The notes under the pieces were generated by a model. It ran no database searches and was not told where the DNA came from. It saw only the letters and a list, made by a program, of their open reading frames with translations. Made by a program: the position numbers and the translations under genes. Of a stretch of DNA of 35,280 nucleotides, positions 1 through 35,280 are shown one piece after another. Every line of letters starts with the position of its first letter. The first letter of the stretch is position 1. Source of the DNA: Chloroflexota bacterium (lineage in GTDB: Bacteria; Chloroflexota; Anaerolineae; Promineifilales; Promineifilaceae); the NCBI GenBank assembly GCA_022616275.1, contig JAKEFB010000011.1:1-35280 (forward strand), in the 5' to 3' direction.

Positions 1-221
1 GTGGTCTTGCCGGAGGATTCGGGACCATAGATTTCGATGACCCGGCCGCGGGGCACGCCGCCCACCCCCAGGGCTATGTCCAGCGCCAGTGACCCGGTGG
101 GGATGGCTTCAACCTGCATGTGCCGAGCGTCGCCCAGACGCATAATAGACCCCTCACCGAATCGCTTTTGTATCGTGGCAATCGCTGACTCTAAGGCACG
201 ATCTCGACCTTGCTTATCCAT
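1..221 (-). CDS. recA: RecA recombinase, N-terminal part (cut by window edge)
   Basis: The 73 visible codons on the minus strand match the RecA N-terminus: helix with EGSIMRLGD, then the core entry [26 protein letters not shown]. The last is the RecA Walker A (GPESSGKT) that binds ATP in the recombinase filament. RecA catalyses strand exchange in homologous recombination and activates LexA-type repressors. The start is the ATG at 221; an upstream ATG at about 233 runs into TGA at once. No strong ribosome site is visible in front, and I could not find a convincing SOS box in the spacer shared with the divergent acetyltransferase. The rest of the protein, roughly 270 residues in the family, lies beyond position 1. 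Confidence 0.95.
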
Positions 222-299
222 CAATGGTGCATGACTCGAAAATTTCTTTCTTTTGCTTACATAATTCGATAAGTTAACAATGTAGTGTACAATAGCGTT
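222..299. promoter_or_regulatory. Divergent spacer recA / acetyltransferase with TACAAT -10-like box
   Basis: This AT-rich spacer must hold both divergent promoters. On the plus strand TACAAT at 288-293 would place a transcription start at about 300, exactly on the ATG of the acetyltransferase, which would make that mRNA leaderless. No good -35 hexamer lies 16-18 bp upstream, so the call is weak. No classical LexA palindrome was found by eye. Confidence 0.3.
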
Positions 300-1172
300 A
301 TGGAAATAGCAAACGTCGCCACGGCCGTGACACGTATGGCCACACGGGGCGACGCAGGACAGATTACCCGCCTGTTCCAGGTTGCGGCCTACACTCACAC
401 CCATGCCGATTGGCATTTGCCGGTTGACTGGCTGGAGACGCCGGGTTTTGTGGTCACTGAGCGGGAAAACAGGTCCGGGGAGCAGGAATTGTTGGCTTGT
501 CTGGCGGCGACGGCCGATCCCTTACCAGCGGCCTGGGTCCGGTTGGCTGCCTTGAACGACCCGTCCGAAACGTTGGCGACGATGATGGCGGCCGTGCTGT
601 CTTATCTTCGGGCCCTGGGGGTGACGGAGTTGGGCTGGCTGGCCGTCGAGGAATGGCCAGACCGCTGGTTGCCTGCCCTGGGTTTTTCGCACCAGAACTG
701 GATTACCACGTTTGTGAAATATGGCCATGACCTGCCGCCCCTGCCGGAAAGCAGGGTAACGATCCGGCCGGCGACCCCGGCCGACATGCCTGCCCTGGCA
801 ACTATCGAGCAAGAGGCCTTTAAACCTCTTTGGCGACACAGCGCCGAGACGCTGGCCCTGGCCTTTCAGCAGTCCCTGAGTTTTGACGTGGCCGAACTAG
901 ACGGCCGGATCGCCGGTTTTCAATACAGTGCCAGGGGCCAGTCAAGAGGTTCGGCCCACCTGGTCCGCATTACCGTGACCCCGGCCGCGCAGCACGCCGG
1001 TGTGGGCAGCGCCCTGATGAAAACGGCTATCGAAGGATACCAGCGCCACGGGGTAAAGCGTGTTTCGCTCAACACCCAGGTAGACAATCTTGCTTCCCAC
1101 CGGCTGTACCAGAAATTCGGTTTCTCTCGCACCGGAGACCAGTTGCCGGTTTGGGTGTTGCCGTTAGTGTGA
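300..1172 (+). CDS. Tandem GNAT-family N-acetyltransferase
   Basis: About 290 residues with two GNAT-like halves. The C-terminal half carries a clear motif A ([17 protein letters not shown]), the acetyl-CoA pyrophosphate loop, followed by the motif B region [13 protein letters not shown]. The N-terminal half keeps only the general fold pattern ([17 protein letters not shown]) and lacks the Q/R-x-x-G-x-G/A loop, so it is probably a degenerate, substrate-binding copy. The acceptor substrate cannot be read. An in-frame GTG at 285 is an alternative start; I prefer ATG 300 because a TACAAT box overlaps the GTG. The gene is followed by a 7-nt-period repeat spacer that overlaps its stop codon. Confidence 0.85.
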
Positions 1173-1258
1173 CGAGTGCGCAAGTGGCAAGTTTGCGAGT
1201 CTGCGAGTGGGCAAGTTTCCTCATCACTCATTGCTCATCACTCGTCACTCATCACTAA
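1170..1258. repeat. 7-nt-period hairpin repeat array A
   Basis: The spacer is made of degenerate heptamers: GCAAGTG/GCAAGTT/GCGAGT-type words in the left half and CATCACT/CATTGCT/CGTCACT words in the right half. The ends are complementary: TTAGTG (1164-1169) with CACTAA (1253-1258), and GACGAGTG (1171-1178) with CACTCGTC (1239-1246). The transcript could therefore fold into a long imperfect hairpin. The array starts on the stop codon of the acetyltransferase gene. Similar arrays with other heptamers occur elsewhere in the window. Confidence 0.7.
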
Positions 1259-1273
1259 TTAAGGAATAGCTAC

Positions 1274-1921
1274 GTGGCAGAACGGGTACAACTACCGGAT
1301 GACGCCCCTTACGTGAACGCCTTGTTGTTGCAGGCTATCCAGGGCATTGCCGAGGTCCTGGGGGTCAACGGCCTGAACGCTGTCCTGCGGGCCAGTGGCC
1401 TGGGCCGTTTTGTGGACAACCCTCCGCCCAATAATCTGGAGAAGGGCGTCCTGGCCCGGGAGTATGCCCGGCTGAACCAGGCTGTGGAAGAGTTTACCGG
1501 GCGGGGCGGCAAGGGAATGTTGCAACGGATCGGCCGGGCCTCTTTTCGCTGGGCTGTCCGCGAGCAGGCCACGACGATGGGCCTGGCCAACCTGGCCCTG
1601 AAAGCGCTCCCTCACCGTCTACGGAAACGGGCCATTTTGCTGGGCATTCGCAAGGGCCTGACCGACACCGTCGAGTACGCGGCTATTGAGGTGAAAGAAG
1701 AGAAGGGCGTGTTGGTGTACATGGATTACGCCTGTACCATTTGCCACACTCGCCACAGCGACCAGCCGGTGTGCCATCTGTACGTGGGGACGCTGGGCGA
1801 AGCGGTGGCTTTTGCCACCGGCCGGGACTTTCGTGATTTTGAGGTGGTCGAAACCCACTGCCGGGCGGCCGGCGACATCTTTTGCCGCTTTGAAATTCGT
1901 GATAGGGATGTGAATGGCTGA
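1274..1921 (+). CDS. V4R-domain (4-vinyl reductase-like) sensor protein
   Basis: 215 residues. The C-terminal half looks like a V4R domain, a small-molecule binding fold found in BchJ-type proteins, methanogen and archaeal regulators and NtrC-type activators. Signs are paired cysteines in YACTICHTRH (C154, C157), PVCHLYVGTLGEAVAFATG, and the terminal pattern ETHCRAAGDIFCRFEI, typical of the family's C-x-x-x-G-x-x-x-C end. The N-terminal ~120 residues are helical and of unknown role. The start is GTG 1274, with AAGGAA at 1261-1266 as ribosome site. It overlaps the next gene by 8 bp, so the two are translationally coupled; I infer that it feeds a signal to the receiver-ATPase, but no partner is proven. 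Confidence 0.75.
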   Translation: MAERVQLPDDAPYVNALLLQAIQGIAEVLGVNGLNAVLRASGLGRFVDNPPPNNLEKGVLAREYARLNQAVEEFTGRGGKGMLQRIGRASFRWAVREQATTMGLANLALKALPHRLRKRAILLGIRKGLTDTVEYAAIEVKEEKGVLVYMDYACTICHTRHSDQPVCHLYVGTLGEAVAFATGRDFRDFEVVETHCRAAGDIFCRFEIRDRDVNG

Positions 1922-3182
1922 CAAAATACGAATTCTGATTGTGGACGACTTGCCGACGACGCGGGAGAGCGTACGCAAGTTGTTGAACTTTGAACCAAAC
2001 GTGGAGTTGATCGGGGAGGCCGCTACCGGCCGGGAGGCGATTACCGCCGTCCGGGAATTAAAGCCGGACATCGTCCTGATGGATATTAACATGCCGGATA
2101 TGGATGGTATTACTGCCAGCCAGCAAATTGTCGGCCTCGCGCCCAGCACGCAAATCATCATGATGTCTGTTCAGAGCGAGACCGATTATATCCGGCGAGC
2201 CATGGTGGCCGGGGCGCGAGACTTTTTGACCAAGCCGTTTTCCCTGGACGAGCTGTTGACCGCTATCCATCACGCCTACGAGCGCAAGCTGGCGACACCG
2301 GCGACGCCGGTGACCACGACGCGGCCGGTGGACGTGAGCCGGGGGACCGTGACGGCCGCCCCGGTGGTGACCGAGGGAGGTATTATTGCCGTTTACAGCC
2401 CCAAGGGTGGTTCGGGCTGTACCACCATTGCCGTCAACCTGGCCGTGAGCCTGGCCCGGCAGAGGTACAACACCGTGCTGGTAGACGCCAATCTACAATT
2501 TGGCGACGTGGCCGTCATGCTCAACGTGAAGCCGGTGGCGACGATTGTGGACGTGCTGACGCGGGTGGACGACCTGGAGCCAGAATTTATTAACAGTGTC
2601 GTGACGGTTCATCGCAGCGGCGTAAAAGTACTGCCTGGCCCGCCCCGGCCAGAAATGGCCGAGATGGTCCACGTGGAGCACATGGAAGCCTTACTCAAGC
2701 TCCTGCGCCAGTTGTTTGACTTCGTGGTAGTAGATACCGGCCGAAAGTTGGACGACGTCACCCTGGCGTTGTTGGAAAAGGCCGATCGGATTTTGTTGGT
2801 CACCCAACAAGACCTGCCGACGATCAAGAATGCCAGCCGTTTTCTGGACCTGACCAACGACCTGGAATTTCCCCGGGATAAGGTCATCCTGATCGTCAAC
2901 CGGTTGGTGGAGAAGCAGGGCATTTCCCCGCTGGATATTTCGAAGACGCTCAAACGGCCGGCCCCGTTGACCGTTCCGGCCGACGAACGGGTGGCTCGCC
3001 AGGCGGCCGACCAGGGTACGCCGCTGGTCCTGGGGCAGTCCCAAAAGCGGCCCATTGCCGTCGCCCTCAGTCGAATGGCGCAGCGAGTGGTGACAGACAT
3101 GGACAGGCAGCCAGGCGCGGCCCTGGAGGAGAAACCGGCCAGGCGGGGGCTATTCGGCGGTGTGTTTGGCAGGGGGAGATAA
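1914..3182 (+). CDS. Receiver domain fused to CpaE/ParA-type ATPase
   Basis: 422 residues. Residues ~5-120 form a CheY-like receiver: acidic pair DD at 11-12, phospho-acceptor D57 in VLMDINMPDMDG, and FLTKPF with the conserved lysine. A Thr/Val-rich linker (~125-150) joins it to a deviant-Walker ParA/MinD fold: SPKGGSGCTT (162-171), VLVDANLQFGDVAVML, and DFVVVDTGRKLDDVTLALL. This architecture is that of CpaE/TadZ, which places Flp/Tad pilus machinery at the pole, or of AcpE-like regulators. No tad gene is in the window, so the target is open. Unlike many CpaE proteins, whose receiver is degenerate, this receiver keeps all catalytic residues. The start overlaps the V4R gene. Confidence 0.88.
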   Translation: MADKIRILIVDDLPTTRESVRKLLNFEPNVELIGEAATGREAITAVRELKPDIVLMDINMPDMDGITASQQIVGLAPSTQIIMMSVQSETDYIRRAMVAGARDFLTKPFSLDELLTAIHHAYERKLATPATPVTTTRPVDVSRGTVTAAPVVTEGGIIAVYSPKGGSGCTTIAVNLAVSLARQRYNTVLVDANLQFGDVAVMLNVKPVATIVDVLTRVDDLEPEFINSVVTVHRSGVKVLPGPPRPEMAEMVHVEHMEALLKLLRQLFDFVVVDTGRKLDDVTLALLEKADRILLVTQQDLPTIKNASRFLDLTNDLEFPRDKVILIVNRLVEKQGISPLDISKTLKRPAPLTVPADERVARQAADQGTPLVLGQSQKRPIAVALSRMAQRVVTDMDRQPGAALEEKPARRGLFGGVFGRGR

Positions 3183-3184
3183 GG

Positions 3185-3272
3185 GTATCAAGTATCAAGT
3201 GTCAGGTGTCAGGTATGGTAAGTACATGACAAAGACACATGACACATGACACGGAAACACTTGACACTTTTA
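3185..3272. repeat. 7-nt-period hairpin repeat array B
   Basis: Left half consists of AGTATCA/AGTGTCA/GGTGTCA/GGTATGG heptamers, right half of ACACATG/ACACATG/ACACGGA/AACACTT. AAGTGTCA at 3197-3204 is the exact reverse complement of TGACACTT at 3262-3269, so the array can fold back on itself. It fills nearly the whole spacer between the receiver-ATPase gene and the dehydratase gene. Confidence 0.75.
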
Positions 3273-3285
3273 CAGGGAGAGAACA

Positions 3286-3573
3286 ATGGCAAAGCGGAAA
3301 TTAACGGAAGAAGAGTTGAAGGAAGCGCTGGCCCAGTTGCCGGGTTGGGAGGTGAAGGACGGCAAGCTGCACAAGACGTTCAAGTTCCAATCTTTTGCCC
3401 AGGCGATTGGCTGGATGGTCAGTGTGGCCGTTTACGCCGATAAGCTGGACCATCACCCCGACTGGTGCAACGTCTACCGGAAAGTCGAGGTGGACCTGAT
3501 TACCCACGACCTGGGGGCGTTGAGCACCTACGACCTGGAACTGGCAGCCCGAATGGAAACGTTAGCTGGATAA
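3286..3573 (+). CDS. Pterin-4a-carbinolamine dehydratase (PCD/DCoH)
   Basis: 95 residues, the usual family length. It dehydrates 4a-hydroxytetrahydrobiopterin, the product of pterin-dependent aromatic hydroxylases, back to quinonoid dihydropterin. The active-site signature YADKLDHHPDWCNVYRKVEV, with the histidine pair followed by proline, is intact, as is the family opening LPGWEV and the closing strand VDLITHDLGALSTYDLELA. ATG 3286 is preceded by GGGAGAG. No aromatic amino-acid hydroxylase is nearby, so it may serve a recycling role elsewhere; many bacteria carry it alone. It is followed after 10 bp by the SRPBCC gene and is probably cotranscribed with it. Confidence 0.95.
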   Translation: MAKRKLTEEELKEALAQLPGWEVKDGKLHKTFKFQSFAQAIGWMVSVAVYADKLDHHPDWCNVYRKVEVDLITHDLGALSTYDLELAARMETLAG

Positions 3574-3583
3574 GGAGGAACGT

Positions 3584-4036
3584 GTGAGCCAGATACACGT
3601 TGAAGCTTCGGCGGTGATAAATGCCCGGCCGGAAAAGATTTACGGCATTTTATCCGATTACCGCGTGGGCCATCCGGCCATTTTGCCCAAGCCGTATTTT
3701 ACCGAGCTGACCGTCGAAGAGGGTGGCCAGGGCGCCGGCACGGTTATGCGCGTTCGTATGAAGGTGATGGGCGTGGAGGTGGCCTACCATCTGGTTGTTA
3801 GCGAGCCGGAGCCGGGCCGGGTACTGGTTGAGACGGATGAGGCGGCCGGCGTCGTCACGACTTTTACCGTGGAGCCATTGAACGGCGGCCAACAATCGCG
3901 TGTGACCATCGCCACCGACATGAGAGCCAGCCCCGGCCTGCGGGGCTTCATGGAGAAGTTGATGAATCCACCGGTTACGCGGCGGATTTATCGGCAGGAG
4001 CTTGAGAACCTTGCCGAATACGTTGGCCGCTCATAA
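3584..4036 (+). CDS. SRPBCC (START-like/polyketide cyclase) family protein
   Basis: 150 residues with the pattern of the helix-grip fold: an opening strand VEASAVINARPEKIYGILSD, a middle set of strands (GAGTVMRVRMKVMGVEVAYHLVV, GRVLVETDE), and a long C-terminal helix ending RIYRQELENLAEYV. Such proteins bind hydrophobic ligands or act as cyclases; the ligand cannot be inferred. The start is GTG 3584 behind an excellent AAGGAGGAA (3572-3580). The last 62 bp overlap the convergent flavodoxin-like gene. Confidence 0.8.
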   Translation: MSQIHVEASAVINARPEKIYGILSDYRVGHPAILPKPYFTELTVEEGGQGAGTVMRVRMKVMGVEVAYHLVVSEPEPGRVLVETDEAAGVVTTFTVEPLNGGQQSRVTIATDMRASPGLRGFMEKLMNPPVTRRIYRQELENLAEYVGRS

Positions 4037-4655
4037 ACAATGGGGGTGTAGTGGCTGGCGGCGCTTCAAGCTGGAGCGCCACCGGTAGCCCGGCCGCCCA
4101 GGAGCGGATTGCTGGCCAGTTTCGCCGGTCTCCGGCCGGAGCCTGGATGATGACTGTGGCGAATAGCACTGCCCACCATTTCAAACGGCCATATTCCAGA
4201 CGGCCGCCGAAAATGCCGATAGTCGCCGGTCTGGCCGGGCGAACGGCCGCAAGAATTGGTCGCAGGTAGTTCGATAGCCGGGCATATCGTTCTCTGAATG
4301 TCAGGCGTCCCGGCCGGAAGGGGTCTTTGGGTAGCCTGTCATCCACATAGACCGGCATCCCGTCAACGCTCGTTTCGCCCGGCTGCGTCAGGCTCATGGC
4401 CATGACAAACACCGCCAGTGGGATGCGCTGCAACGTCTTCCGGTGTTTCTTGAGGAAACCTAAAGCGGCTCGGTGCCAGCCCATGATCATGGGTCCGCCG
4501 ACAACCACGCCGTCATAGCCTGCCAGGCTCTCGACCTCGCCAAGTGGCAGGACATCCACCTGGACATCGCTCCTGGCGATCTCCTCACCAACCGCCCGGG
4601 CCACCTCGACGGTCGAACCGGCCATGGTGGCGTAGGTAACAAGGATTCTCTTCAT
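3975..4655 (-). CDS. Flavodoxin-like / HemG-type protein
   Basis: 226 residues. The N-terminus is a flavodoxin FMN loop, RILVTYATMAGSTVEVA, followed by the YDGVVVGGPMIMGWHRAALGFLKKH region and FVMAMSLT. The segment TIGIFGGRLEYGRLKWWAVLF and PAGDRRNWPAIRSWA match the C-terminal part of the family that includes protoporphyrinogen oxidase HemG, where menaquinone is the electron acceptor. Oxidation of protoporphyrinogen is possible but not proven, since many members are general flavodoxins. The last ~45 residues (Pro/Ala/Ser-rich) go beyond the family's usual end and are read through DNA antisense to the SRPBCC gene; they look like an acquired tail after loss of an earlier stop. It is the last gene of a four-gene minus-strand cluster. 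Confidence 0.8.
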   Translation of the reverse strand: MKRILVTYATMAGSTVEVARAVGEEIARSDVQVDVLPLGEVESLAGYDGVVVGGPMIMGWHRAALGFLKKHRKTLQRIPLAVFVMAMSLTQPGETSVDGMPVYVDDRLPKDPFRPGRLTFRERYARLSNYLRPILAAVRPARPATIGIFGGRLEYGRLKWWAVLFATVIIQAPAGDRRNWPAIRSWAAGLPVALQLEAPPATTPPLFMSGQRIRQGSQAPADKSAA

Positions 4656-4671
4656 CGTCGTCCTCCTGCCA

Positions 4672-5205
4672 TCATGGCCGTTGGGTCATGCTCTGGCCGT
4701 TCCTGGACCCATTCTCGCTCACTCGCAGAAAACCGAGGGTGCGCATCGTCATCCGCATCAGCTTGTGGCCGAAATCCGGCTTCAGGAATTGGTTCGGGCA
4801 ACTGCCCGGGATGACCGTAATCCCGTTCTCGTGGCACATGCGCACCGCGTCCTGGGAGACACTCGTGATGCCGGCCGCCAGACCGGGTTTCGTGCCCATC
4901 AAGCAGTGCATCCAGACGTGCTTGATACCGAGATCAACGCACTGCTGGACGATTTGCTCGGTGACTTTGGGATTGGCCAGAATGAAAACGGCACCCGGCT
5001 TCTCGGGAATAGCGTTCAGGTCCGGATAGCACTGAGCACCTTCAAAGGTCGTCAGGTGCGGATTGACCGCGTAAACGGCATATCCCGCCTCCTTGAACTT
5101 GCGGTAGCCCAGGTTGCAGCCCGTTTCGCGTTTATCCGAAACGCCAACCACGGCGATCTTTTTCTGGGCAAGGAACTCTTGCACGAGGGTATCAATCTTG
5201 GACAT
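4672..5205 (-). CDS. CoA-binding domain protein (YccU-like)
   Basis: 177 residues. The Rossmann-like CoA-binding domain is seen from KKIAVVGVSDKRETGCNLGY (phosphate-binding turn) through GYAVYAVNPHLTTFEG, FILANPKVTEQIVQQCVDLG and KHVWMH. This is the fold of the succinyl-CoA synthetase alpha N-terminal domain standing alone. The C-terminus has a cysteine-bearing stretch (MCHENGITVIPGSCPNQFL), commonly seen in these proteins. The function of stand-alone members is not established. It lies 26 bp upstream of the PPOX gene's end and 17 bp before the flavodoxin gene, consistent with one operon. Confidence 0.85.
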   Translation of the reverse strand: MSKIDTLVQEFLAQKKIAVVGVSDKRETGCNLGYRKFKEAGYAVYAVNPHLTTFEGAQCYPDLNAIPEKPGAVFILANPKVTEQIVQQCVDLGIKHVWMHCLMGTKPGLAAGITSVSQDAVRMCHENGITVIPGSCPNQFLKPDFGHKLMRMTMRTLGFLRVSENGSRNGQSMTQRP

Positions 5206-5231
5206 GAGAAACTCCTCTCACCTCTAATAAC

Positions 5232-5657
5232 TTATTTGAAGATCGCATCCAGCGAGACTTTCAGCGGCTCAATCTTGACGATGACGCGGGTCTCTTTCTG
5301 TTTTTGTTTAACCGGGTAGATGTCACCGTAGAAATGCTGCTTGCCGGTGTAAAGCTGCGTCAGCTTGTCGGCATGGGTTTCGGCGCACTGCGTGGTTATC
5401 CCGACCACCCGGCCGCGCACCTCAATCCAGCGACTGCCATTTTTCGGGTCAATCACCAACACCGTCACCTTGGGATTGAGGCGCATGTTGCGCCCCTTTT
5501 GCCGTTCCAGTGTCGTATTTATCAGCACATTAGTGCCGTCGTAGTCCACCCAGACGATACTAGATTGGGGCTGTCCGTCGGCCATCATGGTCGTCAACAC
5601 ACCATGTACAGCTCCGACCAGCAAGTCCCGGTGTGAGTCAGGTATTGTGGCTGCCAT
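5232..5657 (-). CDS. PPOX-class (F420/FMN-dependent) flavoprotein, copy 2
   Basis: 141 residues, split-barrel fold of the pyridoxamine 5'-phosphate oxidase superfamily. Characteristic pieces are HGVLTTMMADGQPQSSIVWVDY (first strands), VLINTTLERQKGRNMRLNPKVTVLV (cofactor-binding helix and strand) and WIEVRGRVV. The layout fits the group often annotated as PPOX class F420-dependent oxidoreductases. Cofactor and substrate are unknown. It is clearly paralogous to the gene just upstream (5665-6084), with the same motif order and length, so the pair arose by tandem duplication; the C-terminal thirds have diverged most. Confidence 0.85.
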   Translation of the reverse strand: MAATIPDSHRDLLVGAVHGVLTTMMADGQPQSSIVWVDYDGTNVLINTTLERQKGRNMRLNPKVTVLVIDPKNGSRWIEVRGRVVGITTQCAETHADKLTQLYTGKQHFYGDIYPVKQKQKETRVIVKIEPLKVSLDAIFK

Positions 5658-5664
5658 CGTGGTT

Positions 5665-6084
5665 CTATCCTTCTACTCTGACGCGCACGGGCGCAATCTT
5701 GATTTTGACCGGGGTGTACACCGTCTCCAGTTCGGCCGAGACGCTGTCGCCGAAAAACCGGGCATCGGGTTTGCGCATATATTTGCTTGTGAGCTGGTTA
5801 AGGTGTTCCAGTGCGCCCTCTTCGATCAGCTCGGCGACGGTGCCTCGAATCTCAATGTTGTGCAGCGGCTTCTTAGGATCGTAGGCCAGCAGCGTCACTC
5901 TAGGGTTAGCACGCATATTCTTCTCCTTTTGAAAACCGCGCATCGTGTTGATGAGCACATAATCCCCTTCACGGTTACACCACACAGGTGTTGTCTGCGG
6001 CTGTCCGTCGGGCATCACGGTTGCCAACGTGACGTTATAGTTACCGTCAATCAAATCACGGTGAGATTCAGGGATGGGCATCAC
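5665..6084 (-). CDS. PPOX-class (F420/FMN-dependent) flavoprotein, copy 1
   Basis: 139 residues, first gene of the minus-strand redox cluster. Motifs match its neighbour: ESHRDLIDGNYNVTLATVM, DGQPQTTPVWCN, VLINTMRGFQKEKNMRANPR, NIEIRGTVAELIEEG. The fold is the FMN/F420-binding split barrel. The start could be either of two adjacent ATG codons at 6084 and 6081; GGAGCAGAG lies just upstream. With the CoA-binding and flavodoxin-like genes it forms a compact operon of redox or cofactor-binding proteins whose shared substrate I cannot name. Confidence 0.85.
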   Translation of the reverse strand: MMPIPESHRDLIDGNYNVTLATVMPDGQPQTTPVWCNREGDYVLINTMRGFQKEKNMRANPRVTLLAYDPKKPLHNIEIRGTVAELIEEGALEHLNQLTSKYMRKPDARFFGDSVSAELETVYTPVKIKIAPVRVRVEG

Positions 6085-6315
6085 TCTGCTCCTGAATTAT
6101 GCTGTCCGATACAAGTTCTGTTCAATCGCGTCATGATCCATGCCAGGTATACGCCGGCTCATAGGCAGCATCGTCTCCACAACAAGCACCATAATATTAG
6201 GGCATCTGGCAGCGGTGCAGGAGATAGAGGGATGTTTGTTAGATGAAGAGTATAGTGCCGGGGTAACAAAACCAATAGTGACAAAGATCACCAAAATGAT
6301 GTGACAAGAAGAGAA

Positions 6316-6333
6316 CCATGACAATTGTCATGG
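6316..6333. promoter_or_regulatory. Perfect 18-bp palindrome, operator candidate
   Basis: CCATGACAATTGTCATGG reads the same on both strands. With no loop it is better suited to bind a dimeric regulator than to form an RNA hairpin. It lies between two divergent operons. The regulator is unknown; the LuxR-type response regulator of the plus-strand operon is one candidate. Confidence 0.45.
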
Positions 6334-6384
6334 CCGCAACGGTTGCCTTTGTCGTGCCAGAAAAGCAGATTTCCTTCACTTCCC

Positions 6385-6452
6385 CTACCTCTAATCCATT
6401 AGTACACTGAAACGTAGAATCAAAAGTTTCAGTAGATCCAATACTGAGGTAG
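6385..6452. promoter_or_regulatory. Nested inverted repeats upstream of the membrane protein gene
   Basis: Outer arms CTACCTC (6385-6391) and GAGGTAG (6446-6452) enclose inner arms ACTGAAAC (6406-6413) and GTTTCAGT (6426-6433) with a 12-bp centre. It may be a response-regulator binding site overlapping the promoter, or a 5' UTR structure; the outer right arm touches the ribosome site. Confidence 0.45.
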
Positions 6453-6465
6453 AGGGAAGTTAACC

Positions 6466-7044
6466 ATGAGCCTTTACACAATCATGTTGTTCTTTCACGT
6501 AAGTGGTGACATTGGGCTGTTCATCGGCATTGGTGTCCAGTTGCTTGGTCTACTCGCGCTTCGCCAGGCGCGCTCTGTTGACCAGGTCAGGGCCATCCTC
6601 AGGTTGGTCACGATAGCCAACCCTATAGGCGTAGCCAGTGCCCTGTTGACTATTACGACCGGTCTATATATGGCCTCAACGACCTGGAATTTGCGAATTG
6701 GCTGGATTGCCGTGGCATTCGGCAGCATAATAGTGCTCCTTCCCCCATTGATTGGGGGTATCATTGAGCCTCGTATGAAGCGTATTGTGGAGATGGCCAG
6801 GAAAGCTCCCGACGGCGCAGTCTCTGAGCCACTCCATAACTCTATTCACGACTCAATCCTGATGATGGCCTTGCAAACGGTGGCGGCCATTGTCCTTGGC
6901 ATCGTGTTCCTGATGACGACAAAACCCGTGCTGGTTGGCGCCCTCATCGTCATGGCCGTGGCGGTTACCCTCGGCCTGGCTTCAGCTCTACCGGCCTGGG
7001 TTGTTCAGAGCAAGCAACGAAGTGAGGCTGGAAATGATGGCTGA
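6466..7044 (+). CDS. Integral membrane protein (DUF2269-like)
   Basis: 192 residues with about four or five hydrophobic helices: MLFFHVSGDIGLFIGIGVQLL, ANPIGVASALLTITTGLYM, IGWIAVAFGSIIVLLPPLIGG, LMMALQTVAAIVLGIVFLM and LVGALIVMAVAVTLGLASAL. The early histidine in a membrane helix (FFHVSGDIG) and the overall length recall the DUF2269 family; the match is from memory of the pattern. Function is unknown. It overlaps the following kinase gene by 11 bp, so it is translated with the two-component pair and may be its target or accessory sensor. Confidence 0.65.
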   Translation: MSLYTIMLFFHVSGDIGLFIGIGVQLLGLLALRQARSVDQVRAILRLVTIANPIGVASALLTITTGLYMASTTWNLRIGWIAVAFGSIIVLLPPLIGGIIEPRMKRIVEMARKAPDGAVSEPLHNSIHDSILMMALQTVAAIVLGIVFLMTTKPVLVGALIVMAVAVTLGLASALPAWVVQSKQRSEAGNDG

Positions 7045-8293
7045 AGGAACAGTCAAGGCGCCAGATACAGGACGTATGATTGACCCGGAGGAGTTTGCTG
7101 AGATCGTGGCCTACAGTGGGCTATCATTGCGCCTGTGGCGTTTGTACGCTTACGCCTGGCTGGTCTGCCTGCTGTTCCCGATCATGTTTCTGGCCCAGTC
7201 TCACCGGCCGCCCCTGCTTCTCCTGGCGGCCACAGTTGGACTGGTTATCTTTGTTGGCGTCTACGCCGTGGTCATGTGGCCACACCCGTTGAGCGGCGTT
7301 GGTCGCCTCCACACCAGTAACCGGCCGGCATTTGCCCTGCTTACGTTCCTCACCGCGTTGACCCTCATCCTCGCCTTCGGCTATGGGACGAGCGCCTTCC
7401 TGTGGCTCCTGTTGGGGACCAGCGTCATCGCCGGAGTATTGCTCACGGCCAGGGCTGCCTTTGTGGCCGTGATGGTTCTGACGCTGCTCGCGCTCGGGGC
7501 GGGTGTGATGGTCAGCGAGAGCATTGGTCAGGTTGACTGGCTCCATCTCATCCCCCTCGTGCTGCTGGTCCGGGGCCTTGGCCTGGACATGGTTGGGGTA
7601 TCCCGGCTGTCTGATGCGCTCCGTGAACTGCACAGCGTGCGCAAGGAGCTGGCCCAACGAGCAGTAGTTGAGGAACGGCTGCGGCTGGCCCGTGATCTCC
7701 ACGATCTTCTGGGCCATACACTCTCCTTAATCATCCTTAAAAGTGAGTTGGCCAGACGCCTGATTGCGAAGGAACCTGCGCGTGCGGCAACCGAGATCGG
7801 TGATGTAGAGCGCGTGGCCCGGGAGACGATGCGTGAAGTGCGCGAGGCTGTGGCCGCCTATCGCCAGCCAACCTTAACTGGTGAACTGGATGGCGCGCGG
7901 CAACTGTTGGAGGCAGCCGGCATCGTCTGTACGATTGAAAATTCCATCCGGGAACTTCCCCAAACTATAGATACCGTTCTGGCCTGGACGGTCCGCGAAG
8001 GGGTCACCAACGTGATCCGGCACAGCCGCGCCCGGCACTGTACGATTCAGATATCTTCTTTCGGAAGGAGCGTCCGGGCCGAGGTCACGAATGATGGCTA
8101 CCAGGGCAGCGCCCTGGAAAAGGCAGCTATCAAAACGGGCAGCGGACTGGCGGGCCTCACCGAACGTGTCACCGCTTGCGGCGGGCACGTGGAGGCAGGT
8201 CCGGCCGTCGTCGGGGGAAACCAGGGCTTTCGCCTGACTGTTGAGATTCCCTATCAGAGTGAAGTGGTTATGGCCGGGGAGGCAAAACAATGA
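7034..8293 (+). CDS. Membrane histidine kinase, HisKA_3 (DesK/NarX-type)
   Basis: About 419 residues. The first ~190 contain five or six hydrophobic helices with short loops, so the sensor is the membrane domain itself, as in DesK. The dimerisation/phospho-acceptor motif is VVEERLRLARDLHDLLGHTL, with H223 as the phosphorylated histidine. The ATPase domain shows REGVTNVIRHSRA (N box) and GSGLAGLTERV (G box). The start ATG 7034 (or the next codon, 7037) lies inside the preceding gene's end and is preceded by GAGGCTGG. The stop overlaps the response regulator by 4 bp (ATGA). Its signal could be membrane state or a drug; nothing in the sequence decides. Confidence 0.92.
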   Translation: MMAEGTVKAPDTGRMIDPEEFAEIVAYSGLSLRLWRLYAYAWLVCLLFPIMFLAQSHRPPLLLLAATVGLVIFVGVYAVVMWPHPLSGVGRLHTSNRPAFALLTFLTALTLILAFGYGTSAFLWLLLGTSVIAGVLLTARAAFVAVMVLTLLALGAGVMVSESIGQVDWLHLIPLVLLVRGLGLDMVGVSRLSDALRELHSVRKELAQRAVVEERLRLARDLHDLLGHTLSLIILKSELARRLIAKEPARAATEIGDVERVARETMREVREAVAAYRQPTLTGELDGARQLLEAAGIVCTIENSIRELPQTIDTVLAWTVREGVTNVIRHSRARHCTIQISSFGRSVRAEVTNDGYQGSALEKAAIKTGSGLAGLTERVTACGGHVEAGPAVVGGNQGFRLTVEIPYQSEVVMAGEAKQ

Positions 8294-8895
8294 TCCGGAT
8301 CTTGCTGGCCGAAGATCAGGCCATGGTGCGTGGCGCGCTGGCCGCGCTGCTGAACCTGGAGGACGACATTGAGGTGGTTTCAGAGGTTGCACGGGGTGAC
8401 GAAGTGCTGCCGGCCGCTCTGGCCGCCCGGCCCGACGTCGCCCTGCTCGACATCGAGATGCCCGGCGGCGACGGCCTGGGCGCTGCGCTTTCACTGCGCC
8501 AAAGCCTACCCGGCTGTCGCGTAGTTATTTTGACCACATTCGGCCGGAGCGGTTATCTCCGGCAGGCGATGGAGAGCGGCGCGGTGGGCTTCCTTTTGAA
8601 AGACGCCCCGGCGGCCGAGCTGGCGGTGGCTATCCGGCGGGTAATGGCCGGCGAGCGCGTCGTTGACCCTGATCTGGCGTTGTCGGCGCTCAGCGAGGGG
8701 AGTAACCCGCTTACCAGGCGGGAACGAGAGGTGCTGGCCGCCTCGTTGGACGGGGCCACCATCGCCGACATTGCTTCCCGGCTGGTCGTAACCGAGGGGA
8801 CCGTCCGTAATCATCTCTCTATCGCCATTCAAAAAATGGGGGCACGTAACCGGATTGAAGCCGCGCGGCTTGCTGAAGAGAAGGGCTGGTTATAG
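8290..8895 (+). CDS. LuxR/NarL-family response regulator (DesR-like)
   Basis: 201 residues. Receiver: LLAEDQAMVRGALAALL with the acidic pair, phospho-acceptor D54 in ALLDIEMPGGDG, TTFGRSGYL, and lysine in FLLKDAP. The LuxR helix-turn-helix follows: LTRREREVLAASLDGATIAD then TVRNHLSIAIQKMGARNRIEA. It is the partner of the overlapping kinase. Likely targets include its own operon promoter, where nested dyads occur at 6385-6452; that link is inference. Confidence 0.94.
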   Translation: MIRILLAEDQAMVRGALAALLNLEDDIEVVSEVARGDEVLPAALAARPDVALLDIEMPGGDGLGAALSLRQSLPGCRVVILTTFGRSGYLRQAMESGAVGFLLKDAPAAELAVAIRRVMAGERVVDPDLALSALSEGSNPLTRREREVLAASLDGATIADIASRLVVTEGTVRNHLSIAIQKMGARNRIEAARLAEEKGWL

Positions 8896-8927
8896 GACGC
8901 TGCTGGTCCTGACGACCGCGGCCGGTA

Positions 8928-8970
8928 CCATAAAAAGCAAAGGAACCATCTTGAAAACAAGATGGTTCCT
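8928..8970 (-). terminator. Rho-independent terminator of the tRNA gene
   Basis: A perfect 13-bp stem (8941-8953 with 8958-8970) has a 4-nt loop. On the minus strand it is followed by TTTGCTTTTTATGG (8940 down to 8927), giving the U-rich tail. There is no T run on the plus-strand side, so it serves the minus-strand tRNA. It may also stop plus-strand transcripts of the response regulator less efficiently. Confidence 0.85.
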
Positions 8971-8973
8971 CGA

Positions 8974-9045
<72 letters not shown>

Positions 9046-9058
9046 GCAACGAATGGGA

Positions 9059-9086
9059 ATTATAGCAATACCTTCCTTTTTGTCAA
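9059..9086 (-). promoter_or_regulatory. Consensus sigma70-type promoter of tRNA-fMet
   Basis: On the minus strand TTGACA (9086-9081) and TATAAT (9064-9059) are both exact consensus hexamers with a 16-bp spacer. Transcription would start a few bases before the tRNA 5' end at 9045. The same TTGACA is half of an inverted repeat with TTGACA at 9093-9098 on the plus strand. Confidence 0.9.
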
Positions 9087-9103
9087 GCCCAATTGACATA
9101 ACA

Positions 9104-9219
9104 TAGTGCCTGGCACGGGGCAGAGATACCTGGATAATCTAAGGCCGTTTGCACCGTGCCAGGCACTGCCGAAGCACTCTGGTTAATCTAAGGCCGTTTG
9201 CCCCGTGCCAGGCACTGCC
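9104..9219. repeat. REP-like cluster with GTGCCTGGCAC palindromes
   Basis: Two direct repeats of 42 bp (9129-9170 and 9178-9219, period 49) share the core TAATCTAAGGCCGTTTGC followed by CGTGCCAGGCACTGCC. A third, inverted piece, TGCCTGGCACGGGGCA, starts at 9107. GTGCCTGGCAC (9106-9116) and its two partners are near-perfect palindromes. Such clusters resemble REP elements moved by Y1 (RAYT) transposases; no transposase is nearby. The cluster sits between two divergent promoters. Confidence 0.75.
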
Positions 9220-9228
9220 CTAAGTCGC

Positions 9229-9257
9229 TTGACGCCTCTGGTTCACTTTGTTACACT
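9229..9257 (+). promoter_or_regulatory. Promoter of the cobalamin operon
   Basis: TTGACG (9229-9234), a 17-bp spacer, then TACACT (9252-9257): a good housekeeping-sigma promoter that would start the transcript at about 9264, some 20 nt before the riboswitch. Confidence 0.75.
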
Positions 9258-9282
9258 TTGTCCAATTACATAAAAGTGAACT

Positions 9283-9430
9283 TTGCCTGCGGTGTCCGTC
9301 GCCCCGGATGGCCGGACGTAATGGCGAAACTGGTGAGAGTCCAGTGCTGTCCCCGCAACTGTAAGGGTTTTTATTACCGCTCTGCGGTAGCCAAAGCCCA
9401 AGTCAGGTCGCCCACCTCAGGCAGGTTCCA
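9283..9430 (+). ncRNA. Cobalamin riboswitch (aptamer)
   Basis: The conserved core of the cobalamin aptamer is present: CTGGTGAGAGTCCAGTGCTG (9330-9349) followed by TCCCCGCAACTGTAAGGG, then the later AAAGCCCAAGTCAGGTCGCC block. TGCCTG (9284-9289) can pair with CAGGCA (9418-9423) to close the P1 stem. It binds adenosyl- or other cobalamins and shuts off downstream expression when the vitamin is plentiful. The downstream operon encodes B12 uptake and adenosylation, which fits. Confidence 0.92.
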
Positions 9431-9445
9431 GACCTTCGTGGGTAA

Positions 9446-9521
9446 GGGTTGGGAACATGCGACAACTGGACCAGGGCGGCCAGTGAACTTTCTCAACCCG
9501 GTGCAACAGCATCGGGTTTTT
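9446..9521 (+). terminator. Riboswitch-controlled terminator / antiterminator
   Basis: Terminator: AACCCGGTGC (9495-9504), loop AACA, GCATCGGGTT (9509-9518) with one G-U pair, then five T residues (9517-9521). A competing helix is possible between GGGTTGGGAA (9446-9455) and TTCTCAACCC (9490-9499), which would sequester the 5' arm and let transcription pass. This is the usual layout for transcriptional control: vitamin bound, terminator forms. Confidence 0.82.
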
Positions 9522-9548
9522 GCGTTCCTATCCCGGCCCACGTAAACG

Positions 9549-9614
9549 AACCTCCCGGAAGCTCAAGCGATAGCCGCCGGGCCGCCCGGCGCAATCGCCA
9601 GCCTCCGGGAGGTT
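9549..9614 (+). repeat. Large hairpin between riboswitch terminator and first gene
   Basis: A 15-bp stem with one G-U (9549-9563 with 9600-9614) encloses further pairing (GCGAT with ATCGC, and GCCGGG with CCCGGC). It lies after the riboswitch terminator and 19 bp before the first start codon; the ribosome site GGAGGG (9621-9626) is outside it. It lacks a T run, so it is not an obvious terminator. It may stabilise the processed mRNA or be another mobile hairpin. Confidence 0.6.
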
Positions 9615-9633
9615 AAGACCGGAGGGATAGATC

Positions 9634-10965
9634 ATGAATAAGCGTTTGACCTTTTGGCTGGTGGGGGCCGTGGCGGCCGGTGTGCTGGCTGCCTGGTTGT
9701 TGCTGTGGGGGACCGGCCTGGCCGCGGCCGCGCCCATGCGGGAAGCCGATACCGGTGACCTGGTTTTTACCGATCCTCAGCAAGCGGCCCAGGCGGCCGC
9801 TGCCTGGCTGGCCCAGACTCACCAGAACGACGACGGTGGTTATACCAATTTCAGCACCGGGGCCAACCAGGCCCCCTCGGACGTGGCTGGGACCTTGAAT
9901 GCCCTCCAGGCCCTGGCCGCCGCCGGCGCGGACACCGCCGCGCCCCTGGGCTACCTGGAGGCCAACCCAGACGCCGTGGCCGCCTATGCCGCCCAAAACG
10001 GTAGCACGGCCGGCAAAATCATCCTGGTTCTGGCCGCTGTCGGCGAAGACCCCCATGACTTTAGTGGTCACAATTACGCCATCAGCCTGACCAACCACCT
10101 CTCGCCCACCGGCCAATACAACGTCACCACCGCCTTTGACCAATCGCTGGCCGTCCAGGGGCTGGCGGCGGCTGGCGAGCCGGTCCCGGCCGAGGCGATT
10201 GAGTGGCTGGCCGGCCTCCAGGCCACCGAGGGTGAGTTAGCCGGTTCCTGGGACGACGGTTTTGGCACGGCCGGCAACCCGGATAGCACGGCCATGGCCG
10301 TGCTGGCGCTGCTGGCCGGCGGCCGGGCGGCCGGGGACGAGGCTGTCACCGCGGCCGTAGCCTTCCTGGCCCAGAGCCAGTTGCCCAGCGGCGGCTGGGC
10401 TTATAGCGGCGATTTTGGCGAAAACGCCAACAGCACCGCCCTCGTCATCCAGGCCCTGGACGCCCTGGGAGAAGATTTTTACTCGGTAGACGGCCCCTGG
10501 ACTCAAGGCGGCCGCTCGCCCCTGGTCGCTCTTCTCTCCTGGCAAAGCGAGAGCGGCGCGTTCCAGGCCGATTTTGGCAGCGGTCCGTTTGACGACTTTT
10601 TCGCGACCATCCAGGCTATCCCGGCTGTGGCCGCCGCCCCGGCCGATGCCCTGGCCGAACTGGAAGCGGCCGCGGCCACGGCCGACGCTTTAGCCCAGGC
10701 CACAGCTACCCCTGAAGCCACAGAGCCACCGCCCACGGAGACGACGGCCGCCCCGGCCGAGCCCGGCCCCACAGACGCACCCCCGGCCACCAACACGCCG
10801 GCCGCCACCACCACTGTCGCCGCTTCGCCCACGGCTGCCCCGGAACCCGCCCCCACCGGCCCGGCTCTCACAGGCGGCGATAGCCCACTACCGTACGTCC
10901 TGATCGGCCTGGCCGTCCTGCTAACCGGCGGCCTGATCCTTTGGCTTTACAGAGGCCGGCGATGA
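9634..10965 (+). CDS. Surface-anchored alpha/alpha-toroid protein, intrinsic-factor-like
   Basis: 443 residues. A signal peptide (LVGAVAAGVLAAWLLLWGTG, cleavage after ~35) precedes prenyltransferase/squalene-cyclase-type repeats from ~45 to 345. Each repeat pairs a helix with a Gly-rich turn: AAAWLAQTHQNDDGGYTNF, AIEWLAGLQATEGELAGSW, AVAFLAQSQLPSGGWAYSGD, LVALLSWQSESGAFQADFG. These form an alpha/alpha toroid, the fold of the large domain of intrinsic factor and transcobalamin. A Thr/Pro/Ala stalk (~355-415) and a C-terminal helix followed by RGRR anchor it outside the membrane. It is the first gene behind the cobalamin riboswitch and overlaps the next gene by 4 bp. I infer that it captures cobalamin at the cell surface; enzymatic activity is unlikely. 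Confidence 0.82.
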   Translation: MNKRLTFWLVGAVAAGVLAAWLLLWGTGLAAAAPMREADTGDLVFTDPQQAAQAAAAWLAQTHQNDDGGYTNFSTGANQAPSDVAGTLNALQALAAAGADTAAPLGYLEANPDAVAAYAAQNGSTAGKIILVLAAVGEDPHDFSGHNYAISLTNHLSPTGQYNVTTAFDQSLAVQGLAAAGEPVPAEAIEWLAGLQATEGELAGSWDDGFGTAGNPDSTAMAVLALLAGGRAAGDEAVTAAVAFLAQSQLPSGGWAYSGDFGENANSTALVIQALDALGEDFYSVDGPWTQGGRSPLVALLSWQSESGAFQADFGSGPFDDFFATIQAIPAVAAAPADALAELEAAAATADALAQATATPEATEPPPTETTAAPAEPGPTDAPPATNTPAATTTVAASPTAAPEPAPTGPALTGGDSPLPYVLIGLAVLLTGGLILWLYRGRR

Positions 10966-11582
10966 AGAGAGCGCTCTTGCTCCTCTTCATCGCCATAAAC
11001 CTGCCGGTCCGGTTGGCGGCGCAGGAGCCGAACCGGGTGGGAGTGGTGGTCCGGTTTGACGACGAGCACGTGGAGATGCGCTGCGTCGAATTCAGCGAAG
11101 CGCAGATTTCCGGCTACGAGGCGTTGGACCGCACCGGCCTGGTCGTCGAGGCAGACTCGCAAAGCCTGGGCGGAGCCGTGTGCCGGATTGGCGACACCGG
11201 CTGCCCGGCCGGCGACTGCTTTTGCCAGTGCCGGGGCGGCGGGGAATGTACCTACTGGTCGTATTGGCAGCGCGATGAAGAAGCGTGGAAGTATGCCCAG
11301 GTTGGGCCGACCACTTACCAGATCAGCCCCGGCAGTGTAGACGGCTGGTCGTGGGGGCCGGGCTCGGTGAACAGCGCCATTGCCCCGCCGGCCGTTTCCT
11401 TTGAGGAGGTGTGCGCCGCGCCGGTCGCCGGGGCTACAGCCAGCCCGCTGCCGGCCACCAACCCGGCCGGCGCTTCGGAGCCGGGCCCGGCCGGCTGGCT
11501 GCCCTATCTGGTTTTTGCCCTGATCCTAGCCGGCCTGGTTGTGGTCCTGGTCGCCCGGCGACGCCGGAGCGCCGCCGAATGA
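10962..11582 (+). CDS. Surface-anchored beta-domain protein (DUF4430-like), B12 capture partner
   Basis: 206 residues from ATG 10962, which overlaps the previous stop (ATGA). A signal peptide ends near LAAQ. The folded part has eight or more cysteines (CRIGDTGCPAGDCFCQCRGGGEC), then YWSYWQRDEEAWKYAQVG and YQISPGSVDGWSWGPG. The second stretch follows the DUF4430 pattern (W-x-Y-W, W-x-Y-x-x-x-G, G-D/S-V-x-x-W), the small beta domain that closes over cobalamin in intrinsic factor and transcobalamin. After an Ala/Pro linker comes a helix WLPYLVFALILAGLVVVLVA with an RRRR stop. It would thus face the outside next to the toroid protein. The similarity is read by eye and needs a structure prediction. 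Confidence 0.75.
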   Translation: MKRALLLLFIAINLPVRLAAQEPNRVGVVVRFDDEHVEMRCVEFSEAQISGYEALDRTGLVVEADSQSLGGAVCRIGDTGCPAGDCFCQCRGGGECTYWSYWQRDEEAWKYAQVGPTTYQISPGSVDGWSWGPGSVNSAIAPPAVSFEEVCAAPVAGATASPLPATNPAGASEPGPAGWLPYLVFALILAGLVVVLVARRRRSAAE

Positions 11583-12376
11583 AGCACCTGTTAACGGTGG
11601 CCATTTACGGCCTGAGCGCCCTGATTGGCCTGGTGGCTTTTGCCTACCCGTTCTTCTTGCCACAACTGGCCCAGGTGAGCGCAGCCACGGCCGACGAGTC
11701 TGGCTTCCGGCTGGCCGACGCCCCCTTGTTGACGGCCGTACTCCTGGCGCTGTGCCTGGTGGTCTTGCTGCTGGAGGTCCAGGGGCAGGCGATTAATGCC
11801 AAGATTGTGGCCGCCCTGGGGCTGCTGTCGGCTAGTACGGCCGTGCTGCGTCTTTTGGAAGCGGCTATCCCCGGCCCGGGCGGCTTTTCCTTGATGTTTG
11901 CCCCGATTATCCTGGCCGGCTACGTCTTTGGGGCGCGCTTTGGTTTTTTAATGGGCACGATGGCCCTGCTGGTCTCGGCCTTAATTACCGGGGGGGTGGG
12001 GCCGTGGCTGCCGTACCAGATGTTTACGGCCGGCTGGGTCGGGTTAACGGCCGGCTGGCTGCCCCACTTGCCGCCGGGCCGGCCGGCCCTGGCCATGCTG
12101 GCCGCCTTTGGCTTTGGCTGGGGGCTGTTGTTTGGGGCGATCATGAACCTGTTTTTCTGGCCCTTTGTCATCGGCGACAGCGCCACGAGCTGGCGGCCGG
12201 GCGCCGGGCTGGGCGAGGCGCTGGCCCGCTACGGCGCTTTCTACCTGGCCACGTCCCTGTGGTGGGACCTGGCCCGCTCGGCCGGCAACGTCGTCTTGCT
12301 CCTGGCCCTGGGCGAGCCGGTGATACGGGCCCTGGCTCGTTTCCGCTATCGGTTTCAATATGAGGTAATTGGGTAA
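11579..12376 (+). CDS. ECF transporter S component, probable cobalamin-specific
   Basis: 265 residues from ATG 11579 (4-bp overlap with the preceding gene). It is very hydrophobic, with about seven helices, e.g. YGLSALIGLVAFAYPFFLP, LLTAVLLALCLVVLLLEVQ, FSLMFAPIILAGYVFGARFG, FLMGTMALLVSALITGGVGP. The LAGYVFGARFGFLMG and GVGPW stretch is typical of S components, which bind the vitamin in the membrane. The neighbours EcfT and EcfA and the riboswitch point to cobalamin or a precursor such as cobinamide. Its stop codon and last residues (EVIG) lie inside a 24-bp palindrome, so the C-terminus was apparently changed by a repeat insertion. Confidence 0.85.
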   Translation: MKHLLTVAIYGLSALIGLVAFAYPFFLPQLAQVSAATADESGFRLADAPLLTAVLLALCLVVLLLEVQGQAINAKIVAALGLLSASTAVLRLLEAAIPGPGGFSLMFAPIILAGYVFGARFGFLMGTMALLVSALITGGVGPWLPYQMFTAGWVGLTAGWLPHLPPGRPALAMLAAFGFGWGLLFGAIMNLFFWPFVIGDSATSWRPGAGLGEALARYGAFYLATSLWWDLARSAGNVVLLLALGEPVIRALARFRYRFQYEVIG

Positions 12377-12401
12377 TTACCCAATTACTCAATTACCCAA
12401 G
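12365..12401. repeat. 24-bp perfect palindrome plus partial repeat (array C)
   Basis: 12365-12388 is a perfect palindrome built of GTAATT/GGGTAATT and their complement; 12389-12401 repeats half of it (TCAATTACCCAAG). It contains the stop codon of the S-component gene (TAA, 12374-12376) and fills the gap to the EcfT start. Period 7-8 nt and self-complementarity place it with the other spacer arrays. Confidence 0.75.
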
Positions 12402-12408
12402 AACTAAC

Positions 12409-13425
12409 GTGAACGAGAACCACCCCTCTTATAACCCCCGGGCCTGGCTGGTCTGGGTGCTGGCGGCCGCGCTGTTGGTGATGGTTGCCCGGAACCCGCT
12501 GTATACGGTCATCTTACTGCTGGTTTCCCAGGTGGCGCTGGCGACGCGGGCGGCCGGGCCAGGTGGCCGGAAGTGGCCATTCTGGTCCCTGGGCTTGTTC
12601 ATTGTCCTCGTCTCAGCCGTTTACAACAGCCTCTTCGTTCACGTGGGCCAGACCGTCTTACTACGGCTGCCGGCCGGACTGCCGCTGCTGGGCGGGCCAG
12701 TGACGTTGGAAGCGATGGTGGCCGGCGCAGCCAACGGCCTGGTTTTGCTGGCTTTGCTCTCCGTTTTTACGGCCCTGAACGCCCTGGTGCCGGCCGGGGA
12801 ATTGGTCCGGTTGATGCCGGCCGCGTTGCACGACCTGGGGCTGGTCATCCTGATTGCCCTGACCTACGTGCCGGAAACGGGCCGCCACCTGCAACGGATC
12901 CGCGAGGCCCAGGCCATCCGTGGCCACCGGCTGCGTGGGCTGCGCGACTGGCGGCCGGTGGTCATCCCCCTGCTGGTGGGCGGCCTGGAGCGCTCGCTAC
13001 AACTGGCGGAGGCGATGGTGGCCCGGGGTTACGGGGCCACGGCCGGCGCCCAACACAGCCTGGCCATCCGCCTGGTTTCCTTTCTTGGCTTGCTGGCGGC
13101 TTTCACGGGCTGGCTGCTGGCCTACTGGTTGGGCTGGCCCGGCTGGTTGTTGCTGGCCGCCGGAGCGGGCGTGTTGGCCGGGCTGCTGTGGGTGGCCGGC
13201 CGGCGGTCGCCGCGCAGCCAATACCGGCCGCTGCCCTGGCGGCCGCGCGATTCGCTCCTGGTGGCGGTAGCGTTGCTGCCCCTTCTGGTGGCCTTGCTGC
13301 CCTGGCCATTTGTCGCCCAGGGTACGTTGGCTTATTCTCCATACCCGCGAGTCCACATGCCGGCTTTTGACCCGTTCATTGGCCTGGCCCTGGCGGCGCT
13401 GGTCTTGCCGGCGTTATGGCTATGA
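12409..13425 (+). CDS. ecfT: ECF transporter transmembrane component EcfT
   Basis: 338 residues. Several N-terminal helices (AWLVWVLAAALLVMVA, LYTVILLLVSQVALAT) precede the conserved cytoplasmic coupling region: IREAQAIRGHRLRG and, further on, AEAMVARGYGAT, the two A-x-R-G-type motifs that dock onto the ATPase domains. A C-terminal set of helices extends beyond the shortest EcfT proteins. The start is GTG 12409, without a strong ribosome site, directly after the palindromic repeat. The 3' end overlaps EcfA by 10 bp. EcfT transmits ATP-driven movement to the S component. Confidence 0.92.
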   Translation: MNENHPSYNPRAWLVWVLAAALLVMVARNPLYTVILLLVSQVALATRAAGPGGRKWPFWSLGLFIVLVSAVYNSLFVHVGQTVLLRLPAGLPLLGGPVTLEAMVAGAANGLVLLALLSVFTALNALVPAGELVRLMPAALHDLGLVILIALTYVPETGRHLQRIREAQAIRGHRLRGLRDWRPVVIPLLVGGLERSLQLAEAMVARGYGATAGAQHSLAIRLVSFLGLLAAFTGWLLAYWLGWPGWLLLAAGAGVLAGLLWVAGRRSPRSQYRPLPWRPRDSLLVAVALLPLLVALLPWPFVAQGTLAYSPYPRVHMPAFDPFIGLALAALVLPALWL

Positions 13426-15086
13426 TTGCAATTGACCATTTGACCTTTACCTATCCTCATGCCCGGCGGCCGGCGCTGCACGACGTATCGCTGGCTATCC
13501 AACCGGGCGAATTTGTCCTGCTGGCCGGCCCTTCCGGGGCAGGCAAATCCACGCTGCTGCGCTGCCTGAACGGGCTGGCCCCTCATTTTAGCGGCGGGGC
13601 TATTGCCGGCCGGGTAGCGGTGGACGGCTGCGACCCCATCCAGGACGGCCCGCGGCCGCTTAGCCGGGTGGTCGGTTTTGTCTTCCAGGACCCGGAAGCC
13701 CAGGCAGTGTTGGAGACGGTAGAGGTGGAAATTGCCTTTGGCCTGGAGAACGCCGCCGTGCCCCCGGCCGAGATGCGGCTGCGGGTCGAGGAAGTGCTGA
13801 ACCTGTTAGAGCTGGCCGGGCTGCGCGACCGGCCGCTGGCCACACTATCGGGCGGCGAGCGGCAGCGGGTAGCCATTGCCTCGGCCCTGGCGCTGCGGCC
13901 GCGCATCCTGGCCCTGGACGAGCCGACCAGCCAGCTTGACCCGCAATCGGCCACGGACGTGCTACAGGCGTTGGTCCGGCTGAACGAGGAGCTGGGGCTG
14001 ACCATCTTGCTGGTGGAGCACCGGTTGGACAGGATCGTTCGTTACGCTGACCGGCTGGTCTATCTGGAGGGCGGCCGGGTGGTGGTGGATGGCCCGGTGC
14101 GGCAGGCGCTGGCCCAGGTCCCGCCGCTGCAAGCGCCGCCGCTGGCCCGGCTGGCCCTGGCCCTGGGCTGGCAGCCGCTGCCCTTGACGACGAAGGAGGG
14201 CCTGCGGTTTGTAGAGGGGACAGGGAACAGGGAACAGAGAACAGGGAATGGAGTTGGCCAGGCCAACTCGGAACAGGGAATGGAGTTGGCCAGGCCAACT
14301 CGGAACAGTCCTGTTCCCTTGGTAGAGGCGCGGGGGTTGCAGTTTAGTTATAACGGCCGGCCGGCCTTGCGGGGGGTGGAGCTGGAGGTCCGGCCGGGGG
14401 AAGCGGTGGCTTTGATGGGGCGCAATGGGTCGGGCAAGAGCACGTTGCTGAAGTGCCTGGTCGGGCTGTTGTCGCCGGCCAGGGGCGAGGTGACGATTAA
14501 TGGCCGGCCGGCGCGGCAGATGAGCCTGGTGGAGATTTGCCGGCAAGTGGCTTATCTGCCCCAGAACCCGGACGACCTGCTCTTTGCCGATTCGGTGCTG
14601 GAGGAGTTGCAGGTGACGCTGCGCAACCACGGGCTGGCCGAGGGCGACCTGGCCTTGCCGCCGGCCGGGCTGCTGGCCGAGCTGGGGCTGTCCGGCCTGG
14701 AAGAAGCCTATCCCCGCGACCTGTCGGTGGGCCAGCGGCAGCGGGTGGCGCTGGGTTCGCTGCTGGTCACCGCCCCCCGGCTGCTGCTGCTGGACGAGCC
14801 GACGCGGGGGCTGGATTTTGCGGCCAAGCGGCGGCTGATCACCTTGTGGCGGCGCTGGCAGGCGGCCGGGATGGGGCTATTATTAGTGACCCACGACGTG
14901 GAGATGGCCGCCCGCGTCGCTGACCGGGTCATCGTCTTGAGCCAGGGCGAAATCATTGCCGCCGGCCCGGCGGCCGGGGTGCTGAACGCCTCGCCGCTCT
15001 TCGCCCCTCAGGTAGCCCGCCTCTTCCCCGACCGGGGCTGGCTCACCGTCGAGGATGCCCTGGCCGGGCTGGGTGTAGGGGTGTAG
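13416..15086 (+). CDS. ecfA: EcfA double ATPase (two fused ABC domains) with in-frame repeat
   Basis: 556 residues. Domain 1 (~1-240): Walker A LAGPSGAGKSTLL, signature LSGGERQRVAIASALAL, Walker B ILALDEPTSQLDP, H-loop VEHRLD. Domain 2 (~300-545): LMGRNGSGKSTLL, signature LSVGQRQRVALGSLL (second Gly changed to Val), LLLLDEPTRGLDF, VTHDVEMAARV. Such fusions replace the EcfA1/EcfA2 heterodimer. Residues ~267-302, between the domains, are encoded by a hairpin repeat flanked by GTAGAGG on both sides, a total added length of 111 bp, so the frame is kept. ATG 13416 lies in the EcfT 3' end; ATG 13422 is an alternative. Confidence 0.93.
   Translation: MAMIAIDHLTFTYPHARRPALHDVSLAIQPGEFVLLAGPSGAGKSTLLRCLNGLAPHFSGGAIAGRVAVDGCDPIQDGPRPLSRVVGFVFQDPEAQAVLETVEVEIAFGLENAAVPPAEMRLRVEEVLNLLELAGLRDRPLATLSGGERQRVAIASALALRPRILALDEPTSQLDPQSATDVLQALVRLNEELGLTILLVEHRLDRIVRYADRLVYLEGGRVVVDGPVRQALAQVPPLQAPPLARLALALGWQPLPLTTKEGLRFVEGTGNREQRTGNGVGQANSEQGMELARPTRNSPVPLVEARGLQFSYNGRPALRGVELEVRPGEAVALMGRNGSGKSTLLKCLVGLLSPARGEVTINGRPARQMSLVEICRQVAYLPQNPDDLLFADSVLEELQVTLRNHGLAEGDLALPPAGLLAELGLSGLEEAYPRDLSVGQRQRVALGSLLVTAPRLLLLDEPTRGLDFAAKRRLITLWRRWQAAGMGLLLVTHDVEMAARVADRVIVLSQGEIIAAGPAAGVLNASPLFAPQVARLFPDRGWLTVEDALAGLGVGV
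14211..14328. mobile_element. Hairpin repeat inserted in frame in ecfA, with 7-bp direct flanks
   Basis: GTAGAGG occurs at 14211-14217 and 14322-14328, like a target site duplication. Inside: GGAACAG-type heptamers, then two copies of a 32-bp unit, each with the hairpin GAGTTGGCC-A-GGCCAACTC (14251-14269 and 14283-14301). The outer ends are complementary, AGGGAACAG (14222-14230) with CTGTTCCCT (14311-14319). Insert plus one flank is 111 bp, 37 codons. It is built like the spacer arrays but sits inside a gene. Confidence 0.75.
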
Positions 15087-15250
15087 GGCGACCTTCGGTC
15101 GCTTGGTGGTTGTGTAGCTGTGTGGTTGTGTGGAAAGGCGAGGAAGGAGTGAGCCAGGGGCAACTATCCAGGTCTGCCAGTGAACGAGTGGCCGGCCGGT
15201 AAGTCACTTGCCCACTTGCCTACTCAGTCCTCAGCACTCAGTCCTATTGG
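15070..15250. repeat. 7-nt-period repeat spacer (array E) between ecfA and pduO
   Basis: The stretch begins with GGTGTAG units at the ecfA stop, contains the small hairpin GCGACC-TTC-GGTCGC (15088-15102), then TTGTGTAG/CTGTGTGG/TTGTGTGG words. It ends with ACTTGCC/CACTTGC and ACTCAGTCCTCAGCACTCAG words. No gene is seen. The GC-rich hairpin followed by TTGGTGGTTGTG is a weak terminator candidate. GGAG at 15249-15252 precedes the adenosyltransferase start. Confidence 0.65.
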
Positions 15251-15258
15251 AGTTAGAA

Positions 15259-15822
15259 ATGCCGCGATTGACGAAGATTTATACGAGGAAGGGGGATGAT
15301 GGGACGACGGCGCTGGGCAGCCGGACGCGGGTGGCCAAGGACTCGCCGCGCGTGGCGGCTTATGGCACGGTAGACGAGCTGAACTCGGCCATTGGCCTGG
15401 CGCTGGCCGGGGGGTTGGCGCCGCGCCTGGCCCAGGTGTTGCCGGTGGTTCAGAATGAGCTGTTTCACCTGGGGTCGGACCTGTGCTTTACCGAGGAGGA
15501 CAAGAAGAGCTACCAGATACCGCAGGTGGAGGCCCGCCACGTGGCGGCGCTGGAGGCGCTGATGGACGAGCTGACGGCCGTCGTCGGGCCGTTGGAGAAC
15601 TTCATTTTGCCGGGCGGCTCGCCGGGCGCGGCCCGATTACACGTTGCCCGAACGGTCTGCCGCCGCGCCGAGCGGGAGGTCGTCACCCTGGCCCGGACGG
15701 AAGCAGTGGGGCCATACGTCCTGCCCTACCTCAACCGCCTCTCCGACGCCCTCTTTGTCATGGCCCGCTATGAGAACCACGAGAGGGGAACGGCCGAGCC
15801 GCTGTGGGATTCGCTGGCGTGA
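15259..15822 (+). CDS. pduO: ATP:cob(I)alamin adenosyltransferase, PduO-type
   Basis: 187 residues from ATG 15259, which fits the family better than an upstream ATG at 15208 whose codons come from the repeat spacer. The N-terminal ATP loop [70 protein letters not shown] and [17 protein letters not shown] are all hallmark segments. The enzyme transfers the adenosyl group of ATP to cob(I)alamin to make coenzyme B12. Its place after the B12 transporter suggests that imported corrinoid is adenosylated at once. Its last ~25 bp and 3' flank are duplicated at 17963-18030. Confidence 0.95.
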
Positions 15823-15863
15823 AGCAGTCAAGCTCTTGCACTCCTGAAAGCGCAGGTTAACAT
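15796..15863 (+). repeat. pduO 3'-end direct repeat, copy 1
   Basis: 68 bp covering the last nine codons of pduO and 41 bp behind it. It matches 17963-18030 at 60 of 68 positions with no gap. The two copies are 2167 bp apart and bracket the nitronate monooxygenase and nucleoside hydrolase genes. Confidence 0.85.
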
Positions 15864-15872
15864 ATTATTACG

Positions 15873-16910
15873 ATGACCTTGCAACAACTTCTGGGCCTGG
15901 AGTTACCGATCATTCAAGCGCCGATGGCAGGTGTGCAAGACAGCGCGCTGACGGTAGCGGTATCCAATGCGGGCGGGCTGGGCTCACTCCCCTGTGCCCT
16001 GCTTACTCTTGACGCCATGCGTAATGAACTGGCGGCGATTAAGGCACAAACTGCCAGGCCATTTAATTTGAATTTCTTTTGCCATACACCGCCCACGCCC
16101 AGTATTGAGCGTGAAGCAGTGTGGCGGGCCACGCTTTCGCCATATTACGAAAAGTTTGGCATCAACCCAGACACCATTCCCGCCGGGCCGGGGCGTACGC
16201 CCTTCAGTCCCGAAGCCGCCGCTGTGCTGGCTGAATTCAAGCCCGCGGTGGTGAGCTTTCATTTTGGTTTACCATCGGCCGAATTGTTGGCCCGCGTAAA
16301 AGCCTGGGGGGCGAAGATCCTCTCTTCGGCAACCACCGTTGAAGAGGCGCGTTGGCTCGAAGCACAGGGGGCCGATGCCATTATTGCCCAGGGTCTGGAG
16401 GCCGGCGGCCATCGCGGCATGTTCTTGTCGGACGACCCCACTACCCAACTTGGCACGTTCGCGCTGGTGCCGCAAATTGTGCAGGCGGTCAGGCTACCAG
16501 TCATTGCCGCTGGCGGTATCGCGGATGCGAAGGGCGTTGCCGCTGCGATGACGCTTGGCGCGGCCGGCGTACAGGTTGGGACGGCTTATCTACTCTGCCC
16601 TGAGGCCACCACCAGCCCAGTGCATCGCGCCGCGCTGAAAAGTGAGGCCGCCCGCCACACGGCGCTCACGAACCTTTTCACCGGCCGGCCCGCGCGCGGC
16701 ATCGTGAACTACATTATGAAGGAGCTTGGCCCGATCAGCACCGCTACGCCCGCCTTTCCCTTAGCCATCGCGGCCATGGCTCCCTTACGCGCCAAAGCCG
16801 AAAGCCAGGGCTCCGGTGATTTCTCGCCCTTGTGGTCAGGCCAGAACACGAGCGGATGCCAAGAGGTACCGGCCGCCTACCTCACGCAGGCATTGGCCGC
16901 CGATATCTAA
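15873..16910 (+). CDS. Nitronate monooxygenase (2-nitropropane dioxygenase family)
   Basis: 345 residues, TIM-barrel flavoprotein. Opening LELPIIQAPMAGVQDSALTV, NLNFFCHTPP, the FMN/active-site loop AQGLEAGGHRGMF with the catalytic histidine, LPVIAAGGIAD (FMN phosphate loop) and GAAGVQVGTAYLLCPEA are all present. The family oxidises alkyl nitronates such as propionate 3-nitronate to keto compounds, probably as detoxification. No obvious ribosome site precedes ATG 15873. It starts only 10 bp after the copied pduO tail, and the next gene follows after 32 bp, so the two travel together. Confidence 0.92.
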   Translation: MTLQQLLGLELPIIQAPMAGVQDSALTVAVSNAGGLGSLPCALLTLDAMRNELAAIKAQTARPFNLNFFCHTPPTPSIEREAVWRATLSPYYEKFGINPDTIPAGPGRTPFSPEAAAVLAEFKPAVVSFHFGLPSAELLARVKAWGAKILSSATTVEEARWLEAQGADAIIAQGLEAGGHRGMFLSDDPTTQLGTFALVPQIVQAVRLPVIAAGGIADAKGVAAAMTLGAAGVQVGTAYLLCPEATTSPVHRAALKSEAARHTALTNLFTGRPARGIVNYIMKELGPISTATPAFPLAIAAMAPLRAKAESQGSGDFSPLWSGQNTSGCQEVPAAYLTQALAADI

Positions 16911-16942
16911 CGCGCGAGTAACAGGGCCTGGAGGCAACATTA

Positions 16943-17896
16943 GTGCTCAAGCTGCATCTTGATACCGACTTAGGGGGTGACATTGATGATCTGTGCGCCC
17001 TGGCCATGGTGCTCAACTGGCCGGCCGTTGAACTGCTCGCCGTCACCACAGTCGCCGACGATCAGGGTAGACGGGCCGGCTATACCCGCTACGCCTTGAG
17101 ACTCGCCGGCCGGCAAGACATCCCCGTCGCCGCCGGGGCAGATGTCTCCCTCGATTGCTATCGCTCCCGGCCGGGCTTGCCCGACGAAGCCGTCTACTGG
17201 CCCGAGCCGGTGCCGCCCGCCCCGACCTCACTCGATCAGGCCCTCTCCTTGCTCGAACGCAGCATTGAGCAAGGCGCGATCATCGCTGCCGTTGGCCCCT
17301 TCACCAATCTGGCCCTGTTAGAAAAGCGCTCCTCGGGCATCTTGGGCCACGCCAGGCTTTATCTCATGGGCGGTTACGTCTTCCCTCCCCGGGCAGGCTT
17401 CCCGCCCTGGGGCAACGACATGGACTACAACGTCCAGGTTGACGTTCAATCAGCCCAAACCGTCATCCAGTGCTCCAGCCCCACACTCGTTCCCCTATCC
17501 GTCACCGCCGAAACCTCCCTCCGAAGAGCCTATCTACCAACGCTGAAACAGGCCGGGCCGCTGGCCCAACTCATCGCCAGGCAGGCCGAGGCCTTTGCCA
17601 GGGACGAGAACTACGAAGCCCAATACGGCCGGACGTGCCCGGGTCTGCCGGCCGACACCATCAATTTCCAGCACGATCCTCTCGCTTGCGCCATTGCGCT
17701 GGGTTGGAATGAAGGGGTAGAGATCCGTGAAATCCCCTTGAAATTGGAAATCAAGGACGGTTGGCTCTATCAAAGCGTTGACAACAGCGGAAAACCCACA
17801 AAAGTAGTCACGCGAGTAAACGGAACCAGGTTCAACGAGTTCTGGCTAAATGTAGTCACACGCAAGAACGCTGTAGCGCCAATAGCGCGCGCCTGA
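16943..17896 (+). CDS. Inosine/uridine-preferring nucleoside hydrolase family protein
   Basis: 317 residues. The N-terminal calcium-binding motif appears as HLDTDLGGDIDDLCALAMVL, close to the family's DTDxGxDDxxA, followed by VTTVADDQGRRAGYTRYAL, AAVGPFTNLALL, LYLMGGYVFPP and DMDYNVQVDVQSAQTVI. These correspond to the Ca-site asparagine/aspartate region and the GGx loop. The family hydrolyses the N-glycosidic bond of ribonucleosides. The substrate is not certain, since GGDIDD departs from the classical PGxDD spacing. Start GTG 16943 with GGAGG at 16930-16934. Confidence 0.85.
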   Translation: MLKLHLDTDLGGDIDDLCALAMVLNWPAVELLAVTTVADDQGRRAGYTRYALRLAGRQDIPVAAGADVSLDCYRSRPGLPDEAVYWPEPVPPAPTSLDQALSLLERSIEQGAIIAAVGPFTNLALLEKRSSGILGHARLYLMGGYVFPPRAGFPPWGNDMDYNVQVDVQSAQTVIQCSSPTLVPLSVTAETSLRRAYLPTLKQAGPLAQLIARQAEAFARDENYEAQYGRTCPGLPADTINFQHDPLACAIALGWNEGVEIREIPLKLEIKDGWLYQSVDNSGKPTKVVTRVNGTRFNEFWLNVVTRKNAVAPIARA

Positions 17897-17962
17897 CCCA
17901 CGTGTGCGGTCGACTCGGTGGTTGGCTTGAGCGGATCTAACCAGGACGAGAAGGGTGTGATC

Positions 17963-18030
17963 GAGCCGTTGTGGAATTCGCTGGCGTGAAGCAGTCAAGT
18001 TCTTGCTCTCTTGAGAGTGCAGGTTAGCAT
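17963..18030 (+). pseudogene. Second copy of the pduO 3' end (remnant)
   Basis: The stretch encodes IEPLWNSLA followed by TGA (17987-17989) and continues with a 3' flank 88% identical over 68 bp to that of the intact pduO. Upstream similarity fades at about 17945, where DEKG aligns with HERG. There is no start, so it is a leftover of an integration or duplication. Confidence 0.8.
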
Positions 18031-18042
18031 TATTAAGAAGTG

Positions 18043-18069
18043 ATTACCCTGCAACGATCGCAGGGTAAT
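18043..18069. repeat. 10-bp-stem hairpin upstream of the AT-rich gene
   Basis: ATTACCCTGC (18043-18052) and GCAGGGTAAT (18060-18069) enclose a 7-nt loop, AACGATC. It lies 28 bp before the start codon of the PD-(D/E)XK-like gene and could be an operator, a 5' UTR hairpin or part of a recombination site. Confidence 0.6.
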
Positions 18070-18097
18070 AAATGTTAGGCGGCTCGCGTAAACCTCT

Positions 18098-18874
18098 ATG
18101 AGAGTTGAAGAAATTTTGGAGAAAGCGCTAAAAAACCTAGAACTGAGACTCCCGAAAACGAGTTTGGGTGGTTGGAACTTTGGTAACGAAATACCAGCTT
18201 GGCGCAGGTGCTTCGAAGTTATCCAAGCAACGCCTGGTGCCAGTCGAAAATTTGATACTATTGCGAATGTGCGGGATACAGAACAGCTAAAGGACACGCT
18301 CACTGAAATTAAATATGCTGTAATTTTCGCACAACTCGGCTTCCAAGTTGAAATTGAACCTTTGTCAAACCAACAAGAAGCCTCATCTAATCCAGATTTG
18401 AGAATCACACAAGATGGTTATAGCTCTATTGTCGAGATAAAGCGATTTCGTGCTCCTGGACCCTTTTCACCAGGCCAAAGGTTACAGCCATTACCAGATG
18501 AAGTTCCAGAAACATATGTATTCCCACCATATGGTGATCCGATAAAAGACATACAGAAGATCTTCACTGAAATTGAGAACAAGTTCAGACAGGCAGGTAC
18601 CGAGGGTATTATCGCTATCTGGAACGATAATGATGAATTGTCTCCACCGGAGGTAGGAACCGCTGTAAATAGGCTGAAATTACACTCCAGCCATTCCCTG
18701 AAGTCGTCTTTTGTTCTGCTTAGAGGAGACCCTAGCGAGAGATTTTCTTGTTTTGAACTGCGCGATAGATTAGCACCATACCAAGAACAATGGATGAGCG
18801 AGTTAAAACAAGTTACTCCTGATGACATCTTGGGTAGGATTTCAGATGAAGCAAAGTTTCGTAGACGGGGTTAA
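18098..18874 (+). CDS. Putative PD-(D/E)XK-fold nuclease-like protein, probably acquired
   Basis: 258 residues, unrecognised as a named family. The central part reads TEIKYAVIFAQLGFQVEIEP, then NPDLRITQDGYSSIVEIKRF. The spacing of the helix glutamate, PD, and the E-x-K motif after a beta strand is that of PD-(D/E)XK nucleases, a fold common in restriction, repair and defence. The gene is clearly more AT-rich than all neighbours and lacks the GGCCGG words that crowd the rest, which suggests horizontal transfer. It sits directly behind the duplicated pduO tail and a hairpin. No methylase partner is visible, so a restriction role is not supported. No ribosome site is clear before ATG 18098. Confidence 0.6.
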   Translation: MRVEEILEKALKNLELRLPKTSLGGWNFGNEIPAWRRCFEVIQATPGASRKFDTIANVRDTEQLKDTLTEIKYAVIFAQLGFQVEIEPLSNQQEASSNPDLRITQDGYSSIVEIKRFRAPGPFSPGQRLQPLPDEVPETYVFPPYGDPIKDIQKIFTEIENKFRQAGTEGIIAIWNDNDELSPPEVGTAVNRLKLHSSHSLKSSFVLLRGDPSERFSCFELRDRLAPYQEQWMSELKQVTPDDILGRISDEAKFRRRG

Positions 18875-19063
18875 ACAATTGGGCAATATTATAAGGCTCA
18901 ACCGGATTGAACGGTGTGCTTAACTTGCTGATCCGCAAGCAGCTTATACGGGAGGCGTTCGGCAGCCGACAAATTCACATTGACAAACATCAAGGAGTTG
19001 GCGTTGAGCCATAGGCTCACTGTTGGACGATGAAGGTCAAGATCTATTTTCAAGAGAGTCTCG
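18875..19063. other. AT-rich to mixed spacer with attC-like inverted ends
   Basis: 189 bp without a credible gene. GCTCAAC at about 18897 and GTTGAGC at about 19004 are exact reverse complements about 115 bp apart and fit the RYYYAAC/GTTRRRY core-site pattern of integron attC sites. The inner pairing is poor. A small hairpin GAGCC-ATA-GGCTC follows at about 19007-19019. Confidence 0.3.
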
Positions 19064-19465
19064 ATGAAAGCAATAACTGGTTGCGCTGCCCAATCCCTTC
19101 TCCTGCTGGTCATCGCCGGCTTGGCGGCCGTCCCCCTGGCCTGCCTGGCCACCCTGACCGCCCCCTTACATAGCCCCGGCTACGCCGGCCGGGTCTTCTG
19201 CCCGGCCGGCAGCCAACTCGAGGGCGAGTGGTACCAGACCACCTACAACGAACCGGGGGAGCGCACCCTGTCGGTGACGTGCGTAGACGCCCAGGGGAAT
19301 TCTGTCCCGGCCAACCCCCGCAATGAAACGACCTTATTCAACGGCATTCGGCTCTATTTCCCCGTTTGCTTTGTACCCATCGTCGTGCTTGGGGCACTTG
19401 CCCTTGTAGTAGTGAATGGATTGATAAGGGTAGTGAGGCGAAAGGCGGGCAACCCAGGCCAATGA
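19064..19465 (+). CDS. Small two-helix membrane protein of unknown function
   Basis: 133 residues. Helix 1 (SLLLLVIAGLAAVPLACLA) and helix 2 (CFVPIVVLGALALVVVNGLI) flank a ~65-residue loop that holds cysteines (VFCPAG, SVTCVD) and tryptophan/tyrosine-rich sequence (EGEWYQTTYN), probably outside the membrane. A basic tail RVVRRKAGN follows helix 2. No family recognised. GC content is again that of the core genome. It ends 3 bp before the convergent kinase gene. Confidence 0.6.
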   Translation: MKAITGCAAQSLLLLVIAGLAAVPLACLATLTAPLHSPGYAGRVFCPAGSQLEGEWYQTTYNEPGERTLSVTCVDAQGNSVPANPRNETTLFNGIRLYFPVCFVPIVVLGALALVVVNGLIRVVRRKAGNPGQ

Positions 19466-19468
19466 TGA

Positions 19469-22400
19469 CTACGGCCGATACCGCGTCACACCCCCGCTGG
19501 TGGCAAACCAGACGGCCCCGCTGTCGTCTACAAAAATGTCTCTGACGTCGTTGATAATCAGGCCGTCCTCCCAGCGGTAGAAGGTCCAGTTCTGGCCGTC
19601 GAAGTGGCCGGCGCCGTCATAGCTGAAGCCGAACCAGAGCGTGCCGTCCGGGGCGATGGTCACACCGGTGACGTGATTGGACAGCAACTCGACGGCCGGG
19701 TTGTCCCGCTCGAAATGGTCTATCTGGTCGCCGTCGAAGCGGTAGATACCGTCGCCGCTGGTCGTCACCCAGATCGCCCCGCCGGCGTCCTCGGCTATAT
19801 CGGTAATCCGTTCCATTGTTTCGCCGAAGGGGTTGCCGATCGTGTAATGGGTCCAGTTGTGGTCGCGGTCCAGCCGGCTGAGGCCAAGGTCCATCCCCAG
19901 CCAGGAGATTTGATCGGCCGTCACCAGAACTGTATAAACCCGCTCTGAGGGCATCCCGGAGCCGTCGGCCGGGGTACGGAGGATAGAAATACGCTGGCCG
20001 TCCCAGATAGCCCAGCCGGCCTCGGTGGCAATGGACGCGCCGCCGTCGGTAAAGAAATCTACATCCCAGACAAACGCCTCGGCCGGCAGGCCGTCGTCAG
20101 CCGTGATCCGCATTTGCTGGTCGCCGTCTACGATCCAGACCAGGCCACTGTCCCCGGCCCACAGGCGGCCCTGGGTGTCGAAGGCCAGGGGGACAGGGCA
20201 GCAGGGCAGGCCCTCGAACGGCGTCCATTGCCCGGTTTCCGGGTTGAAGATGTCGGTGCTCAGGGCGTACTCGCCGAACCAGAGGGCGCCGTCCGGGGCG
20301 GCCAGGATGCGTTGGTAGCCGCCCTGGAGGGGCACGTTGGGGACGAGCCAGTTGGTAAACGCCTGCCCGTCATAGCGGGCCACGCCGTTCGCGCCGAAAT
20401 AAAGGTTGCCGTCTTCGTCCTCGACCGGGCTGTACCAGTAGCTGGTATCAGGGAAAAACTCCCACTCTTCGCTGCCGGGGTCGAAGCGGGAGAGGCCAGG
20501 CTCGCGGCCGGCCACCCAGTAGTGGCCCTGGCTGTCCTGAAGGAGGCCGAAGATGGAGTTGCCGGCTAATTCTTCGGCGACCTCGAAAGCTTCGCCGTCG
20601 AAACCGGCCACGCCGGCCGTCGTGCCCACCCCCAGCATGCGATCGTCGCTGGCGTAGAGGGTGGTAATTTCGTTGCTGGGCAGCCCGTCCTCAGTCGAGA
20701 AGCGGGTCCAGTTTTCGCCGTCGTAGCGGCCGAGGCCGTTATCCGTGCCCACCCACAAAACGCCGTCGTCGTCTTCCACAAGCGCCCGGACGTTCGTGTC
20801 GAGCTGGCGGTCCGGGTCAGAAACACCCGAGGGGAAGCCAGGAAAAACGGACCACGTTTCACCGTCAAAGAGGTTAAGGCCAGAACCGGCGCCGCCGTAA
20901 ATAGAACCCGCCAGGAGTGTGCCGTCGCGGCGACGCAGCAGGGCGCGAATAGTTTGGCTGCCCAGGCCGTCGGCTTCGGTATACGTTTGCCACTCCTGGC
21001 GTTCCGGGTCGTAGCGGCCGACGCCGGCGTCGGCCCCGGCCCAAATCGTCCCGTCGTCGTCCACCCATAGGGCGGTAATTTCGGGGCCGGGCAGGCCGTC
21101 GTTGATGGTGAAAAGGTGAAGGAGAGAGCCGTCGCGGCGGTCCCAGATGGACAGGCTGCCCTGAGCGCCGGCCACCATTTCATCGCCGTGGATGGCGATG
21201 GCCTTGACCAGGTTAGCCGCTCCCCAGGAGGTCCATTGGAGGTCGTCAGGCGTGGCAGGAGGTAGCTCACGGCCGAGAAGGATAGGGGCAAATTCGGCAT
21301 CGCCAGGCCCGGCCGGTTCGGAATCGCTCGCGCGGGTCGGGATATCAGTCTGCGGTCTGAACAGGTTAATAGCGAAAATGACGACGGCCGCCAGGATTAG
21401 CAGGCTGGCCAGCCCGGCGACAATGCCGCCGATGAGAAGGATGGCCCGGGCCGGCCGTCGCCCGGCCCGGGGCGTAGGCGTGACTTGCGTTGCCGGATCG
21501 CCCGAAGGTTGGGGGCGCTGCGCCACTCTCTCGCTTTCCACCACGGTCGGCAACGGTTCCGGCGTAGGCGCGGATGCCAGTTGCGTAGCCAAATTGGCGG
21601 AAGGCCGATCAGTCGTTGACGATAAGGGTTGGCGGCCGCTGTCGGCCACGGCCGGCGGCGCTGCGGCGGCCGGTTGGACGTTAGTTGGGTCCAGGTCCAG
21701 GGCGGCAACGATTGGCGCGGGCGGGTGAACGGTGGAAACGGCCGGCGCGCTCAACGTTTCTTTCCAGGCGGCCAGAAATTCGGCAGCGGTGGCGAAACGG
21801 TCGGCCGGGTTTTTGGCCAGGGCCTTGAGGATGACCTGCTCCAGGCGGGGGTTGAGGCCGGGCTTGAGACTGGAGGGTAGGGGCAGCGCCTCGTAGACGT
21901 GCTTGAAGATGACGGCCGCCGGGGTTTCGGCCTGGAAGGGAACGCGGCCGGTGATCATTTCGTAGAGAATGACGCCCAGGGAGTAAATGTCGGAGCGGTG
22001 GTCAACCCTGACCCCCTGGCCCTGTTCGGGGCTCATGTAGGAAGGCGTACCGATGAGGGCGCCGGTGCCGGTGAAGCTGGAGGTGCTCTCGACCAGGCGG
22101 GCGATGCCGAAGTCGGTCAGGAAGGTGCTGCCGCGGGCGTCTATGAGGACGTTGGCCGGCTTGACGTCGCGGTGGACGACGCCGCGGCCGTGAGCGTAGT
22201 CGAGGGCGTCGGCGAGCTGGGAGAAAAAGTGATCCACCTGGGCCAGGGGCAGCCCGCCGGTCCGGGCGGCCGAGGCGATGCGGGCGCGAAGCGTACCGGC
22301 GTCGAGGTAGCGCATGACCAGGTAAGTGTAGCCGTCGCTTTCGCCGTAGTCGTAGACAGGCAGGATGTGAGGGTGTTCCAGGTTGGCGATGGTCCGGGCT

Positions 22401-22582
22401 TCCTGGCGGAAACGGCCGGTGAATTCGGGGTCCTGGGCCAACTGGCGGGGCAGGATCTTGAGGGCCACGGTCCGGTCCACGGCGGCGTGGTAGGCTTTGA
22501 AGACGGTGGCCATGCCGCCCTCGCCGACCTGCTCGATGACCCGATATGGGCCCAGCATTTGTCCCGGTTGGATACTATTCAT
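19469..22582 (-). CDS. Ser/Thr protein kinase with transmembrane helix and propeller sensor
   Basis: 1037 residues. The PknB-type kinase domain occupies ~10-275: glycine loop GEGGMATVFKA, K42 in VALK, HRDVKPANV (137-145), DFG (157-159), GTPSYMSPEQGQG. A Pro/Ala-rich juxtamembrane stretch (~285-375) leads to one helix (IVAGLASLLILAAVVIFAINLF). The external part, ~430-1037, carries about twelve repeats of the type LWVDDDGTIWAGADAGVGRYD, known from two-component-regulator propellers (Reg_prop). These fold as beta-propellers and in Bacteroidetes hybrid kinases sense polysaccharide fragments. A receptor kinase role is inferred; the ligand is unknown. ATG 22582 is preceded by AGGAAA. It lies at the 3' side of the pectin locus after a 118-bp gap with a strong hairpin. 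Confidence 0.93.
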   Translation of the reverse strand: MNSIQPGQMLGPYRVIEQVGEGGMATVFKAYHAAVDRTVALKILPRQLAQDPEFTGRFRQEARTIANLEHPHILPVYDYGESDGYTYLVMRYLDAGTLRARIASAARTGGLPLAQVDHFFSQLADALDYAHGRGVVHRDVKPANVLIDARGSTFLTDFGIARLVESTSSFTGTGALIGTPSYMSPEQGQGVRVDHRSDIYSLGVILYEMITGRVPFQAETPAAVIFKHVYEALPLPSSLKPGLNPRLEQVILKALAKNPADRFATAAEFLAAWKETLSAPAVSTVHPPAPIVAALDLDPTNVQPAAAAPPAVADSGRQPLSSTTDRPSANLATQLASAPTPEPLPTVVESERVAQRPQPSGDPATQVTPTPRAGRRPARAILLIGGIVAGLASLLILAAVVIFAINLFRPQTDIPTRASDSEPAGPGDAEFAPILLGRELPPATPDDLQWTSWGAANLVKAIAIHGDEMVAGAQGSLSIWDRRDGSLLHLFTINDGLPGPEITALWVDDDGTIWAGADAGVGRYDPERQEWQTYTEADGLGSQTIRALLRRRDGTLLAGSIYGGAGSGLNLFDGETWSVFPGFPSGVSDPDRQLDTNVRALVEDDDGVLWVGTDNGLGRYDGENWTRFSTEDGLPSNEITTLYASDDRMLGVGTTAGVAGFDGEAFEVAEELAGNSIFGLLQDSQGHYWVAGREPGLSRFDPGSEEWEFFPDTSYWYSPVEDEDGNLYFGANGVARYDGQAFTNWLVPNVPLQGGYQRILAAPDGALWFGEYALSTDIFNPETGQWTPFEGLPCCPVPLAFDTQGRLWAGDSGLVWIVDGDQQMRITADDGLPAEAFVWDVDFFTDGGASIATEAGWAIWDGQRISILRTPADGSGMPSERVYTVLVTADQISWLGMDLGLSRLDRDHNWTHYTIGNPFGETMERITDIAEDAGGAIWVTTSGDGIYRFDGDQIDHFERDNPAVELLSNHVTGVTIAPDGTLWFGFSYDGAGHFDGQNWTFYRWEDGLIINDVRDIFVDDSGAVWFATSGGVTRYRP

Positions 22583-22644
22583 CTGAATTTCCTGGCACGA
22601 TTGTACCGGGAAAGTGTGGTTTTGGAAAAGGATGGCTCCCTGTA

Positions 22645-22686
22645 TAGAGCGTAGTGCGTATTTTGCCGGCTACGCACTACGCTCTA
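22645..22686. repeat. Perfect 16-bp hairpin (array F) between pectate lyase and kinase genes
   Basis: TAGAGCGTAGTGCGTA (22645-22660) and its exact complement (22671-22686) enclose a 10-nt loop. The arms contain a 7-nt period (GCGTAGT/GCGTA). It lies 15 bp beyond the pectate lyase stop. On the minus strand a short A run, not a T run, is inside the loop, so terminator function is uncertain; it may protect the 3' end of the pectin mRNA. Confidence 0.7.
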
Positions 22687-22700
22687 AAACAAATAGGGGC

Positions 22701-24062
22701 TTAGTCCCAATTGAAAGGTCCCGCGCCGGACTGCACCGCGGGGAGCACGTCCTGGGTATCCTCTATCTCGAGGAAAAGCGTTGGCGCCCAACCCACAGCG
22801 CCGGAAAGGTCAGGATCATTCACGGCATTGTAGGCGGCCAGCACGTCAATAGCCTGATGGCCTGATTGTGAGGGCGCGTTGAGGAGCGTTCCCGACTCGT
22901 GGATGGCCGTGCCGTTCAAGCGCTCGATGAACTGGTCGGGGGTGATGCCGGTGCTTGGGTTGACCCAGAAGAAGTTGTTCTCGGCGTAAATGGCCGACTC
23001 AATACCCACGCCCCAACTGTAGACATAGTTAGAGGCATTGCCGATCTGGTAGTAGTTGTTGTAGATATGGACCTGGCCGAAACGAACGCGCGCCGCCCGC
23101 TGGCCCAGGTTCTCGAATAAATTGTGGTGCAGGGTCACGCGCAACTTGCCTCGATCCGCGCTCGCACCGTCGGATGAGCCGATGAGCATGACCTTGTCAT
23201 GGTTCACGAAGCGGTTCCAGGAGACGGTTACGAAATCAGAGGCATTGGTGATGTCCAACAGCCCATCATGTACCTGGTACAACACGCCAAAGTAATCGGG
23301 CAGCGTGCTGTCGGCCGTCTCACGGTCCAGGAAGGTATTGTGATCAATCCAGACGTGATCGCTGTTGCGCAGGGAAATGGAATCATACAGGGCGTTCCAT
23401 GCCCCCAGGTCGCCGTCAGTTGGATCCCAGGCCGGGAAGCAGTCGTAGGTATCCTCAAAGGTGATGTTGCGAATGATAATATTGGTGCGGTTGGCGGTCG
23501 AACTGCCGCGAATGTCCAGCCATGCACCGCGAATCGTTACCTGTTTGTCCAGCCCGACGATGGTGGTGTTGGAGCCGACCCTGATCCTGACGCGATCTTG
23601 CTGCGCGTTGCGAGAGGCTATACGTGCGTCTTCCAGCGGCCCACTCGGCGCTTCATCCCGGCCCCAGACGGCCGGGTCGTAGGCGGCGAGAAAGGCTTCC
23701 AGGGTATAGTCATCGCGGTAGTAATCTTCGCAGGCCAGAGGCTCGTTGTTGTCGTCCACGTTGGCGTCAATCGTGCCGCCCACGTAGATGATCTTGGGCG
23801 TGTTGGACGGCGACGACGACGGCGGCGGGTAGACCCCATTATTGAGGGCGGCAATTAATTCCTGCCGGTTCGTCACGGTGTAAACCTGGCTGGGGTCTGC
23901 CAGTGAGCCGCCGGTCGTTCCGGTGGCGAATGACGCCCAACCGTCGTTAGTCGCCAGTATTTCGCGCCCCAGGTCTCGTTCTTCCGAAGCCATGGCCGAT
24001 ATAGCCGCCACGGCGAGGGCGACCGAACAGATCATAATCATAATCGTTCTGAAGATACGCAT
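22701..24062 (-). CDS. Secreted pectate lyase, polysaccharide lyase family 1
   Basis: 453 residues. An N-terminal signal peptide (MIMICSVALAVAAISAMAS) is followed by the right-handed beta-helix of PL1: NTTIVGLDKQVTIRGAWLDI, NIIIRNITFED, SISLRNSDHVWIDHNTFLD, DFVTVSWNRFVNHDKVMLIG, LRVTLHHNLFEN, FGQVHIYNNYYQIG. Calcium-dependent PL1 enzymes cleave polygalacturonate by beta-elimination, giving 4,5-unsaturated oligomers. The W-I-D-H and HDK/HHN motifs are intact. At the conserved RxPRxRxG site the sequence is RAARVRFG, an alanine replacing the proline. Last gene of the pectin block; ribosome site AGGAGA before ATG 24062. Confidence 0.9.
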   Translation of the reverse strand: MRIFRTIMIMICSVALAVAAISAMASEERDLGREILATNDGWASFATGTTGGSLADPSQVYTVTNRQELIAALNNGVYPPPSSSPSNTPKIIYVGGTIDANVDDNNEPLACEDYYRDDYTLEAFLAAYDPAVWGRDEAPSGPLEDARIASRNAQQDRVRIRVGSNTTIVGLDKQVTIRGAWLDIRGSSTANRTNIIIRNITFEDTYDCFPAWDPTDGDLGAWNALYDSISLRNSDHVWIDHNTFLDRETADSTLPDYFGVLYQVHDGLLDITNASDFVTVSWNRFVNHDKVMLIGSSDGASADRGKLRVTLHHNLFENLGQRAARVRFGQVHIYNNYYQIGNASNYVYSWGVGIESAIYAENNFFWVNPSTGITPDQFIERLNGTAIHESGTLLNAPSQSGHQAIDVLAAYNAVNDPDLSGAVGWAPTLFLEIEDTQDVLPAVQSGAGPFNWD

Positions 24063-24078
24063 GGGTTTTCTCCTCTTA

Positions 24079-24843
24079 TTACCGGCTGAGCCAGCCGCCG
24101 TCCACGGGCACGATAGCCCCGTGCATATAATCGGAAGCTGGCGACGCCAGGAAAATCACGACTCCGCTGAGATCGCCGGGCACTCCCCAGCGACCGGCCG
24201 GGATACGCTCCAGGATAGCCTGGTTACGCCCGGCGTCGGCCCTTAGGGCGGCGGTGTTGTCGGTGGCCATGTAGCCCGGGGCGATAGCGTTGACGTTGAC
24301 GTTGTGTCTGGCCCACTCGTTCGCCAGGGCGTGGGTCAGGCCGGCCAGGCCGCTCTTGGCGGCCGTGTAGGCCGGAACCCTGACGCCACCCTGGAAGGAA
24401 AGCATCGAGGCAATGTTGATGATCTTGCCACCTCCTTGTTGCACCATCTGGCGCGCGGCCGCTTGTGATAGAAAAAAGAGCGCTTTCAGGTTGACCTGCA
24501 GCACTTCATCCCAATCGGCCTCACTAATTTCCAGGGCGGGGCCACGGCGGATGATCCCGGCGTTGTTGACCAGGATGTCCAGCCGCCCCATCTGGAAGAG
24601 TACCTGAGTGATCACATCTTGAAGATCGGTGACGGTTGCGGCCGCGAGGTCGCAGCAGATATGGCTGAACCGTCGCCCCAGCCCGGTTACCCGATCTCCA
24701 GTCTCATCACCCGGCCGGCGCCCCAGGGAAACGATGTCTGCGCCCGCTCCGGCCAGGGCAACCGCCATGGTCTGGCCCAGTCCGGCCGTTGCGCCTGTGA
24801 CCAGCGCTACTCGTCCATCCAGACGAAACAGTTCCAGCGCCAT
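24079..24843 (-). CDS. kduD: 2-dehydro-3-deoxy-D-gluconate 5-dehydrogenase
   Basis: 254 residues from ATG 24843 (AGGAG upstream), the family's usual length; a longer frame starting at 24963 only adds sequence overlapping the isomerase gene. Classical SDR: TGATAGLGQ (cofactor loop), NNAG, S146, Y159, K163 in YTAAK. Stretches such as LVNNAGIIRRGPALE, KIINIASMLSFQGGVRVP, NVNAIAPGYMATDNTAALRAD and ILERIPAGRWGVPGDLSG are as in E. coli KduD. It reduces 2,5-diketo-3-deoxygluconate (DKII) to 2-keto-3-deoxygluconate with NAD(P)H, the last pectin-specific step. The KDG kinase and KDPG aldolase genes are not in the window. Confidence 0.95.
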   Translation of the reverse strand: MALELFRLDGRVALVTGATAGLGQTMAVALAGAGADIVSLGRRPGDETGDRVTGLGRRFSHICCDLAAATVTDLQDVITQVLFQMGRLDILVNNAGIIRRGPALEISEADWDEVLQVNLKALFFLSQAAARQMVQQGGGKIINIASMLSFQGGVRVPAYTAAKSGLAGLTHALANEWARHNVNVNAIAPGYMATDNTAALRADAGRNQAILERIPAGRWGVPGDLSGVVIFLASPASDYMHGAIVPVDGGWLSR

Positions 24844-24860
24844 TGAGCCACGCTCCTGGT

Positions 24861-25688
24861 TTAGTGTCCCAAATCCCGCAGCATCGGCACGGTGCGACCT
24901 ACCCAACCGACATTGGTATCGTCCGCAACCGCCTGCACTCGATGATGCCCGGCCAGGAACCATAAGTAGTAGGTGGTATAGCCCGGCGCACTGACGACAG
25001 TGTGGTAGCCGTGGGGGATCATGAGGACAGTGTTGTTGCGCACGACGTAGCCGGTGTCTATTTCATTGGTGTAAAAACGGGCCATGCCGAAGCCATCAGG
25101 CGCGTTGACCTTGAAAAAGTACATCTCTTCGTGGTATGCCTCGCGGGGCAGGTTGTCCACCTCGTGTTTGTGCGGCGGGTAGGTGCTCCAGTTGCCCGAT
25201 GGGGTGTAGGTCTCGCCGACAATGAGGCGGGCGGCGGGCAAATCGGGCTGGCCGGCCTCGGTAAGAATCTGGTGGAAGTGACGGGAGAAATTAGCCGCCC
25301 CCCATACGCCAGAAGTGACCTGCGCCGGTAGGATGACATACGGCTCGACTTCGAGGTCACTGGGGGCGCTACAGAGCCCCACTTCCAAAGGGCCGTGGGC
25401 GGTGATAGTGTAGCTGGCCCGGCAGGGAATGTAGACAGAATGGGGTTTGCCGGAGAAGACGCCGGCCCGGCCGCCGACTTTCCCAAATGGTTGGCCATTG
25501 ACGATGAACGTGCCCTGGCCACCGAGGATGACTGCCAGCACCTCGCGATCAGCGCTCTTCCCGCTGTAACTCTGGCCGTCCGCCAGGGAGAGCAGGTGAA
25601 AATCCAGCAATTTGCAGGGGTTACTGGGCAGTTGATTGAGACCACTTTGGGTCGGGACAGCTTCAAAATAAGACATAGTTTTACTCAC
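24861..25688 (-). CDS. IolB/KduI-superfamily isomerase (IolB-like)
   Basis: 275 residues, bicupin. The second cupin holds the metal site: SGNWSTYPPHKHEVDNLP (H173, H175), YHEEMYFF (E187/E188), and later PHGYHTV. These match IolB (5-deoxyglucuronate isomerase) line by line, including DNLP and PGYTTYYLWFLAG, rather than the KduI pattern. In the inositol pathway IolB converts 5-deoxyglucuronate to a 2-deoxy-5-keto acid. No other iol gene is here; the gene stands between GH105 and kduD, where KduI (5-keto-4-deoxyuronate isomerase) is expected. I infer that it performs that related ketol isomerisation. Start GTG 25688 overlaps the GH105 stop by 4 bp; ATG 25676 is possible. Confidence 0.85.
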   Translation of the reverse strand: MSKTMSYFEAVPTQSGLNQLPSNPCKLLDFHLLSLADGQSYSGKSADREVLAVILGGQGTFIVNGQPFGKVGGRAGVFSGKPHSVYIPCRASYTITAHGPLEVGLCSAPSDLEVEPYVILPAQVTSGVWGAANFSRHFHQILTEAGQPDLPAARLIVGETYTPSGNWSTYPPHKHEVDNLPREAYHEEMYFFKVNAPDGFGMARFYTNEIDTGYVVRNNTVLMIPHGYHTVVSAPGYTTYYLWFLAGHHRVQAVADDTNVGWVGRTVPMLRDLGH

Positions 25689-26830
25689 ACTCCGGTATTG
25701 CTGGTCAAAGCGCTTTCCAGCTCAATGGCAGCGTTGAGAAACGCTCCGACACCGTGCAGGTTGTTGGTGATGACGGGTTCACCCACGTAATACTCAAACG
25801 AGCCATCGCGGTAGGGATTGCCGCCCAGCCCGGCCGTGGAGCAAATACCATGTAAGTCAATCCGGCCTTCGTCGTCTAGCGTCACCAGGTGATTGAGCAA
25901 CCCATTAAACCCCCTGACGGCAACGGGCAGCCAGCCGGAGTCGAGATAGCCGTTACGCACCCCCCTGGCGATGGCGTAGATAAACATGCTGGTGCCGGAC
26001 GCCTCCAGGTAATTGCCCGGCCGGTCACCCTGATCGAGCACCTGCCACCACAGCCCGGTGGCTTTGTCCTGCAGGCGGGCCACGGCCGAAAGGGCACGCT
26101 CCAGAATGGCGATCAATTCCGAGCGAACCGGATGTTGTGGCGGGAAAAAGTCCAAAACGTCGTTAATGGCCATCACGTACCAGCCGATGGCCCGGCCCCA
26201 GAAATGGGGCGAGCAACCAGTCGCGGGATTGGCCCAGGGCATCTGGCGACTTTCATCCCAGGCGTGGTAAAGCAGGCCCGTGTGCGGCTCTCTGGTGTGT
26301 TTTTCCAGGGCGATGATTTGAAAGGCGAGATCGTCAAAGGCGGCCGGCTCGTCGAAAGCGGCCGCAAACTCGGCGTAAAACGGTGCCCCCATGTAGATAC
26401 CGTCGAGCCACATCTGGTAGGGATAGATCTTTTTGTGCCAGAAGCCGCCCTCGTGGGTGCGAGGGTGGCTACGCAATTGCTCCCGCAGAAGCCAGATCGC
26501 CCGGCGATACCGTTCCTCACCCGTCACCCGATAGAGCGGGAAGAGTAACTTGCCGGGATTGATCTGGTCTATGTTGTACTCTTCCAAGGTATAGCTCCTG
26601 ATCCCCCCTGAAGCGTCTACAAAACGATCCACGTAGGCGACCAGGTTTTGCCAATAACGGTCGTCGCCGGTGAGGTGCCATAGCTGGAAGATACCCTTGA
26701 ACAGCAGGCCATCCGTGTAGTGCCATCTGGCTTCAGACAGAGTGTAACGGCTCAGGGCTGAAGCGGCGATGCGCAAAGACCAGGGCGTTGCGGCAACTAC
26801 GGCCGGTTGGCTCAAGGCGCCAGGTTGCAT
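25685..26830 (-). CDS. Unsaturated rhamnogalacturonyl/galacturonyl hydrolase, GH105
   Basis: 381 residues with the alpha6/alpha6 barrel of GH88/GH105 (YteR/YesR-like). Recognisable are RWHYTDGLLFKGIFQLWHL, the catalytic region KIYPYQMWLDGIYMGAPFY (D143 as general acid/base by family analogy), HFWGRAIGWYVMAINDVLDF and EASGTSMFIYAIARGVRNGYL. The enzyme hydrates the double bond of 4,5-unsaturated uronates at the end of pectin fragments and frees the sugar as 5-keto-4-deoxyuronate. No signal peptide is seen, so it acts in the cytoplasm on imported oligomers. AAGGAG precedes ATG 26830. Confidence 0.92.
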   Translation of the reverse strand: MQPGALSQPAVVAATPWSLRIAASALSRYTLSEARWHYTDGLLFKGIFQLWHLTGDDRYWQNLVAYVDRFVDASGGIRSYTLEEYNIDQINPGKLLFPLYRVTGEERYRRAIWLLREQLRSHPRTHEGGFWHKKIYPYQMWLDGIYMGAPFYAEFAAAFDEPAAFDDLAFQIIALEKHTREPHTGLLYHAWDESRQMPWANPATGCSPHFWGRAIGWYVMAINDVLDFFPPQHPVRSELIAILERALSAVARLQDKATGLWWQVLDQGDRPGNYLEASGTSMFIYAIARGVRNGYLDSGWLPVAVRGFNGLLNHLVTLDDEGRIDLHGICSTAGLGGNPYRDGSFEYYVGEPVITNNLHGVGAFLNAAIELESALTSNTGV

Positions 26831-26907
26831 GGTTCCGTTGCTCCTTCTTCTGACTCGCCGGTCAGGTCGTCAGGTAAAGCGCCGGCATCACTGACGTTGT
26901 GGCCGGC

Positions 26908-26937
26908 CAGCGCCAGAAGAACCGGTTTCTGGCGCTG
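26908..26937. repeat. 11-bp hairpin after the binding-protein gene
   Basis: CAGCGCCAGAA (26908-26918) pairs with TTCTGGCGCTG (26927-26937) around an 8-nt loop. It lies in the 131-bp gap between the solute-binding protein and GH105 genes. No T run follows on the minus strand. By analogy with other binding-protein operons it may block 3' decay and keep the binding-protein mRNA in excess. Confidence 0.6.
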
Positions 26938-26961
26938 ACCGGGAATGGAGGAGAAAAACCC

Positions 26962-28800
26962 TTACTCTTCGAGGAGCCCGGCATCTACCAGACTTTGTCT
27001 GGCCGAGGCTTCATATTCCACTGCGCCCAGGCCATCTAGTCCAGCCAGGTAGGCGGCCCAGTTCTCTTCGTTCAGCTCTACCTGTCCCAGAACAAACTGG
27101 ATCAGACCTTCATTGTAGAAGCGGTCGAAGTCGGCAGCGTTGGCGGGGGGCAGGATGACCTGGATGCCACGGCCGTCTACCCAGGGCTGGTTCTGGAAGA
27201 ACCCCAGAAAGATCATTGGCTCCATCGTACGGCCATTCAACGTCTGGTAGGTTGGGTAGCGGGCATTGATCTCTTCCTGCGTGTTATAGAAGATCAACTG
27301 GTTCCGCATCTGGGTGAATGGTTGCCGTTCCGGGGCAGTGTAGGCCTGCGTTGGGTCAAGGCCTTCGGTGGAGATGTTGCCGTTGGCGTCGAAGACGAAG
27401 TTCACCCCTTCCTCGCCAAAACCAAGCAGGTAGTAGCCGTCGGTGGCCATCCATTCCAGCAGGCGAGCAATGGCTTCACCCTTGCCGGCGTCCGCAGCCT
27501 GTTGCGATACGGCGAAGATGTTTCCCCGCCCGGTGTAGACGCCGTAGGAAGCGTCACCGCCGGGGCCGGTGGGCGCAGGCAACGAAATCCATTCGCCTTC
27601 AGGGAAGTTCTCGTCGAAGGGGGCGTAGTTGGACTGGTTGGTCAGAGCGGCGAAGTCTTCCCACATGATGCCGAAGGAGCCTTGTTTCCAGCGGGCGCGG
27701 AACTCATCACGGCTGAGGGTGGGCCAGTCGGGATCGATAACCCGGGCGTCCACCAACGATTTCATATAGGCCAGCGCGTCCAGGTATTGAGGCTGGCGCA
27801 CGTTGAGGCCGAAGTTGGCCGGATCGCTGAAGTTCCAGACGCCGGGTACGCCGTAGGCCCCAAATATCCAGTCGAAGCGGGTGCCGATCCCCTGGCCGTT
27901 GATGAAACCACCAATACCATACGTGTCGTTTTGACCGTTGCCATCGGGGTCTTGTTCGGTAAAGGCGACGGCGACCTCGTAAATTTCTTCGAGGGTGGTG
28001 GGTGGTTCAAGGCCAAGAGCCTCCAACCAATCCTGGCGGATGACCAGACCCTCCCGCCTGGGCAGGGGAGGCAGTTCGGGCAGGCCATACTGGTGGCCGT
28101 CGAACGTCACCAGGTCAATGAGAAGCGGATCGTTGTAATGAGTTTCGACGCGCCGGGGCATGAGGGGCATCAAATCCTCGACCGGGGCGACCAGACCCAG
28201 TTCGACCATGCGGAACAGGGCGCCGCGACTATCGTTGCTGGCGCTGACGAGCTGGAAGAAGTCGGGCAGCTCGTTGGCTGCGGCGGCGGCGTTGAGCTTG
28301 GCTTCTCCATCGGCGCCGGTCGGAATGATGACATACGTCAGGTCAATGTTCAGTTCTTCCAGAATGATGTCATAGGCGATCCAGTCATCGGGGGGTGGGC
28401 CGGCCTCGGTCACAGTAGCCAGGGCCCACAGCTCGATGTCTACGGGTATAGCGGCCAGTTCGGCTTCGGCCGTGGCCTGGGCATTGGCCGCCGCTTCGGC
28501 TTCCGCTTCGGCTTCGGCCAGGGCGCTTTCGGCTTCGGCCAGTTCGGCCTGGGCTTCGGCCAGTTGGGCTTCTAATTCGGCGCTGGCTTCTTCATCCCCT
28601 TCTGCGGCCGCTTCAAGCGCCGCCAGCGCCGCATCGGCCGTGGCCTGGGCATTCGCGGCTGTTTCCTGGGCTGCCTCCAACTCGGCCGTGTCTGCAGTTG
28701 GCGCCGTTGTACTGCCCGACGAGCAGGCGACCAACAACGCGGCACACAGAATCAATACGAGCAGGGCAGGCCGTGAGTAATCCATCTTCTTGCGTTTCAT
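26962..28800 (-). CDS. Solute-binding lipoprotein of sugar ABC transporter (LplA-like) with coiled-coil stalk
   Basis: 612 residues. Lipoprotein signal with lipobox LLVAC (C26). Residues ~35-115 are almost only Ala, Glu, Gln, Asp and Leu with the repeated phrase ANAQATA, a predicted long coiled coil between membrane anchor and binding domain; ordinary LplA-type proteins (~500-550 residues) lack it. The binding domain follows: WIAYDIILEELNIDLTYVII, LPDFFQLVSAS, EEIYEVAVAFTEQDPDGNGQNDTYGI, WEDFAALTN. It belongs to the family 1 extracellular binding proteins found with LplB/LplC permeases. Position between permeases and GH105 points to unsaturated or saturated oligogalacturonides as ligand. AAGGAGAAAGGAAG is an excellent ribosome site. 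Confidence 0.9.
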   Translation of the reverse strand: MKRKKMDYSRPALLVLILCAALLVACSSGSTTAPTADTAELEAAQETAANAQATADAALAALEAAAEGDEEASAELEAQLAEAQAELAEAESALAEAEAEAEAAANAQATAEAELAAIPVDIELWALATVTEAGPPPDDWIAYDIILEELNIDLTYVIIPTGADGEAKLNAAAAANELPDFFQLVSASNDSRGALFRMVELGLVAPVEDLMPLMPRRVETHYNDPLLIDLVTFDGHQYGLPELPPLPRREGLVIRQDWLEALGLEPPTTLEEIYEVAVAFTEQDPDGNGQNDTYGIGGFINGQGIGTRFDWIFGAYGVPGVWNFSDPANFGLNVRQPQYLDALAYMKSLVDARVIDPDWPTLSRDEFRARWKQGSFGIMWEDFAALTNQSNYAPFDENFPEGEWISLPAPTGPGGDASYGVYTGRGNIFAVSQQAADAGKGEAIARLLEWMATDGYYLLGFGEEGVNFVFDANGNISTEGLDPTQAYTAPERQPFTQMRNQLIFYNTQEEINARYPTYQTLNGRTMEPMIFLGFFQNQPWVDGRGIQVILPPANAADFDRFYNEGLIQFVLGQVELNEENWAAYLAGLDGLGAVEYEASARQSLVDAGLLEE

Positions 28801-28833
28801 CTTCCTTTCTCCTTTTATTGTCTGAGGATTAAG

Positions 28834-29712
28834 TTACTCTTTGACAGCGCCTAACAACGTGCCTTTGGTGAAGTAACGCTGTATCCAGGGATACACCAAA
28901 AGCATGGGTAACATGGTGATAAGCACGGCGGCCGATTTCAACGATTCGATGGACGTGGAGCTAAAGGCGTTAAACTCGACGTATTCATTGAAGCTGGCAG
29001 AAATGAGAATGTTGCGCAGGAGCACCGGTAGCGGCATGAGGTCATTGTCATTCAGGTAAAGAATGGGCGTGAAGAACTCATTCCAGAAGTAGACGGCGTA
29101 AAACAGCCCAATCGTGAGCAAGATCGGTTTAGAGAGGGGCAGGACTACCTGCCGCAATACCTGCAACTCATTCGCCCCATCTATGCGCGCCGCTTCTTTT
29201 AGCTCCTCCGGCAAACCCTCAAAGAAGCTCATCATGACCAGCGTGTTGTAGACACTGATGGCGGGCGGCAGGGTGACGGCAAAGAACGTGTTAGTCAGCT
29301 CCAATTTCGTCACCAGCAGATAGGTCGGTACGAGACCAGGGTGGAACAAAAAGGTGAAAAGTATCAAGAGCATGATGATCCGGCGGCCGGGCAAGGAGCG
29401 CGCGGAAAGGCCATAGGCCAGAGGCACCGTGAGGATGAGGCTGAGGGCGGTGCCTGATAAAGTGATAATCAGGCTGTTCAACATCGCTCGGGGGAAGAGC
29501 GGGTGGCTGAGGAGCTGCTCGAAAGCGGTCGGTGTCCACTCGAGTGGTGAGAGGAAGAAGGGCACGCCCTCCCGAGTGTAGATGTTTAGCGGGGTGAAGG
29601 CGGTGACGATGACACGCCAGAGCGGAACGACGACGGCGATTAAGACCGACAGTAGAAAAATGGCGACGACGATTTGATAGGTAACGGCATCACGGGTTTT
29701 GGTTTGATACAC
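28834..29712 (-). CDS. Sugar ABC transporter permease, LplC/YtcP-like
   Basis: 292 residues, six hydrophobic helices, and the permease coupling motif EELKEAARIDGANELQVLRQ (EAA loop) that contacts the ATPase. The C-terminus (PMLLVYPWIQRYFTKGTLLGAVKE) is typical of the MalG-type partner in LplBC pairs. Start GTG 29712 with GAGGTG in front. No ATPase gene is in the locus, so the pair probably uses a shared MsmK/UgpC-type ATPase encoded elsewhere, as is usual for this group. Confidence 0.94.
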   Translation of the reverse strand: MYQTKTRDAVTYQIVVAIFLLSVLIAVVVPLWRVIVTAFTPLNIYTREGVPFFLSPLEWTPTAFEQLLSHPLFPRAMLNSLIITLSGTALSLILTVPLAYGLSARSLPGRRIIMLLILFTFLFHPGLVPTYLLVTKLELTNTFFAVTLPPAISVYNTLVMMSFFEGLPEELKEAARIDGANELQVLRQVVLPLSKPILLTIGLFYAVYFWNEFFTPILYLNDNDLMPLPVLLRNILISASFNEYVEFNAFSSTSIESLKSAAVLITMLPMLLVYPWIQRYFTKGTLLGAVKE

Positions 29713-29726
29713 AGAACACCTCGTGG

Positions 29727-30716
29727 CTAGAAGAGCGTTTGTTGCGCCAGGCGCCTGGCAACACGGTTGGCAGCCAGGATCAAGATCAGGCCGATAGCGC
29801 CTTTGAACAGGCCAACGGCGGTTGCCAGGCTGAATTGGAATTGCAAGATGCCCTGGCGATACACCCAGGTGTCAATAATGTCGCCCACGCTGTAAACCGG
29901 AACCGAATACAGGACGAAGATTTGATTGAAACCGGCGTCGAGGATGTTGCCCAGACGGAGTAAGGTCACCAGGACAATAACAGGCATAATCCCCGGTATG
30001 GAAATGTGCCGGATGCGTTGCAGGTAGTTAGCCCCGTCTACTGTGGCCGCTTCATAAAGGTGGGGGCTGATGGAGAGGAGCGCCGCCAGATAGATGATGG
30101 TGCTCCAGCCGGTTTCCTTCCAGATGTCAGAGAGGATGACCACCGGGCGAAACCATTCTGGTGAGGTCAGGAATGGGATGGGGTCGCCCCCAAACTGCTT
30201 GATGATGGAATTGATCAGGCCACTGCCGGGTGACAGGAGCATGAGCAAAATACCGAACATGATGACCCAGGACAGGAAGTGGGGCAGGTAGACTACCGTC
30301 TGAACGACAGTGCGGAAACGCTTGAACCACGTTTCATGCAGGGCCAGGGCCAGGATGATGGCCACCGGCATCCCGAATATCAGTTTGGCGCCGCTGAATA
30401 CAATGGTGTTGATGATGAGTTGGTCGAAGTAAAAGGAGTTCAGGAAGGTTTGGAAATGTTCAAAACCACTCCAGGGACTTCCTGACACGCCGAGCAAAGG
30501 CTTGAAATCTTTGAAGGCGATCTGCGCATTCCAGAGCGGAACGTATTTGAACACCAGGAAGTACAACAGCGACGGGGTCATCAACAGGTAAAGCCAGCGG
30601 CTGCGCCACATGGCGCGGGCAAAGCTTTTGAGGCGCAAGGACAACGATGGGGCGCTCACGGCCGCAGCTATGGCCGTTGCCGAAGGGGAAAAGCCGGATG
30701 GGATTTCAAGGCTCAT
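29727..30716 (-). CDS. Sugar ABC transporter permease, LplB-like
   Basis: 329 residues. After a variable N-terminus come the family phrases RSRWLYLLMTPSLLYFLVFKY, IAFKDFKPLLGVSGSPWSGF, LPHFLSWVIMFGILLMLLSP and the EAA loop LYEAATVDGANYLQRIRHISIPG. It forms the membrane channel together with the downstream LplC-like protein, 14 bp away. ATG 30716 is preceded by AAGGAGAC. A 168-bp gap separates it from the sensor gene and may contain the transport operon's promoter; TACAAT on the minus strand near 30775 is the only box seen there. Confidence 0.94.
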   Translation of the reverse strand: MSLEIPSGFSPSATAIAAAVSAPSLSLRLKSFARAMWRSRWLYLLMTPSLLYFLVFKYVPLWNAQIAFKDFKPLLGVSGSPWSGFEHFQTFLNSFYFDQLIINTIVFSGAKLIFGMPVAIILALALHETWFKRFRTVVQTVVYLPHFLSWVIMFGILLMLLSPGSGLINSIIKQFGGDPIPFLTSPEWFRPVVILSDIWKETGWSTIIYLAALLSISPHLYEAATVDGANYLQRIRHISIPGIMPVIVLVTLLRLGNILDAGFNQIFVLYSVPVYSVGDIIDTWVYRQGILQFQFSLATAVGLFKGAIGLILILAANRVARRLAQQTLF

Positions 30717-30884
30717 GGGACCGTCTCCTTGGATAACGTGACCGGCACGTATCGGCAGGCAGCTAAGGTAATTGTATGGGGTTGGGTTTGGATTTTGGCG
30801 GGAAAGAGTTGGACAATAGCGACTAAATGGCAGCCTGGAACCCGGCCTATGACAACAAGCCGCCGGGCAAATTGCTAATTTGCT

Positions 30885-33800
30885 CTACAGTTTGGGTTGC
30901 TCCCGATAGGCGCGGGGGGAGATGCCGGTGAGGCGGCGGAAAACGCGGCTGAAGTAGGCCGGGTCGGAGAAGCCCACGCGGTAGCCGATCTGGCTGATAC
31001 TGTCGTGGGTTTGCCGGAGCAGCTCTTGGGCGCGGGCCACGCGGTAGCGATTGAGATAGTCCCAGGGGGAAATGCCAAGCTCCTGGTTGAAAACGCGGCT
31101 CAGGTAATCCTCACTGACGCCAATACCCTCGGCCATTTCCCAGCGAGCCAGAGCACGGGCGTAGTTTTGATGCAGGTAAGCGATGGCCTGCTTGACCAGG
31201 GCACCGGTTTGGGGTGGCAGGGTATCCTGGCCAAAGAGGGAGCGGTGCAGGGTGGCGATGATTTCGTCCTCGGACAGTAGCCCTTTGCTCTGAAGTGTGA
31301 CAGAGGCATGCTGTTCCAGGCGTTTGACATCATCCAGGGAAAGCTGGCGGCCGCTTAAAATCACCACCGGCACACGTCGAGTGCGTTCATCTGTCCGCAT
31401 CCGATCCAGGACGGTAAACCCATCCATCTCAGGCATGATCAAATCCAGAATCACCAGGCTGGGTGGGTCGGCGAGCATGGCGGACAGACCGGTTGGGCCA
31501 TCTTCGGCGGTGCGGATGGTGTAACCGGGCAAGCCTTTGCCGATGACTTCGCGGGCCAGTTTCCGGGCCCGGGGATCGTCATCTATAATCAAAACTGAGC
31601 CGGACGTGGCCTGGGGCACAGCGGGGCGAATGGCTTTCCACAATGCCTGGCTGCCGGCCGTTTTTACGGTGAGGCTGGTGAGTCCGGCCGTGATCTCGCC
31701 GCTGGCTTCTTGTTGGTACAAAATGAAAGGGACCTGGCTCAGTTGGGGGTGGTTGTGCAGGCGGCGAACGAGCAACCAATCGCCCGCGGCCGCGCCCGCC
31801 ATGTCCCAGGCCACTACAGCCGGCGCACCCTTCGCCAGCATAGTCTCCAGCTCGTCCTGGGGCTTTAAGGCCACGATGCTCAATCGTTGGTTCTGGCTGA
31901 AGGTGACGATTTCTGCTGGCGGGGGCTCCTTTTGGGAGACGAGCCACAGGATGGCGCCACCGGGTGTAACCAGAGAGCGGTCCAGGCTTTCATCGCCGTG
32001 GCCGGTCTCCTGGCCGCGCCACTGGCCTGGCTCGGGCAGGGGCAGGTAAATGTGAAAGGTCGTGCCCTGCCCGGGCTGGCTTTCCAGGGTAATGAGACCC
32101 CCGTGTAACGCCACCAGATGCTGCGTGATGGACAGTCCCAGGCCAATTCCTCCCGCGTGGCGCTGGGTCTGCTCGCTGCTGACAAACGGCTCGAAAATAC
32201 GCTCGACCAGCTCTGGCGGAATGCCGACGCCGGTATCAGCCACCCAGAGATGGAGATGCGGCCGGGCTACTTCTGCCCCCAGGGTGATCTCTCCCCGCCC
32301 GGTGAACTTGGCCGCATTGCTGAGTAGATTGAGCAGAATTTGCCGCAGGCGCACCGGGTCGGCCTCGATTGGCGGCAGGCTCTCGGGCAATTTCAATTGC
32401 CAGGCCACGTCGCCGGACGCCGGGGCGTCTTTGGCTAAGGCGGCAAAGGCCTCTTCGATCAAAGTTCTGGGGTCGAGCAGCGCCGGGTAGAGGTCCAGGG
32501 CGTTGATTTCCGCCCGCGACAGGTCGAGCAAATCGTTAATGATACGCAGTTGATGTTCGGCGCTGTGTTGGATGTGCTCCAGATCTTTGGTCAGACCGGG
32601 TGGCGGCTGGCCCAGGAGGCGTTGGGTGTGGCCGACGATGATATTGAGCGGGGTGCGCAGTTCGTGGCTGACGTTGGCCAGAAGCCGGGTTTTGATCTGG
32701 TCGGCGCGTTCGGCGGCCAGGCGGGCTTCGTGGGCCTCACGGAAGAGGAGCGCACCCCTGAGGGCGCTGCTGATATGTCCACGGAGGACCTCGTAGATGT
32801 CGCCATCGCGGGGGCCGACTTCAAAGACGACGAAGCCGAGAGGTTCAGCCTGGAAGTGGAGCGGTTCGACCAGCAGGCTGGCGCGGCGAGCCGGGAGCAG
32901 CTCGGGAGGAATGAGCTGGCGAGAAGGAAAGCGGCGGCCCATCTCTCCCAAATCAGCCCGGCCGCGCTCGTCATAAGCCAATACCAGCCGCGACCACTCC
33001 AGCGGCGCGGCCGGGTTGTCGTAAAGGGCCAGGTAACAGCTTGCAATCCCCAGGTCGGGCAGGCGTTCGGTGAGCACGCCGGCCAGTTTGTCCACGTCGA
33101 AGGCCGTAATGAGAGCCTGGCCTATATCCCGTAAGACCCGGTTTTGCTGTTCAGCCTGCAACTGGCGGGCAATTTGCGCCCGCTGGACGGCCTCACCGAT
33201 AACCACCCGCGCCTGCCCCAAGAGGTCTTCAGCACGTAGCTGTGCCCGGCCGTCGAGGGCCGGTAGAAGCTCGCGCCGTAAGACGGAAATTGCCCCCTGC
33301 CAGGCGGCCGTTTCGTCGCCGTCGAGGATCCCGTGCTGTAACATGCCGTTGAGGGTGGTTTGGAATTGCCCCTGTGACCGGCCGTTGACCTCGCTGTAAA
33401 AGGCGTTCAGCAGTTGTTTGGCCCAGGTTGTCGCCACGCCCCGGCTGCTGATGACGCGGGCGATTTGCGGGACGAGTTGTTCTTGCGCCTGCCTCAGCGC
33501 GATTTTCGGATCACGGACCTCGCCGATGGCCCGGTCCGTGGCCGCCAGGGTAACCGACCGGGAGGGACAACCGCAGGATTGCCGCACCAATAACCGGGAA
33601 TCGAGGATGAGGTGGTCGGAAGCTTCTTCGCCGGCCAGGGTAGCCAGCAAAATCTCCACGGCGCGGCGACCCTGGTCGTAAAAGGGCAGCGAGACAGAGG
33701 TGAGGGGAGGTCTGACCAGGCGGCCTTCCTCAATGTCGTTGAAGCCGGCCACTGCCACATCGGTAGGAACGCGGATACCACGCTCTGCCATCATGGTCAA

Positions 33801-34487
33801 TGCGCCGATAGCCTGTAAGTCACTCGCGGCCACTACGGCCTGGAAGTCAACGCCGGGTTGGAGTCTGCGTTCGTCCAGCAGAACGTGCATCGCCTGGGAA
33901 CCCTTTTCCCAACTCATTGGCGGCGTGATAAGCGCCGGGTCAGGCAAGAGTCCCCTTTCGGTGAGGGCGTTGAGGAAAGCGTGGTACCGCTCGGTGGCAT
34001 AGGGATGCCCCTCCGGCCCGCGAATCAACGCCACTCGCTGGTAGTTGTGAACGTCCACCAGGTGGAAAACCAGATCGCGCATGCCCTGATCGCCGTTAAT
34101 GGACACGGTCAGACCGTAATCCAGGGGCAGCGCCAGAGTGACAACAGGCAACGGCCGGTAGCGCTGATGAAAGGCCACGACCTCTTCTGGCGTCACGGTT
34201 CCGGCCAGGGCTGAGGTCCAGCTTACCAGTCCGTCAAACTGGGCAGTATCTATAAGATGGTAGATGAGGTTGCGTTCGGCTTCAAACTCTTCTGTGGCCT
34301 GGAGGCGACCACCCGGATAACAGATCAGATTCAAATTACCAGCCTGGGCGGCATCTAACACACCGGGCCATAAGACGCGAGAGGCGCCGATGTGAACGTT
34401 GGCGGACAGGAAGCCAATGGTCGGGCGGGTACGCTTTTCAACAGGTATTAATGGATTGCCTGTAATCATTGCCGGGTCCTCTATCAT
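30885..34487 (-). CDS. One-protein hybrid regulator: LacI-type sensor, histidine kinase, receiver, AraC
   Basis: 1200 residues, no signal peptide or membrane helix. ~20-310: LacI/PBP-like sugar-binding fold (PTIGFLSANVHIGASRVLWP, DVAVAGFNDIEEGRLVRPPLTSV) without the LacI DNA-binding head. ~330-590: helical linker and GAF-like domain. ~595-830: HisKA/HATPase with LLANVSHELRTPLN (H608), LLNLLSNAAKF and DTGVGIPPELVERIFEPF. ~840-960: degenerate receiver-like segment without a clear acceptor. ~965-1085: receiver with D1015 in VILDLIMPEMDG. ~1100-1200: AraC helix-turn-helix pair ending SDPAYFSRVFRRLTGISPRAYRE. It likely senses an imported uronide in the cytoplasm and controls the adjacent transport and degradation genes. 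ATG 34487 has no ribosome site; ATG 34469 has GAGG at a good distance and may be the real start. Confidence 0.92.
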   Translation of the reverse strand: MIEDPAMITGNPLIPVEKRTRPTIGFLSANVHIGASRVLWPGVLDAAQAGNLNLICYPGGRLQATEEFEAERNLIYHLIDTAQFDGLVSWTSALAGTVTPEEVVAFHQRYRPLPVVTLALPLDYGLTVSINGDQGMRDLVFHLVDVHNYQRVALIRGPEGHPYATERYHAFLNALTERGLLPDPALITPPMSWEKGSQAMHVLLDERRLQPGVDFQAVVAASDLQAIGALTMMAERGIRVPTDVAVAGFNDIEEGRLVRPPLTSVSLPFYDQGRRAVEILLATLAGEEASDHLILDSRLLVRQSCGCPSRSVTLAATDRAIGEVRDPKIALRQAQEQLVPQIARVISSRGVATTWAKQLLNAFYSEVNGRSQGQFQTTLNGMLQHGILDGDETAAWQGAISVLRRELLPALDGRAQLRAEDLLGQARVVIGEAVQRAQIARQLQAEQQNRVLRDIGQALITAFDVDKLAGVLTERLPDLGIASCYLALYDNPAAPLEWSRLVLAYDERGRADLGEMGRRFPSRQLIPPELLPARRASLLVEPLHFQAEPLGFVVFEVGPRDGDIYEVLRGHISSALRGALLFREAHEARLAAERADQIKTRLLANVSHELRTPLNIIVGHTQRLLGQPPPGLTKDLEHIQHSAEHQLRIINDLLDLSRAEINALDLYPALLDPRTLIEEAFAALAKDAPASGDVAWQLKLPESLPPIEADPVRLRQILLNLLSNAAKFTGRGEITLGAEVARPHLHLWVADTGVGIPPELVERIFEPFVSSEQTQRHAGGIGLGLSITQHLVALHGGLITLESQPGQGTTFHIYLPLPEPGQWRGQETGHGDESLDRSLVTPGGAILWLVSQKEPPPAEIVTFSQNQRLSIVALKPQDELETMLAKGAPAVVAWDMAGAAAGDWLLVRRLHNHPQLSQVPFILYQQEASGEITAGLTSLTVKTAGSQALWKAIRPAVPQATSGSVLIIDDDPRARKLAREVIGKGLPGYTIRTAEDGPTGLSAMLADPPSLVILDLIMPEMDGFTVLDRMRTDERTRRVPVVILSGRQLSLDDVKRLEQHASVTLQSKGLLSEDEIIATLHRSLFGQDTLPPQTGALVKQAIAYLHQNYARALARWEMAEGIGVSEDYLSRVFNQELGISPWDYLNRYRVARAQELLRQTHDSISQIGYRVGFSDPAYFSRVFRRLTGISPRAYREQPKL

Positions 34488-34537
34488 TGGGGCCGTAAGC
34501 TTTTTGCTCTGTGCCGTATTGTAAGACGATGATTGCT

Positions 34538-34566
34538 TTGTTGGCTAATCGCCATTGAGGTAAACT
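34538..34566 (+). promoter_or_regulatory. Promoter candidate of the right-edge membrane/lipoprotein operon
   Basis: TTGTTG (34538-34543), 17-bp spacer, TAAACT (34561-34566). It would start transcription at about 34573, some 30 nt before the first ATG. The same spacer carries the divergent start of the hybrid regulator, with TACAAT on the minus strand at 34524-34519 but no good -35. Confidence 0.5.
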
Positions 34567-34601
34567 CAAGATCATCCTACTTGTTTTAGGGTAGAGGCTG
34601 A

Positions 34602-34766
34602 ATGTTCGACAATTTCACCGTGTTGGTCGTGATTATCATCCTGTTGTGGATGGCCGGACTGGGTTACTATCTGGTCGTTTCGCGGCGGCAGAAGGAGCTG
34701 TCCAAGGATCTTGAAGAGCTGCGCCGGATGCTGGACGAGACCGGGAAGGAGCAGGAAAACCCATGA
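34602..34766 (+). CDS. Small single-helix membrane protein (CcmD-like)
   Basis: 54 residues. The first ~28 form one membrane helix (VLVVIIILLWMAGLGYYLVV), followed by basic SRRQKE and a charged coiled-coil-like tail (LEELRRMLDE). Size and layout recall CcmD-type or SecE-like accessory peptides of the cytochrome c maturation group, but no ccm gene is in view, so no function is assigned. GAGG at 34594-34597 precedes the ATG, and the stop overlaps the next gene by 4 bp (ATGA), which supports real coding. Confidence 0.65.
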   Translation: MFDNFTVLVVIIILLWMAGLGYYLVVSRRQKELSKDLEELRRMLDETGKEQENP

Positions 34767-35280
34767 AGCAGCGATGGTTGTTATGGGGCTTGTCGTTACT
34801 GGCGGCCGTCTGGCTCAACGGCTGCCTGCCGGACCAGGTGACCGGGCCGGAGCCGTGCAACGAGGAAGGGACGCTGCTGAACGACAACTTTGACGGGAGC
34901 AGAAATTGCGGCTGGACCCTCTATGACCGCAGCGGCGCTTCGGCCAAAATCGAGGAGGGGGTCTTGCGGCTGAGCACCAGCCAGCCGGGCCAGATCTGGT
35001 GGGCCAACCCCGGCCGCAGCTTTGACGACGTCATTATCACCACCCAGGCCCGCCAGGTGAGCGGCCCCGACGACAACGCCTACGGCGTCATTTGCCGCTA
35101 CCAGAGCCCCGAAAACTTCTACCTTTTTGTCGTCAGTGGCGACGGTTATTATGCCATCGGCAAGTACCAGAGCGGCAGCGAGCAGATCCAGTATTTATCA
35201 GGTGACGGCCAGTACCAATACAGCGACGTCATCAACCGGGGCGTGGCCACCAACGAGATCCGGGCCAGTTGTATCGGCAA
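34763..35280 (+). CDS. Lipoprotein with a LamG/jelly-roll-like domain (truncated by window)
   Basis: 172 visible codons; the gene runs off the right edge. Signal peptide LLWGLSLLAAVWLNGC with a lipobox-like LNGC (C at about 21). The mature part holds a sandwich pattern, DNFDGSRNCGWTLYD, KIEEGVLRLSTSQPGQIWWA, DVIITTQARQVSGPDDNAYG, VICRYQSPENFYLFVVSGDG, YYAIGKYQSG. This is the style of concanavalin-like family-16/DUF1080-type domains common in Chloroflexota surface proteins. No catalytic EXDXXE motif is in the visible part, so a binding rather than hydrolytic role is more likely. It overlaps the small membrane protein gene. Confidence 0.75.
   Translation, partial: MKQRWLLWGLSLLAAVWLNGCLPDQVTGPEPCNEEGTLLNDNFDGSRNCGWTLYDRSGASAKIEEGVLRLSTSQPGQIWWANPGRSFDDVIITTQARQVSGPDDNAYGVICRYQSPENFYLFVVSGDGYYAIGKYQSGSEQIQYLSGDGQYQYSDVINRGVATNEIRASCIG

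Follow-up and report, generated by a model that had tools for sequence, protein, structure and literature searches.

Could a bacterium capture vitamin B12 by means of two surface proteins, made as separate chains, that resemble the halves of intrinsic factor or transcobalamin? The question is raised by two adjacent genes in a 35,280-nucleotide stretch of DNA (hereafter, the window) from a Chloroflexota bacterium, which an earlier note had read as an intrinsic factor/transcobalamin-like architecture split over two genes. Our analysis supports this reading: gene 1 encodes a toroid, gene 2 encodes a β domain, and through these two surface proteins the bacterium probably captures B12 beside a likely B12 importer; squalene-hopene cyclases nevertheless resemble the toroid more closely than the animal α domain does, both by sequence and by fold. 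Both genes belong to a single compact operon that spans 9229-15822 on the + strand, from a promoter-like site through a PduO gene:

9229-9257, + strand: promoter-like site TTGACG-17-TACACT (consensus match only), directly upstream of the riboswitch
9273-9433, + strand: cobalamin riboswitch aptamer RF00174, 60.6 bits, over the gathering threshold of 31.5
9495-9518, + strand: intrinsic-terminator-like hairpin with a T run, between the riboswitch and gene 1
9634-10965, + strand: gene 1, α/α toroid (α chain), 443 aa, predicted to be secreted, stalked and C-terminally anchored
10962-11582, + strand: gene 2, β chain, predicted to be secreted and C-terminally anchored; listed as the open reading frame 10941-11582 with a TTG start
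11022-11420, + strand: transcobalamin-type β-grasp domain within gene 2, with 8 cysteines (structure prediction and structure search)
11579-12376, + strand: ECF transporter S component, CbrT-like (profile match; reading frame listed from 11411)
12409-13425, + strand: ECF transporter T component, CbiQ/EcfT (profile match)
13416-15086, + strand: ECF transporter double ATPase, two CbiO/EcfA halves (profile match)
15208-15822, + strand: PduO-type cob(I)alamin adenosyltransferase (PF01923, 204.1 bits; TIGR00636, 198.5 bits, cutoff 108.45)

The hairpin at 9495-9518 is likely the expression platform of the riboswitch. Terminator-like hairpins are barely more numerous in the region than expected (9 found, 6.5 expected), so the case for this one rests on its position and not on the count. 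No second cobalamin riboswitch was found in the genome among the 150 of 635 first-look candidates that were scored. The stop codon of gene 1 is joined by an ATGA overlap to the ATG at 10962 of gene 2, and a second ATGA overlap joins the stop of gene 2 to the ATG at 11579 of the S component; because of these overlaps, gene 2 probably starts at ATG 10962 and not at TTG 10941. Directly upstream of the operon, on the opposite strand, lies a tRNA gene (window 8974-9045, - strand), and loci L031, L032, L043, L045 and L048 likewise have a tRNA gene ahead of the riboswitch, on the strand opposite to it.

The description of gene 1 as a toroid of prenyltransferase-type repeats was borne out by a match to the Pfam profile SQHop_cyclase_C at 29.1 bits, over the cutoff of 26.1; the profiles Prenyltrans and SQHop_cyclase_N matched under their cutoffs. 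A search of PDB sequences with the toroid gave 53 matches at E<=0.01, transcobalamin not among them, and in the Foldseek comparison of the fold transcobalamin stood at ranks 45 and 50, glycosidases and epimerases being likewise near. The profile of the eukaryotic cobalamin-binding protein, PF01122, gave no match to the toroid of the window at E<=1. At the same threshold it matched 9 of the 22 toroid rows, and among 10 toroid rows inspected singly, 6 matched at E<=0.05 and one, from L053, was over the cutoff (27.1 against 25). For the natural fusion of L058, the predicted model (pLDDT 83.1, pTM 0.71) contained both domains, and VIA-align of this model returned no transcobalamin in the 50 rows listed, the toroid half filling the list. 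Class II (squalene-hopene) cyclases have D-x-D-D as their catalytic acid motif. Since a plain pattern search found D.DD[TSN] to be missing from all 22 toroid rows, the product of gene 1 is, judged by its sequence, unlikely to be a terpene cyclase.

For gene 2, the W-x-Y-W and G-x-V-D-G-W patterns reported earlier are present, and the β domain keeps W79, W89 and W111 without exception across all 31 domains aligned. The fold prediction carried the assignment: when the β model was used in a structure search, the top matches were the β domains of transcobalamin, intrinsic factor and haptocorrin, with a wide gap to the rest of the matches listed. The predicted order of elements is strands E4-11 and E17-24, helix H31-36, and strands E42-47, E50-56, E77-85, E88-91 and E106-113, so that E42-47 and E50-56 form, by strand order, the two-strand hairpin after the helix of a β-grasp that marks the transcobalamin-like clade of the SLBB superfamily. 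Residues G50, G60 and G95 are also invariant in the β alignment and are candidates for the two glycines that the SLBB superfamily conserves at defined places. The earlier note had called the domain DUF4430-type and proposed that a DUF4430 profile search would decide the matter. The note's other test, the predicted fold of the second protein, spoke for its reading, but the profile search was negative: DUF4430 (PF14478) matched none of the 31 β domains at E<=10 and nothing in the genome of the window at E<=0.001. Profile-profile comparison of the β domains with four Chloroflexota DUF4430 domains gave a probability of 59 (E 9.1e-5) with agreeing register, where unrelated pairs gave 0.05, 0.82 and 0.23. 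Searching PDB sequences with the β profile returned a sole match, an irrelevant antibody chain (E 1.8). For the fold, alignment A8 was preferred to other mixed alignments, of which A4, A7 and A9 (as printed) and A10 and A11 (by summary) drew β rows onto the toroid and A12 shifted the end of the β rows.

Two other assignments for gene 2 were considered and not adopted. A match to CcmD (E 0.017) was rejected, as it covers the C-terminal membrane segment only and lies under the cutoff. A cobalt ligand supplied by a conserved cysteine, as described for BtuM (PMC6072759), was set aside for the β domain, which holds an even number of cysteines in 30 of 31 cases, the sole odd one being cut off by a contig end; the even number makes disulfides the simpler reading.

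The stalk and C-terminal anchor claimed for each protein were also found. Gene 1 has an A/T/P-rich stalk at residues 346-415, then a C-terminal hydrophobic segment followed by R/K, and gene 2 has a signal-like N-terminus, the β domain, a Pro/Ala-rich stalk, a C-terminal hydrophobic segment and then four R. By a hydropathy threshold, signal-like N-termini occur in 60 of 60 β proteins that lack a fused toroid, and C-terminal hydrophobic segments in 51 of the 60; the same check is not meaningful for the toroid genes, as the toroid profile itself includes the signal region. These termini suggest that the binders are probably on the outer face of the membrane.

We compared the operon across relatives. 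Among 60 genomes, that of the window included, the β domain occurs in 26, the S component in 25 and the toroid in 25; all three are present in 24 genomes and all absent in 34, a pattern which argues that the association is not due to chance. The S component is lacking in G043, where the β gene runs into a contig end, and the toroid in G011, where the β gene is at a contig start. A phylum-wide profile search, with up to 16 candidates scored per genome, found β domains in at least 62 of 251 genomes. The loci compared comprise 27 neighbourhoods from near relatives, 15 named loci (with related operons, from Chloroflexi/Anaerolineae metagenome-assembled genomes), 20 from 20 of the 62 wider genomes and three actinobacterial plasmids; leaving out nine named loci already represented and L057 (toroid only), and adding the window, gives 56 loci, of which L034 and L039 are from one genome. 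A riboswitch of the RF00174 clan is over threshold in 38 of the 51 loci scanned: 19 of the 27 near-relative loci, 16 of the 20 wider ones, two of the three plasmids and the window. The riboswitch of L091 matches as RF01482, of the same clan, and that of plasmid L098 faces a divergent toroid gene. Among the near-relative loci without a riboswitch, a contig end lies directly upstream of the operon in L033, L036 and L037, and the toroid gene does not adjoin the β gene in L044 and L049; the upstream sequences of L034, L038 and L039 gave no match. The wider loci without one are L074, L077, L082 and L089.

Classes of architecture were counted by hand from the locus table. Toroid and β domain are separate genes in 40 of the 56 loci. 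They are fused in the order β-toroid in six (L050, L056, L065, L082, L098, L100) and as toroid-toroid-β in one chain, the animal order, in two (L083, L084). The β gene has no toroid in the same direction alongside in eight (L033, L036, L044, L049, L080, L081, L093, L099). Of these eight, L033 and L036 end near contig edges, L044 and L049 have a toroid on a different contig of their genomes, and L099 has one on the opposite strand, which leaves L080, L081 and L093 as loci with no toroid near the β gene. When the genomes behind these three loci were searched in full, no toroid turned up in those of L081 and L093, and that of L080 yielded weak toroid-like matches only. The β proteins of L080, L081 and L093 have a lipobox-like motif (VAGC, ITAC and VTAC), and these loci carry a cobalamin riboswitch and ECF genes.

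Domain number and order vary further. Two β domains occur in 12 of the 56 loci, and the second β paralogues of L052 (8523-9125), L054 (8154-8714) and L059 (7189-7857) end in what we take, by eye, to be a PEP-CTERM-like tail. The second β protein of L056 (10625-12817, + strand) is a single 730-aa frame of β domain, stalk and ECF S component, and in L082 (10434-14417, + strand) the S, T and double-ATPase parts share one 1327-aa reading frame. L060 encodes three tandem toroid domains in one protein (943-3696, + strand), and a tandem pair occurs in 12 more split loci. In Streptomyces sp. SAT1, the plasmid carries a cobalamin riboswitch in front of genes in the order β-toroid-toroid, β, T, A, S and then metE. 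L097, from a 0.9-Mb genome of the same phylum, encodes on the - strand (match 1501-1686) a 658-aa protein with toroid-like repeats, by eye, followed by DUF4430 over its cutoff.

What the pair binds is indicated by its neighbours. The S-component profile had a single PDB match at E<=1, namely 6fnp_A (E 2.4e-8); 6FNP is ECF-CbrT, a cobalamin transporter (PMC5997447), and chain A, with 182 residues, is by its length inferred to be the S component. The corrin-ring biosynthesis gene CbiC was not found in the genome of the window and is present in one of the 60 genomes, and B12-binding domains gave 13 matches in the genome of the window, 12 of them over the cutoff. Thus, as far as one biosynthesis gene can tell, the organism very likely relies on imported corrinoid. 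The riboswitch, the CbrT-like S component, PduO, the CbiC result and the B12-binding domains together support cobalamin as the ligand.

We consider it probable that the operon serves to scavenge corrinoids and is repressed by B12. In B12 shortage the riboswitch would let transcription read past the terminator. The toroid (α) and the β-grasp protein (β) would be exported, each tethered outside the membrane by its stalk and C-terminal helix, and cobalamin would be caught between them as between the two domains of intrinsic factor or transcobalamin. The trapped cobalamin would then be handed to the CbrT-like S component, imported by the ATP-driven ECF transporter and adenosylated inside by PduO. 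Fusions of β with toroid and of β with S suggest that β is placed between the toroid and the transporter. That two chains can suffice for B12 capture is indicated by human transcobalamin, whose α and β domains, when expressed separately, assemble on cobalamin (PMC5599065), and by rat transcobalamin, whose α/β interface is small, about 530 or 440 square Å depending on the ligand (PMC11107200). By analogy, the two chains of this bacterium may close over B12. The operons that have β and no toroid suggest that β may be the indispensable carrier, which the toroid would improve. A bolder version, which we put forward tentatively, is that the tethered chains meet only with B12 between them, so that the vitamin would glue its own receptor together and bring about its docking on the ECF S component. 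In this version the split arrangement, the most frequent among the loci compared, may also predate the animal single chain.

Of the alternatives, the strongest is that there is no clamshell: β alone would be a membrane-proximal B12 receptor feeding S, and the toroid, a separate surface scavenger or an accessory, would not close over the B12 that β holds. We regard this as unlikely. It would accommodate the genomes that have β and ECF genes without any toroid found (G137, G086) or with weak toroid-like matches only (G193), the direct β-S fusion of L056, and the structure of the human transcobalamin β domain alone with bound cyanocobalamin (5np4; PMC5599065). However, the toroid accompanies β in 25 of the 26 β-bearing genomes among the 60, the 26th having its β gene at a contig start, and 8 of 56 loci carry the two as a fusion, β first or toroid first; both observations point to cooperation on one ligand.

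A still less probable alternative is that the pair captures another corrinoid or precursor, such as cobinamide or pseudo-B12, and not cobalamin itself. ECF-CbrT takes cobinamide too (PMC5997447), and L074 has CobS-like and CobC-like frames, identified by eye, between its T and β genes (7048-8510, - strand); yet PduO and a cobalamin riboswitch belong to the window operon, and none of the nine proteins scanned represents a nucleotide-loop gene. Because transcobalamin binds cobinamide as well (PMC5599065), this alternative is a shade of the capture and import of cobalamin proposed above. We give hardly any credence to the proposal that gene 1 encodes an enzyme, a terpene cyclase or a glycosidase-like one, merely located beside a B12 operon, with β an unrelated β-grasp surface protein. 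Squalene-hopene cyclases do lead both the profile and the fold matches of the toroid, but its lack of the cyclase motif, its co-inheritance and natural fusion with the β domain and the cobalamin riboswitch in front of its gene all speak against this proposal.

With cobalamin capture by the two chains as the preferred reading, the operon is a complete and testable candidate for cobalamin uptake, comprising a switch, two surface binders, an importer and an adenosyltransferase; a 2018 paper described how little was known of such uptake in auxotrophic prokaryotes (PMC5997447). With it, the intrinsic factor/transcobalamin β fold gains a branch in bacteria that the DUF4430 profile misses. The natural split mirrors the laboratory assembly of the separate human domains (PMC5599065). 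The fusions, which occur in both orders, also provide material for studying a possible origin of the animal single chain.

The bacterial occurrence of the toroid and β domain pair is already known. The transcobalamin-like clade was defined in bacteria by Burroughs et al. (2007; PMC1796856), who reported that the toroid may be fused on either side, that some operons hold a further, paralogous β and that CbiO/CbiQ genes lie nearby, in hosts that usually lack key B12 synthesis enzymes; for these they proposed B12 scavenging. The range given is animals, low-GC Gram-positives, planctomycetes and some euryarchaea. The word start Chloroflex has no occurrence in a text search of that paper, and no separate toroid gene is described in the part of it drawn on here. 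The operons compared here share with the clade, as presented there, the hairpin-after-helix β-grasp, secretion or surface anchoring, an α/α toroid partner, adjoining CbiO and CbiQ genes and hosts without B12 synthesis, as judged here by CbiC alone. They differ in that fusion is a common architecture there, whereas toroid and β are mostly separate here, and in that the β domain is cysteine rich and missed by DUF4430, in Chloroflexota hosts with Streptomyces relatives. The NCBIfam families SCO2321 and SCO2322, named after Streptomyces loci, match gene 1 (85.9 bits against 300) and gene 2 (43.1 against 85) partially and below cutoff. The Streptomyces plasmids found through the window β domain have a similar neighbourhood, although the operon toroid gene of L098 and L100 includes a β domain, which the second, divergent toroid gene lacks. 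A literature search of titles and abstract openings, covering few subscription journals or preprints, gave among the matches listed no functional study of SCO2321/SCO2322 or of a bacterial toroid and β pair. The ECF-CbrT of Lactobacillus delbrueckii (PMC5997447) has a related S component, an ECF module and PduO in its cluster, but extracytoplasmic binding proteins are not described in the part of that account used here, whereas in the window the ECF module and two surface proteins share one operon. Finally, animal intrinsic factor, transcobalamin and haptocorrin, which bind cobalamin very tightly, are each one soluble chain, α then β, with a PF01122 α domain, whereas in the window two tethered chains, with a toroid that PF01122 does not match, come from two genes.
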